DNA of 64,000 bases from Acidobacteriota bacterium. Its GTDB lineage: Bacteria; Acidobacteriota; Thermoanaerobaculia; Multivoradales; Multivoraceae. The translations under genes were made by a program, and so were the position numbers. Under the pieces are notes generated by a model. It had not been told where the DNA came from. It was given only the letters and a program-made list of their open reading frames with translations, and made no database searches. Of the stretch, positions 1-64,000 are shown one piece after another. Numbering within the stretch: position 1 is the stretch's first letter; the number at the start of each line of letters is the position of its first letter. Location of the stretch: contig QQVD01000020.1 in the NCBI GenBank assembly GCA_003388555.1, positions 1 to 64,000 of the forward strand. Reading direction: 5' to 3'.

Positions 1-432
1 GACGAGAGCGGCTGGAGTCGCGACATCCGGTGGCACAAGCGCGACGCCGAGGGCAACTGGACGGCGACCGAGATCCACCGCGAGGCGCGCAACGCGACCA
101 TCTACGGTCTCGCCACCGGCGATCTCGACGGCGACGGCGTCACCGATGTCGTCGCGGTGACCGACGACGCCGACCTGCTGATGTTCCGCGGCGAGGGCGG
201 CGGCAGGTTCTCGCGCATCGAGAACAGTCTCACCGAGCCGACCTTCACCTGCACCGGCCGGGCGGTCGAGCTGGACGACCTGGACGGCGACGGACGCGAC
301 GAGCTGACCGTGACCTTCGCCGGCGAGCCGGCGGTGGTCCCCGGGGTCGGCAGCTTCCCTGGATGCACTAATGAGGGTAGTATTCGCGTCTGGTCTCCCG
401 GTCCGATCGAGAAGATCGCGGCAGAGCCGTGA
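1..432 (+). CDS. FG-GAP/VCBS repeat protein, C-terminal part (5' end outside window)
   Basis: The open frame enters from the left edge and ends at a TGA at 430-432, giving the last 143 residues. Two acidic calcium-loop motifs are visible, GDLDGDGVTD (residues 40-49 of the fragment) and DLDGDGRDEL (93-102). These are typical of FG-GAP/VCBS beta-propeller blades found in secreted or surface proteins. Two cysteines lie in the last 45 residues. The next gene starts 6 bp downstream on the same strand, so the two are probably co-transcribed. Ligand and function cannot be told from the fragment. Confidence 0.75.
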   Translation, partial: DESGWSRDIRWHKRDAEGNWTATEIHREARNATIYGLATGDLDGDGVTDVVAVTDDADLLMFRGEGGGRFSRIENSLTEPTFTCTGRAVELDDLDGDGRDELTVTFAGEPAVVPGVGSFPGCTNEGSIRVWSPGPIEKIAAEP

Positions 433-438
433 TCGCCT

Positions 439-1401
439 GTGGCGTCGAGCCGGGCCGACCGCCCACCGATGTCCACCACAGCGCCAGCCAGCGACCTCTT
501 CGACCCGACCTCCGATCCCCTCGATCGGGCGCCGGAGGCAGTGCGTCGAGCCTGGGACGAGGCAGTCGCCTCGCTCGAGCGCGGCGAGCTCGAGGAGAGC
601 CGTGAGAGTCTGTGCGCGGCGCGCGACGCGGCCGAGGGTTTCGCGGAGCTCGAGGATCGTCTCGAATGTGCGCTGGCCGCGGTGCGCATCGAGCTCGGCG
701 AGGCGGTCTCCCGCGAGGCCCTGCGCGCGATCCTGATGCGCGCCGGCACGCCGATCGTCCTGCACCTGGCGGCCTACCAGATCGGTCGCCTGTTCGAGCT
801 CGAGGGCGCGGCGAAGAAGGCGCTCTTCTACGCCCGGCTCAGCCTCGAGCACGGGCGCCGCACCGGTCGCCCCGAGCTCGAGGCGCGCGCCCGCAACCTG
901 ATGGGCAACGCTCTCGCCGCCGACAGCTACTTCGAGCAGGCCAGGGCCGAGTACGCCAGCGCCCTGTCGCTCGACGCCGAGCCGCAGACTCCCTGGCGCG
1001 CCATGCTCGAGGAGAACATGGGCTACTGCGACGTCGTGCTGGGGGAGCTGGAGCGCGGTCTCACGGGCCTGTACCGCAGCCTCCGCCGGCTGGTTCGCCT
1101 CGGCGCCGAGCGGTTCCAGATCACCGCCCGCATCGACCTCGCGTACGGCCTCCTGCGGGCGGACCGTCCCGACCTCGCGACCCGCCATCTGCAGCGGGCG
1201 ATCGAGTTCGCCGAACGCCACGAGGACGGCCGCGCCCTGCGCAACGCCCTCTTCCTCGAAGCCGAGGCGGCCCACCGCCTCGGAAACACCTTCGCCGCCC
1301 GCCGCGCCACCCAGCGCCTGGGTGAGCTGACGGGATCCCCCGACCTGGCCGAGTACCTGCTGCACGCCGACGTGCTCGAGCTGGTCAACCTCAGAGCCTG
1401 A
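439..1401 (+). CDS. Helical-repeat (TPR-like) protein of unknown function
   Basis: A 320-residue Ala/Leu/Glu/Arg-rich protein with no signal peptide. Paired amphipathic helices run through nearly the whole length (about residues 30-305), with spacing and small/large alternation like tetratricopeptide repeats, so a cytoplasmic scaffold role is likely. The frame can start at GTG 439, 6 bp after the preceding stop, or at ATG 469, which gives 310 residues; neither has a clear Shine-Dalgarno. The gene lies between a secreted FG-GAP protein and another secreted protein, with gaps of 6 and 12 bp, suggesting one operon. I do not recognise a specific family. Confidence 0.65.
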   Translation: MASSRADRPPMSTTAPASDLFDPTSDPLDRAPEAVRRAWDEAVASLERGELEESRESLCAARDAAEGFAELEDRLECALAAVRIELGEAVSREALRAILMRAGTPIVLHLAAYQIGRLFELEGAAKKALFYARLSLEHGRRTGRPELEARARNLMGNALAADSYFEQARAEYASALSLDAEPQTPWRAMLEENMGYCDVVLGELERGLTGLYRSLRRLVRLGAERFQITARIDLAYGLLRADRPDLATRHLQRAIEFAERHEDGRALRNALFLEAEAAHRLGNTFAARRATQRLGELTGSPDLAEYLLHADVLELVNLRA

Positions 1402-1413
1402 GCTGCCACCGCC

Positions 1414-2802
1414 GTGTCTTCCTCACCCAGAGTCCCTGCTTCGAGCCTGCGCCCCAACGCGCAGGGTCGGGCCCTGCGCGCGGCGCTTCGTGGCGCATCG
1501 CTGGCCCTGCTCGCAGCGGTGGCGACGGCCGCCTCGGCGCAGATCGAGAGCGATCCCGTTCTCGACGGCTCGGGCACTCTGTATCGGGCCCTCGTCGGCA
1601 CCGAGGCGGAGCTCTTCCGTTTCGGTACCGGATTGGGTGACCGGCTCCTGCTCGCTCTCGACGTCAGCCGCGAGGGAGAGACCGAACGCCTCGTCGTTCC
1701 GGGCTCGATCGACGCTCTCGAGGCCACCAGCCCCCGGCTCGTGCACCTGGGAGCGAACCGCTCGGTCTACCTGCTCTGGGAGAGCCGCCTGAGCCTGCTG
1801 CACTCGCAGTTCAACCTCGTCGCCTACAGCCCCGAGGCCGGCTGGTCGCACACCACCGAGCTCTCCGGCCGGCCGTTCGCACGCAAGCTGCAGCCTTTCG
1901 TGATCCCCTACGGTGACGAGTACGACTCCGAGACCGCCACGCCTCGCACCTTCGTGCAGGTGATCTGGCGCGACGAGGAGGGGCGCATCTTCTTCGTCCC
2001 GTCCGCGGTCACAGCCGGCGAGATGCTCAGCACCGGACGGGCGCGCGACCTCAGCGAGGTCTTCCAGCTTCCCACCGGCGGTCTCGACACCTGGGACCTC
2101 GCCGTCCGGCGGGGAGAGCACCGCGGCGGCACCTGGATCGGCCGGCTCGATCGCGAGTCCGGTCGGATCGACCTGCTGCAGTCCCACATCGTCCCCGGGC
2201 CGCTGTCCCGCATCGCCGAGCAGGTGACGCAGACGATCCTGTCCGCCGATCCGAGCGCCACCCTCGAGACGGTCCGCGGCGACGCCCGCGCCACCATCGT
2301 CAACATCGGGCGCAGCTTCGAGCCCGCGCTGGCCGAGCTCCTGGCCGACGAGGTCGACGCCCGTCTCTCCCAGCTCCATGCTTCGTTCGACGACGGCGAC
2401 CTGCAGACCGTCGCCGGCGATGCGCGCGCCAGCATCGTCAACGTCGGCGCCCGCATCGAACGCGCCGGGTTCTCGCACGGTCAGCTGGGAGAGATCCCGT
2501 CGCTGCTGCTGCGCGTCGAGGAGCCCACGGCGGGAACGCCGACGGTGCACGACTGCATCGTCTTCCACCAGCTCACCTCCTTCGCCCCGGCCGAGCTCGA
2601 CCTGCGCGCGGCGCAGCTCCTGGTCTCGCGCGACGGCGAGCGACTCGCGGTGCTCAGCACCTCCGACGACGGCAGGCTGGCGAGCTACGCGATCTACGAG
2701 CAAAGCGAGTGGAGCGAGATCCGTCGTCTGCCGCTCGACATCGACGGCGGTGTCGCGACCCGCACACCGCGGCAGCTGTTGTCGGCCCTGATCGACGACT
2801 GA
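1414..2802 (+). CDS. Secreted protein of unknown function
   Basis: A 462-residue product from a GTG start. An N-terminal region with Arg residues is followed by a hydrophobic stretch (about residues 25-41) and an Ala-X-Ala site before QIESD, consistent with Sec export. The mature part is rich in beta-type sequence with repeated segments. Two segments resemble each other (around residues 288-298 and 332-342), both containing GDARA(T/S)IVN, so an internal duplication is likely. No catalytic motif is recognised. It follows the helical-repeat gene by 12 bp and is the last gene of this plus-strand run. Confidence 0.6.
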   Translation: MSSSPRVPASSLRPNAQGRALRAALRGASLALLAAVATAASAQIESDPVLDGSGTLYRALVGTEAELFRFGTGLGDRLLLALDVSREGETERLVVPGSIDALEATSPRLVHLGANRSVYLLWESRLSLLHSQFNLVAYSPEAGWSHTTELSGRPFARKLQPFVIPYGDEYDSETATPRTFVQVIWRDEEGRIFFVPSAVTAGEMLSTGRARDLSEVFQLPTGGLDTWDLAVRRGEHRGGTWIGRLDRESGRIDLLQSHIVPGPLSRIAEQVTQTILSADPSATLETVRGDARATIVNIGRSFEPALAELLADEVDARLSQLHASFDDGDLQTVAGDARASIVNVGARIERAGFSHGQLGEIPSLLLRVEEPTAGTPTVHDCIVFHQLTSFAPAELDLRAAQLLVSRDGERLAVLSTSDDGRLASYAIYEQSEWSEIRRLPLDIDGGVATRTPRQLLSALIDD

Positions 2803-3347
2803 TCGCGTCCCCGCCACGCCGCAGGCCGGAGTCCGGGGCAGCTCCCGCGTCGAACATCGGTTACCCGCAGGGAGATCCCTGTTGCCGGAGGCGCTCCCTC
2901 GGCTCGGCAGGGAGCTGCCACCCACCGGCAAGCCGTGGAGCGGGACGGCGCTCCCCACGCGGGCTCGGACGGAACGTGGTGGCGCCACGCCTTCCCCGCC
3001 GGGCTCGACGATCGTTGCTCGCAGGCCTCTGAGGGGTGAAGACAAGGACGATCGTGACCGCCACTCCTGGCGACGGGCGTTGCGGCCCCACTGCAGGGCA
3101 GCTCTGGACGACAGCTCTGCACGACAGGGCCAGTAACCTGCGTCAACGAGCCTTCGACGATCTGCTGACCTTCTCGCCGAGCGCTGCGAGCGCTCCAGCT
3201 CGGCCACACGCCGGCCGCGCGGCTCCGGCACGGTCGGCGCGCGGCAGCACGCGGCAGCAGCGAGCCTGCGGCCGGCGAGCCCGAGTCCACGGAAGGCGCG
3301 GCGGGGAGCCGCGGCGGCTGGCGCCTCTCAGACGCCGCGATGGCGCG
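2803..3347. other. 545-bp intergenic region, no gene seen
   Basis: This lies between two convergent genes. Frames here are short and have the arginine/proline-rich composition expected of GC-rich non-coding DNA. I see no RNA gene, no strong hairpin with a T-run and no mobile-element ends. Confidence 0.5.
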
Positions 3348-4625
3348 TCAGGAGGCCGCGGTGGCGATCTCGCGACCGGCCAGCCCGGCCGCCTCGTCGA
3401 GCTCGGCCTCGAGCAGGGCCCGATGCTGCTGGAAGCGGCGCATCTCTTCTGGCGCCAGCGGCTCGGCTGGCTCGTTGGGCAGCTGCAGCGGGTCGATCCA
3501 CCGGCCCGCACGCTGGACGCGGTAGTCGAGGTGCGGCGCCGTCGACAGGCCGGTGCTGCCGACGAAGCCGATCACGTCGCCCTGGCGCACCCGGGCGCCG
3601 GCCCTGATGCCCTGAGCGTAGCCGGAGAGGTGCAGGTACGCCGTCAGGTAGCCGTTGGCGTGCCGTACCTTGACCGTCTTCCCACCGCCGTTGGTCCACG
3701 CCGCCGAGGCCACGACTCCGTTGGCGGTGACCCGCACGGGGGTACCGGTGGGTGCACCGTAGTCGACCCCGTGGTGCGGGCGGTAGACCTTGAGCACCGG
3801 ATGGAAGCGGCGGTTGGAGAAGCGCGAGGTGACCCGCGAGTACGGTAGCGGCGAGCGCAGGAACTGCTTGCGCAGTGGCTTGCCGTCGGCGTCGTAGTAG
3901 CCGAGATCCTCGAAGCGGTAGGCGACGACCGGCTGGTCGCGGTTGACGAAGCGCACCGCGCTCACGTCGGAGATCTCGCGCACCCTGCCACCGACCCAGA
4001 CCGCCTCGTAGACGGCCGAGAAGGTGTCGCCCTCGCGCAGGTCACGGTTGAAGTCGATGTCCCACTGAAGCACGTCGGCGATGGCGTAGGCGAGCAGCGC
4101 GGGCCCCCCCGCCTCGACCACCGCCGCCTCGAAGCCGCCGTGCACGGTTCCTGCGACGTGGTGGGTGCGGGTGCGCCGCTCGTACTCACGGAACTGGCCC
4201 TGCCAGGCGCGATCCCTGACCAGGCGCAACTCGCCGCGCCCGTCCAGCGGCAGCAGCAGCCGACTCGGCCGCTGCTGCGCATCGCGGTAGAGCGCCAGCT
4301 CGGTGCCGGCCTGCAGGCGACGCGGATCGATGTGGCGCGCCATGGCCGCGGCGATGTCGTTCGCCTGGCGCCGGTCGAGGCCGACGCCTTCGAGCAGCCA
4401 TCCGACCAGACTCTGGCCGGACCGCATCGCGTGACGCTCGGGAGGCGCAAGCTGCGCCAGCTGCGCGGCGGGAAGGGCGTCGGTCCTGCCCAAGGCGGTG
4501 ACCGACTCAGGCCGTGTCGTGCTGTCCACCGCGACGCGCTCACCTGTCTGGCCGCCGAGCAGAAGTGCCAGCAGAGTGCAAGCCGCGAAGAGTCCGAAGA
4601 AGAGGAGGGAGAGGATCTGCCGCAC
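3348..4625 (-). CDS. M23-family murein endopeptidase (MepM-like)
   Basis: 425 residues with an N-terminal membrane anchor/signal (FFGLFAACTLLALLL). A LysM/OapA-like central region (about 60-240) is followed by a C-terminal M23 domain (about 270-390) with HHGVDYGAPTGTPV carrying the HxxxD zinc ligands. The second catalytic site reads TAPHLDYRV, so the usual HxH is HxD here. The family cuts peptidoglycan cross-links in the periplasm, as in E. coli MepM or Helicobacter Csd3. The GTG start at 4625 has GGAAG four bases upstream. It is a single gene, with long non-coding DNA on both sides. Confidence 0.88.
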   Translation of the reverse strand: MRQILSLLFFGLFAACTLLALLLGGQTGERVAVDSTTRPESVTALGRTDALPAAQLAQLAPPERHAMRSGQSLVGWLLEGVGLDRRQANDIAAAMARHIDPRRLQAGTELALYRDAQQRPSRLLLPLDGRGELRLVRDRAWQGQFREYERRTRTHHVAGTVHGGFEAAVVEAGGPALLAYAIADVLQWDIDFNRDLREGDTFSAVYEAVWVGGRVREISDVSAVRFVNRDQPVVAYRFEDLGYYDADGKPLRKQFLRSPLPYSRVTSRFSNRRFHPVLKVYRPHHGVDYGAPTGTPVRVTANGVVASAAWTNGGGKTVKVRHANGYLTAYLHLSGYAQGIRAGARVRQGDVIGFVGSTGLSTAPHLDYRVQRAGRWIDPLQLPNEPAEPLAPEEMRRFQQHRALLEAELDEAAGLAGREIATAAS

Positions 4626-5089
4626 GAATCTTCCGTGGTGGGTCGACTGGAATCGGCGAGACGAGTCGCGCCGCGGCGGGCGTAGGTCCGCACCTGGACC
4701 GACCGACGCTGCGAGCGGGAACTCGCCTCGACCGGCCGCAGCGACCTCCGGCCCGCCGCCGCCTCCCTCCCGGGGAAACCGCCTCGGGACCCGGAGACTC
4801 GCGGCGCACCGACGCTCGCGCGTCCGGCGCCGGATGACCTGAGCGGGACCTGACTACCGGAGGAGCATAGCGGAAGGACGACCCGAGAGCCAGGCTGCGG
4901 GAGCGATCCAGTCGTCGCCTCCCGAACGCCCGGAATCGCCGCGCTCAGAGGTCTCGCAGTCGATCCATGCGGGAGCGGAGACGTCGCCCTCGCTCAGGGT
5001 GCTGGTGGCGGAGCCAAGCCGCCGACGGGCGCCGAACAGCGTGCCGGAGCGCACCGACCGGGCCACCGCTGTCGCGCCGGTGGGTCGAC
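4626..5089. other. 464-bp intergenic region, no gene seen
   Basis: Upstream region of the M23 gene (minus strand) and downstream of a small minus-strand gene. Open frames here are short and unlike proteins. No RNA gene or repeat was recognised. Confidence 0.4.
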
Positions 5090-5302
5090 TCAGTGCTGCA
5101 CCGTCTGCTCGACGCGAAGGCGCAGACCGCCGGGCGCCGCCAGCCGGATGCTGGTACGCCTGCGGATCACTCGCGCCACGCGCGTGCAGTGGGGGCAGCT
5201 CTCGAGCATCTGCTGCAGCTGCCGGACCTCGGCCTCGGCCAGGGTCAACGACCGCTCGGCACGCGAGAAGAGGGCAAGGAGATCCTCCGGATACCGTTCC
5301 AT
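5090..5302 (-). CDS. 70-aa protein with a CPHC motif
   Basis: The reading frame has an acidic/leucine amphipathic helix (residues 1-34), a CPHC pair, then a basic segment (RVIRRRTSIRL) and a short beta-like tail. The ATG at 5302 is preferred because GAGG lies about eight bases upstream; an upstream GTG at 5344 would give 84 residues. The CxxC could bind metal or be redox active, but the ZAS anti-sigma signature (HxxxCxxC) is absent because there is no His four residues before the first Cys. It lies downstream of, and co-directional with, an ECF sigma gene, but 707 bp away. Function unknown. Confidence 0.45.
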   Translation of the reverse strand: MERYPEDLLALFSRAERSLTLAEAEVRQLQQMLESCPHCTRVARVIRRRTSIRLAAPGGLRLRVEQTVQH

Positions 5303-6009
5303 TCGCCGATCCTCGCTGCGGGAAGCTCCGTTCACCTGTCTCACCTTCGCTTCGCCTCAGATTTTCCGGGATGATCCAGGGTGGTGCTTTCGAGATGCTT
5401 GGTCAGGGCGCGGCGTCGGTCCGGCCCGCGGTCGCGCGGTCTTGCGCCAGTCTCGCCTCCGTGGCCGACGTAGGCTCGTTCGAGCACAGGGATCACGGTG
5501 GCTGCAGGGGGCCGGTGCTGACCCAGGCGAGGCGTCGATTCGGCTTTGCCGGCTTCGCGTGAGCGGTCCGAAGAGTGGGAGTTCCGCTCGCTCAGTAGCG
5601 GGACCGCTTCCCGCGCCACCGCCTTCAACGGCCCGTCGAGCAGGGCTATTCCGCCCATCCCCTCCCGCGCTCAGCATTCAACTGCCGAGAGAGTGGGCGG
5701 GCGGCCATCCGCGATTCGACCCAGGCCGCGATGAGTCGATATCGGGAGCTTCAGCCACGCAACGGCACCACGCTGCCTGCCGGCTTCGCGTGCACCGCGT
5801 GTTCACCGTGAGTGCTCGCAACTCAGGCGCCGGCAACGCGGCCATGCGGCGGAGCAGTAACGAGATGACAGAGAGGACATGCGGGGCTCCCCGGACCTAC
5901 TCGCCCGGATCTCGTCAGGAGCCCGTTGGTTCTGAGCAACGGCGCGAGGCCGGCGATCACCGCCGCCCCACACCCGCGCCGCACCCGCCGTGGAAGATCG
6001 AGGAAACCC
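5303..6009. other. 707-bp intergenic region, no convincing gene
   Basis: No frame has convincing protein character. A 15-bp exact direct repeat (tgccggcttcgcgtg) occurs at 5547-5561 and 5778-5792. No RNA fold or tRNA was recognised. A structured RNA cannot be excluded by eye. Confidence 0.4.
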
Positions 6010-6636
6010 TCAGCTCGAGCCGATCGGCTGGCTCCGCATCTTGTTCGGTGCCTCGTCGCGGCCGAGGTAGCCGCGCTCGCGGGCGTAGTTCAGCATCGCC
6101 GACTCGAGCAGGCGCCGTCCGCGATAGAGCCGACTCATCACGGTTCCGACCGGGATGTCGAGGATCGACGCGATCTCCTTGTAGGCGAAGTCCTCGAGAT
6201 CCGCCAGCACCACGACCATGCGGTAGTCCTCGGGCAGCGAGTCGAGCGCCTGCTGGATCTCACCGTCGAGCACCTGTTCGAGCATGTCGTCCTCGGGGCT
6301 GCGAGGAGCGTGCTTGCCGAAGTCGTCGTTCATGCGGAACTCGAACACGCCTTCGATGTCGCCGAAATCGCTCTGGGCGGGCTCGTTCTGCTTCTTGCGA
6401 TAGCGGTTGATGAAGGTGTTCTTCAAGATCTTGAACAGCCAGGCCTTGAAGTTGGTCCCTTCCTGGAACTTGTCGTAGTACTTGTAGGCCTTGAAGTACG
6501 TCTCCTGAACCAGGTCCTCGGCATCCTCCGAGTTGCGGGTCATCCGGAAGGCGGTGCTGTACAGAGAATCGAGGAACGGCATCGCGGCCGCCTCGAAGTT
6601 CCAACCACCCTGATGCTGTGCCTGACTGCTCTTCAT
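6010..6636 (-). CDS. RNA polymerase ECF-type sigma factor
   Basis: 208 residues from the ATG at 6636, chosen because AAGGGAAGG stands just upstream. Region 2 (about 20-85) contains [20 protein letters not shown] and the -10-binding helix around [19 protein letters not shown]. Region 4 (about 135-190) contains the helix-turn-helix [19 protein letters not shown]. The protein directs RNA polymerase to an alternative promoter class, usually in an envelope or stress response. No anti-sigma gene with a zinc-binding ZAS motif is adjacent, so how it is controlled is unclear. A sigma-54-like promoter stands upstream (6721-6736). Confidence 0.93.
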
Positions 6637-6720
6637 CGTTCGCCTTCCCTTCCGGCGACTCCACCGCTGGTGATGCGGCGTGGTCTGTCGGAGTGCGGTT
6701 CGCGTGCTGGTCTTTGTATT

Positions 6721-6736
6721 AGCACGATCGGTGCCA
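6721..6736 (-). promoter_or_regulatory. Sigma-54-type (-24/-12) promoter candidate for the ECF sigma gene
   Basis: Read on the minus strand the site is TGGCACCGATCGTGCT. The -24 GG and -12 GC are correctly spaced, and most of the TGGCAC(G)N4TTGC consensus is kept. It would start transcription about 70 bp before the sigma gene. TAATAC just downstream could instead be a sigma-70 -10 box. Confidence 0.4.
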
Positions 6737-6932
6737 TGTATTGGACGCGTGTTCGCGGCGTCCTCCAGCCAGCCACCGCCTCCGCCGCTCCTCCTCAGAG
6801 GACGGTTCGAATTCCCGTGACGAACGGATCCCTGCAACCCGTCTTACCCGTGTCCTCCCGACCCGTCCTCTCCAGGGGACATGTCGCTCTCTACGGACGC
6901 CCTCCCGAGGGGATGCCAATCTGGCCAAGACG

Positions 6933-6969
6933 ACACTGCCTCCCGCGCCGAAGCGACGGGAGGCAGTGT
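6933..6969 (-). terminator. Hairpin terminator candidate of the atp operon
   Basis: A perfect 13-bp inverted repeat, ACACTGCCTCCCG at 6933-6945 and its complement at 6957-6969, with an 11-nt loop. It lies about 70 bp past the atpE stop in the direction of transcription. Only a weak T-rich stretch (GTCTTGG) follows, so it may be an imperfect intrinsic terminator or a 3'-end stabiliser. Confidence 0.6.
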
Positions 6970-7039
6970 TCTGGGGCCCGTCGGCCAAGGGTGCCGACGA
7001 CCGCTCCGTCCGGGCGCCGGGAGGGCGCCGCCGAGATCC

Positions 7040-7351
7040 TCAGCCAGCCAGGCCGCGGATCTGGAAGACGATGACGAAGGTGAAGATGACCAGCGACTCC
7101 ATGAACGCGAGAGCCAGCAGCAGAGCGGTCTGGATGCGCCCCGAAGCTCCGGGGTTGCGCGCCATGCCCTCGGCCGCCGCGGCGGCCGCCCGACCCTGAC
7201 CGAGGCCGGCGCCAGCGGCGGCTACGCCGAGGCCGAGCGCGGCGATGCCGAGGCCGGTGCTGATCGCACCCCCCTCACTGTCCGCGGCGAGGGCCGGCGT
7301 CGCGACGGCACCGAGCAGGAGAACGAAGAGAAGAAAGAACGTCTTACGCAT
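7040..7351 (-). CDS. atpE: F0F1 ATP synthase subunit c
   Basis: 103 residues. It has an N-terminal hydrophobic leader ending ALAA (residues 1-23), then two membrane helices forming the rotor hairpin, with the polar loop ARNPGA (about 64-69). The ion-carrying Glu is E85 in [12 protein letters not shown]. The residues after the Glu (S-L-V-I-F) resemble proton-type rather than sodium-type rings, which usually have S-T...Y. The leader is not universal; several deltaproteobacterial and acidobacterial c subunits have one. It is the last gene of atpZ-I-B-E, 11 bp after atpB, and is followed by a strong hairpin. Confidence 0.95.
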
Positions 7352-7362
7352 GGTCGAGGCTC

Positions 7363-8094
7363 CTAGTGTTCCGACGCCTCGGCGCCGGCGATGTAGACCG
7401 AAGTGAGCATGATGAAGATGAAGGTCTGGATGAACGCGGCGAACAGCCCGAGGGCCATCAGCGGCAGAGGCAGCAGGAACGGCACGAGGGCGAAGAAGAC
7501 GCCCACCGCCACGTGCTCGCCGAAGATGTTGCCGTACAGACGCACGCCGAGGGAGAGGACCCGGGCGAGATGGCTGAGGATCTCGAGCAGGAACATGAGC
7601 GGCCAGAGCCAGACCGGTGGCGGCCCCGGGCCGAGGAACTGTTTGACGTAGCCGATGCCGTGCTCGCGCACGCCGAGTACGTGGTAGATCACGCAGGCGG
7701 TGATCGACAGCGCGAAGGTGACCCACGGGCTCTGGGTCGGCGGCTGCAGGAAGAAGAAGTGGCCGCAGAGGTTCGACAGGAAGATGAACAGCGCGAAGCC
7801 GCCGATCAGCGGCAGGAAGCGCTTCGCGGCGCCGTGCCCGATCACGTCCTCGAGCATGTTCGAGAGCGCCTGCACGATGATCTCGAACAGCTGCTGGAAC
7901 CAGCCCGGCTCGGTGCGGCGCATGCGTAGGCGCAGGACGCCGCCGAGTACGCAGACCACCACGAACACGAACAGCGACATGACCACGTGCTCGGGCAGCA
8001 CCGGGAAGACCTCGTCGAGGCCCACTGCCGGCGCCACCTCGGTCCAGACGTCGTTGACCGGTTGGTAGAAGATCGAGTGTTTGTCGGCTGCCAT
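7363..8094 (-). CDS. atpB: F0F1 ATP synthase subunit a
   Basis: 243 residues, an integral membrane protein with five or six hydrophobic segments. The essential stator arginine is R185 in [15 protein letters not shown], the family hallmark for proton transfer to the c ring. A second conserved segment, [15 protein letters not shown], is near the C terminus. The start ATG at 8094 lies 135 bp after the atpI stop, with no clear Shine-Dalgarno. atpB directly precedes atpE. The gene for subunit b and all F1 genes are absent from this window, so they must lie elsewhere. Confidence 0.95.
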
Positions 8095-8229
8095 GGCTAG
8101 CTGAGGAGGCGCCCGGTGAGACGTCTTCGGTTCGCAGCACGCCGCGGCGCCGGCGAAGAGCCGACGCTGGCCGCTGCGCGAAGCCGCACCAGGTTCTTGG
8201 TGATCTGCGAGGGGTTGCGGAGGGCGGTC

Positions 8230-8769
8230 CTAGGGATCGGCTTCGAAGAGCTGGTGGAGCGCTTCGAGCATCAGCGCGGCCGGAACGACTGCGAGGCCGA
8301 GGTAGAGCGCGAGGGGCCTCGTGAGCCCGAGACGTGCCACGAAGACCAACGTCAGGGCGAGTATGCCGAGTCGGAGCAGCCCGAAGTGGAGTCCACCGCC
8401 TCGCTGGCGAGACAGGCCTCGAACCTGGGCGGCCAAGCCGCGGAAGCTGACGATAGCGACGGCCCCTGTGACTGTCAAGACGAACAGGGCGTAGGCATCG
8501 CCGCGTGCCAGGAGCAGCGCGAAGAGCGCCGCGAGGAGCAGCAGAGCCTTGCGCTCGACCCGTCGGCGAAGGCGTTCCACGGGCTCTGCGGAGGGTGGCT
8601 CCGGGCGCACCTCCCGGCCCTCCTCCCCAGTCTCCCTGAGGACGCTGGCGCTGCCCTCCCGGCCGCCGGGTCCACTACCGACGCTGCGGTCGGGCGCAGT
8701 CGAAACGGCACCGCCGACGTCCGCCGCCGGCTCCTGCCGCTGCGTCGGCCGCAGCTCGTCGCCGTTCAT
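8230..8769 (-). CDS. atpI: ATP synthase subunit I-like membrane protein
   Basis: 179 residues from ATG 8769, starting MNGDELRP. The first about 70 residues are polar, Pro/Gly/Glu-rich and low complexity. The rest holds about four short membrane helices ([62 protein letters not shown]). Position between atpZ and atpB and this helix pattern match AtpI, a factor assisting c-ring assembly or Mg2+ supply. Sequence motifs are weak in this family, so the call rests mainly on context. A later start would shorten the polar tail. Confidence 0.7.
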
Positions 8770-8917
8770 CCCGCCGCTCTCACGAACACTCCCGCGGCAG
8801 CCACCGCCCTCCGCCGCCGGCGCTGCCAGATCGGCCGCACACTCATCGCGACGCATCGGCCGGCGGCCACTGGGCGGCACTGGCGGCCACTCTCGACGCT
8901 GTGCCCGGACACCGCGC

Positions 8918-9217
8918 TCAGCTCCGCTCATCCTGCTTCTGCAGCAGCATCGCGGTCTTGTAGACGTTGTAGAACCCGGCCGCGAGTCCGAATCCACCGC
9001 CGATCCAGCCGCCGGTCTCGGCGGCCCCGAACCAGCCGCCGACGAACTTGCCGGCGAAGTAGCCGAGCAGCAGCGCGATCGGGAAGACCAGTCCGACGGT
9101 CGACAGGTCGGCCATGCGCACCGCCTGCCGGCGCTTCTCCCTGCGCTCGAGGTCCTCTTCGGGAGAGCCGTCAGCGACCTCCCCCGGAGTCCTCTCACCG
9201 CCGTCGTCGTGTTGCAT
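8918..9217 (-). CDS. atpZ: AtpZ/AtpQ-like F0 accessory protein
   Basis: 99 residues from ATG 9217, which has GGAGA seven bases upstream; an ATG at 9277 would add 20 residues. A charged N-terminal part is followed by two membrane helices, VGLVFPIALLLGYFAGKFVG and a glycine-rich second helix GWIGGGFGLAAGFYNVYK, the pattern of AtpZ. AtpZ and AtpI together are reported to form a Mg2+/Ca2+ channel associated with ATP synthase in alkaliphilic Bacillus. First gene of the atpZ-I-B-E cluster, divergent from rfaE1 across a 180-bp gap that should hold both promoters. Confidence 0.8.
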   Translation of the reverse strand: MQHDDGGERTPGEVADGSPEEDLERREKRRQAVRMADLSTVGLVFPIALLLGYFAGKFVGGWFGAAETGGWIGGGFGLAAGFYNVYKTAMLLQKQDERS

Positions 9218-9397
9218 TCGCCGTCTCCTGTCCTCCGACTCCTCGGCGTCGCCAGTGCGAATCGAGGGCTCGAGCATCCCCTGGCTGGGGCGTCCCGGCC
9301 CTCCGCTCGCACGCCGCCCTCGTCGTCTACAGTGAGGGGCGCCGGCGGCCCCGGGCGCGCAGCGCGTGCTGGCAAAGCCTCATGCTACTGTCTCCCG

Positions 9398-10471
9398 GTG
9401 CCTCCACCGTGTGCAGACGGCGAAGCGCTTCCGCGAGCCGACCGTCTGCTCGAGCTCACGCGCCGCATGGAGCGCGGCTCGGTCGCGGTCTTCGCCGACC
9501 TCGTCGCCGACCGTTTCATCAGCGGCACTCCGACGCGGGTGAGCCGCGAGGCCCCGGTCGTGATCCTCGACCAGGACGGTGACCGGTTCGTCGCTGGAGG
9601 AGGCGCCAACGCAGCCGCCAACGTGGCGTCGCTGGGCGGCCGCGCCCACCTCTTCGGAGCCGTCGGAGACGATCGCGCCGGGCGCAGACTGGCCGAGACG
9701 ATCGAGCGCGCCGGCATCGATCCGGGCAGCCTGCTCGAGTTGGCAGGCCACGCCACGGCCACCAAGACCCGCATCCTCGGCGGCTTCGGCAGCAACAAGC
9801 AGCAGATCGTGCGCATCGACTCGGGGGGCGTGCTGCCGGCGGACGCGGCGCGCGACCGACGTCTCAGAGAAGCGCTGATACACCACCTCGAAACGGCCGC
9901 CTCGTCGGCAGGCGAACCGCCGGTGCTGATGGTGAGCGACTACGGCTACGGCACCGTCGATCCAGGGATCGTCGCAGCGGTCCGCAGCCGCCTGCCGGCC
10001 TGCCACATCCTCGTCGACAGCCGTCACCGCCTGGCGCAGTTCGAACAGGCCGGCTTCGCGACCCCCAACCAGGAGGAAGCCGAGGCTCTGCTGGGCCAGC
10101 GACTCGACGAGGATTCGGCGCTGCTGACGCATGGGCCGCGGCTGCGCCGCACTCTCGGCTGCGAGCACCTCCTGATCACCCGAGGCAGTCGCGGCATGGC
10201 GCTGTTCCTCGCCGATCGCTGCCTGATGATCCCGGTTTACGGCACCGACGAAGTGCGCGACGTGACCGGGGCCGGCGACACCGTGATCGGGACCATGGCG
10301 CTCGCCGTCGCCGCCGGCGCCGCGCCCGCCGAGGCGGCGGCGCTGGCGAACTTCGCCGGCGGCATCGTCGTGCTCAAGGCCGGCACGGCCACCGTCCGCC
10401 AGTCGGAGCTGCGATCGGCGATCGGTTCCGCCGAGGGCTACCTGGAGGCGCTGCAGTGGGAAGAGTGCTGA
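9398..10471 (+). CDS. rfaE1: D-glycero-beta-D-manno-heptose-7-phosphate kinase
   Basis: 357 residues, PfkB/ribokinase fold. Substrate-side glycine motif GGGANAAANVA (about 67-77), nucleotide-site motif DVTGAGDTV with catalytic D294. It phosphorylates heptose-7-phosphate at C1 in ADP-heptose synthesis for lipopolysaccharide core. The GTG at 9398 is the best in-frame start; the frame is open farther upstream but that part overlaps the divergent atpZ promoter. The next gene, rfaE2, starts inside its last 16 bases, so the two halves of enterobacterial HldE are separate but translationally coupled genes here. Confidence 0.93.
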   Translation: MPPPCADGEALPRADRLLELTRRMERGSVAVFADLVADRFISGTPTRVSREAPVVILDQDGDRFVAGGGANAAANVASLGGRAHLFGAVGDDRAGRRLAETIERAGIDPGSLLELAGHATATKTRILGGFGSNKQQIVRIDSGGVLPADAARDRRLREALIHHLETAASSAGEPPVLMVSDYGYGTVDPGIVAAVRSRLPACHILVDSRHRLAQFEQAGFATPNQEEAEALLGQRLDEDSALLTHGPRLRRTLGCEHLLITRGSRGMALFLADRCLMIPVYGTDEVRDVTGAGDTVIGTMALAVAAGAAPAEAAALANFAGGIVVLKAGTATVRQSELRSAIGSAEGYLEALQWEEC

Positions 10472-10932
10472 CCCTGGACCAGGCGCGCGACCTGCGTCGG
10501 CGGCTGCGCCAGGAGGGCAGGACCCTGGCGGTGGCGAACGGCCACTTCGACCTCGTGCACGTCGGCCACCTGCGCTACCTGCAGGCGGCGCGCGCAGCCG
10601 CCGACCACCTCCTGGTCGCGATCAACGACGACGATTCGGTCGCCCGTCTCAAGGGACCGGGCCGGCCGCTGGTGCCCGCCGCCGAGCGCGGCGAGCTGCT
10701 CTGCGGCTTCGCGGCGGTCGATTCGGTCGTCGTCTTCTCCGGCGACAGCCCCGAGCCGCTGCTCCTCGATCTGCAGCCCGAGCTGCACTGCAAGGGCACT
10801 GACTACGGCGAGCCGAGCCGGGTGCCCGAATACGAGGCGGTGCGCTCGTACGGCGGCCGCACGGTGCTGGTGGGCGATCCCAAGGACCACTCGACGCGAG
10901 ACCTGATCGCCAAGGCGCGAGCGTTGCCGTAG
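10456..10932 (+). CDS. rfaE2: D-glycero-beta-D-manno-heptose 1-phosphate adenylyltransferase
   Basis: 158 residues, cytidylyltransferase-like Rossmann fold. The nucleotide-binding HxGH is at 35-38 in NGHFDLVHVGHLRYL; the usual NGCFD reads NGHFD here. DHSTRDLI near the C terminus matches the second nucleotide motif (STxxR). It makes ADP-heptose from heptose-1-phosphate and ATP, the step after the 1-phosphate is produced. It starts at GTG 10456, overlapping rfaE1 by 16 bp. The phosphatase (gmhB) and epimerase (hldD) of the pathway are not in this window. Confidence 0.93.
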   Translation: MGRVLTLDQARDLRRRLRQEGRTLAVANGHFDLVHVGHLRYLQAARAAADHLLVAINDDDSVARLKGPGRPLVPAAERGELLCGFAAVDSVVVFSGDSPEPLLLDLQPELHCKGTDYGEPSRVPEYEAVRSYGGRTVLVGDPKDHSTRDLIAKARALP

Positions 10933-11010
10933 GCCTCGCCCGTATCACCGCCGCGAACCGCGGACGAGTCCCCGCCAGGCTGACGGCGGCGAGCCGGCCG
11001 TCCTCACGCC

Positions 11011-11029
11011 GGCTCCGGCACCCGGAGCC
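11011..11029 (+). terminator. Hairpin after rfaE2 (weak terminator candidate)
   Basis: 8-bp arms GGCTCCGG and CCGGAGCC with a 3-nt loop, about 80 bp past the rfaE2 stop. No T-run follows. The rest of the 10933-11223 gap shows only a 6-bp inverted repeat (GGTCAA / TTGACC at 11106-11126) that could be an operator upstream of pilB. Confidence 0.3.
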
Positions 11030-11223
11030 CCGGTATCGCAGGCGCCGCCGACCCCGGTCGGCCAGGGAGCCGCGACCCTCAGGGCGCCGCTCGTCGCAAT
11101 GGGCGGGTCAAAATGGTAGCTTGACCGCCGAGAATCCGTGTGCCGCCGCCCAGCAAGCCCGTGCTTCGAGGGTGCGTTGCGTGGCGAGCGCTCGCGCGGG
11201 GCGACGCATCCGAGGAGAGCGAG

Positions 11224-12942
<1,719 letters not shown>

Positions 12943-12982
12943 GCCGCGCGGGGCGCCGGCGGCAGACCACGGGCGCCAGCGT

Positions 12983-13282
12983 TCAGGGCAGCGGCAGCCT
13001 CGCCAGCCCTTTCAGCACCCAGACCAGCGGACCGAGGACCCGACCCAGCAGGGCAACGAGCCCCGAGACCGCCGCCCCGAGGGTCAAGAGGACGACGCCC
13101 ACCACCCAGTCGTCCGTCCTCTGCACCGACTCCCAGACGGCCCACAGCAAGAAGAGCGCGAAGACCCCGACGAGGACGCGGACCGTGGGCCCCAGCGACC
13201 ACGGATCGCGTGGCGGCGACTCCGCTCCCGCACTCTCCTGTCCGTTCTCCGGTGCGCCGGGCCGCTCACGATCTCCGGTCAT
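12983..13282 (-). CDS. Small membrane protein, unknown function
   Basis: 99 residues: a polar N-terminal third, then two hydrophobic helices (VRVLVGVFALFLLWAVW and VVGVVLLTLGAAVSGLVALL) and a short amphipathic tail. It converges with pilB, 40 bp apart. No family recognised. High hydrophobicity and a clean stop support a real gene. Confidence 0.5.
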   Translation of the reverse strand: MTGDRERPGAPENGQESAGAESPPRDPWSLGPTVRVLVGVFALFLLWAVWESVQRTDDWVVGVVLLTLGAAVSGLVALLGRVLGPLVWVLKGLARLPLP

Positions 13283-13445
13283 CGTCCCCCTCGGCTCGCT
13301 CGCCTGCCGCGAGACATCGGCGTCCCCCGTGCGATCTGCCGCCCGGAGACCGGCGTGTCGGCCGTGGCGACGCCACCAGACTGAGAGCCGCGGCTCTCGT
13401 CGTTCGAGCGCGACCGCGGAGTACCGCCGTCTCGAGCGCTCTCGG

Positions 13446-13874
13446 TCACCGGCGTCCCCTCGTCAGGTGGTAGGTCAGCGCCGCGGCGATGCACTCGCGC
13501 AGCGCGGCGCGGGGGAGGTCCTGGTGCTCGTCGAGCACGATCGCGCGGTTGCCGGCGAAGCGCAACTCGTGGCGGTACTGGTCACGGAACGACTCGGCCA
13601 GGCTGGTCTGGCAGTGGAAAAGCAGGCAGTACTGGCTCGGTGAGGCCGCCTTCCATCCGATACGGATGGTGGTTCCGCTGCGACTCTGCGAGGTGAGATA
13701 GGACGGCTCGCCCCAGCGCAGCGCCTCTTCGAGCGCGCCGACCTCAGGGATCGACGCCGCCACCTCGACGATCAGCGCGCGCAGCTCGAGCGCTCTCTCG
13801 CGGATCGGCTCGGGCCAGCCGGCGAAGACCGCGGCGACCTCCGGGCTCCCGATCCGGCTGCGGCTGATCGGCAT
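13446..13874 (-). CDS. DUF1801 (YdhG/YjbR-like) domain protein
   Basis: 142 residues, a compact cytoplasmic alpha/beta domain. The hallmark region EEALRWGEPSYLTSQSRSGT (about 48-67) corresponds to the conserved WGxPxY motif of the DUF1801 family. A cysteine pair follows in YCLLFHCQ. Biochemical role is unknown; the fold is used in several small stress-related proteins. It lies just downstream of ku on the same strand with a 78-bp gap, so it may be co-transcribed with it. Confidence 0.75.
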   Translation of the reverse strand: MPISRSRIGSPEVAAVFAGWPEPIRERALELRALIVEVAASIPEVGALEEALRWGEPSYLTSQSRSGTTIRIGWKAASPSQYCLLFHCQTSLAESFRDQYRHELRFAGNRAIVLDEHQDLPRAALRECIAAALTYHLTRGRR

Positions 13875-13952
13875 CTGGGTCCCCCTTCATCGTCCGCCGC
13901 CCGGAGAGCGGCGCCTGCGGTCCCAGGGGCCGCGCAGCGGTGGCGCGCCCGG

Positions 13953-14810
13953 TCAGCCGGCCTTGCGCTTCTTGCCGGCCGAGGATTTGGAGACCGCGGC
14001 GCCGTCCTCGGCCTTGGTCTCGCCCTTCTTCTGCTTCTTCGGGTCGGCCAGGCTCGCCTTCAGAGCCTCCATCAGGTCGACGATCTGTGCCTTCGGCGCC
14101 TCCTCCTCGAGCTCGACGACCTCGCGGCCCTCGACCTTCTGCTCGATCGCCGACCAGATGCGCGCCCGCACCTCGTCGGTGTACTTCTCGGGCTCGAACT
14201 GGTCGGAGGCGATCTGCTCGATCAGCTGCACCGCCAGCCCCAGCTCGCCCTCCTTGAGCTCCTTCTCTTCGCCGAGCGGTACCTCGCCGAAGTCCTTGAG
14301 CTCGTCGGCGTAGTAGAGCTGCTGCATCAACAGACCGTCCTGGTAGGGCCGGATCATCACCAGGTACTGCTTGCCGCGCGCCGCGTAGCGCGCCAGGGCG
14401 GTGCGGCCGGTGGTGCGCATCGCCTCCGCCAGCAGACGATAGGCCCGCTCGCCGCCCGCCTCGGGGCCGAGGAAGTAGGTCTTGTCGAAGTAGATCGGCT
14501 CGACTTCGCTGAGCGGCACGAACTCGGTGATGTCGATCGTCGGAGATGCCTTCTCCTGCATCTCCTTGATCTCCTGATCGGTGAAGGTGACGAACTGGCC
14601 CTTCGCGAACTCGTATCCCTTGATCATCTGATCGCGGGGCACGACCTCACCGGAATCGGGATTGATGTACTGCTGCTTGACCCGCGAGTTGTCCTTCGAG
14701 TCGAGCATGTTGAATCGGATCGCCGCCGAATGGTCCGTCGTGCTGTACAGCTTGACGGGGATCGAGACGAGGCCGAAGGAGACGTGACCGGTGCCGATCG
14801 AGCGTGCCAT
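13953..14810 (-). CDS. ku: Ku homodimeric DNA end-binding protein
   Basis: 285 residues from ATG 14810. The beta-barrel/bridge core starts with SIGTGHVSFGLVSIPVKLY, typical of bacterial Ku, and continues through EPIYFDKTYFLGPE and RTTGRTALARYAARGKQYL. A lysine-rich C-terminal tail (about 255-285) fits the DNA-binding extension of bacterial Ku. It binds double-strand ends and recruits LigD in non-homologous end joining. It is divergent from ligD with only 56 bp between the two starts, so the two probably share a regulatory region. Confidence 0.95.
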   Translation of the reverse strand: MARSIGTGHVSFGLVSIPVKLYSTTDHSAAIRFNMLDSKDNSRVKQQYINPDSGEVVPRDQMIKGYEFAKGQFVTFTDQEIKEMQEKASPTIDITEFVPLSEVEPIYFDKTYFLGPEAGGERAYRLLAEAMRTTGRTALARYAARGKQYLVMIRPYQDGLLMQQLYYADELKDFGEVPLGEEKELKEGELGLAVQLIEQIASDQFEPEKYTDEVRARIWSAIEQKVEGREVVELEEEAPKAQIVDLMEALKASLADPKKQKKGETKAEDGAAVSKSSAGKKRKAG

Positions 14811-14866
14811 CGGATGAGCGTAGCATCGTGGGTCCACTGGTCCCAGCCAGCGCCGGCGGCAAAGCC

Positions 14867-17422
14867 ATGCCGAAGAAGAGCGATCTCAGCGAATACCGCC
14901 GCAAGCGGACCCCGGGCGCCACCCCGGAGCCGTTCGGCGCCGGCGAGCAGGGAAACCGTGTCGCGGTAGGCAGCGCCGGAGAGTTCGTCGTCCAGCTGCA
15001 CGCCGCGCGGCGCAGCCACTACGACCTGCGACTCGAGCTGGACGGCACACTGAAGTCCTGGGCGGTGCCGCGCGGGCCGTCGCTCGATCCGGCAGAGAAG
15101 CGTCTCGCGGTGCAGACCGAGGACCATCCGCTCGACTACGGCGGCTTCGAGGGCGTGATCCCGGAAGGGCACTACGGAGCCGGCGCGATGATCGTCTGGG
15201 ACCGTGGCGTGTGGCTGCCGCTCGAGGACCCCGAGGCCGGGCTCGTTTCGGGCAAGCTGCTGTTCGAGTTGCGCGGCTTCAAGCTGCGCGGGGTATGGAC
15301 CCTGTTCCGCACCAAGCCGAGCGCCACCCAGCGCGGCAAGTCGAAGGACGAGGATCGGCAGTGGATCCTGATGAAGAAGCCCGACGCCGCCGCGTCGACC
15401 GCCGAGGCACCGTTCTCGGAGGCCTCGATCCTCTCCGGCCTCACCGTCGAGGAGCTGCGCGACGGCGCACGCCGGGTCGAGGCGATCCGCGGCGAGCTGC
15501 CGGAGAGACGTTCGTCCATCGATCCGCGCACCGTGCGGCCGATGCTCGCCGAGGTCGCCGACGGCACGCCGCGGGACGATCCGGAGTGGGTCTTCGAGAT
15601 CAAGTACGACGGCTACCGGATGCTCGCCGCCCGGCGCGAGAGTGGAGCCTTCCTGCGCTACCGCAACGGCGCCGAGACCACGCACCTGTTCCCCGAGATC
15701 GCCCAGGTCCTCGCCGCCCTGCCGGTCTCCTCCTGCCTGATCGACGGCGAGGTCGTGGTCCTCGGCCCCGACGGCAGGCCGAGCTTCGGCAAGCTACAGC
15801 AGCGTGCCCAGCTGGCCCGCAATCCCGACGTGAAGCGCGCCGCCATCGCCTCGCCGGCGACCTTCTTCGCCTTCGACCTGCTCGAGCTCGAGGGACGCGA
15901 TCTGCGCGCCCTGCCGCTGGTCGAGCGCAAACGCATCCTCGCCGCGATCGTGCCGCAGACCGGCCCGGTGCGCCTGTGCGAGCACATCGCGGAGCGCGGC
16001 GCCGACTTCTACCGTCAGGTGGAGGCGTTGCAACTCGAGGGCATGGTCGCCAAACGCGCCGACTCACCGTACGTGCACCGGCGCAGTGGCGACTGGCTCA
16101 AGTACCGGGTCGACCAGTCCGGCCTCTTCGCCATCGTCGGCTACCGGCTGCCCAAGGTGGCAGCCGCCCGGGCGGGCTTCAGCGCCCTGCACATCGCGGC
16201 GCGCGATCCCGCGGCGTCCGCAGACGGAGGTCTGCGCTACGCCGGCCGGGTCGGTACCGGCTTCGACGACGCCCTGCTGCGCGCCCTGCGCGAGCGCCTC
16301 GAAGCGCTCGAGATCGACCAGCCGGTGTGCCCGGTTTCTCCGACCAACGAGCTCGACCGCTGGGTGGAGCCGGAGCTGATCTGCCAGGTGCGCTTCAAGG
16401 AATGGACCGAGGCGGGCAACCTGCGCCACCCGGTCTATCTCGGACTGCGCGAGGACCTCGGCGCGGCGCTGGCCGAGGCCCATCCAGCCGGCTCCGCGGC
16501 GGACGAGCCGCCGGCGCCGCCACCGAAGCTGCACCTGACCAACCTCGACAAGGTCTTCTGGCCGACCGAGGGCTACACCAAAGGCGATCTGATCGACTAC
16601 TACCGAGCGATCGCTCCGCGCATGCTGCCGTTCCTCCGCGACCGCCCGCTGGTGATGACCCGCTTTCCGGACGGCATCGATGGCAAGTCTTTCTTCCAGA
16701 AGCACTCACCGGACTTCGCGCCGGGCTGGATCCGCACCGAGAAGATCTGGAGCGGCGACGGCGAACGCGATACCGAGTACTTCGTCTGCAACGACGAGGA
16801 CACCCTGGTCTACCTCGCCAACCTGGCGACCATCCCCATCCACGTCTGGTCGAGTCGCCTCGATGCCCTCGACCGACCCGACTGGTGCATCCTCGACCTC
16901 GACCCGAAGCAGGCGCCGTTCACCGACGTGGTGCGCATCGCCCGAGAAGCGAAACGACTGTGCGACGAGATCGGTCTCGAGAGCTTCGTCAAGACCTCCG
17001 GCTCCTCCGGTCTGCACGTGCTGCTGCCGTTGGCCCGCCAGTGCGACTACGAGCAGTCGCGCGCCCTCGCCTCGCTGCTGGCGCAGCTGCTCTCGCGCCG
17101 GCTGCCCGAGATCGCCACCGTGGTGCGCAACCCCGAGAAGCGCGACGGCAAGGTCTACGTCGACTTCGTTCAGAACGGTCGCGGCAGGTTGCTCGTCGCC
17201 CCCTACTGCGTGAGGCCACTGCCCACCGCGCCCGTCTCCACGCCGCTGCGCTGGTCCGAGGTGCGCCCGGCGCTGCGCATCGAGGACCACACGATACGCA
17301 GCGTGCCGCAGAGGGTGGCGCGACAGCGCGACGATCCCTGGGCCGACCTGCTCGAGACGACCCCGGATCTCCTCGCCGCGCTGCAGCGCCTCGGCGAGCT
17401 GATCGAGGCCAGCGGAGAGTGA
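14867..17422 (+). CDS. ligD: Multifunctional DNA ligase D (PE-LIG-POL)
   Basis: 851 residues. Domain order is phosphoesterase (about 40-190, with SHYDLRLELDG), ATP-dependent ligase (about 220-520, adenylation Lys246 in KYDGYR) and archaeo-eukaryotic primase-like polymerase (about 560-830, metal Asp677/Asp679 in LDLDPK and the SGSSGLHVLLPL motif). This is the Pseudomonas order rather than the mycobacterial one. It cleans, fills in and seals broken ends held by Ku. ATG 14867 is used; the frame is open a further 63 bp upstream into the ku start, which is unlikely to be translated. Confidence 0.96.
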   Translation: MPKKSDLSEYRRKRTPGATPEPFGAGEQGNRVAVGSAGEFVVQLHAARRSHYDLRLELDGTLKSWAVPRGPSLDPAEKRLAVQTEDHPLDYGGFEGVIPEGHYGAGAMIVWDRGVWLPLEDPEAGLVSGKLLFELRGFKLRGVWTLFRTKPSATQRGKSKDEDRQWILMKKPDAAASTAEAPFSEASILSGLTVEELRDGARRVEAIRGELPERRSSIDPRTVRPMLAEVADGTPRDDPEWVFEIKYDGYRMLAARRESGAFLRYRNGAETTHLFPEIAQVLAALPVSSCLIDGEVVVLGPDGRPSFGKLQQRAQLARNPDVKRAAIASPATFFAFDLLELEGRDLRALPLVERKRILAAIVPQTGPVRLCEHIAERGADFYRQVEALQLEGMVAKRADSPYVHRRSGDWLKYRVDQSGLFAIVGYRLPKVAAARAGFSALHIAARDPAASADGGLRYAGRVGTGFDDALLRALRERLEALEIDQPVCPVSPTNELDRWVEPELICQVRFKEWTEAGNLRHPVYLGLREDLGAALAEAHPAGSAADEPPAPPPKLHLTNLDKVFWPTEGYTKGDLIDYYRAIAPRMLPFLRDRPLVMTRFPDGIDGKSFFQKHSPDFAPGWIRTEKIWSGDGERDTEYFVCNDEDTLVYLANLATIPIHVWSSRLDALDRPDWCILDLDPKQAPFTDVVRIAREAKRLCDEIGLESFVKTSGSSGLHVLLPLARQCDYEQSRALASLLAQLLSRRLPEIATVVRNPEKRDGKVYVDFVQNGRGRLLVAPYCVRPLPTAPVSTPLRWSEVRPALRIEDHTIRSVPQRVARQRDDPWADLLETTPDLLAALQRLGELIEASGE

Positions 17423-17490
17423 TCCGGGCGGAGCGAGGCTCAGTCCGGCGCCGCCTCGCCGCACCCCGGAGGCCCGAGGTGCGCCGGGGC

Positions 17491-17530
17491 GTCCCGAATC
17501 TGTCCCGATCTGCCCCGATCTGCCCCGATG
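17491..17530. repeat. Four 10-bp tandem units between ligD and the TonB-like gene
   Basis: Units read gtcccgaatc, tgtcccgatc, tgccccgatc and tgccccgatg. They lie in the 136-bp convergent gap, next to a possible GCACC/GGTGC hairpin (17461-17482). Probably a slipped-strand repeat; no function is visible. Confidence 0.5.
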
Positions 17531-17558
17531 CGCCTCGCCGCGGCCTTCGCGCGATGAC

Positions 17559-19856
17559 TCAGAACTCGAGTCCCATGCCCAACCAGACCGCTCGCGGCTC
17601 CTGGACCAGGGCCAGTCCGCTCGCCTCACCGGTACCGTCGAGCGCCGCCGCCGAGACCGGCCGGTTGGCGCGGTCGAAGACGTTGAGGACCTCGAGCCGG
17701 AGCACCAGATCGATCGCGCCGAGCAGTCCCAGGTCGGCGATCTGGGGCCGGAAATCGAACGAGAGATCGGTCTGGGCGAGACTGGTCAGGGCCGAGAGTG
17801 GTGCCTCGCCGCCGAGCACCAGGGTGCCGACGCGCGGCGTCGCCACGCCATAGCCGTCGACGTAGCGGAACACGCCGCCGAATCCGATGCCGTTCTGGAA
17901 ACGGTAGGCGCTGGTGATCCGCAGGTGCTGGACGGTCCCCAGCTCGATCGGCACGTCGTCCAGGCCACGCCCCTGCTCGAAGTCTCGCAGCTCGTAGAGC
18001 GCCCAGCTGGTGAACTTGGGGCCGATGCGAGCCTCGGTCTGGAAGCGGAACCGGCTCTCCTGGGCGAAGAACTCGTCGAGGCGGAGCTCCGAGACGGCGG
18101 AGAACGAGCCCGCGACCAGCCCGGCGAGCGGATCGATCAGCGCCAGTCGCCGCGCCTCGTCGCCGGCGTTGCGTGCCAGGTCGCGCTCGCGCCGCGACAG
18201 CTCGCCCTCGAAGGTGAGGCCCGGCACCAGCTGGTATCGCGCGCCGAGGGAGAGATACTCGACCGCCGGCTGCAGCCGATCGGGGTCGCGGACCTCCGGG
18301 ATGCCGGCGTCGGAGGGAACCGCGTCGAGGAAGGTCGGTGGAGGCGAGCGTTCGCGGCCGGCGGAGAGGCGGAAGCCGAGCTGTCCGTCGCCACCGTAGT
18401 CGAAGGCGAGGCTGAGGCGCGGGTCCACCACGGTCGACTCGATCGCCGCGAGGCCCCCCTGAGGCGCCTGACGCAGTCGCTGTGCGCGCAGGCCCCAGTA
18501 GACGACCCATCGCCGGTCGAGCGACCAGCGGTCCTCGAGTCCGAGTGCGAAGGAGTCGAGGCGATCACGCCGCACGCCGCTGCGCAGCTCGCTGTCCAGC
18601 AGCCCAGCGCTGAGGGCGATCAGGTGGCTGCCGCGGTGCACCTCGGCCAACCACGAGAGCTCGCGGTTCAGGCGGCTGCGCTGTTCACGCAAAGGGTCGG
18701 AGGAGAGCGCCGATTCGAGCGCGATCTCGTCCTCACGCAGCGCCAGCGTGTAGCCGACGCGCTCCTCGGTGACGCGCTCCAGCGCCGCGCCGAGCAGCTG
18801 GCGGCGGGCCTTCGAGAAGAAGTCGACCCGGCCGGGCTGCAGATCGACGGCGCTCGCCTCGACGTCTGCGTCGGTCTCCAGCCAGAGCAGGCGCAACTCC
18901 CAGCGCTCCGGCGGCCCGAAGTCGAGGCGGCCGATGCTGGTGCGATCGGCGCGTTCGATGCCGAGCAGCTCACCGCCGATCTCCAGTGGCGAAGTGGGAT
19001 CCAGCTCGAGACTCGAGCGTTCGCGGTGCCCGCTCCAGGCGCCGAAGAGGCGGTATCTCTCGTGCGGCACACCACCGAGCGCCGCGGTGGGCCTGGCTGA
19101 ACTCTGCAGGGTCGGGAGGCCTTCCCGCTCGGAGCCCTGCAGGCGATCGTCGCTGAGCCGCACGATGAGGCTGCCGTGCAAAGGCGCCTGCGAGCTGCGG
19201 GTGAGCAGCTGAAGTCTCTCCGAGCTGCGCTGCGCCGGAGCCCCCTCGGCCGAAGAGACGGTGACCGAGTTCAGCATCTCCGGAGGCAGCCGCTCCAGGC
19301 TCAATCCGAGGGTGCCGGCGCTCTCGGTGCGCGGCACCGCCAGCTCGGCCTCGTCCACCAGCACCACCTCCGAGCGCGGCAGCAGGCTGAGCAGGGAGCG
19401 CGCGACGCCGGCGCTCGGTAACCGTTCGAGGTCCTCACGGGTGAGCCAGTAGCGGGCGCCGCGAGAACGCGTGTCGACCACCGGCATGCGGGTCATCGCG
19501 AACGACGTGGGACTGCCCTCGGCGAGCCGGAAGTCGAGCCTCAGCGTCTCGCCGGGACGAAGCCGCATGCCCTCGAAGAGCGACGTCACGTAACCCTCGG
19601 CCTGCGCCTCCACCGAGTAGACGCCGAGCACCAGCTGATCGCTGCGGTAGAAGCCGCCGCGGTCGGTCCGCACCGTCCTCTCGGAGGCGCCGCTGATCAG
19701 CACCGCGGCGTCTGGGATCGGGACCCCCGAGCGATCCTCGACGCGGCCCTCGATGACTCCCGTCGTGGGCTGCACGCCCTGCGCCCACAGCAGCTGTCCG
19801 GCGGCCGGCAGCAAGAGCGCGGCGGCGAGGCCGCCGAGGACGGCCGTCCTGCTCAA
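17559..19856 (-). CDS. TonB-dependent-receptor-like outer membrane protein with carboxypeptidase-like domain
   Basis: 765 residues from a TTG at 19856, supported by GAGGAGG just upstream. A signal peptide (about 5-27) precedes a carboxypeptidase-regulatory-like Ig domain (about 33-110, GVIEGRVEDRSGVPIPDA). A degenerate plug-like segment (about 135-215, LTREDLERLPSAGVARSLLS) leads into a long beta-strand-rich barrel ending in GMGLEF; the terminal Phe is a typical BAM recognition signal. No TonB box was found by eye. The TTG overlaps the upstream MFS stop as TTGA, so the two are translationally coupled and possibly act on one substrate. Confidence 0.8.
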   Translation of the reverse strand: MSRTAVLGGLAAALLLPAAGQLLWAQGVQPTTGVIEGRVEDRSGVPIPDAAVLISGASERTVRTDRGGFYRSDQLVLGVYSVEAQAEGYVTSLFEGMRLRPGETLRLDFRLAEGSPTSFAMTRMPVVDTRSRGARYWLTREDLERLPSAGVARSLLSLLPRSEVVLVDEAELAVPRTESAGTLGLSLERLPPEMLNSVTVSSAEGAPAQRSSERLQLLTRSSQAPLHGSLIVRLSDDRLQGSEREGLPTLQSSARPTAALGGVPHERYRLFGAWSGHRERSSLELDPTSPLEIGGELLGIERADRTSIGRLDFGPPERWELRLLWLETDADVEASAVDLQPGRVDFFSKARRQLLGAALERVTEERVGYTLALREDEIALESALSSDPLREQRSRLNRELSWLAEVHRGSHLIALSAGLLDSELRSGVRRDRLDSFALGLEDRWSLDRRWVVYWGLRAQRLRQAPQGGLAAIESTVVDPRLSLAFDYGGDGQLGFRLSAGRERSPPPTFLDAVPSDAGIPEVRDPDRLQPAVEYLSLGARYQLVPGLTFEGELSRRERDLARNAGDEARRLALIDPLAGLVAGSFSAVSELRLDEFFAQESRFRFQTEARIGPKFTSWALYELRDFEQGRGLDDVPIELGTVQHLRITSAYRFQNGIGFGGVFRYVDGYGVATPRVGTLVLGGEAPLSALTSLAQTDLSFDFRPQIADLGLLGAIDLVLRLEVLNVFDRANRPVSAAALDGTGEASGLALVQEPRAVWLGMGLEF

Positions 19857-21106
19857 GACACCTCCTCGGCAAGCCGGCCGAGGCCTGCCTGGCGGGAGGG
19901 AAGGAGGAGCACCAGTGCGCCGACCAGCAGACCGGGCGCGACCCCCAGGAGCAGCACCTGCTCGAGGGGCAGGCGGTCGGCGAGCAGACCGATGCCCCAG
20001 CTGGCGAGGGCGCCGCAGGCGAAGAGGAAGCCGAGCGCGGCGCCCGACGCCAATCCGCGGCGCAGCGGCAGCATCTCCTGGGCGAGCACCATCAGGATGC
20101 TGTGCGGGGCTCCGAGGCCGGCCCCGGCGAGCACCGCAGCGAAGAGAGCCGGCAGCGGCGTCTGCGCCATCAGCAGCAGCGGCAGGATGGCGGTGCCGAG
20201 CAGCGTGGTCGACGCGACCACCAGTCGCCGGTCGCCCCGGTCCGCCCGCGCGCCGGCCAGCACGCCACCGAGGGCCCCACCCATCCAGAAGGCGCCGACC
20301 ACCAGGCCCTGTCCGGCCGCCGACCAGCCCCGGCCGGAGAAGAGCAGCGGCAGGAAGGAGGCGGTGCCGATGAACAGCCAGGCGCGCATCGAGAAGACCG
20401 CGGCGAGGATGGCGACCGCTCGCCCTCCCCCGGCCCCCCGGCGCGAGCTCTCGCCGCGGTCCGTCCGGCCGTGGCCGAGGACGGCGGCGGCGCCTCGTCG
20501 CGCCTGCTGGTCGAAGAGCGACACGGCGCTGGGGCTCTCGTGGCGCGGGCCGGACATGCGCTGAGCCATCCAGACCGGCACCAGCAGGGCCACCGCACCC
20601 ATGCCGGCGATCCCGGGAGCGCCGAAGCGATCGAGCGCCAGGCCGGCGAGCAGTGGCCCGAGCGCCAGCCCGAGCTGGCCGGCCAGGAAGAAATAGGAGG
20701 TGGTCGTCGACTCCCGACCGGCGACAGCGCGCCCGGCGTGCAGCGTGCCCTGAGGGTGGAAGGCGCCGGATCCGAGCGCCGCGGCAGCGAAGAGGGGCAG
20801 GAAGAGTGCCCAGCCGAGGCGCTCGGCCCAGCCCACCGAGAGCGCCACGAGGCCGATCGCCCACGCCACGCTCAGCGGTCCCAGCAGACGACTGCCGACG
20901 CGGTCGACGAGCCAGCCGAAGGCGGGCTGTGTGGCGCCGGCGAGCAGCTGGTGCAACCCCACGGCGAGACCGACCTGGGCAGCGCTCAGGCCGAGCGGCT
21001 GGACCAGGAAGGTCACCACCACCGGGCCCATCGAATTGAACACGTCGATCCCGAAGTGACCGACGGTGACGGCCACGAAGAGCCGCCTGCGTTCCTCTGG
21101 GATCAT
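19853..21106 (-). CDS. MFS transporter, fosmidomycin-resistance-like (Fsr)
   Basis: 417 residues from ATG 21106, about 12 membrane helices. The opening VTVGHFGIDVFNSMGPVVVTFL resembles the GHFxxD signature of the Fsr/YfnC-type major facilitator group, usually drug or metabolite exporters. A cytoplasmic loop (about 195-225) is rich in Arg/Gly. A longer ATG start at 21196 would add 30 non-hydrophobic residues. It precedes and is coupled to the TonB-receptor-like gene through a 4-base stop/start overlap. Substrate unknown. Confidence 0.85.
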   Translation of the reverse strand: MIPEERRRLFVAVTVGHFGIDVFNSMGPVVVTFLVQPLGLSAAQVGLAVGLHQLLAGATQPAFGWLVDRVGSRLLGPLSVAWAIGLVALSVGWAERLGWALFLPLFAAAALGSGAFHPQGTLHAGRAVAGRESTTTSYFFLAGQLGLALGPLLAGLALDRFGAPGIAGMGAVALLVPVWMAQRMSGPRHESPSAVSLFDQQARRGAAAVLGHGRTDRGESSRRGAGGGRAVAILAAVFSMRAWLFIGTASFLPLLFSGRGWSAAGQGLVVGAFWMGGALGGVLAGARADRGDRRLVVASTTLLGTAILPLLLMAQTPLPALFAAVLAGAGLGAPHSILMVLAQEMLPLRRGLASGAALGFLFACGALASWGIGLLADRLPLEQVLLLGVAPGLLVGALVLLLPSRQAGLGRLAEEVS

Positions 21107-21281
21107 CGCCGGCACCTGAGATGCAGGACGTGCGACGGAAGCTGGGCTGCAACGGTGGTCAGACGGGCGGTGGGCGGGAACGGCAGAGGGCGCCACCCTC
21201 GAATCAGTATGGCACGAGGTGAGCAGGCCGACGGCCGCCGGCGGCCTGCGCGCCGGGGCGAGAACGGGGTCGCGATCGGGA

Positions 21282-22427
21282 TCAACCGAACTTCTCGAGC
21301 TCTCCGGCCCGGTAGCTGCCCCAGCAGACCCGGTTCTTGCCGCGCGCCTTGGCCTCGTACATCGACTGGTCGGCGACCCGGATGAACTCGTTCTTGCGCT
21401 TGCGCAGTCGATCGGTGGGCAGGAACTGCAGGGTGCGATACGACGACACCCCGATGCTCGCGGTGATCACGCCGGGACGGAGCATGGCGCCGGTCTCGAG
21501 CCCCGGATCGACGCGGTAGAGCGTGTAGCCGATGCGCTGGCGCACCTCCTCGGCGAGCTCGAGGGCGCGCTGCAGGTCGAAGTCGGGGATGATCGCCACG
21601 AACTCGTCGCCGCCGTAGCGCGCCACCGTGGCCTCCGGCGCCAGGATGGTGCGACCGAGGATCAGCCCCACCTCGCGCAGGGTCTGCGAGCCGACCAGGT
21701 GTCCGTGCTGGTCGTTGACGTCCTTGAAGTGATCCAGGTCGAGGAAGATCAGGCTGAGCTCGTTGCCCTCGCGCTCGGCTCGCTCGACCTCCTCCGAGAG
21801 CCTCTGGTTGAAGTAACGGTCGTTGTAGAGGCCAGTGAGATCGTCGCGCTTGGCCAGCTCACGGTAGCGGTTGGCATCGAGCACGTTCTGCAGCGTCGTC
21901 GATATGTAGTCGGCGAAGATCTGCAGCAGGTCGAGCTCGCGCTGTTCGTAGTTGCCCCGCTCGACGCGGTTGATCAGCTCGAGCACACCGATGGTCGAGG
22001 TCCCGATGCGGATGGGGACACAGACCACGGTGCGTGTCTGGTACGAGATCTCGCGGTCGAAGCCCTCGAAGAAGTCGTCGTCGGCGCTGGTGTCGTGGCT
22101 GAGCACGGGCTGACCGGTCTGGTAGGCGCGACCGACGATGCCCTCGCTGCCGCGCAGCCGCCGCCCCAGCAGCGACTCGGACTTGGCGCCGAAGCAGGCG
22201 ACGAAGACCAGCTCACCGTCGCGCTTGTCGTCGGTCGTCTGCAACTTCAGGTGCGGATCGTCGATCAGCACCGAGCCCGACTCGGAGGGCACGAACTGAT
22301 TGGCGATGCGGAGGATCTCCTCGAACAGCTCGTGCACCGGCACGTGGTCCGGCAGCAGCGTGGTCGGCCGGCGCTGCCGCTCGAGCAGCGAGGAGATCTC
22401 GACCGGTGGAAGGGAGTGGACCTTCAA
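21282..22427 (-). CDS. GAF-GGDEF diguanylate cyclase
   Basis: 381 residues from TTG 22427 with AAGGA six bases upstream; no ATG gives the full domain. A GAF sensor domain (about 30-185) is followed by a GGDEF domain (about 205-375) with DDLTGLYN and the active-site RYGGDEFVAI. The catalytic signature is intact, so it should make cyclic di-GMP from GTP. The inhibitory I-site RxxD is absent: the residues at -9 and -6 relative to GGDEF are both Ala. The frame is open far upstream into the gamma-glutamyltransferase gene but is not coding there. Confidence 0.9.
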   Translation of the reverse strand: MKVHSLPPVEISSLLERQRRPTTLLPDHVPVHELFEEILRIANQFVPSESGSVLIDDPHLKLQTTDDKRDGELVFVACFGAKSESLLGRRLRGSEGIVGRAYQTGQPVLSHDTSADDDFFEGFDREISYQTRTVVCVPIRIGTSTIGVLELINRVERGNYEQRELDLLQIFADYISTTLQNVLDANRYRELAKRDDLTGLYNDRYFNQRLSEEVERAEREGNELSLIFLDLDHFKDVNDQHGHLVGSQTLREVGLILGRTILAPEATVARYGGDEFVAIIPDFDLQRALELAEEVRQRIGYTLYRVDPGLETGAMLRPGVITASIGVSSYRTLQFLPTDRLRKRKNEFIRVADQSMYEAKARGKNRVCWGSYRAGELEKFG

Positions 22428-22540
22428 GGCGAATCCTTGGTACTCAGGAGACCCGAGTCTAGCGAGTCGCCGACGACGAATGAACGTGCGACGCGTCGGC
22501 GGCCCCCCAAGGCTCGACGCCGCTTCGCCGGTGAGGGCGC

Positions 22541-24361
22541 CTATTCGCCGCCGGAAACCCCACGAGCGGCGCCGCCGCGGCGGGGGTCGGCGACGCCGGT
22601 CAGCTCGCCGCCCTCGGCTCGCAGGATGGCCATGACGTCGCCGCTGTAGTCGCCCCGCTCGCGCAGCGAGTGACCGCGGGCCTCGAGCTCGGCTCGAACC
22701 TCGGCCGGAAGACCTCCGGGCTCGAAGAAGACGACGTCCGGCAGCGCCTGGTGGTGGATGCGCGGCCGATGGACCGACTCGGCGAGCGGCCGTCCGTGGT
22801 CGAGCACCGCGCGCACCACCTGGTAGACGCTGGTGATGATCGTCGGTCCGCCGGGTGAGCCGACGACCAGCTCGAGCTCGCCGTCCGGCCCGACGACGAC
22901 GGTCGGGGTCATCGAGGAGAGCATTCGCTTGCCCGGCTCGATGGCGTTCACCTCGCTCTCCACCAGGCCGTACTGGTTCGGCCGGCCGGGGGCGGTGGCG
23001 AAGTCGTCCATCTCGTTGTTGAGCAGGAAACCGGCGCCGGTCACCGTCACCGCCGAACCGAAGCTGCCGTTGATCGTCGTGGTCACGGCGACGGCGTTGC
23101 CCGCCGCGTCGACGATCGAGTAGTGGGTGGTCTCGTCGGGCTCGGGTGGCGCCAGCACCGCGGCGTCGGTCGGCGTGGCGCGGGCGGGATCGATGCCCGC
23201 CGCCAGCTCGTCGGCGTAGACCTGCGACAGCAGGCGGCCGACCGGCGGCGAGGTGAAGTCGGGATCGGCGAGATGCAGGTTGCGCTCGACGAAGGCGCGG
23301 CGCATCGCTTCCACCTCGAGGTGGACGAGATCGGCCGAGCCCAGCTCGGGCAGCGGCCGGAAGCCCTCGAGCTGGTTGAGGATCAGCGCCAGGGTGACGC
23401 CGCCGGAGGAGGGTGGCGGCATCGAGTAGATGCGGTAGCCGTGGTGCTCGGCGAGGATCGGATCGCGCCACACCGCGCGGTATTCGGCCAGGTCCTCGAG
23501 CGTGATCAGGCCGCCGCCCCTCTCCATCTCGGCGACCAGCAGGCGTGCGGTCTCGCCGCGGTAGAACTCCTCGGCACCCTCGGCGCTCATCCGTTCCAGG
23601 GTGCGCGCCAGCTCCGGCTGGCTCCAAGTCTCCCCGACCGCCACGGGGGCGCCGTTCGAGGGCAGGAACTGCGCCCGGCTGGCCGGGAACCTGGCCAGGC
23701 GCTCGGCGTCCGCCTGCAGGTGGTCGTGACGCACCGCATCCATGCGATGGCCACGCGCCAGCTCGATCGCCGGCTCGACGAGACGTTGCCACGGCAGGCT
23801 GCCGAAGCGGCGGTGCATCTCGGCGAGGCCTGCCGGCGAGCCCGGCACGCCGGACGCCAGGTGCCCGGTGATGCTGAGGTCGGTGCTCTCTCCGTCCGGA
23901 CCCAGGTACATGTCGCGCGACGCCGCACCGGGTGCGCGCTCGCGGAAGTCGAGGGTGAAGACCTCGGACGCGGCCCGCTCCTCGGCGGGCAGGGCGGCGT
24001 CAGGCGCCGGCCGGTAGACGAGGAAGCCGCCGCCACCGAGGTTGCCTGCTTCAGGAAGGACCACGGCGAGCGCGAAACCGACGCCGACCGCGGCATCGAT
24101 CGCGTTGCCGCCGTCGGCGAGGATCGCCGCGCCGACCTCGGAAGCGAGAGGGTGGCCGCTGACCACCATGCCCTGCCGCGAACGTTCCTCCTGGGCCGGG
24201 GCCAACGACCAGCCGGTCGCTGCGGAGTCGGCAGGCGCCTCGGCGACGGCCGTGCGCTCGTGATCGGAGCACGCAGCGCACGCCACGACGGCGAGGAGCG
24301 CCGCGACCGCGGCTCGCTGACCTCGCCCACCGATCCGCATCCCTGCCAGGTCGAGCACCAT
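22541..24361 (-). CDS. ggt: Gamma-glutamyltransferase, exported lipoprotein
   Basis: 606 residues from ATG 24361, with GAGGAAG upstream. A lipoprotein-type signal ends VVAC (about residue 30). The Ntn-hydrolase precursor is cleaved before the catalytic Thr in ETTHYSIVDAAGNAVAVT; downstream DETT, NGSFGS and GAGFLLNNEMDDF match the small-subunit active site. It removes the gamma-glutamyl group of glutathione-like thiols and conjugates in the periplasm. It is divergent from a gamma-glutamyl ligase gene, so synthesis and breakdown of gamma-glutamyl compounds are encoded side by side. Confidence 0.94.
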   Translation of the reverse strand: MVLDLAGMRIGGRGQRAAVAALLAVVACAACSDHERTAVAEAPADSAATGWSLAPAQEERSRQGMVVSGHPLASEVGAAILADGGNAIDAAVGVGFALAVVLPEAGNLGGGGFLVYRPAPDAALPAEERAASEVFTLDFRERAPGAASRDMYLGPDGESTDLSITGHLASGVPGSPAGLAEMHRRFGSLPWQRLVEPAIELARGHRMDAVRHDHLQADAERLARFPASRAQFLPSNGAPVAVGETWSQPELARTLERMSAEGAEEFYRGETARLLVAEMERGGGLITLEDLAEYRAVWRDPILAEHHGYRIYSMPPPSSGGVTLALILNQLEGFRPLPELGSADLVHLEVEAMRRAFVERNLHLADPDFTSPPVGRLLSQVYADELAAGIDPARATPTDAAVLAPPEPDETTHYSIVDAAGNAVAVTTTINGSFGSAVTVTGAGFLLNNEMDDFATAPGRPNQYGLVESEVNAIEPGKRMLSSMTPTVVVGPDGELELVVGSPGGPTIITSVYQVVRAVLDHGRPLAESVHRPRIHHQALPDVVFFEPGGLPAEVRAELEARGHSLRERGDYSGDVMAILRAEGGELTGVADPRRGGAARGVSGGE

Positions 24362-24759
24362 CTTCTTCCTCGCTTCCCGGTTGACTTCCCGTCGGCTCCG
24401 GCCAGAGACCGGCGGCCGACGTCCGTGGCCGGCCACCGCGACGCGGATCGCCACGCCCACCGTCGCTCCGGTGGCGCCAGAGGCTCAGCCGCCGCGGAAA
24501 GCGGAGTTCTACCACGCGTGCCCGGCGAGGAGAGCGGGAGCATGGACCCGACGCGCTCCGGCTGCCGCAGCGAGGTCCACCCACCGGTGGTGGGCGCGAG
24601 TCGCCGAAGGGGCCACTGCTACAGTCCCCGCACCCGAGAAGATTGGAGGGCGAGCTCCGTGCGACGGGCTCACCACCCGCGGCCGCAGCACAGCGACCGG
24701 GCGCACGCACGCACGCCGACTCCCCACCGACCTGCTCCTGGAGCCTGAGGCGGAAACCG
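24362..24759. other. 398-bp divergent intergenic region (ggt / GCS2 ligase)
   Basis: It should hold promoters for both genes. No hairpin, repeat or RNA gene was recognised. The frames it contains are extensions of the neighbours in low-complexity translation. Confidence 0.45.
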
Positions 24760-25869
24760 ATGACCAAACTCCCCGAGCTCACGATCGGCGTCGAAGAGGA
24801 GTACCAGATCGTCGATCCGGAGACGCGCGAGCTCAAGTCCTACATCCAGGAGTTCCTCGAGCAGGGACGGTTGGTGTTGCAGGACCAGATCAAGCCGGAG
24901 CTGATGCAGTCCCAGGTCGAGGTGGGCTCGCACATCTGCCGCAACATCGACGAGGTGCGCAGCGAGATCATCCGCCTGCGACGCTCGGTGCACGAGCTGG
25001 CGCAGCGCAACGACTGCAAGGTCGTCGCCGCCAGCACCCACCCGTTCTCGTCGTGGAGCACCCAGGACCTCAGCGCCGGCGAGCGCTACACCAAGATGCA
25101 GGACGACCTCGGAGAGGTGGCGCGGCGTCTGCTCATCTTCGGCATGCACGTGCACGTCGGCATCGAGGACCGCAACCTGATGATCGACGTGATGAACGAC
25201 TCGATCTACTTCCTGCCCCACGTGCTGGCGCTGTCGACCAGCTCGCCGTTCTGGCACGGTCGCCTCACCGGACTGAAGTCCTACCGCTCGGTGGTGTTCG
25301 AGAACCTGCCGCGCTCCGGCCTGCCCCCCTACTTCGACAACTGGAACGACTGCACCGACTTCGTCGAGACCCTGGTCGCCACCGGCTGCATCGACGAGCC
25401 GACCAAGATCTGGTGGGACGTGCGTCCGCACCCGAAGTACCCGACGCTCGAGTTCCGCATCTGCGACATCGGCACCCGCATCGAAGAGACCCTTTGCCTC
25501 ACCGCCCTGCTCGTGGCGCTGGTCGCCAAGCTGATCAAGCTGCGCCGCAGCAACCTCTCGTGGCGTCGCTACCGTCGCCACTTGATCAACGAGAACAAGT
25601 GGCGCGCCGTGCGCTTCGGCCTCGACGGCCAGATGATCGACCTCGGCCGCAAACGCCAGGTGCCGGCACGGTTCCTCGCCAGCGAGCTGCTCGAGTTCCT
25701 CGACGACGTGCTCGACGAGGTGGGAGTGCGCAAGGAGGTCGAGTACGTCAACACGATCCTGCGCGACGGCACCAGCGCCGACCGTCAGCTACGGGTCTTC
25801 GAGGAGACTCAGAGCCTCGAGAAGGTGGTCGATCACCTCGCCGAGGAGACGATCGCCGGCTGCTGCTGA
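24760..25869 (+). CDS. Carboxylate-amine ligase, GCS2/YbdK family (gamma-glutamyl ligase)
   Basis: 369 residues from ATG 24760. The N-terminal TIGVEEEYQIVDPETRELKS is the diagnostic opening of the YbdK/GCS2 group, with VEEEYQ contributing metal and glutamate ligands. FGMHVHVGI and RPHPKYPTLEFRICD are further family signatures. These enzymes join the gamma-carboxyl of glutamate (or a similar acid) to an amine using ATP. E. coli YbdK has weak glutamate-cysteine ligase activity, and relatives include EgtA. Exact substrate unknown. Divergent from ggt, supporting a thiol or gamma-glutamyl role. Confidence 0.88.
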   Translation: MTKLPELTIGVEEEYQIVDPETRELKSYIQEFLEQGRLVLQDQIKPELMQSQVEVGSHICRNIDEVRSEIIRLRRSVHELAQRNDCKVVAASTHPFSSWSTQDLSAGERYTKMQDDLGEVARRLLIFGMHVHVGIEDRNLMIDVMNDSIYFLPHVLALSTSSPFWHGRLTGLKSYRSVVFENLPRSGLPPYFDNWNDCTDFVETLVATGCIDEPTKIWWDVRPHPKYPTLEFRICDIGTRIEETLCLTALLVALVAKLIKLRRSNLSWRRYRRHLINENKWRAVRFGLDGQMIDLGRKRQVPARFLASELLEFLDDVLDEVGVRKEVEYVNTILRDGTSADRQLRVFEETQSLEKVVDHLAEETIAGCC

Positions 25870-25930
25870 GCTCGCGAAGGGCAGCGCCCGATCCGCCCGC
25901 CGGGCCGGAGCGACCCCGCACCGGTCACCG

Positions 25931-27100
25931 TCACTCCGCAGCACCCGTGCGCTGAGACCTGGCGTAGAGCAGCAGGGTCAGCGCCAGAGCGACGGCGACG
26001 GTCCACAGCTGCGGCGGTGTGGGACGGATCCAGATGCGGCCGTTGTCGGCGCCACTCACGTAGCCCGGTTCCCGGTCCGGGAAGCGCGCCGCCAGCTCCT
26101 GCCACTCGGCGTCGGGAATCCGGTAGTGCGGCGTGCCGTCCGCGCGGCGCAGCTCCCGGAAGGTCGGGTAGTAGAGCTCCAGGATGCGGTCCTCCCTCCA
26201 TGCGACCTCGTGGTCCACCGGCGAGCGGTTGCGCGCACGGTTGCGCTCCAGCACGTGCCAGGCGGCCTCGGTGCGGAAGTAGTCCTCGACCTCGAGCGCG
26301 CGCAGCGGACCAGGCACCAGCCCTCCCCACTCCTCGGCGCGACGCTCGTTGAGTCGCACCAGCTGGTCGGCGGTGAAGAACGAGTTGAAGGAGCCGACCG
26401 CCGGGTCGACGATGCGGTGGCCGAGATGGGCGCAGTGGAGGAAGCCCGCGAGGGTGAGCACGAAGAGCGCCGTCGCCACCGCCAGGAGGCGGCGCGCCCG
26501 ACGTGCGGCGGCCTGCGAAAGGCGCCGCCGCGGCGGGTGGATCGCTGCGCCGACCAGCGCGCCACAGAACGCCGCGTACAGGTTGAGGCCGACGTCGAAC
26601 ACGTCGCCCACCCGCACCGGAGTCAGCCACTGCACCCACTCGTCGGCGATCCCCACGGCGGCGGCACCGACCATCGCCAGCGGTAGCGACAAGAGGCCGA
26701 AGGACCGGCTCAGAGCGCGCACCAGCAGCAGCGCGACGCCGCCGTACAGCACGAAGTGCACCCGCTCGACGGCCGCCTCGTCGCGCCCGGTGGTCAGCGC
26801 CTGCAGCACCACCAGCGACAGCGCCACCGCCAGCAGCCCGAAGCGCATCGCCCGGCGTTCGCGGATGCGGCGCACCGCCAGCACCAGCAGGGCGACTCCG
26901 GCTGCCAGGACGAGCACGGTGAGCGCCGAGCGCAGACCCTCGCGTCCGAGCGCCCCCTCCAGGGACGGCAGCGCCACGCTGCCCCAGAAGGGAGCCATCG
27001 CGACGATGCCGACGCCGAGCAGCGACGGCCACAGGAGGGCCGACCTCGGCGGCGGCGCCGGCTCGGAGGCGCGATCACTGACTGGCTCGTCTGACTGCAT
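25931..27100 (-). CDS. VanZ-like membrane protein
   Basis: 389 residues. About six membrane helices in the N-terminal half include the VanZ hallmark ADEWVQWLTPVRVGDVFDVG (about 153-172), followed by another helix near 205-222. A soluble extracytoplasmic domain (about 225-360) precedes a final helix near the C terminus. VanZ relatives include a teicoplanin-resistance protein and sporulation/phospholipid-associated proteins. The large soluble domain is unusual for the family. The role here is unknown. It is divergent from the beta-propeller gene. Confidence 0.8.
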   Translation of the reverse strand: MQSDEPVSDRASEPAPPPRSALLWPSLLGVGIVAMAPFWGSVALPSLEGALGREGLRSALTVLVLAAGVALLVLAVRRIRERRAMRFGLLAVALSLVVLQALTTGRDEAAVERVHFVLYGGVALLLVRALSRSFGLLSLPLAMVGAAAVGIADEWVQWLTPVRVGDVFDVGLNLYAAFCGALVGAAIHPPRRRLSQAAARRARRLLAVATALFVLTLAGFLHCAHLGHRIVDPAVGSFNSFFTADQLVRLNERRAEEWGGLVPGPLRALEVEDYFRTEAAWHVLERNRARNRSPVDHEVAWREDRILELYYPTFRELRRADGTPHYRIPDAEWQELAARFPDREPGYVSGADNGRIWIRPTPPQLWTVAVALALTLLLYARSQRTGAAE

Positions 27101-27238
27101 GGAGGCTTCTCACCGACGGCGACGCACCCCGGACGTCTTCGCTCGCGCGGATGATGGCAGACCGCCTCCGCGCCGCGGTGTGAAGACTGCTTGGGGGAAA
27201 TATCCCGCAGCCGCCACCCGCTTGTCGCATCGACGACC

Positions 27239-28537
27239 ATGTGCCCGCCTTCCGCAGCCAGAGCCGAGCCCTCCAGGCCCGACCCCCATCACGCGGCAGT
27301 GCGGACTCGCCGGAGCGGGCAGACCTCGGGCGGCTCGGCGCCGACGTCCGGGCTCCGCTCCTGTCGCCTGCCACGACCGCCGAGGCCCCCGGGCACCCGG
27401 TCGCTGCTCCGCGCCGCGATCTCCTGTGCCTGGCTCAGCTTTGCGGTCATCGCCTCGGCCCAGTCGCCGGGCCGATCGACGGACGCTGCCGAGCCGGATG
27501 AGTCCGCATCCGCGCTCGTCTCCTCGACGCTGTGGGTCGAGCAGGGCGGAAGACTCGACTGGTCGGTGCAGGGCGATCGACTCGCCTTCGACCGGCAGGG
27601 CCCCGACGGGCGTTTCGACGTCTGGGTGCTCGACGTGGCCTCGGGCGGCGAGCGATGCCTGACCTGCGAGGCGTACGACCTGCGCGGCAGCCACAACCTG
27701 GACCCGGTCTGGCACCCGTCGGGCGAGTACCTGGTGATCTCTTCCCAGCAGCACGCCGCGCGCCTCGACACCGGCGCTGTCGAGTTGTTCGGCGCCGAGC
27801 GGGCGCTGCACGCGGATCTGTGGGTGCTGCGCGCCGACGGCAAGGCGTTCTGGCGCATCACCCGACTCGCCGAGGTCGGCTCGGCGGTGCTCGATCCGAC
27901 CTTCGGTTTCGAGGGTGAGTTGCTGGCATGGAGCGAACGCACCGGCACCCGCGGCGGCCGCAGCACGCCCGGCAGCGTCGGCTCGTTCCGGCCACGCACC
28001 GCGCGTCTGGTGTTCCGCCGCGGCGTCCCACGGCTGCTCGATGCGCGCTCCGTCGAAGGGTGGCGCGCCGAGGGCCTGCTGCACCTCGGGTCGTTCACTC
28101 CAGACGACCGCTCACTGCTCGCCGCCGCCGACCTGCGCGGCGCCGGGAGCTGCTGCCTCGACCTGGTGCGCATCCCGCTCGAAGGCGGCGAGACGGAGCG
28201 CTTGACCCGCTCTGGTGCCGGCGGCGACCGCGCTCCGCGCACCGCCCCGAGCGGGGGCCAGATCGCCTGGATCAGCGACGGCAGCGTGCGCGGGCGGGCG
28301 GTGGCCGGCGAGATCCCGCCGAGCGAGCTCTGGCTCATGAACACCGACGGCAGCGAGCCGCGACGGCTCACCCACTTCAACTTCGCGCTGGCCGAGGAGT
28401 ACCTCGGCGCCACCGCGGTGGGGGACTTCTCCTGGAGCCCGCGCGGCGACGAGATCGCCGTCTTCGTGCTCACCGGCCACCAGGAGGCGCGGGCCGCGAT
28501 CCTGCGCCTGCAGCTCAGCGCCGCGTTCCGCCGCTGA
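27239..28537 (+). CDS. Exported TolB-like beta-propeller protein
   Basis: 432 residues if started at ATG 27239. The first about 55 residues are Arg/Pro/Ser-rich; a hydrophobic signal ending AVIASAQS follows, so a start inside this leader (for example GTG 27299) is likely. The mature part shows PD40/WD-type blades: GDRLAFDRQGPDGRFDVWVLD, GEYLVISSQ and SPRGDEIAVFVL, each with a D/G turn. Such propellers act in protein-protein contact at the envelope. It lies 34 bp from the convergent sspB gene. No catalytic site was seen. Confidence 0.75.
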   Translation: MCPPSAARAEPSRPDPHHAAVRTRRSGQTSGGSAPTSGLRSCRLPRPPRPPGTRSLLRAAISCAWLSFAVIASAQSPGRSTDAAEPDESASALVSSTLWVEQGGRLDWSVQGDRLAFDRQGPDGRFDVWVLDVASGGERCLTCEAYDLRGSHNLDPVWHPSGEYLVISSQQHAARLDTGAVELFGAERALHADLWVLRADGKAFWRITRLAEVGSAVLDPTFGFEGELLAWSERTGTRGGRSTPGSVGSFRPRTARLVFRRGVPRLLDARSVEGWRAEGLLHLGSFTPDDRSLLAAADLRGAGSCCLDLVRIPLEGGETERLTRSGAGGDRAPRTAPSGGQIAWISDGSVRGRAVAGEIPPSELWLMNTDGSEPRRLTHFNFALAEEYLGATAVGDFSWSPRGDEIAVFVLTGHQEARAAILRLQLSAAFRR

Positions 28538-28571
28538 TCCGCAGGCTCGGCGAGCCCTACGCCCGGCCGGC

Positions 28572-29195
28572 TCAGCGCTTGCGGAAGTCGTCGATGCGCA
28601 CCACGCCCGAGTCCTCGCCGCCGCGGCCAGCCCCGTCGGGGCTGGGCTCGGAGTCCCCCGGCCCATCGCCTCCCCCGGCCGTGACGTCCTTGCGGTCGGT
28701 GCCGGTCGGCCTGTCGACCTCCTCCGCCACCGCGCTTTCCTGGCGCTCGTCGTCGGCGCCTGCGACGCTCTCGATGCGGTGCGGACCACGGCGCACCGGC
28801 GCGCCCTCCCCGGCGCCGGATCCAGGCCGCCCCTGCGGCTGCCCGGGGGCCGGGAACTCGAGGCCGAAGCTCGCCGCCGGATCGACGAAGCGTCGCAGCG
28901 CCTGCCAGGGAACGCCGAGTCGGCGCGGCCGTGAGGAGAAGCTCAGGGTGACGGCGAAGCCACGCTCGTCGACCTCGAGATCCTCGTACTGGTGCTGCAG
29001 CACGATGGTCATCTCGCCGGGGTAGCTGGCTCGCAGGCGCTCGGAGATCTCCACCCCTTCGTGCTCGGTGTCGAAGGTGAGGTAGAAATGGTGGTCGCCA
29101 GGCAGGCCGTGGCGTGCGACCTCGGTCATCACCGAGCGCACGATGCCGAGCCCGGCCTCCTGTAGCTTGCGTCCGTAGTCGAGAAGATCCGTCAT
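28572..29195 (-). CDS. sspB: SspB-like ClpXP adaptor protein
   Basis: 207 residues from ATG 29195 with GAAGG close upstream. The core matches the alphaproteobacterial SspB type: VMTEVARHGLPGDHHFYLTF, YPGEMTIVLQHQYEDL, and VTLSFSSRPRRLGVPWQALRRF, ending FVDPAASFGLEF (about 113). It tethers ssrA-tagged or regulated substrates to ClpX. After the core comes an about 85-residue disordered Gly/Pro/Glu/Asp linker, then the C-terminal VVRIDDFRKR, a likely ClpX-binding (XB) motif. The linker is longer than in E. coli SspB. It converges with the propeller gene. Confidence 0.9.
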   Translation of the reverse strand: MTDLLDYGRKLQEAGLGIVRSVMTEVARHGLPGDHHFYLTFDTEHEGVEISERLRASYPGEMTIVLQHQYEDLEVDERGFAVTLSFSSRPRRLGVPWQALRRFVDPAASFGLEFPAPGQPQGRPGSGAGEGAPVRRGPHRIESVAGADDERQESAVAEEVDRPTGTDRKDVTAGGGDGPGDSEPSPDGAGRGGEDSGVVRIDDFRKR

Positions 29196-29283
29196 CGCCT
29201 TCGCACTCCCCAGATCCCCGCGGATCCGCTCCGGCCCGGATCGAGCCGCGCTCGGCGCGCCTCCGGCTCCGCCCCGGCCCTGC

Positions 29284-31886
<2,603 letters not shown>

Positions 31887-32105
31887 CACGTCTCCCCTCG
31901 GACTCCTGGTTCTCTCGGCGCCGGATCCGGCTCGTGAGCGGGGCCGGCACTAGCGTCATCCGGCACGACCCGGATGGCCCTCCGCCACTCCGAGGCCGAC
32001 CTCGAAGTATACGGGATCCGGCGGCGATCGGATCCGGCGCCGCCGCCCGCGCACGAGCCCTCCGACGACGCGGGAGGAGGCGCGCGCTCGCGGCGGCGCT
32101 GCGCC

Positions 32106-32462
32106 TCACCTCGCGGCCGGGCGACGGGGTCGCCAGCGCCAGACTGCGAGGTCGACCCGGCCGGCCAGGTCGAACTCGACGCCCTCCTCCTCGAGCAGCT
32201 GACGCTGCAGCTGGTCGGCGCCGGCCCCGTCGGCGGAGCGCTGGGAGACCTCGCCGCGGGCGTTGATGACCCGCTGCCACGGGACGTCGGGCGGCGCCCG
32301 GTGCAGCGCGTAGCCGACCTGCCTGGCGCCACGCGGCACTCCGGCCAGCTCGGCGATCTGACCGTAGGTGGCCACCCGGCCCTCCGGAATGCGCCGTACC
32401 TGGGCCCAGATGCGCTGCCAACGACCGGAGTCTGCTGGCTCGGTGTGCGGTCCTTCTCCCAT
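32106..32462 (-). CDS. Alkyltransferase-like DNA repair protein (ATL, MGMT-like)
   Basis: 118 residues from ATG 32462, with GGAG just upstream; an ATG at 32492 would add 10. It is the helix-turn-helix domain of O6-methylguanine methyltransferases: RIPEGRVATYGQIAELAG, then PRGARQVGYALHRAP (Arg finger region). The active-site PCHR is replaced by PWQRV, so it has no acceptor Cys and cannot transfer the alkyl group. ATL proteins bind O6-alkylguanine and hand it to nucleotide excision repair. Divergent from an MFS transporter gene. Confidence 0.9.
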   Translation of the reverse strand: MGEGPHTEPADSGRWQRIWAQVRRIPEGRVATYGQIAELAGVPRGARQVGYALHRAPPDVPWQRVINARGEVSQRSADGAGADQLQRQLLEEEGVEFDLAGRVDLAVWRWRPRRPAAR

Positions 32463-32595
32463 CACGCTCCGGGGTTCGGCTGCGCCGGCCATCGAGAGAC
32501 GCGGCGACCAACCGTTCCTCGCCGGGCTGCGATGTTACGTTGCTGCGACCTTGCCGCGATCCGCGAACACGAGCGCGCAACACTCCACCGAGAAG

Positions 32596-33888
32596 ATGGC
32601 CGAAGACGCCGCCGAGAAGCAGATGTCCACCGACACCGCTCCGCTGGCGCAGCGCAATCTGGGCCGCAACGCCAGCCTGCTGCTGGTGCACGGCCTGCTC
32701 GGCCAGACCGGCTTCCGGCTCCTCCAGGCGCCTACCTTCCTGCCGGCCTTCGTGCAGCAGCTCACAGGCACCGACTGGAGCGTCGGTGCGGCACGCGCCG
32801 CACAGAGTCTCGGCATGTTCCTGTCGCCTCTGCTCGGCGCCGGCGCGATCGGCAGGCGGCGGCGGGTACGCGGGCTGACCATGGTGTTCGGCTTCGCGAT
32901 GCGGATCCAGGTCGGCCTGCTGGCTCTGCTCGCCCTCGCCGCGCCCCTTTCGCTGACCCGGGCTCTGATCTGGCCGACGCTGTTCGGCTGGGGACTCGCC
33001 AGCGGCCTGCAGGCGGTCACCTTCAACGTGCTGCTCGCCAAGTCCGTCCCGGTGCGCATCCGCGGCCGGCTGTGGGGTGCACGCAACCTGGGCTCGGGGC
33101 TGAGCCTCCTGGTGGTCTCGGCTCTCGCCGGCTCGCTGCTCGAGCGCTACGGCTTCCCGCGCGGTTTCGGCTTCACCTTCCTGGTCGCCTTCGCGCTGAC
33201 CAGCTCGGGCCTCGGCTGCCTGATCTTCCTGCGCGAGCCAGCGGCGCGCCGGACCGCAGGGCCGGAGCTCCTCGGGCTCGGCCCCCGCGTGCGCGCAGCC
33301 GGATCGTTGCTGGTGGACCAACGGCTCGGGCCCTTCCTGCGCACCGTCGCCCTGGTCACCGCCTCACGTGGCGCTCTGCCCTACTTCATCGTCGCCATCG
33401 GCGAGCGGAGCGCCGTCGACGGCTCCCTGCTCGCCCTGCTCACCGTGGTCTTCGCTCTCTCCCAGGCGGTCAGCTCACTGCTCTGGGGAGGCCTCGCCGA
33501 CCGCGCCGGCTTCCGCATCGTCTACCGGCTCAGCGTCTGCTGCTGGCTGCTCGCCTCCCTCCTGGTGCTGGCCACCGACGGCGTGGAGGTCGCCACCCTG
33601 CTCTTCCTGCTGCTCGGCGCCGGCCTGGCCGGCACAATGCTCTGCCAGAGCTCGATGGTGCTCGAGTTCGGCCACGAGGGTGAGCGGGCGCTCAACGTCG
33701 CCGCCTCGAGCTCCCTCGCCGAGGGAGCGGGCACCCTCGGGTTCGTCATCGCAGCCCTGCTGACGAGGTTCAGCTCGGTCGAGCTGGTCTTCCTGCTCAG
33801 CGCCCTGCTGCAGGTCATCGCGCTGGCGCAGACCGCTCGCCTCGCCGAGCCCCGGGCCGAAACGGCGCCGCTGCCGCGGGACGGCTGA
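32596..33888 (+). CDS. MFS transporter
   Basis: 430 residues with about 12 hydrophobic segments starting near residue 25. VRIRGRLWGARNLGSGLSLLVV fits the intracellular loop and following helix after helix 4, and WGGLADRAGFRIVYRLS is the matching A-type motif in the second half. The ATG at 32596 follows GAGAAG. Ten residues downstream a second ATG is possible. Substrate unknown. It is not closely similar to the Fsr-type transporter at 19.9-21.1 kb. It is divergent from the ATL gene across 133 bp. Confidence 0.82.
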   Translation: MAEDAAEKQMSTDTAPLAQRNLGRNASLLLVHGLLGQTGFRLLQAPTFLPAFVQQLTGTDWSVGAARAAQSLGMFLSPLLGAGAIGRRRRVRGLTMVFGFAMRIQVGLLALLALAAPLSLTRALIWPTLFGWGLASGLQAVTFNVLLAKSVPVRIRGRLWGARNLGSGLSLLVVSALAGSLLERYGFPRGFGFTFLVAFALTSSGLGCLIFLREPAARRTAGPELLGLGPRVRAAGSLLVDQRLGPFLRTVALVTASRGALPYFIVAIGERSAVDGSLLALLTVVFALSQAVSSLLWGGLADRAGFRIVYRLSVCCWLLASLLVLATDGVEVATLLFLLLGAGLAGTMLCQSSMVLEFGHEGERALNVAASSSLAEGAGTLGFVIAALLTRFSSVELVFLLSALLQVIALAQTARLAEPRAETAPLPRDG

Positions 33889-34393
33889 GAACCGGCGAGA
33901 GGACCGCCCGCCGCGTCTCGCCGCAGCGCAGCAAGATCGGCCCCGCGACGCAACCTCCCCTTGCAGTTTCTGCCGCAGTGCAGCATACTCCCCGCGTTCT
34001 GTTCCACCGGAACAGTCGTTGGAGATAACACTGGGGAGGCTCACCCCGCCTCCTTTCCATCCCACCCTCACCAGCCCACCTCGAGAGAACCCTCCGGACC
34101 GACCGCGAGCGCCTTCGGGACCGGGCCGCCACAACGGCGGCAAAGCCCCGACCAAACGGGCAATTGCGGCCCTTCCACCGTTCTCCCGCCATCTTCCGGG
34201 GCCTCCCCTCTCCATATCTCCACGGCAGCGCGCACCCCTCGCTCGAGGAGGATGCCCGTCGCCACTCCGGCAGACACCGTCGCCAGCCGCCGAGCGGCTC
34301 CCGCGGTGCCCGGATACAGCAGTCCCGGCCTCGCCCGGCACCTTCCAGCGGCTGCAGTGCCGCACCGCAGCAGCCCCACCGGAGGCAGGCGTC
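33889..34393. other. 505-bp convergent intergenic region with one palindrome
   Basis: It lies between the MFS gene and glyQS, both ending here. The only clear structure is CTGTTCC-acc-GGAACAG at 33999-34015, 7-bp arms with a 3-nt loop. It may be a transcription-end hairpin, but there is no T-run. No gene or RNA was recognised. Confidence 0.45.
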
Positions 34394-35914
34394 TCAGGCG
34401 GTGGCGAAGCGCTCCGAGAGGTAGGACGCGACCCGATCGAGGGCGACACGTTCCTGCCCGCCGGTGTCCCGGTCGCGCACCGTCACCGCCTGGTCCTCGG
34501 CAGTGTCGCCGTCGACCGTGACGCAGAAGGGCGTGCCCGCCTCGTCCATGCGCGCGTAGCGCTTGCCGATCGACTGCTTGACGTCGAACTGCACCACGAA
34601 GCGCGAGCGCAGCTCGAGGTACAGCTTCTCCGCCGTCTCCGGCATGCCCAGCTTGTTGATCAGCGGGAAGATGCCGACCTGGATCGGCGCCAGACGCTTC
34701 GGGAAGCGCATGATCTCGGGCGACGGGCGCGATGGATCGACGTCGTAGGCCTCGCAGAGGATCACCAGCACGCCTCGGGTCAGCCCGCTCGCCGGCTCGA
34801 TGACGTGCGGCACGAAGCGCTCCTGGGTCTGCGGATCGAAGTACTCGAGCTTGGTGCGCGACGCCTGCTGGTGCTGCTCGAGATCGAACGAGCTGCGGTG
34901 GGCGATGCCCTCGAGCTCGCCGAAGCCTGGATCGGTGAACGGATAGCGGTACTCCACGTCGTAGGTGCCGGCGCCGTCCCTGGCGTAGTGCGCCAGCTCG
35001 TCGGCGTCGTGACGGCGCAGCTGCAGGTTGCCCTCCTGGACCCCGAGTGAGCGCCACCACGCCAGCCGCGCCTCGGTCCAGAACTCGAACCACTGCTGCG
35101 CCTCCTGGGGAGCGCAGAACCACTCCATCTCCATCTGCTCGAACTCGCGCGAGCGGAAGATGTAGTTGCGCGGCGTCACCTCGTTGCGGAAGGCCTTGCC
35201 GATCTGGGCGATGCCGAACGGCGGCCGCACCCGCGACGTGTCGAGCACGTTCTTGTAGTTGAGGAAGATGCCCTGAGCGGTCTCGGGCCGGAGGTAGGCG
35301 ACGTTGTCCTCGCCCGAGGCGGCGCCGACGAAGGTGCGGAACATCAGGTTGAACTGACGCGGCTCGGTCAGCGTGCCGGCGCTGGAGGCATCCGGTCCCC
35401 AGACCCTGCCCCGTTCGGAGGGGTCGAGCCCGGTGAACGGCTCGGCCACGAAGTCCTCCTCCGAGACCGCACGTCGCAGCACCTTCTTCGCCTGTTTGAG
35501 AGCCGGTCCGGGATCGCCCTCGAGGAAGGCGAAGAGATCCGTCTCCTCGCTGCGCGGGCGCAGCACCAGCAGATGGTCGGCGCGGTAGCGCGCCTTGCTC
35601 TCGCGACAGTCGACCATCGGATCCGAGAAGCCGCCGACGTGACCGCTCGCCTCCCAGGTCCTGGGGTTCTGGATGATCGATGAGTCGAGGCCGACGATGC
35701 TCACCGGGTGTCCGTCCGGACCCAGCGGTGGACACTCCACCATGTCGCGCCACCAGGCGTCGCGCAGGTTGTTCTTGAGCTGGGTCCCCAGCGGGCCGTA
35801 GTCCCAGAAGCCGTTGATGCCGCCGTAGATCTCGGAGGCCGGGAACACGAAGCCGCGTCGCTTGCACAAGGCGACGATCTTCTCCATCAGCTCGCTACCG
35901 GTGGGTCGTGTCAT
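34394..35914 (-). CDS. glyQS: Glycyl-tRNA synthetase, single-chain (alpha2) type
   Basis: 506 residues, class II synthetase. Opening MEKIVALCKRRGFVFPASEI and YGGINGFWDYGPLGTQLKNN are signatures of the eukaryote/Gram-positive-type homodimeric GlyRS. Motif 2 region AQIGKAFRNEVTPRNYIFRSREF and motif 3 ITRGVL/RVALDR-type segments follow; here SGLTRGVLVILCEAYD. The C-terminal anticodon-binding domain (about 395-506) ends with RVALDRVASYLSERF. It charges tRNA-Gly in the cytoplasm. The bacterial alpha2beta2 form (separate glyQ and glyS) is absent here. Confidence 0.96.
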   Translation of the reverse strand: MTRPTGSELMEKIVALCKRRGFVFPASEIYGGINGFWDYGPLGTQLKNNLRDAWWRDMVECPPLGPDGHPVSIVGLDSSIIQNPRTWEASGHVGGFSDPMVDCRESKARYRADHLLVLRPRSEETDLFAFLEGDPGPALKQAKKVLRRAVSEEDFVAEPFTGLDPSERGRVWGPDASSAGTLTEPRQFNLMFRTFVGAASGEDNVAYLRPETAQGIFLNYKNVLDTSRVRPPFGIAQIGKAFRNEVTPRNYIFRSREFEQMEMEWFCAPQEAQQWFEFWTEARLAWWRSLGVQEGNLQLRRHDADELAHYARDGAGTYDVEYRYPFTDPGFGELEGIAHRSSFDLEQHQQASRTKLEYFDPQTQERFVPHVIEPASGLTRGVLVILCEAYDVDPSRPSPEIMRFPKRLAPIQVGIFPLINKLGMPETAEKLYLELRSRFVVQFDVKQSIGKRYARMDEAGTPFCVTVDGDTAEDQAVTVRDRDTGGQERVALDRVASYLSERFATA

Positions 35915-36172
35915 CTCTCAGATTCTCCGCTGCTTCGCGAGGGCGATCTCGGTTGCCGGGAAAGGGGTACGAAGGCCCGGCGTAACCAGCCTGGACTAGG
36001 GATCCGGCGGCCGGGGCACCGAGCCAGGCGCGAGGTCCGCGCGGCCTGCCGATCGGCGGCGACTGGGGGCGGCAGAGCCGGAGCCCGAACCGGCGCACTC
36101 TAACGGACCGGTTGCGCAGGCCGCAGCCCGAGGTCAGTCGGTCCTCTGGAGCCCTCTGGGCACTCGGGCACT

Positions 36173-36212
36173 CTGCGGTCGAGCTTCTGCGGTCGAGCTT
36201 CAGCTGTCGAGC
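36173..36212 (-). repeat. 14-bp tandem repeat over the histidine phosphatase stop codon
   Basis: Unit ctgcggtcgagctt at 36173-36186 and 36187-36200, with a third partial copy (cagctgtcgagc) to 36212. The gene's stop codon lies inside the third copy, so the repeat may have changed the protein's end. Confidence 0.7.
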
Positions 36213-36880
36213 CGGTGGTCGCGCATCCAGCGGTGCGCGAGCCACTCGACGTGTCCGGGCGCATTGAACATGCGCAGCAGGCCGCGCCCCGGCTCCGGCT
36301 GACGGTCGAGCACGGTGAAGCTCCCCGGATCGAGGAAGAAGCGGCGCACGTCGAGCAGGGTGAGCCCGAGCAGCTCGGCGAGCAGCGCCTTGGTGGGACC
36401 GACGTGGGAGACCAGCATCAGGCGCTCGACGCCTTCGCGCTCGGCCTGCTCGACCACCCGACCGACGCGCCGCGCCACGTCGCTGAACGACTCGCCACCC
36501 GGTGCGGCGACATCGGGAGAGCGATCGAAGGCGGCGAGCTGCTCGCGGGGGCCGTCGCCCTCGGCCACGATCTCGTCGCGGCTCCTGCCTTCCCATTCTC
36601 CGAAGTCCTGTTCGGCGAGCCCGGAGTGCTCCGACAGCGCGGCCGGGCCCAGAGGGTGCAGCCCGAGGATCTCCTCGGCGGTCTGCCGGGCCCGCAGGCG
36701 CGGGCTCGACACGACGCGATCGAGCCGCACGGAGCGGAAGGCGTCGGCCAGGGCACGTGCCTGCGCCCGCCCGTCGGCGGTGAGCTCCTGGTCGACACGG
36801 CCGACGTAGCGCATGTCGCGGTTGGCGGCGACCTGACCGTGCCGCAGCAGGTAGATCCTCAAGAGACGGGCCCTCGGCAT
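36200..36880 (-). CDS. Histidine phosphatase superfamily protein (phosphoglycerate mutase-like)
   Basis: 226 residues from ATG 36880. The catalytic RHG is in IYLLRHGQVAAN (about 8-19), the second Arg in VSSPRLRARQTAEEI, and the closing His in LMLVSHVGPTKALLAELLG. The length fits broad-specificity or alpha-ribazole-type phosphatases (CobC/GpmB) rather than a classical mutase. Substrate cannot be told. A longer start at 37018 adds low-complexity residues and is unlikely. The stop lies in a 14-bp tandem repeat. Confidence 0.9.
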   Translation of the reverse strand: MPRARLLRIYLLRHGQVAANRDMRYVGRVDQELTADGRAQARALADAFRSVRLDRVVSSPRLRARQTAEEILGLHPLGPAALSEHSGLAEQDFGEWEGRSRDEIVAEGDGPREQLAAFDRSPDVAAPGGESFSDVARRVGRVVEQAEREGVERLMLVSHVGPTKALLAELLGLTLLDVRRFFLDPGSFTVLDRQPEPGRGLLRMFNAPGHVEWLAHRWMRDHRLDS

Positions 36881-37060
36881 GATCGGCGCTCCGGGCGGCA
36901 GGATCGTCCTCGCGCTCCCGGCGAAGGGAAGGCACGCCCGGCGGCCGATGGCTGGGCAGAGCCTATCCGGCCGACGTCGGATCGTCCGGCCGAGCGGGGT
37001 CAGAGCGCCGCGAGACACGACGTGCGGGGCGCGACGCCGCCGCAGGGCCGTGGATGGCGC

Positions 37061-37960
37061 TCAGCGCTGGCGGCGCCGACGCTCTTCGGAGAGTCGCGTC
37101 AGCTGCGCCTCGAGCTCGCGGATCCGACGCTCGAGGGCAGCGACGTCGATCTCTTCGAGCGATTCGACCCGCGCGCGCCACGCTCCACTGTCGACGATCT
37201 CGCGGATCTCGGCCGCCGCACCGTCGACGTCGACGTGGATCTCCTCGCCGGCGGTGGCCTCGATCCGGCGCAACCGTCCACCCTGTCCCAACTCGATGAT
37301 CCGAGGCGCGATCTCGACCGGCACAGCCTCCACCGAGCGCGACGAACCACCGCGCCAGACCTCGATCCCGACGGCTTCCCCGACCGCCAGGGCGCGCACC
37401 CTGCGACCGAACTCGTGCGTCGAGCGGACCGCCCGGCCGCCCAGCCTGGTCACCACGTCCCCGGCCCGCAGCCCCGCAACCGCAGCCGGGCTGCCCGGCT
37501 CGACGTCGGAGATCAGCACCCCTTCGCCCCGCGGCGACGCGAAGTGATCGCGCAGGGCATCGGTGAGCGCCAGGATCTCCACCCCCAGGTAGGCGCCGCC
37601 GGGCGCCGGAGCCGTGCGGTAGGCCCAGCGGAATACGCCTGGCTCGGCCGACTCGACCATCGCCTCGCCGTGCAGATCGGCGCCGCGCTCGATCACGAAG
37701 ACGTTGTGGGCCGAGGACGCGGTACTGCGCTCGACCACCCGGGAGCCAGCGTCCTCGGACTCCTCGGCCGACGCAGCGGCCTCGCCCACCAGCACCAGTC
37801 GCAGCACCCGACGCTCGCCGGCGAGATCGCCGTCGACCCGCTCCTCGACGACCTCGACGCGGCGCTCGGGCGCCTGACCCGTCGCGGCGCCGGAGCCGAT
37901 GGCGCCGAACGCGACGACCAGAGTGAGGATCGAGGCCCAATCCCCGCAACGCGAGCTCAC
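37061..37960 (-). CDS. Exported PDZ-domain protein, third gene of the sigma operon
   Basis: 299 residues with a signal peptide (about 8-29, LTLVVAFGAIGSGAATGQA). A PDZ domain is at about 120-210: AYLGVEILALTDALRDHF, then GVLISDVEPGSPAAVAGLRAGDVVTRLGG. No protease domain is present. The C-terminal about 45 residues form a Glu/Arg/Leu coiled coil. Its ATG overlaps the stop of the upstream membrane-protein gene as ATGA, so it is translationally coupled. As in RseA/RseB/DegS systems, an exported PDZ protein could sense envelope state, but that is inference. Confidence 0.85.
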   Translation of the reverse strand: MSSRCGDWASILTLVVAFGAIGSGAATGQAPERRVEVVEERVDGDLAGERRVLRLVLVGEAAASAEESEDAGSRVVERSTASSAHNVFVIERGADLHGEAMVESAEPGVFRWAYRTAPAPGGAYLGVEILALTDALRDHFASPRGEGVLISDVEPGSPAAVAGLRAGDVVTRLGGRAVRSTHEFGRRVRALAVGEAVGIEVWRGGSSRSVEAVPVEIAPRIIELGQGGRLRRIEATAGEEIHVDVDGAAAEIREIVDSGAWRARVESLEEIDVAALERRIRELEAQLTRLSEERRRRQR

Positions 37961-38598
37961 CAGCGCACCCTCCGCATCGCCGCCCGGCCGTCCTCCGGCT
38001 CGAGCGCGGCCAGCGCCTCGCGCAGCGGTACCACGAGCTCGATCCCGTCCTGCGAGGTCAGCTCGAGGGTGGGCCCGCTGGCGTCGCGCACCCGGCGCAG
38101 CTCGAGCAGCTGCTGACTCAGAGAATCGAGCTCACGCTGGAGCAGGTCGAGATCGTGATCGCCGCCGTCGCGGCCCCGCCGGCGAGCGGCAGCGCCCAGG
38201 GACGACGAGCCCGACGCCGGCAGCACGGCGCTGAGCCGCGGCGCCGCGGCCTCTGCGTCGGCCGGCGCCGTGGCCCGCTGGATCCACAGTCCGGCGGCGA
38301 AGACGAGCAGTACCGTCGCCGCGAGCACCAGCAGCGGCACCGCGAGGTCGGGTCCCGAGGCCTTGCGCTCGGCTTCGAGCCGTCGCAGGCGGCGCAGCAC
38401 CGAGGGACGCAGGTCGACAACGGATGGGCGCGAGCTTCGCTCGGTCCCCGGGCCGAGCTCGCGGGCCCGCCGGCGCTCGCAGGCGAGCTGCTCGTCGAGC
38501 CAGTGCTCGAAGGGCTCCGGCTCGGCGCGGCCGGACCTCTCGGTGCTCTGCCGCTGGGCGCTCGGCCGCGCTCCGGCCCGGTGACGGCGCTCAGACAT
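37957..38598 (-). CDS. Single-pass membrane protein, putative anti-sigma factor
   Basis: 213 residues from ATG 38598. A cytoplasmic N-terminal part (about 1-88) with EHWLDEQLACERRRARE, one membrane helix (about 90-110, LAVPLLVLAATVLLVFAAGLW), then an extracytoplasmic part with a leucine-rich coiled coil (LLQRELDSLSQQLLELRRVR). Topology and position, directly after an ECF sigma gene and overlapping it by 8 bp, suggest an anti-sigma factor. The zinc HxxxCxxC motif is absent, so this is by context. Downstream overlap is 4 bp with the PDZ gene. Confidence 0.7.
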   Translation of the reverse strand: MSERRHRAGARPSAQRQSTERSGRAEPEPFEHWLDEQLACERRRARELGPGTERSSRPSVVDLRPSVLRRLRRLEAERKASGPDLAVPLLVLAATVLLVFAAGLWIQRATAPADAEAAAPRLSAVLPASGSSSLGAAARRRGRDGGDHDLDLLQRELDSLSQQLLELRRVRDASGPTLELTSQDGIELVVPLREALAALEPEDGRAAMRRVRW

Positions 38599-39241
38599 CG
38601 GCCACCCCGTCCGCGGAGTCGGCGGCGGCTGCGGCCGCCCCGAGCTCACCGCGCTGCTGGCGCCAGAACGGCTCGAGCTCGTCCTTCAGCCGCTTCTTGG
38701 CGCGGTTGATGCGCGACTTGACGGTGCCTTCGCGACAGCCCAGGGTGCGCGCGATCTCGGCGTACGACCAACCTTCGATCTCGCGCAGCACGAGCGGCGC
38801 GCGGAAGCGCACCGGGAGACCCGCTATGGCGCGCGAGACCCGGCCGCAGGCCTCCTGGCCCTCGAGCTCGCGCTGCGGCGAGGGAGGATGCTCGCGCAGG
38901 CCGGCGAGATAGAGCGGCTCGAGGCGACGCCAGCGCGTCCGGCGGCGCTCCTCGCTGCGCAGCAGGTTGGTGGCGATGCGGAACAGATACGCCGACAACA
39001 GGCCCTGCTCGCTGTACCGCCTGCGGCTGGTGAACAGGCGCACGAACGCCTCCTGCGCCAGCTCCTGGGCGCGGTCCGGACAGCGGGTCATGCGCACCAG
39101 GTAGCCGATCAGGGCGTCCTGGTGGCACTCGATCAGCTCGCCGAAGAGCTCCGGATCGCCGGCTCGCAGCCGTTCCTCGCGATCGGCGCACGCCTCCTCG
39201 GCTCGCCGTCCCTCGGGCCAGGCGAGACTCAGCTCACCCAT
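38591..39241 (-). CDS. RNA polymerase ECF-type sigma factor (operon with membrane and PDZ proteins)
   Basis: 216 residues from ATG 39241; region 2 (about 25-95) includes YLVRMTRCPDRAQELAQEAF and LLSAYLFRIATNLLRSE, and region 4 (about 135-190) has WSYAEIARTLGCREGTVKSR. It should drive an envelope-linked regulon. Start is uncertain: ATG 39265 adds 8 residues, and the frame stays open to ATG 39616, which would add about 125 low-complexity residues including the 15-bp repeats. No start has a strong Shine-Dalgarno. It overlaps the next gene by 8 bp. Confidence 0.9.
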   Translation of the reverse strand: MGELSLAWPEGRRAEEACADREERLRAGDPELFGELIECHQDALIGYLVRMTRCPDRAQELAQEAFVRLFTSRRRYSEQGLLSAYLFRIATNLLRSEERRRTRWRRLEPLYLAGLREHPPSPQRELEGQEACGRVSRAIAGLPVRFRAPLVLREIEGWSYAEIARTLGCREGTVKSRINRAKKRLKDELEPFWRQQRGELGAAAAAADSADGVADV

Positions 39242-39382
39242 CACCGACCCCCGTTCGGACGCCATCGGCGCGGCAGCAGTCGGCTTCGCCGGCTGGCCTC
39301 GATCGTCGGCGCGCTCGACGCGATCCGCCGCTCGGCGGTCGAGCGCCTCGAGGTGATGGGATGGGCTGCCTTGGCCACTGCG

Positions 39383-39487
39383 ATCATGAGCACTGCGGTC
39401 CTGGGCGATGCGGTCGTGGGCGTTGCCGTCGTGGGCGTTGCCGTCGTGGGTCTTGCCGTCGTGGGTCCTGCCGTCTTGCGCGTCGCG
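39383..39487. repeat. 15-bp tandem repeat, about seven units, upstream of the ECF sigma gene
   Basis: Units such as gtcgtgggcgttgcc (39413-39427, repeated at 39428-39442) with diverged copies at both ends. On the minus strand, in the sigma factor's frame, they encode a pentapeptide series around HDGNA / HDGKT / HDRSA. The 437-bp gap 39242-39678 contains nothing else recognisable. Confidence 0.85.
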
Positions 39488-39678
39488 GTCGTTCTCTGCG
39501 TCCCCGTCCCCGTCGCCGCCGTCACCGCTCCGGCGCGGCGCGCCGCGACGCCCGCCGGGCACCGCGCCTCGCCGCCCCCGGGCGACGTCCCGAAGGGGAT
39601 CGCGCGGCGAGCTCATCGCTGTCAGAACGCACGGCAGCGACAAAGGTTCCCGCCGGCGCACCGGCCAGCTGCCTGCCG

Positions 39679-41352
<1,674 letters not shown>

Positions 41353-41400
41353 CTGCTGGCCTCCAGGATCGCTACACCCGCGTCATGCCAGATGCCGATC

Positions 41401-41429
41401 ATTACGTTTTTGTCGCCCCGGGACGTGAT
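41401..41429. promoter_or_regulatory. Inverted repeat upstream of the sigma-54 activator (operator candidate)
   Basis: ATTACGT at 41401-41407 and ACGTGAT at 41423-41429 form a near-perfect inverted repeat whose centres are 22 bp apart, two helical turns. It sits in an AT-richer patch 50-77 bp upstream of the GTG, where a regulator could bind. Confidence 0.35.
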
Positions 41430-41546
41430 TTCTACCAGAACGACGGTGTTCAGCGCCAATCCCGTCGCAGGAGGGACGGACCTCCCGCCCTTGGGCACCC
41501 TTGCCGCACAGCCCCCTCCAACACACCCTCTCGTCAGCCGAGCTCC

Positions 41547-41885
41547 GGCGACGGATCAGCGGCGCGCAGGCGAAGCTGCACCCCCGAGCCGCTCAGCCCC
41601 CCGCACCCCGCCAAAACGGCCGCCCACACCCTGGCTCTCCAGTACACCTTCGTGCCTTCAGCCGCCCCCGGCGACGGATCAGCGGCGCCGAAGAACCCGC
41701 GCCCTGCGACGGATCAGCGGCGCGCCGGCAGAGCCGCCACCCGTGCCGATCAGCCCTCCCTCGTGCCTCGCCGTCCCGCATCCACCGCCTCTGCGGCCCA
41801 AGGCCGTCGCTCTCCGGCTCGTGCCTTCAGCCGCCCACGGCGACGGATCAGCGGCGCCGAAGAACCCGCGCCCTGCGCCGATCAG
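41547..41885. repeat. Non-coding repeat region built from a GACGGATCAGCGGCGC-type unit
   Basis: The core occurs four times in the same orientation (41547-41565, 41670-41688, 41705-41723, 41839-41857), with two degenerate copies near 41745 and 41875. Within it, 41651-41708 and 41820-41877 are a 58-bp direct repeat with a single mismatch. No frame reads as a protein. It lies between the sigma-54 activator and the nucleotide-sugar dehydrogenase gene, in the 605-bp gap 41353-41957. Confidence 0.9.
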
Positions 41886-41911
41886 CCCCCCGCGTCCGCT
41901 GCATCCGGCGC

Positions 41912-41943
41912 TGATTCGTCGGGCCGCAGGCCCCGACGAATCA
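41912..41943 (-). terminator. Strong hairpin past the nucleotide-sugar dehydrogenase gene
   Basis: TGATTCGTCGGG (41912-41923) and its perfect complement (41932-41943) give a 12-bp stem, or 14 bp with one bulge if the inner GGGCC/GGCCC pairs. It starts about 15 bp after the stop in the direction of transcription. No T-run follows. The arm resembles the adjacent repeat unit in inverted form. Confidence 0.55.
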
Positions 41944-41957
41944 CAGGTGCGAGCCGG

Positions 41958-43319
41958 CTAGGCACGCACCACGTTGGGTAGCGGCTGGCGAAAGACGCCG
42001 CGCGTGTCGACCACCAGTGGCGCACAGCGCGCCACCAGCTCCCAGTCGATCGCCCGGTGGTCGGTGACCACCACCACGGCGGCACAGCTCTCGAGCGTCG
42101 CCGCGTCGAGCGGTGTCGAGCGCAGCGGCGGAAGGTCCGGCCAGGTGCGCATCGAGGGCGCTTCGGGCAGCAGCGGATCGTGGTATCCGACCTCGGCCCC
42201 GAGCTCGTGCAGCCGCGACAGGATCTCGAAGGCGGGGCTCTCCCTCGGATCGGCGACGTCGCGCTTGTAGGCCAACCCCAGCACCAGGATCCGCTGTCCG
42301 CGGATCGGCAGGCTGCGGTCGTTCAGCGCCAGCAACAGCTTCTGCACCACCCAGGCCGGCATCTCGACGTTGACCTCGCCGGCGAGCTCGATGAAGCGCG
42401 CCGTGCGCCCGTACTCTCGCGCCTTCCAGGAGAGGTAGAAGGGGTCCACCGGGATGCAGTGTCCTCCCCAGCCGGGGCCCGGATCGAAGCGCATGAAACC
42501 GAACGGCTTGGTCGCCGCGGCGTCGAGCACCTCCCTGACGTCGATCTGCATCTCGTCGAAGATGACCTTGAGCTCGTTGACCAGCGCGATGTTCACCGCC
42601 CGGAAGATGTTCTCGGTGAGCTTCGCGGCCTCGGCGACGCGCGCCGACGACACCGACACCGTGCGCGGCACGACCAGCTCGTAGAGGCGGCAGGCGAGCT
42701 CACCGGACACCTGGTCGACCCCACCGACCACCTTGGGGATCTTGGTGGTGTCGAACTGCGGGTTGCCGGGGTCCTCGCGCTCCGGAGAGAAGGCGAGGAA
42801 GAAATCGTTCGCCAGGGTGAGGCCGCCGGCCTCGAGGATCTCGCGCAACTCGCCGTCCGTGGTGCCCGGGAAGGTGGTCGATTCGAGCACCACGAGCTGG
42901 CCGCGGCGCAGCGAGGTGGCGATCCGGCGCCCCGTGTCGAGCACGTAGGAGAGGTCCGGCTCGCGGTGGCTGGTGAGCGGGGTCGGCACACAGACGATCG
43001 CGACGTCGACCTCGCCGAGGCGCGAGAAGTCGTCGGTGGCCGCCAGGGTCCCGGCCTCGACGGCACTGGCCAGGCGCGACGAGGAGACGCCGCCGATGTA
43101 ACTCTCGCCGGCATGGATCGCGGCGATCTTCGCCGCATCGATGTCGAAGCCGAGGACGCGGATGCCGGCGTCGGCGAAACCCATCGACAGCGGCAGCCCC
43201 ACGTAGCCGAGCCCGAGCACACCGACACGCACCTCACGGTCGTCGATGCGTGCCGCGAGCCGCTCGGCGAGCTCGCCGCGGCTGCTCCGCTCGCTGTTCG
43301 TCTCTTGGCTCTGCGACAT
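41958..43319 (-). CDS. Nucleotide-sugar 6-dehydrogenase (UDP-GlcNAc/UDP-glucose dehydrogenase family)
   Basis: 453 residues from ATG 43319 with GGAG upstream. Rossmann motif GVLGLGYVGLPLSMGFADAG (about 32-51), central helix domain, catalytic C288 in WGGHCIPVDPFYL and the C-terminal ILVLGLAYKRDVADPRESPA. The GLGYVGLPL and HCIPVDP forms fit the WbpA/TviB branch that oxidises UDP-GlcNAc (or related amino sugars) to the uronic acid, more than UDP-glucose dehydrogenase, but the substrate is not proven. It feeds surface polysaccharide. Neighbours include a glycosyltransferase and a GlmS-like gene. Confidence 0.88.
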   Translation of the reverse strand: MSQSQETNSERSSRGELAERLAARIDDREVRVGVLGLGYVGLPLSMGFADAGIRVLGFDIDAAKIAAIHAGESYIGGVSSSRLASAVEAGTLAATDDFSRLGEVDVAIVCVPTPLTSHREPDLSYVLDTGRRIATSLRRGQLVVLESTTFPGTTDGELREILEAGGLTLANDFFLAFSPEREDPGNPQFDTTKIPKVVGGVDQVSGELACRLYELVVPRTVSVSSARVAEAAKLTENIFRAVNIALVNELKVIFDEMQIDVREVLDAAATKPFGFMRFDPGPGWGGHCIPVDPFYLSWKAREYGRTARFIELAGEVNVEMPAWVVQKLLLALNDRSLPIRGQRILVLGLAYKRDVADPRESPAFEILSRLHELGAEVGYHDPLLPEAPSMRTWPDLPPLRSTPLDAATLESCAAVVVVTDHRAIDWELVARCAPLVVDTRGVFRQPLPNVVRA

Positions 43320-43444
43320 CACCGGCTCCTGGTCACTGGACACCGCCGGGTGCCCGGTCCGCCGCCCGCGCAGCTCGGGCCGCCGAGCGCACGGAACCCG
43401 GAGCGTGCCACGATCCCGCGCTGCGGGCAAAGCTCGCCGAGGTG

Positions 43445-43718
43445 TCAGCGTCCGTCGCGGCCGCGCGATCCGGCGATGCTCGCCGGCTCTCCTGCGGCCT
43501 CGTCGACCACCGGCGGATCGGCGGCTACTGCCGGAGGCCCCGCGGCCGTGCGCCAGCGCCGCGCCAGCCCCTCGACCGAGCCGACCAGCAGCTCCTCCAC
43601 CGAGCAGGACTCGAGCAGATCGTCGCGGAATCCGGGCTCGGTCTCCATCACCGCATCGCGTAGCTTGCCGTAGCGGCCGCGGTAGCCGCCGAGCACGCCG
43701 CGCAGGACAGCCGCCGGC
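43445..43718 (-). pseudogene. Displaced original C-terminal coding segment of the GlmS-like gene
   Basis: In the frame left behind by the duplication, the sequence continues from HIDLAERAPAAVLRGVLGGY to a stop at 43445, about 90 residues. If one copy of the duplicated 122 bp is removed the upstream gene runs into this segment without a break. It has normal coding character (third-position GC-rich) but is not reached from the gene's start. Confidence 0.75.
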
Positions 43719-46700
43719 GCGCGCTCGGCGAGATCGATGTGCAGCAGCACCAGCCCCACGGTGCGCGCCTTCTCCAGCTCGGGCACGAGCAGGAACAGCC
43801 GGCCGTCGGCGGAGCCTCGCGCCACCCGGACCTCGCCGTCGCGCGCTCGGCGAGATCGATGTGCAGCAGCACCAGCCCCACGGTGCGCGCCTTCTCCAGC
43901 TCGGGCACGAGCAGGAACAGCCGGCCGTCGGCGGAGCCTCGCGCCACCAGGACCTCGCCGTCGCGCGCCACCGACCGCTTGGTGCCGCGCAGCTCGGGGC
44001 GCGAGGCGGTGCGCGACGCGAGGCCGCGCGAGAGGCCCGCGGAGTGCACCACCCGGATGCTCGAGTGCTCGGACCGCGGGTCGCCCGAGATGCGGTAGCG
44101 GGTGTGACCGCGAACTTCCCTCACCACCGGGTCGAGCGTCGCCAGGGTCCGCAGGCACCCGTAGGTGAGGCGGTCGCGATCGACCCCCGCGGCGAGCACC
44201 TCGCGCACCAGGGGCACGGTGAGGAACGCCTCGTCGGTGCGCGAGATACCGACGGTGACCGTCTTCGCCTGGTGCTTGATCGCATCGATCGGCCGCGTCA
44301 GCTCGTCGATGGCGACCGACAGGGTGTCGTGCAGCGCGTCGAGGACCACCGCCGGCGTTCCGGGGCGGCCGCGCAGCACCGCGAAACCCTCGAGCGGGAG
44401 ATGGCCTAGCGCGGTGTGGATGAGTAGGCCCAGGTCGGCAGCGGTGGAGGCGCGCAGGTGGCCGTCGTAGGAACCGTTCTCGAGCGCCCGCAGGAACTCC
44501 TTCGAGGGTCCGCGGAGCAACGGCCGCATCTCGTCGAGCGGGTCGACGTCGAGCAAGACCTTCGGACTCTCGGTGGAGGCGCCCGATCCTCGGCGCGAGC
44601 CGCCACGCTCCACCGCGGCGAGTTGCTCGATCTGGCTGCGCATCGCGCGCAGCGGCGCCGCCTGGGCGTCGATCGCCAGCGCCGCCTCGTAGCCGAAGAG
44701 ATGTCCGGCCAGCGCCGCCAGCACGAAATCCAGCTGCGGATGCACACGCGGCACCTGGATGCGCGCTGCCGCGGCATCGAAGCGGTCGTCGCCCGTGCTG
44801 GCCACGACGATCGGCACCGCCTTGTGGGCACGGTAGATCGCCACCTCCTTCGCCACGTCGTCCGCAGTCGACCCGATGAGGCCCGCCGCGGCGACGAGGA
44901 TCAGCGGCTCGCTCGAGAGGTCGATGTGCTTCTTGTCCTCGGTGGCGTCGCAGGCGATCGACTTGTAGCAGAGCTCGGAGAGCTTGATCCGGACCTCTTC
45001 CGCCGCGACCCGGTTGGCGCCGTTGCCGACCACCGCCCAGTAGCGTTGCGGCGGCGCCAGGCGGCGCGCGATCTCGGCGATCTGCTCTCGCCGCGAGAGC
45101 AGATCCCGCATCGCCTCGGGCAGCCGGCGCAGCGCCGCGAGCAGCGCCTGCCGCGACGGGTCCAGCGCGGCGCGATCGGGGTCGGCGCCCTCACCGTCGG
45201 TGGCGCTGGACATCGCGTCGGCGAGAGCGAAGGCGAGCAGGAAGCCCGCCGCCACCTGCGAGTAGAAGGCCTTGGTCGAGGCGACGCTCATCTCGAGATC
45301 GCGCCCGTCGGAGGTGTAGAGGACCCCGTCGGCCTTGTCGGTGAGATCGCTCTGGCGCCGGTTGACGATCGCCAGCACCGCGGCGCCGCGGCCGCGCACC
45401 AGATCGACGGTGCGGTTGGTGTCGGTGGTGGTGCCGGACTGGGAGATCGCCACCACCAGCACGTCGCTCATCTCCGGCCGCAGCCCGAAGCCGCTGAGCT
45501 CGGTGGCGGGCAGGGCGCGCACCTCTGGCACCCGATCGGGATCGAGCAGCTCGCGGATCGCGTTGGCCACCGCCTGACCGGCGACGGCGGCGGTTCCCTG
45601 CCCGATCACCAGGACCCGCCGCAGGGAGCCATCCGCCAGCCGCCGGCGCACCGCGACGGGCAGGGAGTCCTCACCGAGCTCGACACGCAGGGACTCACCA
45701 CCCTGCTCCTCGATCAGCTTGCCGCGCAGCGTCTTCGCCCACGACGAAGGAGCCTCGGAGATCTCCTTGAGCAGGAAGTGGGGATAGCCGCCGCGGTCGA
45801 CGTCGCGCGCGGTCATCTCGGCGTGACGCAGGTCACGCTCGGCGAGCGGCAGATCGGTGCCGTCGTAGGCTCGCCGCTCGACCGCCGCCGGACCCAGTCC
45901 GCGGCCCAGGTCGAGGGTCACCACCTGACCGCGGCTGGCGGTCGGGTTACCGGGATTGCCGGGGCTCTCACCGTCGAGGCGCAGGTAACGGCTGGTCTCT
46001 TCGACGACGCCATAGAGCTCGCTGGCGACGATCTGGCAGTCGTGCCCGAAGCCGACGTAGAGGGCCTGACCGCTGCCCCGCAGCGCCAGGTGCATGCGCT
46101 CGGGCTCGCCGCTGAAGTGGGCCGCGATCGCCACCGAGCCCTCGAAGGAGGCCACCGTGGCGCGGAACGCCTCCGCTGGCGTGCTGCCCTCGGCAACCCT
46201 CAGCCCGCAGAGGGCCGGGATCACCTTGGCATCGGTGGTGATCTCTTCGCGGAAGACCAGCCCCTCGGCGGCCATCAGGTCGGCGTAGTTGTCGACGTCG
46301 CCGTTGAGCACCGCGAAGCAGGCCTCCTCGGGCGAGGTGCCCTTGCGGGTCGACGAGCGCTCGTCGAGCGGATGCGCGTTGGGCTCGCTGACGATGCCGA
46401 TCGAAGCCCAGCGGGTGTGTCCGAGCACCGCGAGCCTCACGGTCGGGCCGGCGAGGGCCGTGCGCAAGAGGGCGTCGGCCTGCAGCTGCCGGCGCAGCTC
46501 ACGCACGTTGTCGCCCAGCTCGCCGATCTCCGCCGCGACCTTGTAGACCAGGCTCAGCGCCCCCGGGACCCGGCGCACCGTGCCGCGACGGAAGAGGGCG
46601 TCGCCGCGCTCCGCGATCAGGCCTTCGACCTCGTCGTCGGCGAGTCCGTGATCGCTGATCAGGAGGTGCAGGCCGGCAGAATCGCGACCGCGGACCTCCA

Positions 46701-47196
46701 TGCGGTCGATCGCCTGCAGCGCCTGCTGGATCGACAGCAACGCGGCGATGCCGGCCGCGTTGTCGATTCCCGGCGCCATCTCCCAGGAGCGCTCGCAGGT
46801 GGCGAGGCGGTCGAAGCGGATCGCCCAGACGACGTCCTTGAGCCCCACCAGGCCGCGGTTGAAGCGCTCGCCCAGAGCCGCCGCGGTTCCCAGCTCACCG
46901 CGATCGAAGCGCTCCTCGAAGCGCGCCACCTGCTCGCCGAGCCGATTCGCTGCCGCGAAGATGCGAGGCCGCTCGCCGCAGCGCCGCAGCGCCACGCTCC
47001 CGGCGCCGCCGCGCAGCTCCAGCTCGAGCGCAGCCAGCTCGCGGCAGCTCTCCTCGAGGACCGCGAGGACCTCCTTCCCCCGCGCCGGCTGTGCGAGCCG
47101 GTCCGCCGCCGCCTCCAGCCGCCCGCCGAGGCCGTCGAGAGCAGGGATCTGCTCGTCCGCCGGGCAGGGCCGCAGGATGCCGATGATTCCGCACAT
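43648..47196 (-). CDS. Giant GlmS-like amidotransferase/SIS protein, C terminus frameshifted
   Basis: As read, 1,182 residues from ATG 47196 (GGAGA upstream). The nucleophile is Cys2 in MCGIIGI; the glutaminase domain has a large insertion (about 12-165), then RGRDSAGLHLL (about 170), LGHTRWASIGIVSEPNAHP (about 258-276) and LNGDVDN. Two SIS domains follow (about 525-665, with ISQSGTTTDTN and SVASTKAF; about 715-830). A further about 250-residue region has no recognised domain. A 122-bp duplication at 43719-43962 shifts the frame, so the last about 60 residues are aberrant. Ordinary GlmS is about 600 residues. It may use glutamine and a sugar phosphate. Confidence 0.82.
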   Translation of the reverse strand: MCGIIGILRPCPADEQIPALDGLGGRLEAAADRLAQPARGKEVLAVLEESCRELAALELELRGGAGSVALRRCGERPRIFAAANRLGEQVARFEERFDRGELGTAAALGERFNRGLVGLKDVVWAIRFDRLATCERSWEMAPGIDNAAGIAALLSIQQALQAIDRMEVRGRDSAGLHLLISDHGLADDEVEGLIAERGDALFRRGTVRRVPGALSLVYKVAAEIGELGDNVRELRRQLQADALLRTALAGPTVRLAVLGHTRWASIGIVSEPNAHPLDERSSTRKGTSPEEACFAVLNGDVDNYADLMAAEGLVFREEITTDAKVIPALCGLRVAEGSTPAEAFRATVASFEGSVAIAAHFSGEPERMHLALRGSGQALYVGFGHDCQIVASELYGVVEETSRYLRLDGESPGNPGNPTASRGQVVTLDLGRGLGPAAVERRAYDGTDLPLAERDLRHAEMTARDVDRGGYPHFLLKEISEAPSSWAKTLRGKLIEEQGGESLRVELGEDSLPVAVRRRLADGSLRRVLVIGQGTAAVAGQAVANAIRELLDPDRVPEVRALPATELSGFGLRPEMSDVLVVAISQSGTTTDTNRTVDLVRGRGAAVLAIVNRRQSDLTDKADGVLYTSDGRDLEMSVASTKAFYSQVAAGFLLAFALADAMSSATDGEGADPDRAALDPSRQALLAALRRLPEAMRDLLSRREQIAEIARRLAPPQRYWAVVGNGANRVAAEEVRIKLSELCYKSIACDATEDKKHIDLSSEPLILVAAAGLIGSTADDVAKEVAIYRAHKAVPIVVASTGDDRFDAAAARIQVPRVHPQLDFVLAALAGHLFGYEAALAIDAQAAPLRAMRSQIEQLAAVERGGSRRGSGASTESPKVLLDVDPLDEMRPLLRGPSKEFLRALENGSYDGHLRASTAADLGLLIHTALGHLPLEGFAVLRGRPGTPAVVLDALHDTLSVAIDELTRPIDAIKHQAKTVTVGISRTDEAFLTVPLVREVLAAGVDRDRLTYGCLRTLATLDPVVREVRGHTRYRISGDPRSEHSSIRVVHSAGLSRGLASRTASRPELRGTKRSVARDGEVLVARGSADGRLFLLVPELEKARTVGLVLLHIDLAERATARSGWREAPPTAGCSCSCPSWRRRAPWGWCCCTSISPSARRRLSCAACSAATAAATASYAMR
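43719..43962. repeat. 122-bp tandem direct duplication in the GlmS-like gene
   Basis: Copies 43719-43840 and 43841-43962 are identical except one base (c at 43827, a at 43949). Both are flanked by GCGCGC, which recurs right after copy two, so the event looks like slippage or unequal exchange at a 6-bp microhomology. 122 is not a multiple of three. Confidence 0.95.
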
Positions 47197-47286
47197 GGTG
47201 CCTCTCCGGGACTCCGGCGCCGCCAGAGGGGGAGACTGTAACGGAAGGCAGCGCTCTCGCCCGGCGGCGGGTCCGTCGCGCCAGCG

Positions 47287-48600
47287 CTAGACGGCGAGGA
47301 GTGACCGGCCCGTCGCCGCCAGGGCGGCGCTGACCGCCTGGCGCACCCGCCGCGCGCATTCGTCGGGATCGTGCTCGCGGCCGACGAAGTCGCGCGCCGC
47401 CGCGACCTGGCGCTCGGCGAAGGCGCGGTCGTCGAGCAGGCGCTCGACCTCCTCGATCCACTGTTCGGGCGATTCGGCCACCGCCAGGGGCAGTCGCTCC
47501 GGCGCGCCCACGCCGGCCGCCGCCCAGGGAGAGGCCACCACCGGCACACCCTCGGCGAAGGCCTCGAGCACCTTCACCGGCACTCCGGCTCCGGCCTGCA
47601 TCGGCGCGATGGCGACGCGCGCCCGCCGCAGCACCGCGCGCAGAGACTCGGGCGACGAGACCAGTGTGGCTCCGGCGCTCTCTAGACGGCGCGCCAGGGC
47701 GCGACCGGGCCGGTCACCGGCGACCGCCAGCCGCAGTCCCGGTCGGCGGCGGCGCAGCCCCGGCCAGACCCGCCGCAGCCACTCGTCCAGGGCGTCGCGG
47801 TTGACCCAGTAGCCCAGGTTGCCGGTGAGGATCAGGTCCCACTCGATCTCGTCGCGACGGATCGTCGCGGCCTGCCGCGAGACCGGCAGCGGCAGATGGT
47901 GCAACCGCGCCGCGACGTCGTCTCGGCCACCGCCGCCGCGGGAACCACCCGACACCGACTCCCCTGCATCGGCCGGGCTGGCGGGCAGCAGACCGAGCAG
48001 GTGCTCGCGGTCGCGCCGGCTGACCACGGCGACGCCGGCGGCGCTGCGCAGCACCGCCAGCTCGAGGCGCTCGAGGCGCCGCGCCTCGGCGGCGAGGAGG
48101 CGACGCCGGCCTCCACTCCCCAGGCCCCGCTGACGCGCCGCCCGACGCGCGAAGTTGAGCGACAGAGCGTCGATCAGATCGACGAACGAACGGCCGGGAG
48201 CGAGGCTGGCGAGCACCTCCGCCTGGCGCACCATCTGGACCACCACGAGGTCGTAGTCCGCGGCGATGCGACCGAGGCGGCGCCGCAGGTCGGCCGAGCC
48301 GTACAGGCCGCTCTGCAGCGGCTCGCCCCGCACCGCCGCGCGCAGCACGCCGACGCCGCGGTCGAGCGTGGTGCGCCGATAGGTCCAGTGGCGACCGCTG
48401 ACCGGCGACAGCGCCACCGGGTCCGCCGTGGTCGTGACCGCACCCGGCGCCGGAGTGAGCAGGTCGACGTGATGACACGGCGACAGCGCCGTGAGGAACT
48501 GTGCGGCGCGCAGCTGGTCGCCGCGTCGGACCTCTCCGAGAGCCCGCGCGGTCACCAGCAGCAGACGGGCTCGCGGCGCCCCGGTCGTCGAATCTCCCAC
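47287..48600 (-). CDS. GT4-family glycosyltransferase
   Basis: 437 residues from GTG 48600, with GAGGTG upstream; GTG 48606 or a longer start to 48744 is possible, but the latter overlaps the divergent gene. The C-terminal half is a GT-B Rossmann fold: DLILTGNLGYWVNRDALDEWL, LRLAVAGDRPGRALARRLES, VAIAPMQAGAGVPVKVLEAFAEGVPVVASPW with the E-x7-E-like region near KVLEAFAEG. This matches retaining GT4 enzymes acting on nucleotide-sugar donors. The acceptor is unknown; it probably builds envelope polysaccharide. It lies upstream of the GlmS-like gene on the same strand. Confidence 0.85.
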   Translation of the reverse strand: MGDSTTGAPRARLLLVTARALGEVRRGDQLRAAQFLTALSPCHHVDLLTPAPGAVTTTADPVALSPVSGRHWTYRRTTLDRGVGVLRAAVRGEPLQSGLYGSADLRRRLGRIAADYDLVVVQMVRQAEVLASLAPGRSFVDLIDALSLNFARRAARQRGLGSGGRRRLLAAEARRLERLELAVLRSAAGVAVVSRRDREHLLGLLPASPADAGESVSGGSRGGGGRDDVAARLHHLPLPVSRQAATIRRDEIEWDLILTGNLGYWVNRDALDEWLRRVWPGLRRRRPGLRLAVAGDRPGRALARRLESAGATLVSSPESLRAVLRRARVAIAPMQAGAGVPVKVLEAFAEGVPVVASPWAAAGVGAPERLPLAVAESPEQWIEEVERLLDDRAFAERQVAAARDFVGREHDPDECARRVRQAVSAALAATGRSLLAV

Positions 48601-48715
48601 CCACACCTCGCTCGCCGTCTCGGACCCTGCGGCCAGTCTCGCACAGGGAAACCTCCACGGTCCGTAAGCGGTTGCCGCGTCGGCGGCCTGGCCGGGGCTG
48701 CTATGGTCTGCGGCC

Positions 48716-49912
48716 GTGCCGCGACCTCCCCAGCTCGCCCCCACCGCGGCCGCGATCCGCGGTGCGGTCTACTCCTCGCTGACCGACCGGGTCGATCCCA
48801 GCCAGGAGATCTTCCCGCTCCACGTCGGCGACACCTACCTCGAGCCGCCGCCGCAGTGTGCCGCGTCGGCGCTGACCGGCGCCGCGGACCTCTACCGCTA
48901 CACCGCCACCGCCGGCACCGGCGCGCTGCGCGAGCAGGTCGCCGCCAGCGTCTCGTCGCGCACCGGCCAGCGGCTCGGCGCCGAGGACGTCTACGTCACC
49001 GCCGGCGCCACTGCGGGTCTGGCGGCGACGCTCCAGGCCCTGGTCGAGCCCGGCGACGAAGTGCTGCTGCTGGCGCCCTACTGGCCGCTGATCGAGGGGA
49101 TGACACGCGCCTGCGGAGCCCGTCCGGTCGCGGCGCCGATCGGCGACCTGGAGCCGTCCGCGGATCCCGAGGCCCTGATCGAGCGGCTCGACGGACTCTG
49201 CTCGCAGCGCTGCGTGGCGCTCTACTACTCCTCGCCGAACAATCCCACCGGACGCCTGTTTCCCGCCGCCTGGATCGAGGCGCTCGCCCTCTTCGCCCGA
49301 CGGCGCGACCTCTGGCTGCTCGCCGACGACGTCTACGACCTCTACTGCTACGCCGGTGAGCACCGCTCCGCGCTCGGCCTGGCGCCGGAACGCACCGTGG
49401 TCGCCTACTCGGCGTCGAAGGCCTATGCCATGGCAGGCAACCGGTGCGGCTGGCTGATCGCGCCGCAGCCGGCGATGGGAGCGATCCAGAAGCTCGGCAC
49501 GCACGCCTTCTACAGTGCGCCGACCTTCGCCCAGCACGCCCTCGCCCGCGCCCTCGAATCGGCCGACGACTGGGTCGCAGAGACCCGCGAGGCCTACGGC
49601 CGGATCGGCCGACGGACGGCGGAGATCCTCGGCGTCCCACCGCCCGACGGCGGCACCTTCCTCTTCCTCGACGTCGCCGCGTGCCTCGGCGAGGGCGGAC
49701 TCCCCGAGCTCCTCGAGCGCTGCGCCCGCAGCAACCTGCTGCTCGCTCCGGGGCCCAGCTTCGGGCCCTTCCCGACCTCGATCCGGCTCTGCTTCACCGC
49801 CGCGCCGCCCGAGACCATCGTGCGCGCGGCGCAACGGCTCGCCGGCCTGCTCGGCGAGGCCGGCTCGGCGGCGGCGGAGGCCGCGGCCGCCACCGGCGGG
49901 AGGGCGCGATGA
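48716..49912 (+). CDS. PLP-dependent aminotransferase, class I/II
   Basis: 398 residues from GTG 48716. The PLP-anchoring lysine is K235 in YSASKAYAMAGNRCGW; YYSSPNNPTGRLF contains the conserved N-P-T-G, and LLADDVYD the PLP-pyridine Asp region. It belongs to fold type I aspartate-aminotransferase-like enzymes; the substrate is not clear. Its last four bases overlap the start of the Nit-type amidase gene (ATGA), so the two are translated together. That pairing suggests a transaminase whose by-product is hydrolysed by the amidase. Confidence 0.9.
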   Translation: MPRPPQLAPTAAAIRGAVYSSLTDRVDPSQEIFPLHVGDTYLEPPPQCAASALTGAADLYRYTATAGTGALREQVAASVSSRTGQRLGAEDVYVTAGATAGLAATLQALVEPGDEVLLLAPYWPLIEGMTRACGARPVAAPIGDLEPSADPEALIERLDGLCSQRCVALYYSSPNNPTGRLFPAAWIEALALFARRRDLWLLADDVYDLYCYAGEHRSALGLAPERTVVAYSASKAYAMAGNRCGWLIAPQPAMGAIQKLGTHAFYSAPTFAQHALARALESADDWVAETREAYGRIGRRTAEILGVPPPDGGTFLFLDVAACLGEGGLPELLERCARSNLLLAPGPSFGPFPTSIRLCFTAAPPETIVRAAQRLAGLLGEAGSAAAEAAAATGGRAR

Positions 49913-50760
49913 CGCAACCCTTCCTCGCCGCTGCGGTGCAGCTGAACGCGACCTCCGACCACGACCGCAACTGGCGCCAGGCGGAGGAGCTGATAGCGCG
50001 GGCCGCCAGCTACGGCGCCCGCTTCGTGGCGACACCGGAGGCGAGCAACTTCCTCGGTCCACACGACGAGAAGGTGCGTCGCGCCGAGACCCTGGACGGC
50101 CCGGTCTGCTCGCAGTACGCCGAGCTCGCGGCGCGGCTCGGGATCCTCCTGCTGCTCGGCTCGTTCAACGAGAGGCTCGAGGACGAGCACGGGGGCGAAG
50201 GGGACACACCGCGGCGGTGCTACAACACCAGCGTCCTGTTCGCGCCCGACGGCACCCGCCTGGCGACCTACCGCAAGCTGCACCTGTTCGACGTCGACGT
50301 GTCGCGTCAGCTGCGTTTCTCCGAATCGGCCACCACCGCGGCCGGAGCCGAGCCGGTGGTGGTCGAGACTCCGCTCGGCACCCTCGGACTGACGATCTGC
50401 TACGACCTGCGCTTTCCCGAGCTCTACCGCGAGCTCACCGACCGCGGCGCCGAGATCCTCATGGTGCCCTCGGCGTTCACCGAGACCACCGGACGGGCCC
50501 ACTGGACGGCGCTGCTGCGGGCACGCGCCATCGAGTGCCAGTGCTGGCTGATCGCTCCCGGCCAGCACGGCGACCACGACGACGACGGCTTGCGGCACAG
50601 CTACGGCCACTCGTCGATCGTCGATCCGTGGGGCCAGGTGGTCGCCTGCGCTGCCGATGGCCCCGGTCTGGCGCTGGCAGAGGTCGATCTCGGCCGCATC
50701 TCCGAGGTGCGCCGTCGCATGCCGGTGGCGTCGCACCGCCGGCTGCCGCTGCCCGGGTGA
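49909..50760 (+). CDS. Nit-family carbon-nitrogen hydrolase (deaminated-glutathione or omega-amidase type)
   Basis: 283 residues from ATG 49909, with GGGAGG upstream. The nitrilase triad is complete: E44 (TPEASNF), K123 (YRKLHLFD) and C164 ([12 protein letters not shown]). [20 protein letters not shown] and the following ARAIECQCW are typical of the Nit1/YbeM group, which hydrolyses deaminated glutathione, a toxic by-product of aminotransferases acting on glutathione. A Nit2-type omega-amidase activity on alpha-ketoglutaramate is the alternative. Coupled by ATGA to the aminotransferase gene, which supports metabolite repair. Confidence 0.9.
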
Positions 50761-50770
50761 AGGCAGCCCG

Positions 50771-51793
50771 TCAGGCCAGCTCGACGGCGATCCGCAGCGG
50801 CTGCGGCTGCTCGCGCGCCCACTGCAGGGCGCGGCGCGAGAAGCGCACCAGCTTCCACAGGTAGCGCAGTCCGCCGTGGCGGTGCACGTCGTTGTGCCCG
50901 GCGCCCTGGATCGCGTACCACTCCTTGGGCCCGGCCGCCTCCTCGAACAGCCGCTGGCCGTGGCTGAACGGGATCGTCTCGTCGGAGGTGCCGTGGATGA
51001 ACAGCTTGGGGAGATCGAGCGCGGCGACCTTGCGGATGCTCTTGAAGCTCGAGCGGGCCGCCAGGTGCAGGGGCAGCCGCGGGTAGCGCTCACGGGCCAT
51101 CTCGCGCAGGTCGACGAAGGTCGACTGGGAGACCAGTCCGGCGACGGGTCGGTGCAGCGCCGTGTCGATGGCGATGGCGCCGCCGAGGGAGTGGCCGAAG
51201 AGGAGGATGCGCGACGGGTCCTCGCCGAGCTCACGGACCAGGAAGTCGTGGGCGCTGCGGGCGTCGGCGCAGACGCCACGCTCGGACGGCCTGCCCTCGC
51301 TGCGGCCGTAGCCGCGGTAGTCGAAGGTGAGGACGTTGAGGCCGGTGCGGCGTAGGAAGCGGTAGGCACCGATGCGGTGGGTGATGTTGCCGGCGTTGCC
51401 GTGGCAGAAGAGGACCGTGCCGCGGGCCCGGCGGTGGGCGATCCACCAGCCGTGCAGCCGCAGACCGTCCGCAGACTCGAACCACACGTCCTCGACCGGG
51501 AGGCCGTAGTTCTCCGGATGCCACAACCCGTCCGGGTAGCGCTCCGGCAGGAAGGTGTTGGCGTGCTGGAAGCGACCGCGTAGCAGCTCGAGCGCGCCGA
51601 TCCCTCCGGCCACCAGGAGCGAGGGCAGCGCCGCCCGCCGCAGCCTGCTGCCCAGCGTCGCTTCCTCACCCGGCACCGCGAGGAGCTCGTTCTCGGTGGT
51701 GGCCACGTCCTGCTCCGAGGTGCCGCCGCTCGGGGACTCCTCGGCAGGTCTCGCTGCGAGCCGTTCCGTGTTCCTGTCCATCATCTCGTCCAC
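50771..51793 (-). CDS. Alpha/beta hydrolase, ABHD13/Bem46-like, membrane-anchored
   Basis: 340 residues from GTG 51793, or ATG 51784/51781. A polar N-terminal part (about 1-50) and one hydrophobic segment (about 55-72) precede the hydrolase: FCHGNAGNITHR (oxyanion loop), FDYRGYGRSEG, nucleophile in LLFGHSLGGAIA, and acid/His near IHGTSDETIPF and GAGHNDVHR. The triad is complete. Bem46/ABHD13 substrates are unknown. It converges with the Nit-family gene, 10 bp apart. Confidence 0.88.
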   Translation of the reverse strand: MDEMMDRNTERLAARPAEESPSGGTSEQDVATTENELLAVPGEEATLGSRLRRAALPSLLVAGGIGALELLRGRFQHANTFLPERYPDGLWHPENYGLPVEDVWFESADGLRLHGWWIAHRRARGTVLFCHGNAGNITHRIGAYRFLRRTGLNVLTFDYRGYGRSEGRPSERGVCADARSAHDFLVRELGEDPSRILLFGHSLGGAIAIDTALHRPVAGLVSQSTFVDLREMARERYPRLPLHLAARSSFKSIRKVAALDLPKLFIHGTSDETIPFSHGQRLFEEAAGPKEWYAIQGAGHNDVHRHGGLRYLWKLVRFSRRALQWAREQPQPLRIAVELA

Positions 51794-51996
51794 GACGCAT
51801 CGCGCGCCGACAGGTCAGCCTACCGTTGTCCACCCGCCGCTCTGCGCCGCGCCCTCGCCGACTACAATCGTCAGTCCGACACCGATCATTCCTCGGCCGC
51901 CGGCTCACCGCGCCCGTTGCGACAGCGCCCGGACGGCGGTAGCTCGCGCTCGGCTCTCGGCGAGCCCGCCGGGTCCGAGCGAAGCCGGAGGTTCAG

Positions 51997-53781
51997 TTGC
52001 TCGACATCGTACTGCTCTCGATCACCCTGGGGGTGGTCCTGCTCGCCTTCGTCTTCGATCGCCTGCCGATCGACGTGGTGGCGCTGTCGTCGCTGGCCCT
52101 GCTGCTGCTCTTCGACCTGGTCACGCCCGAGGAGGCGATCTCGGGCTTCAGCAACCCGGCCGTGATCACGGTGATGATGATGTTCATCCTGAGCTACGCG
52201 CTGACCCACAGCGGCCTGCTCAACAAGCTCGGCCAGCGTATCGCGGCGCTCTCCGGCAAGAGCCACTGGCTCGCCTCGGCCACCCTGCTCATGGTCGCCG
52301 GCGTGCTCTCGGCGTTCATCAACAACACCGCGGCCCTGGCGATCTTCCTGCCGGTCGGCATCCAGCTCGCGCGCCACTACTCGTTCTCGCCCTCGCGCCT
52401 GCTGCTGCCCCTCTCCTACATCAGCATCGTCGGCGGCACCTGCACCCTGATCGGGACCTCGACGAACCTGCTGATCAGCTCCCTCGCCGAGCAGCACGGG
52501 CAGCCCCCGTTCGGCGTCTTCGAGTTCCTCCCGCTCGGGATCATCCTCTTCCTCGTCGGGTCGGTGTACTGCTTCGCGGTGATGCCGCACCTGCCCGAAC
52601 GGGTCGACAGCGCCTCGCTGATGGGGCGCTACAACCTCACCTCCTTCCTCACCGAGGTGCGGGTACCCGAGAGCGGCTCGCGCCTAGTGGGGCGCACCGT
52701 CCTCGAGGAAGGCATCTCCGAGCGGCTGCAGCTCAACGTGCTGGAGATCCTGCGCGGCAACCGCCGCATCGCCTCGGACCTGCGTCGAACGGTGATCGAG
52801 CCGGGAGACGTGATGATCGTGCGCGGCGCGATGCAGCACATCGTGCGTTTCCGCGAACAGTACGGGCTGCTGCTGCTCACCGACGTCAAGCTGGAGGACT
52901 CCGACCTCAGCGACGAGGAGAACATCCTGGCGGAGATCCAGCTCTCGCCCTCCTCCTCGATGACCGGCCAGACACTGAAGGAGATCGACTTCAGGCGCCG
53001 TCACGGCTGCTTCGTGCTGGCGCTGAACCGCACCGGAGAGATGATCCGCGACAAGCTGGCCCAGATCCCGCTGCGCCAGTGGGACACCCTGCTGGTCTTC
53101 GGCCCCAGGGAGCGGGTCGAGGCGCTGCTCAGCGAGGACGACTTCATCTCGCTGCAGGAGCTCGACATCCGGCTGCGCATGCCAGGGCGCTGGTGGGTCG
53201 GGGTGGCGATCATCCCGATCGTCGTGCTGCTGGCCGCCACCGGAGTGATGTCGATCCTCAAGGCCTCGATCCTGGGGGTCGCCGCCCTGGTCCTGCTCGG
53301 CGGCCTGACGATCACCAAGGCCTACGAGTCGATCAACTGGACGGTGATCTTCCTGCTCGCGATGATCCTGCCGCTCGGCATCGCGATGGAGAACACCGGC
53401 CTGGCGGCGATCATCGGCGAGTGGATCGGTGACATCGGGGAGAACGCCAGCCCCTTCATCGCCCTGTCGGTGATCTACCTGGCCACCGCGTTGCTCAGCG
53501 AGATCGTCTCGAACAACTCGACCGCGGTGCTGATGGCGCCGATCGCGATCACCACAGCGACCACTCTGGGCCTGGAGCCGAAGGCCTTCCTGATGGCGGT
53601 GGCCTACGCCGCCTCGGCCAGCTTCCTGACGCCGATGGGGTACCAGACCAACGCCATGGTCTACGGCCCCGGCGGCTACCGCTTCCTCGACTACGTCGTC
53701 TTCGGCGCGCCGCTCAAGATCGTCTTCTGGCTGCTCTCCGTGCTCCTGATCCCGGTCTTCTGGCCGCTGCAGGCGGGCTGA
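51997..53781 (+). CDS. SLC13-family permease with two RCK_C (TrkA-C) domains
   Basis: 594 residues from TTG 51997 with GGAGG six bases upstream. About 11 membrane helices in two blocks flank a cytoplasmic pair of TrkA-C-type domains (about 212-400, for example RTVLEEGISERLQLNVLEILRG). Signature loops are SAFINNTAALAIFLPV and, in the second half, SEIVSNNSTAVLMAPI, the two SNT-type motifs of DASS/SLC13 carriers (sodium-coupled dicarboxylate or sulfate uptake). The RCK domains suggest ligand or nucleotide gating. Exact substrate unknown. Confidence 0.92.
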   Translation: MLDIVLLSITLGVVLLAFVFDRLPIDVVALSSLALLLLFDLVTPEEAISGFSNPAVITVMMMFILSYALTHSGLLNKLGQRIAALSGKSHWLASATLLMVAGVLSAFINNTAALAIFLPVGIQLARHYSFSPSRLLLPLSYISIVGGTCTLIGTSTNLLISSLAEQHGQPPFGVFEFLPLGIILFLVGSVYCFAVMPHLPERVDSASLMGRYNLTSFLTEVRVPESGSRLVGRTVLEEGISERLQLNVLEILRGNRRIASDLRRTVIEPGDVMIVRGAMQHIVRFREQYGLLLLTDVKLEDSDLSDEENILAEIQLSPSSSMTGQTLKEIDFRRRHGCFVLALNRTGEMIRDKLAQIPLRQWDTLLVFGPRERVEALLSEDDFISLQELDIRLRMPGRWWVGVAIIPIVVLLAATGVMSILKASILGVAALVLLGGLTITKAYESINWTVIFLLAMILPLGIAMENTGLAAIIGEWIGDIGENASPFIALSVIYLATALLSEIVSNNSTAVLMAPIAITTATTLGLEPKAFLMAVAYAASASFLTPMGYQTNAMVYGPGGYRFLDYVVFGAPLKIVFWLLSVLLIPVFWPLQAG

Positions 53782-53859
53782 ACAGGGCGTTCCGGGGAAG
53801 CCGCCGGGACTCACCCACCCAGCGGCGCGCCCGCCGTGGCAGCGGGCCGAGGCCGTATC

Positions 53860-54540
53860 TCACACCTGGCCGCGGATGTCGCCCAGCAGACCTTCGATGT
53901 GGGCGGTCACCATGGCCATCGCCGAGTGGTTCTCCCCGCCCTCCGGAACGATGATGTCGGCGTAGCGCTTGGACGGCTCGATGAACTCGAGGTGCATCGG
54001 CCGCACCGTGCGGTCGTACTGGCGCAGCACGTCCTCGACGCTGCGGCCACGCTCGGCCACGTCGCGGCGCAAACGACGCATCAGACGCACGTCGGCATCG
54101 GTGTCGACGTAGATCTTGAAGTCGAGCTCCCGGCGCAGGTCGCTGTCGACGAAGAGCAGGATCCCCTCCACCAGCACCACCGGGCGCGCCTCCACCTTGC
54201 GAGTGCGCGCGCTGCGGCGGTGGCGGACGAAGTCGTACACGGGGACCTCGATCTCGCCACCCGAGCGCAGCTGCCGCAGATGTTCGACGAGGAGCTCGAT
54301 CTCCACCGAGTCGGGATGGTCGAAGTTGTGCCCGGCCAGCTGTTCCGGGCTCCGCCACTCGACGTCCCGGTAGTAGGCATCCTGGACCAGGAAGGCGATG
54401 CGATCGCGACCGACCCGTTCGAGCAGAGCCTGGGCCACCGAGGTCTTGCCCGATCCGCTGCCGCCGGCGACGCCGATCGTCGTCACGCCGCCGTGGCGTC
54501 GCGTGCCGCTCTCAGCTCGCACCGGACCCACTCCCAGCAT
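53860..54540 (-). CDS. udk: Uridine kinase
   Basis: 226 residues from ATG 54540 (GAGGA adjacent); an internal GTG at 54486 would give 208 residues and a start closer to the family norm. P-loop GGSGSGKT at 26-33, then VQDAYYRD and FDHPDSVEIELL, VPVYDFVRHRRSARTRKVEAR, and VLVEGILLFVDSDLR are all uridine kinase hallmarks. It phosphorylates uridine and cytidine for pyrimidine salvage, in the cytoplasm. It converges with the SLC13 gene. The mutM gene lies upstream on the same strand. Confidence 0.93.
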   Translation of the reverse strand: MLGVGPVRAESGTRRHGGVTTIGVAGGSGSGKTSVAQALLERVGRDRIAFLVQDAYYRDVEWRSPEQLAGHNFDHPDSVEIELLVEHLRQLRSGGEIEVPVYDFVRHRRSARTRKVEARPVVLVEGILLFVDSDLRRELDFKIYVDTDADVRLMRRLRRDVAERGRSVEDVLRQYDRTVRPMHLEFIEPSKRYADIIVPEGGENHSAMAMVTAHIEGLLGDIRGQV

Positions 54541-54648
54541 TCCTCACGTCTTCCTCCACCGCCTGGCGGCGCTCCCTGCAGTGCACCGACCCGGTGCTGC
54601 GTGTGCGCGAGCCGTCGCGGCCGTCGACACTCGCCGCCGGCGGCCGAC

Positions 54649-55485
54649 TCAGCGCTGACAGCGGGGACAGTAGAAGGTGCTGCGACCCGACTGCACGATG
54701 CGCCGGATCGTAGCGCGGCAGCGCAGGCAGGGCCTGCCTTCGCGACCGTAGGCTGCGAGGTCGACCGCGAAGTACCCCGGTTCGCCGGCCGCCGACGCGA
54801 AGTCGTTGAGTGTCGTTCCGCCCTGATCGATCGCCTCGCGCAGCACGTCGACCACGGCATCGGCGAGACGCTCCCACCTGGCGGCGGCGATGCGGGCGAC
54901 CGAGCGACGCGGGTGCACTCCGGCGCGCCACAGCGCCTCGCAGGCGTAGATGTTGCCGACGCCCACGACCAGACCGGCGTCCATCAGGAAGCTCTTCACC
55001 GGGCCGCGTCGGCCGCTGGCCAGCTGCTGCAGGTCGCCTCCATCGAGGCGCCCCTCGAGCTGCCGGTCGAGCGGCTCGACGCCGAGGCGACGGAAGTGGC
55101 GATCGTTCTCCAGCCCGGCGGTCGGCAGCACCAGCACCACCCCGAACCGTCGCGGATCGCGGAAGCGCAGCTCGCGACCCGACTGCAGACTCCAGACCAC
55201 GTGCTCGTGTGGCTCGGCGGGCTCCTCCGGCGAGAAGTAGCGCAGCCGACCGCTCATGCCGAGATGCACCACGACGGTGCTGTCGCCCTCGAGGTCGATC
55301 AGCAGGTACTTCGAGCGCCGTCGCACCGCGTGCACGCGACGGTTCCGGCAGGCACGCCGGAGCCTGGCCACCGGGATCTCCTCACGCAGCATCGCGAAGC
55401 GCACCTCGACGTCGAGGAAGCGATCGCCCACCAGGGTGCGCTCGAGACTGCGACGGACGACCTCGACTTCGGGCAGCTCAGGCAC
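54649..55485 (-). CDS. mutM: Formamidopyrimidine-DNA glycosylase
   Basis: 278 residues from GTG 55485. The start PELPEVE puts the catalytic proline at position 1 after Met removal, with the conserved Glu following. Lys-containing RRSKYLLIDLEG and the helix-two-turns-helix (KSFLMDAGLVVGVGNIYACEAL) are present, and the C-terminal zinc finger is CLRCRATIRRIVQSGRSTFYC-PRC in effect, four Cys. It excises 8-oxoguanine and cuts the strand. Its first 8 bases overlap the end of holA, so the two are translationally coupled. Confidence 0.95.
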   Translation of the reverse strand: MPELPEVEVVRRSLERTLVGDRFLDVEVRFAMLREEIPVARLRRACRNRRVHAVRRRSKYLLIDLEGDSTVVVHLGMSGRLRYFSPEEPAEPHEHVVWSLQSGRELRFRDPRRFGVVLVLPTAGLENDRHFRRLGVEPLDRQLEGRLDGGDLQQLASGRRGPVKSFLMDAGLVVGVGNIYACEALWRAGVHPRRSVARIAAARWERLADAVVDVLREAIDQGGTTLNDFASAAGEPGYFAVDLAAYGREGRPCLRCRATIRRIVQSGRSTFYCPRCQR

Positions 55486-56959
55486 GGCGCCCGCCACCGG
55501 CCGCCTTGCGCCCTCGCCGGCCGGTCGTCGTGGCGCCGACCGTTGCATGGGCCAGACGAGCGACCAGGTCGGAGAGCACGGTGGCGGGATTCGAGCTGTC
55601 GCCCTTGAGCCGCGTCTCGGCCTCGAACACCAGCCACGGCAGGCGCTTGGCCTGCAGCGAGGACCAGCGTGCCGCCGCCAGATAGACGCGGTGCAGGCGG
55701 AACGGATGCAGGCCACTCAGCGGGTTGGCGAGGCCGGCGGCCGGAGCAGCCTGCAGCCTGGGCGCGAGGTCGCGCTTGAACCGGTTGTAGTTGCGTTCCA
55801 CCCGTCGGGCGCCGAGGTGCTCGAGCATGCCGCGCACCGCCGCCACGTGCTGGGCGTACTGGCCGAGCAGGGCGAAGAATCCGAACACCGCGGCGCCCTC
55901 GTCCTCCGCCCCCTGGAGATGCCGTTCCAGACGGCGCAGTGCGGCACCGACGTCGCCGGCCGAGATGTCGTCGAGCAGCCCGAAGACGTCCTCTTCGCCG
56001 CGGTCCTCGACCGCCGTCTCCACCATCTCGCGATCGATCGTGCCGGAGGCGGCGAGGTTGGCCAGCTTGCGGTACTCGGCCGCGAGACGTCCGGTCGAAA
56101 CGGCGTCGACGCCACCGCGGTGGCTGCGAATGGTGCGTTGGGTCAGCTCACGGAGCGCGTCGCCGCGGATCGCCACTCCGGTCTCTTCACGCAGGGCCTC
56201 GGCCAGGGTGTCGACGCCCTCGATCGCGCCGCGCCGGTCCACCGACACCGAACCGACCTCGAGCAGGTTGCCGGCCGCCGCGATGCGCTCGACCACCGGA
56301 TGGTCGGACTGCGCCGCGCTCTCGACCAGGACCAGGTGATGCCCCTCGGGCAGGCCGCTCTCGGCCGCATCGGCGAGCTCGGCGAGATCACCCTCGGCCC
56401 AGCCGACGAGCCCGTCCTCGCGCGCCGCGAGCAGCAGCGGTTCGAGCCCGGCGAGCAGCTCGGCGACCTGGCGCTTGCCGCGCGGCCGCTGATTGCGCTT
56501 CTTGCGCTCACGCGGCCCGCCCTGAAGGGCCCACACCGGCAGGGCGGCGAGCACCGCCTCGGCATCGCCCTCCGCCGGATCGACGGAGAAGAGCCGCAGC
56601 GCCTGGAGCAGCCGCGTGGCGCCGACGCGCTGCCGCGGGGTCAGCTCGCTGCCCGCCTCCACCGGCAGCGCTTCCGCCGCCTCGTCGATCAGTCCCGCCG
56701 CCGCCGCGCGGTCGGCGAGCAGAGCACTCTCGACGACGAGGCGCACCTTTCCCGGATCGAACAGGGAGTAGGTCTTCAGATCGCCGAGCAGCCGGGCGAG
56801 GCCGGCGGGCCGGCGGTGCGGCTCGGCTTGGACCCCGAGGCGCTCGGCCAGGGCTTCGGCCAGCTGGCGTCCCGCCGGCTCGCCCACCACCAGGTCGCCG
56901 ACCACCAGGTAGACGCTGCCGACATCGCCGTCGGCGATGCGCCTGCGGAGCGCCTCCAT
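55478..56959 (-). CDS. holA: DNA polymerase III delta subunit-like protein
   Basis: 493 residues from ATG 56959, the first in-frame Met of good spacing. Clamp-loader architecture: N-terminal GDVGSVYLVVGDLVVGEPAG and a DLKTYSLFDPGKVRLVVES segment typical of HolA, then a collar domain (about 330-475) with LLDDISAGDVGAALRRLERHL and FALLGQYAQHVAAVRGML. It would open the sliding clamp. The length is greater than E. coli HolA (343) because of a Lys/Arg/Glu-rich insertion (about 150-185). It is coupled to mutM by an 8-bp overlap. Confidence 0.85.
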   Translation of the reverse strand: MEALRRRIADGDVGSVYLVVGDLVVGEPAGRQLAEALAERLGVQAEPHRRPAGLARLLGDLKTYSLFDPGKVRLVVESALLADRAAAAGLIDEAAEALPVEAGSELTPRQRVGATRLLQALRLFSVDPAEGDAEAVLAALPVWALQGGPRERKKRNQRPRGKRQVAELLAGLEPLLLAAREDGLVGWAEGDLAELADAAESGLPEGHHLVLVESAAQSDHPVVERIAAAGNLLEVGSVSVDRRGAIEGVDTLAEALREETGVAIRGDALRELTQRTIRSHRGGVDAVSTGRLAAEYRKLANLAASGTIDREMVETAVEDRGEEDVFGLLDDISAGDVGAALRRLERHLQGAEDEGAAVFGFFALLGQYAQHVAAVRGMLEHLGARRVERNYNRFKRDLAPRLQAAPAAGLANPLSGLHPFRLHRVYLAAARWSSLQAKRLPWLVFEAETRLKGDSSNPATVLSDLVARLAHATVGATTTGRRGRKAAGGGRRA

Positions 56960-57107
56960 CTCAGCGCCGCTCACCCTCGGCTCCCGGGCGTCGGGACGCG
57001 CCTCGGGCCCTGGACCCAAGTCGGGCCTCGCGTCGTCGAGATCTCCCTGACAGCCACTCGGCGCACTGCTCGCTGGCCTCCGGGTCGGCGGTCTTCGTGA
57101 TCAGCGG

Positions 57108-58112
57108 TCAGTCGTGATCGGGCAGCTGCCCGCGCTCCTCGAGCTCCTGGCAGCTCATGCAGTGCCGCGCCCACGGCAGGGCGCTGAGACGCTCACGGCT
57201 GATCTGGATACCGCACGAGGTGCAGCGGCCGAAGGTGCCGCGCTCGAAGCGCACCAGCGCAGCCTCGATCTGGTCGAGCAGGGCCCTCTCGCCGTCGGAG
57301 ATGGCGAAGGTGAGCTCGCGTGAGTACGCGTTGTTGGCGCGGTCGACCTCGTCCTCCATGCCGCCGTCGGAGGGTCTGAGACCCAGCTCGACGTCCTGCT
57401 GGTAGAGCTCGCGCAGCTCGTCGCGCTTCGCCTCGAGCTGCTCACGGAACTGTGTGGCGAGCTTGGCGGGCAGCGAAGTCGGCGGCGTCTGCTTGGTGTC
57501 GGCGAGCCCCTGGCGTCGCGAGCTGATCAGCAGACGCGGCCTTGCCCCGGCGCCGTTGGTGGAGGAAGCGCCAGAGCCCGAGGCCTCGTCCACTGCCTGG
57601 GATCCGGTGCTGCGCGAGGCCTTCCTGGAGACCTTCTTGCTGGTCGACCTGCGGGTCGATTTCCTGCTGACGGTCTTCTTGCCACCCGTCTTCCTGGCGA
57701 CCTTCTTCTTGGCCACCTTCTTCGCCGTCTTCTTCTTGGCCGTCTTCTTCTTGGCCGCCTTCTTCTTGGCCGTTCTCTTCTTGGCCGTCTTCTGCTTCGC
57801 TGCAGTCTTCTTGACGGCGGCCTTCTTCTTGGTCGACTTCTTCTTGGCGACCTTCTTCTTGGCGACCTTCTTCTTGGTGGCCTTCTTCTTGGTGGCCTTC
57901 TTCTTGGTGGCCTTCTTCTTGGTGGCCTTCTTCTTCACGGCGGCCGCCTTCTTCGTGGCCACCTTCTTCTTGGCCGTCTTCTTCTTGGTCGACTTCTTCT
58001 CGGCGGCCTTCTTGCTCGCGCTCTTCTTCTTGGCGGTCTTCTTCGCGGCCTTCTTCTTCGAGGTCGCGCTGCGCGCCGAGCTCTTCTTGGTCGACGGTCT
58101 CTTGGTCGCCAT
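57108..58112 (-). CDS. Histone H1-like lysine-rich tail fused to a DksA/TraR zinc-finger protein
   Basis: 334 residues from ATG 58112. The first about 175 residues are lysine/alanine/threonine repeats (KKKATKKKATKKKVAKKK type), like histone H1 tails. A linker (about 176-224) leads to a coiled-coil plus zinc-finger domain typical of DksA/TraR regulators: LEAKRDELRELYQQDVE, EDEVDRANNAYSRE, then CTSC and CMSC about 17 residues apart (C4 zinc site). The DksA-type head enters the RNA polymerase secondary channel; the tail probably binds DNA or RNA. Downstream of rlmH on the same strand. Confidence 0.88.
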   Translation of the reverse strand: MATKRPSTKKSSARSATSKKKAAKKTAKKKSASKKAAEKKSTKKKTAKKKVATKKAAAVKKKATKKKATKKKATKKKATKKKVAKKKVAKKKSTKKKAAVKKTAAKQKTAKKRTAKKKAAKKKTAKKKTAKKVAKKKVARKTGGKKTVSRKSTRRSTSKKVSRKASRSTGSQAVDEASGSGASSTNGAGARPRLLISSRRQGLADTKQTPPTSLPAKLATQFREQLEAKRDELRELYQQDVELGLRPSDGGMEDEVDRANNAYSRELTFAISDGERALLDQIEAALVRFERGTFGRCTSCGIQISRERLSALPWARHCMSCQELEERGQLPDHD

Positions 58113-58395
58113 CTTGCTCACGTCCCTGACACTGTTTCCGAACCTGTGATGATCCCGTCGCGCCACCGCATCGGTGCCGCCGTGACGGGTGCTGGCCTCT
58201 TCGTAGCGCCGCCCATGATGCCGACCGTCCTCGGCGACGCTGCGTCGGCGGCCCCCGAGTGCACGGGCCCCCGAGCACCGTCATCACCGGCAACACGCCC
58301 TGCGGCCGCTCTCCCGGCCGGCAACCAGCTCCCCTCGCAGCCGGTCTCTCGAACCGACGCGGGGAGGCGCCGAGCAGCCGCTGCGCCGAGCCTCC

Positions 58396-58872
58396 TCAGA
58401 ACGGCCCGCGATGGTACTTGATTCCGGTCTCGATCGCGAGCGACCGGTAGAGCTGCTCCAACAGGATCAGGCGGGCCATCTCGTGAGGGAGTGTCTGGGG
58501 ACCGAAGGAGATTCGGTGACGCGCCGTGCGCAGGAGGTCAGGCGACAGGCCGAGGTCGCTGCCGATCAGGAAGACCAGCGGGCCGGGGGACGACTCGAAG
58601 GTCTGGCGTAGGAAGTCGGCGAACGACTCCGAGGATCTCGCTCTGCCGCGGGAGTCCAGGGCCAGGAGACTGGCCGGCTCGGGCGCCGCCGAGAGCATCG
58701 CCTCCGCTTCGGCCTCGCGCCGCTCCGGGCCGTCGCCACGACCGGCCCTGATCTGCCTCTGTGCGATCCGCCAGTGGTGAGCGATGCGCTGCTCGTAGTC
58801 GGCGCACAGGGAGCGCCACGGCTCACGGTCGTGGCGTCCCGCCCACAGCACCATCACCTCGCGCACCGCCAT
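58396..58872 (-). CDS. rlmH: 23S rRNA (pseudouridine1915-N3)-methyltransferase RlmH
   Basis: 158 residues from ATG 58872, with a strong GGGAGG upstream. SPOUT-fold SAM motif: LLALDSRGRARSSESFADFL, FLIGSDLGLSPDLL, then SFGPQTLPHEMARLILLEQ and the C-terminal LYRSLAIETGIKYHRGPF, all diagnostic of RlmH. It methylates pseudouridine 1915 in helix 69 of the large ribosomal subunit. It lies upstream of the lysine-rich DksA-type gene by 283 bp and is divergent from the hydrolase gene. Confidence 0.95.
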   Translation of the reverse strand: MAVREVMVLWAGRHDREPWRSLCADYEQRIAHHWRIAQRQIRAGRGDGPERREAEAEAMLSAAPEPASLLALDSRGRARSSESFADFLRQTFESSPGPLVFLIGSDLGLSPDLLRTARHRISFGPQTLPHEMARLILLEQLYRSLAIETGIKYHRGPF

Positions 58873-58949
58873 CGCCCCTCCCTTGCATCGGCTTCGCCGC
58901 CGAGACGTCCGATCGTCGAGGCCCCGACCGCCTTTGTTATGTTCTCAGA

Positions 58950-59936
58950 ATGGCCCGCAGCCACGAGGAGGAGCGCCGGAGCCGGCGGCGCAGGCGCCTG
59001 ACCCGCGGCCTCCTGCTCGGCGCCGCCGCCTTCGGTCTGCCGGCCCTCTACAACGCCTGGGTCGCCCGCCGCACCGCCGAGCTGACCTATCCCTCCTGGC
59101 AGGCTCCCGAGGAGTTGCAGACCAGCCTCGGCAGGGTGGCGGTGCGTCGGCTCGGCGAGGAGCGGCCCGGCGGCCCCATCGTGCTCCTGCACTCCCTGGC
59201 ACCGGGGCATTCGTCCTCCCACTGGCAGGCGGTCGGACGGCGCCTCGCGGCACACCGCTCGGTGGTGCTCTTCGACTGGCCGGGATGGGGCGACTCGCAG
59301 CGCGGTCCCTATGAGTACGCCCCGGTGAGCCTCGCCGCGGTGCTGCAAGAGGTGCTCGACGCGGGACCGCGCCCTTCGGCACCGGTCGCGGTCGTCGCCG
59401 CCGGTCTCGCGGCGGCCCCTGCGGTGCGTTTCGCCAACCGTTTCCCGGATCGTCTGCGCTCGCTGACCCTGGTCTGCCCGCGGGGTGCCGAGGGCTCGCG
59501 ACCGGCGCTCCGCGACCGGCTGCTGCGGGGGATGCTGGGCCTGCCGGTGCTCGGCACGTCCGCCATCCACCTGGCGACCAGCCGCCGAGCCCTCGAGACC
59601 CAGCTGGTGGCGTCGTTCCACGATCCGCACCGTATCCCCGAGGACCTCCTCGACGAGCACGAGAAGCTGAGCCACCTGCCGGGCAGCCGCCATCCGCTGA
59701 CCGCCTACCTGACGGGCGGCCTCGACGACGGCGTGCTCGATCGCTGGGCCCGTCTGCCCCTCGGCGAGCTGCACCTGATCTGGGGACGCGAGGCCCGCAG
59801 CCCCGAAGTCGTCGACGCCGACCTCTGGCTGAAGCGACGCGGAGCTGCGCTGCACGTGGTGGAGGGGGCCGGCTCGCTGCCCCATCTGGAGCGCCCCGAG
59901 GCGACCGCCGAGTTGCTGCGCTCGATTCTCTCCTGA
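58950..59936 (+). CDS. Alpha/beta hydrolase-fold protein lacking the nucleophile motif
   Basis: 328 residues from ATG 58950. A basic N terminus (RSRRRRRLTRG) and one membrane helix (about 20-33) anchor it. The fold is clear: VLLHSLAPGHSSSHWQAV (oxyanion loop), FDWPGWGDSQRGPYEY, the second half HLIWGREARSPEV, and the catalytic-His position GAGSLPHLERPE. At the nucleophile elbow the sequence is VAAGLAAAPAV, with no Ser, Cys or Asp. It is therefore probably a pseudo-enzyme or binds rather than cleaves. Divergent from rlmH across 77 bp; convergent with metH. Confidence 0.8.
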   Translation: MARSHEEERRSRRRRRLTRGLLLGAAAFGLPALYNAWVARRTAELTYPSWQAPEELQTSLGRVAVRRLGEERPGGPIVLLHSLAPGHSSSHWQAVGRRLAAHRSVVLFDWPGWGDSQRGPYEYAPVSLAAVLQEVLDAGPRPSAPVAVVAAGLAAAPAVRFANRFPDRLRSLTLVCPRGAEGSRPALRDRLLRGMLGLPVLGTSAIHLATSRRALETQLVASFHDPHRIPEDLLDEHEKLSHLPGSRHPLTAYLTGGLDDGVLDRWARLPLGELHLIWGREARSPEVVDADLWLKRRGAALHVVEGAGSLPHLERPEATAELLRSILS

Positions 59937-59974
59937 CGCCGGAGTCTCTCCTCCGCCTCCGAGCGGTCGCCACT

Positions 59975-62900
59975 TCAGGCGCCGAAGTACCTCGCGTCGG
60001 GATGGTGGAAGACGAGCGCCGAGACGCTCGCCTCGGGATCCATCATCTGCCCCTCGGTGAGCTCGACGCCGATCTCCTCCGGCCGCAGCACCCTGAACAG
60101 GGCCTCCTGTCCGTCGAGATCGGGACAGGCGGGGTAGCCGAAGCTGTAGCGCTTGCCGCGGTAGCGGGCGGCGAAGCGCTCGCGGTCGGTCATCGCGGGA
60201 TCGTCGGGGAAGCCCCACAGCGCGCGCAGCCTCTGGTGCACCAGCTCGGCGGCGGCCTCCGCGGTCTCCAGCGCCAGCGCCGCCAGAACGTGGCTGTCGA
60301 GGTACTCGCCGGAGTGGCGCAGCGACTCGACCCTCTCGCGGATGCCTTCGCCGGCGGTGGTGACGAAGAGCGCCAGGTGATCGTCCTGCAGAACGTAGTC
60401 GGCGAGGCAGAGTCCCTTGCCGCCGGCCTGACGCGGGAAGACCCAACGGGCCGCGACCTCGCCGTCGCCGTTCAGCAGGGCGATCTCGTTGCCGTCGGCG
60501 CGCGCCTTCCAGAACTGCCAGACCGCGCGCGCCGTCATGCCCCCGGCGAGGCAAACCTGTTTCACCTCTTCGACACGCTCCTCGAGCTTGCGCAGCTTCT
60601 CGTCACCGCGCTCGCGGAGCTTCTCCACCGACCCGTGCAGCCCGAGGTGCTTGCCGAACAGCATCTGGGGGTTGACGTGCCGCCAGACCTCCTCCAGGTC
60701 GAGCTCCTCGACCCTGCGCTCCAGGTCGGGCACCGCTGGCACCGGGAGGTCGACCCGGACCTCGGCACTGCGTTCGCCGCGGTCCGACGAGTCGCGCTCG
60801 CGGGTCGGTGCGACCCCGCCCTGCCGGTCGTTGGCAACCGTCTCGGCGATCTCTTCGAGGGCGGCGTCGCGCTGCGCGGGATCGGTCAGGCGCTCCACCA
60901 GCTGCAGGCCGTGCATCGCGTCCTTGGCGTAGGTGCAGACGCCGCCGTACTCGGCGGCGATCCGCGTGTGGGTGAAGCGACGAGTCAGCGCCGCTCCGCC
61001 GACCAGCAGATCGACGTCGATCCCCGCGGCGCGGAAGTCGGCCGCCGTGGTGACCATCATCTGGGCGCTCTTCACCAGCAGGCCGGAGAGGCCGACCACG
61101 TCGGGACGGTGCTCGCGCACCGCCTGCACCAGCTGCTCGCTGGGCACCTTGATGCCCAGGTTCACCACGTCGAAGCCGTTGTTCGAGAGGATGATGTCGA
61201 CCAGGTTCTTGCCGATGTCGTGCACGTCGCCCTTCACCGTGGCCAGGATCACCTTGCCGCGCAGGGAGCTCCCGGATCCCTCGGCCCCCTCGCTGCGCGT
61301 CATGTGCTGCTCGAGGAAAGAGACCGCCGCCTTCATCACCTCGGCGCTCTGCAGCACCTCGGCGACGATCAGCTCGTTGGCGTTGAACAGGCGCCCCACC
61401 TCCGCCATGCCCTGCATCAGCGGACCGTTGATCACGTCGAGCGGCTCCGGCCAGCGCGGATCCGACAGGGTCTGCTCGAGGTCCTCGATCAACCCCTCCT
61501 TGGATCCCTCGATCACCGCGCGCTGCAGACGCTGGTCGAGCGGCAGCGCGGTGCGGTCGACCTGGACGGTGCGTGACCGCGAATCGCGGAAGTGCTCGGT
61601 GAAGCGTTCCACCGCCCGGCGGCCGGCCTCCGCATCGCCCGGCTCGAGGTCGATCAGGCTCTGGGCCAGGTCGCGCTCCTCCTGCGGGATGTCGGCGAAC
61701 CTGGCCAGCTTCTCGGTGTTGACGATGGCCGCGTCGAGACCGGCCACGGTGGCGCGATAGAGGAAGACCGAGTTCAGCACCTCGCGCCCGGCGTTGGGCA
61801 GACCGAAGCTGACGTTCGAGACACCGAGGATCGTCGGCGATGTCGGATAGAGGCGCCCCAGCTGTCGCACGCCCTCGATCGTCGCCGCGGCGGAACCGAG
61901 GTAGTTCTCGTCGCCGGTGCCGCAGGGGAAGACCAGGGCGTCCCACCAGATGTCCTGCGGCTCGACGCCGTAGCGTTCGGTGAGCAGCTCGAAGGAGCGC
62001 GCCGCCACCTCGAGCTTGCGCTCCACCGTGACCGCCATGCCGCGCTCGTCGATCAGGCCGACGACCAGGGCGGCGCCGAACCGCCGCGCCAGCGGCACCA
62101 CCGCGTCGAAGCGCTCTAGACCGTCCTCTAGGTTCACCGAGTTCAGGATCGACTTGCCCTGGCAGTAGGTGAGCGCCCGCTGCATCACCGCGGCGTCGGT
62201 GCTGTCGATCATCAGCGGCACCTTGACCCGCCGGATCAGCTGGTCGAGGAAGCGCTCCACGTCGGCGGCCTCGTCGCGGTCGGGGTCCTGCAGGCAGACG
62301 TCGACCACCTGGGCGCCGCCGCGCACCTGCGCCCTTCCGACCTCGGCGGCGGCCTCGAAGTCGCCCTCGGCGATCAACCGCTTGAACTTGCGGCTGCCCA
62401 GGACATTGGTGCGCTCGCCGACGAGCAGAGGACGGTTGTCGGCGGTCAGCTCCGTGCCCTCGAGGCCGGAGACCAGAGCCCGGTGGTGGCTCGGCACACG
62501 GCGGGGCGTCCGGCCCTCGACCAGCTTCGCCAGCGCTCTCACGTGCGCCTCGGTGGTGCCGCAGCAGCCGCCCACGAGGTTGAGCCAGCCGGCGTCGAGG
62601 AAGCGGCCGATCACCTCCTCGAAGACCTCGGGCCCCTCGAGATATCTCCCATCCTCGTCCGGCAGCCCGGCGTTCGGCACCAGGGCGACACGGGTGCGGC
62701 ACAGCTCGGCGAGCGTGCGCACGTGGTCGGTCATGAACTCCGGACCGGTGGCGCAGTTGAGCCCGACGTAGAGCAGGTCCTCGTGCATCATCGAGATGGC
62801 GAACGCCTCGGCGTCCTGCCCACCGAGCATCGTGCCCATCGCCTCGATGGTCGCCGAGACGGCGATCTCCCGCTCGACGCCGAGCTCGGCGAACGCCTCA

Positions 62901-63442
62901 CGGATGCCGATCAGGCCGGCCTTGATGTTGCGCGTGTCCTGCGAGGTCTCGAGCAGCAGATAGTCGACACCCCCGTCGAGCAGACCGAGGGCCTGCTCGC
63001 GGAAGTGAGCGATCAGCTGCTCGAAGGTGACGCCGCCGGTGACCGAGATGGCCTTGGTCGTCGGACCCATCGAGCCGCAGACGAAGCGCGGCCGCTCGGG
63101 CGTCGAGTAGGCGTCGCACGCCGCCCGCGCGATCTCGGCAGCGACCCGGTTGAGCTCGCGCGTCCGGGCCTCGAGGCCGTACTCGGCCAGCACCAGGGGC
63201 GTACCGCCGAAGGTATTCGTCTCGACGATGTCGGCGCCGGCCTCGAGGTAGCGGTCGTGCACCCTGCGGACCACGTCGGGCCGGGTGACCACGAGGATCT
63301 CGTTGCAGCCGTCGAGATCCTCGCCGCCGAAGTCCTCCGCTTCGAGGCGAGCGTCCTGCATGGCGGTGCCGGTGGCGCCGTCCATCACCAGGATCCGCTG
63401 CTCGAGCAGTCGCCTCAGCTCACTGGTCGGCGTGTCGCTCAT
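59975..63442 (-). CDS. metH: Cobalamin-dependent methionine synthase
   Basis: 1,155 residues from ATG 63442. Domains: homocysteine (about 1-325, DGATGTAMQ, GGCCGTTEAH zinc cysteines), pterin (about 330-610, GERTNVLGSRKF), cap/cobalamin (about 640-880, with H741 in DVHDIGKN as the axial cobalt ligand), and activation (about 920-1155, with RGKRYSFGYPACPD). It transfers a methyl group from methyltetrahydrofolate via B12 to homocysteine. It follows metF on the minus strand by 73 bp, so the two probably form one operon making and using methyl-tetrahydrofolate. No cobalamin riboswitch is recognisable in the short gap. Confidence 0.97.
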   Translation of the reverse strand: MSDTPTSELRRLLEQRILVMDGATGTAMQDARLEAEDFGGEDLDGCNEILVVTRPDVVRRVHDRYLEAGADIVETNTFGGTPLVLAEYGLEARTRELNRVAAEIARAACDAYSTPERPRFVCGSMGPTTKAISVTGGVTFEQLIAHFREQALGLLDGGVDYLLLETSQDTRNIKAGLIGIREAFAELGVEREIAVSATIEAMGTMLGGQDAEAFAISMMHEDLLYVGLNCATGPEFMTDHVRTLAELCRTRVALVPNAGLPDEDGRYLEGPEVFEEVIGRFLDAGWLNLVGGCCGTTEAHVRALAKLVEGRTPRRVPSHHRALVSGLEGTELTADNRPLLVGERTNVLGSRKFKRLIAEGDFEAAAEVGRAQVRGGAQVVDVCLQDPDRDEAADVERFLDQLIRRVKVPLMIDSTDAAVMQRALTYCQGKSILNSVNLEDGLERFDAVVPLARRFGAALVVGLIDERGMAVTVERKLEVAARSFELLTERYGVEPQDIWWDALVFPCGTGDENYLGSAAATIEGVRQLGRLYPTSPTILGVSNVSFGLPNAGREVLNSVFLYRATVAGLDAAIVNTEKLARFADIPQEERDLAQSLIDLEPGDAEAGRRAVERFTEHFRDSRSRTVQVDRTALPLDQRLQRAVIEGSKEGLIEDLEQTLSDPRWPEPLDVINGPLMQGMAEVGRLFNANELIVAEVLQSAEVMKAAVSFLEQHMTRSEGAEGSGSSLRGKVILATVKGDVHDIGKNLVDIILSNNGFDVVNLGIKVPSEQLVQAVREHRPDVVGLSGLLVKSAQMMVTTAADFRAAGIDVDLLVGGAALTRRFTHTRIAAEYGGVCTYAKDAMHGLQLVERLTDPAQRDAALEEIAETVANDRQGGVAPTRERDSSDRGERSAEVRVDLPVPAVPDLERRVEELDLEEVWRHVNPQMLFGKHLGLHGSVEKLRERGDEKLRKLEERVEEVKQVCLAGGMTARAVWQFWKARADGNEIALLNGDGEVAARWVFPRQAGGKGLCLADYVLQDDHLALFVTTAGEGIRERVESLRHSGEYLDSHVLAALALETAEAAAELVHQRLRALWGFPDDPAMTDRERFAARYRGKRYSFGYPACPDLDGQEALFRVLRPEEIGVELTEGQMMDPEASVSALVFHHPDARYFGA

Positions 63443-63515
63443 CTTGATCGTCGGTGCTCCATGGTCGTCGGGTGGTCGCGCCGCCGGCGGCGCGGTCCGA
63501 GGCCCCGAGGCGGGC

Positions 63516-64000
63516 TCAGAGGTCGAGCCGGTTCATCAGTTCCTTGATCGCCACCGCGCTCTGCATGACGTAGAAGTGCACCGCGGGAACCCCGTGGTCG
63601 AGCAGCTCCTCGGTCTGCTTCAAGGCCCAGTCGACGCCGATGCTGCGCACCTCGGATGGCGCGGCCTCCTCCACCGCACTGGACAACTCGGGTGGAATCG
63701 TCAGGTGGAACACGGAGGGCAGACTGGTGAGGTGCTTCTTGGTGGTGAGGATCTTGAGGCCCGGGATGATCGGCACCTCGATGCCGGCAGCGCGGCAGCG
63801 ATCGACGAAGGCGAAGTAGTGGCGGTTGTCGAAGAACATCTGGGTGACGATGTAGTCGGCTCCGGCCCGCACCTTCTCGAGGGTGCGCTGCACGTCGGTC
63901 TCCAGGTTCGGCGCCTCGAAGTGCTTCTCGGGATAGCCGCCGACGCCGATGCAGAAGTCCGACGGATCGGCGTCGAGCAGGTCCTCCTCGAGGTAGCGCC
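63516..64000 (-). CDS. metF: Methylenetetrahydrofolate reductase, C-terminal part (5' end outside window)
   Basis: The frame enters from the right edge (first residues YLEEDLLDADPSDF, then CIGVGGYPEKHFEA) and ends at 63516, about 161 codons. IVTQMFFDNRHYFAFVDRCR and the following VPIIPGLKI are diagnostic of MetF, a flavoprotein that reduces methylene-THF to methyl-THF; the ending HFYVMQSAVAIKELMNRL is the normal C terminus. It precedes metH by 73 bp on the same strand, fitting a shared methyl-cycle operon. Confidence 0.95.
   Translation of the reverse strand, partial: RYLEEDLLDADPSDFCIGVGGYPEKHFEAPNLETDVQRTLEKVRAGADYIVTQMFFDNRHYFAFVDRCRAAGIEVPIIPGLKILTTKKHLTSLPSVFHLTIPPELSSAVEEAAPSEVRSIGVDWALKQTEELLDHGVPAVHFYVMQSAVAIKELMNRLDL

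Follow-up and report, generated by a model that had tools for sequence, protein, structure and literature searches.

In an uncultured Acidobacteriota bacterium, the only GlmS-type gene found in the genome carries, within its C-terminal coding region, a 122-bp tandem duplication that is probably a real, recent and spontaneous mutation. The gene lies in the window, by which the whole analysed stretch of 64,000 nucleotides is meant. The allele is best explained as an unstable loss of the protein's tail and not as an evolved switch.

Position and Sequence of the Duplication

TRF places the array at 43712–43968, with a period of 122 and a score of 500. Copy 1 occupies 43841–43962 on the minus strand and is read in frame; copy 2 occupies 43719–43840 on the same strand and lies out of frame. 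The copies differ by a single mismatch at position 14 of the copy, where the coding strand has T in copy 1 (the ancestral base, in the Leu codon CTG) and G in copy 2 (one derived base, giving CGG, or Arg in the ancestral frame). An earlier, sequence-only reading of the window had reported these coordinates and the one differing base, and both proved exact on re-check. It had also described the copies as bounded by the word GCGCGC; the full homology is longer and covers 12 of 13 bases. The upstream end of this outer breakpoint homology, GCGCGCGACGGCG, lies at 43957–43969 and the downstream end, GCGCGCGCCGGCG, identical to it at 12 of 13 positions, at 43712–43724, all limits being approximate and both ends lying on the minus strand. 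When the window is matched against itself without gaps, offset 122 scores 123 and the runner-up among offsets of 20 to 3000 scores 53, which sets the array far above chance. No second long copy of the array segment was found elsewhere in the genome, leaving one locus.

The gene is flanked downstream by a nucleotide-sugar dehydrogenase (UDPG_MGDP_dh; TIGR03026) at 41958–43319 and upstream by a group-1 glycosyltransferase at 47287–48744, both on the minus strand. The dehydrogenase is syntenic in relative L033 and the glycosyltransferase in L033 and L004, and the gene order around the giant gene is common to L033. Other repeats occur in the window. In the spacer at 41545–41880, downstream of the dehydrogenase, a GGCGACGGATCAGCGGCGC-type element occurs in four copies, among them a pair of 62 bp with 97% identity and 169-bp spacing, and a low-complexity tandem array with a period of 15 and about 25 copies extends over 57674–58058.

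Consequences for the Reading Frame and the Protein

As read, the open reading frame runs from an ATG at 47196 to a stop at 43648 on the minus strand and encodes 1182 amino acids. As 122 cannot be divided by three, translation exits the ancestral frame after residue 1119, the last of the stretch HIDLAERA (residues 1112–1119), and the last 90 residues are swapped for 63 aberrant ones, encoded at 43648–43840 on the minus strand and ending at the premature stop. The earlier description of a shift past HIDLAERA, followed by about 60 aberrant residues and an end at 43648, is borne out by this count. An alternative frame through copy 2 runs to 43445. The arithmetic by which the removal of one copy had been said to restore the gene is also correct: 3752 − 122 = 3630 bp, or 1210 codons with the stop included, which gives a protein of 1209 amino acids.

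Beyond the premature stop lies a stranded tail of about 90 codons of the ancestral frame (43448–43718, minus strand, with the stop at 43447–43445), which is not translated in that frame. It is still conserved, residues up to about B98 matching relatives at 40–61% identity. Since the tail retains its coding composition and its conserved residues, decay is minimal. The lost segment includes Y, R, V, L and A at B53, B56, B64, B76 and B93, respectively, all of which are invariant in 100 divergent homologues.

The C-terminal domain of relative L033 was modelled at a pLDDT of 91.7 and has a beta domain, after which comes a helical tail (helices 289–343) with a model pLDDT of about 96–97. The break sits just past the last strand of this modelled domain; thus, the frameshift replaces the helical tail with residues whose model pLDDT is about 32–45. 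Cys2, the GATase domain, both SIS halves and the AKTVTV motif are all located upstream of the break and are retained, so that partial function is possible. The truncated enzyme may be destabilised or mis-regulated in the sequenced lineage or in a subpopulation of it. Rescue through programmed −1 frameshifting was rejected, as no in-frame slippery heptamer (X_XXY_YYZ) occurs after 44389 and hence none lies in the array.

Ancestral State among Relatives

A tblastn search with the copy-2 frame recovered 100 loci in relatives, all of which run on in a single frame beyond the duplicated segment, at 40–61% identity. Every one of them terminates 87–116 residues after the start of the duplicated segment, and a second copy is present in none. 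The 100 loci include two identical pairs and therefore represent 98 distinct relatives, all of which lack an array or varying copy number at this site. Outside this set, three more loci are cut by contig ends, and the more divergent L027 also runs on. The finding of a single copy in the copy-2 frame in all 98 distinct relatives indicates that the duplication is confined to this genome. The outcome that was to count against the earlier reading, close relatives that all end at 43648, did not occur when their C termini were compared: none of them ends there.

The same conclusion about the frame can be read from a profile of the C-terminal domain, which matches the window in two pieces (43834–44736 and 43547–43855) that differ in frame and meet at the array, where the frame switches. 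At the mismatch site, relatives have Leu, Met, Thr, Phe, Val or Ile, and Arg in 0 of 100. Copy 1, with Leu, is accordingly regarded as ancestral and copy 2, with Arg, as derived.

A Giant Form in Place of Canonical GlmS

The affected protein begins with an N-terminal Cys2 and an N-terminal insertion, followed by a GATase_6 domain (aa 256–393; E 1.2e-7), an SIS domain (aa 526–655; E 1.1e-14), a second SIS half, the AKTVTV motif (aa 977–982) and a C-terminal extension. The residues M1, C2, G3 and I4 (MCGI, with the catalytic Cys) are at least 90% conserved, and the closest PDB structures are GFAT/GlmS isomerase domains. Canonical GlmS (TIGR01135, glutamine--fructose-6-phosphate transaminase, about 608 aa) shares Cys2, the GATase_6 and SIS domains and the AK[ST]VTV motif, whereas the giant form measures about 1150–1210 aa and has the N-terminal insertion. 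The two also differ at the C terminus: canonical GlmS from the same order ends in DQPRNLAKSVTVE, whereas the giant form carries KHQAKTVTVG internally, at 974–983, with about 200 residues after it. The invariant KHQAKTVTVGISR at aa 974–986 (about 44239–44277) resembles this canonical ending. The TIGR01135 match reaches 206.7 bits (E 5.9e-61), below the equivalog cut-off of 418 bits, a value that is likewise not attained in any genome with the giant form.

The C-terminal domain gave no Pfam or PDB sequence match. Foldseek returned weak GAF/PAS-like matches alone (best E 0.014), and a GAF/PAS-like identity, suggested by this fold comparison, may be taken as a lead only.

Every sampled member of the host's family has the giant form and lacks canonical GlmS; canonical GlmS is present in 14 of 17 genomes from other families of the same order. 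Ten more genomes with the giant form are also without canonical GlmS, and one of these (locus L033) shares its record with family member G002. Among 60 genomes sampled from the phylum, two have the giant C-terminal domain without canonical GlmS, and 56 others have canonical GlmS. This mutual exclusion suggests that the giant protein would be the glucosamine-6-phosphate synthase of these organisms. No paralogue that might act as a backup was found in the genome, the other matches being partial and of the amidotransferase type. Besides the gene at 43648–47196, the giant form was observed at loci L004–L027 and L033–L112, in MAGs labelled Acidobacteriota, Acidimicrobiia/Actinomycetota and Planctomycetota.

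Origin of the Duplication

The sequence-only reading had left three origins side by side, namely a recent real mutation, a reversible switch of the C terminus and an assembly error. The recent real mutation is the best supported of the three, given the single-copy ancestral frame in 98 of 98 relatives, the 12 of 13 matching bases at the breakpoints and an array that an assembly at k=127 could cross only where reads supported it. The homology between the outer ends fits a slipped-strand or template-switch duplication, and for a random duplication of comparable spacing in the GC-rich window it would arise by chance with P about 3e-4. As the breakpoint homology suggests, the nascent strand most likely slipped back by 122 bases during replication, paired again with a GC-rich word of 13 bases that is nearly identical (GCGCGCG[A/C]CGGCG), and so copied the segment twice. 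As the sequence, the homologues and the models show, the ancestral frame is lost after residue 1119, with a stop 63 residues on, and the conserved helical C-terminal tail is deleted. Ordinary back-deletion could restore the single copy, and reversion through simple deletion is mechanistically expected. As a counterpoint to a recent origin, the copies are already one mismatch apart, which implies that the duplication is not brand new or that it was made with an error. It would also be surprising for a disabling allele of the sole GlmS-type gene to be fixed in the population if the tail were essential.

Two known systems come closest to this duplication. In the E. coli tetA assay, 101-bp tandem repeats delete at high frequency in a RecA-independent manner, via template switching (PMC8378479). 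The present array is similar in being a direct tandem repeat of roughly 100 bp within a coding gene, and like the tetA repeats it would be expected to arise and to delete by misalignment of the nascent strand. It differs in being a natural duplication in an uncultured Acidobacteriota bacterium, known from its assembly alone. In Bordetella pertussis, a 30-bp tandem duplication inactivates the manganese exporter BP3410 and its loss restores function, a reversion that was demonstrated under manganese stress (PMC8546581). BP3410 and the present gene are alike in that a tandem duplication of natural origin within the gene disables it and would in principle be fully reversible. The BP3410 unit, however, is 30 bp and in frame by length, whereas the unit described here is 122 bp and frameshifting, and its reversion would be expected on mechanistic grounds.

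Assembly and Array Survey

The genome is a draft short-read assembly of 74 contigs, in which nearly every contig was examined at its start and most of them at their ends. Where contig ends overlap, the overlap mostly measures exactly 126 or 127 bp and stops near positions 146–150 of the partner contig, from which we infer a de Bruijn assembly with k=127 and reads of about 150 bp. In this assembly, contigs do break at arrays whose exact repeats reach at least 127 bp. The longest exact run common to both copies of the 122-bp array is 109 bp, which is shorter than k; thus, the array should be resolvable and its junction is expected in reads. Contigs L146, L147, L138 and L194 (G000) end within exact tandem repeats of at least 127 bp, with units of about 100–170 bp, and intergenic minisatellites appear to fragment this assembly.

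Arrays were surveyed in 125 stretches of the same genome, about 2.4 Mb, or 2.46 Mb with the window included. Those 2.46 Mb contain 19 tandem arrays with a unit of at least 50 bp. Except for the 122-bp array, all are located in spacers or at the ends of contigs, and none was found to interrupt a conserved gene. This amounts to about 8 arrays per Mb, in a sample where contig ends are over-represented, and resembles the rate of about 6 per Mb at unrelated control loci (5 in 0.85 Mb). The idea of a hyper-duplicating genome was rejected on the basis of this control-like rate and the location of the other arrays. Two candidates for a second gene-frameshifting array, in L137 (83 bp) and L225 (127 bp), were also rejected, both being intergenic on inspection.

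Alternative Explanations

That the genome has one copy and that the second was produced by read chimerism, by mixed strains or by a faulty join between contigs is unlikely, although a short-read draft in 74 contigs, with contig ends in repeats and apparent strain tips, is a setting in which such errors can be suspected, and the mutation strikes a sole GlmS-type gene that is expected to be essential. At k=127 and with reads of about 150 bp, each 127-mer of the array should derive from reads; with no more than 109 identical bases in common, the copies should neither collapse nor loop at this k; and the site has neither Ns nor a contig break. A head-to-tail join of contigs would, moreover, not be expected to produce breakpoint homology at 12 of 13 bases (P about 3e-4). 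The inferred k=127 and the longest exact repeat of 109 bp thus argue against the assembly error proposed by the sequence-only reading, which keeps a low probability.

It is very unlikely that the tail is dispensable and that the 1182-aa protein is a stable, functional form in this lineage. Every recognised catalytic motif is upstream of the break, and canonical GlmS stops at its AKSVTVE motif with nothing beyond, but the segment that is lost includes residues that never vary across 100 divergent homologues, and its helical fold is modelled with confidence. An evolved phase-variable switch, in which the C-terminal 90 residues are toggled as one 122-bp copy is gained or lost, is highly improbable. 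In bacteria, nearly perfect tandem repeats of such a length are indeed deleted at high frequency (PMC8378479), and loss of such a repeat can restore a gene (PMC8546581), but no relative has the array at this site, the genome's other arrays are confined to spacers or contig ends at a rate like that of control loci, and the biosynthesis of cell-wall precursors is not a typical contingency function. The reversible C-terminal switch of the sequence-only reading has consequently gained no positive evidence, the site being single-copy elsewhere. Most doubtful of all would be a maintained toggle of a regulatory tail on the sole glucosamine-6-phosphate synthase, which would yield populations of both types, with different amino-sugar or cell-wall synthesis.

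Conclusions

The duplication itself is most likely an ordinary slippage event, well observed in one genome and of modest interest. If real, it provides a snapshot of a slippage duplication breaking the apparent sole GlmS-type gene of an uncultured bacterium, and the function of the unexplained C-terminal tail becomes directly testable. Automatic annotation would yield a truncated or split GlmS at this locus. The broader by-product of the analysis is more interesting: in this family of Acidobacteriota, canonical GlmS is replaced by a form of 1150–1210 aa, and this widespread oversized protein carries a C-terminal domain without a Pfam name that merits separate study.
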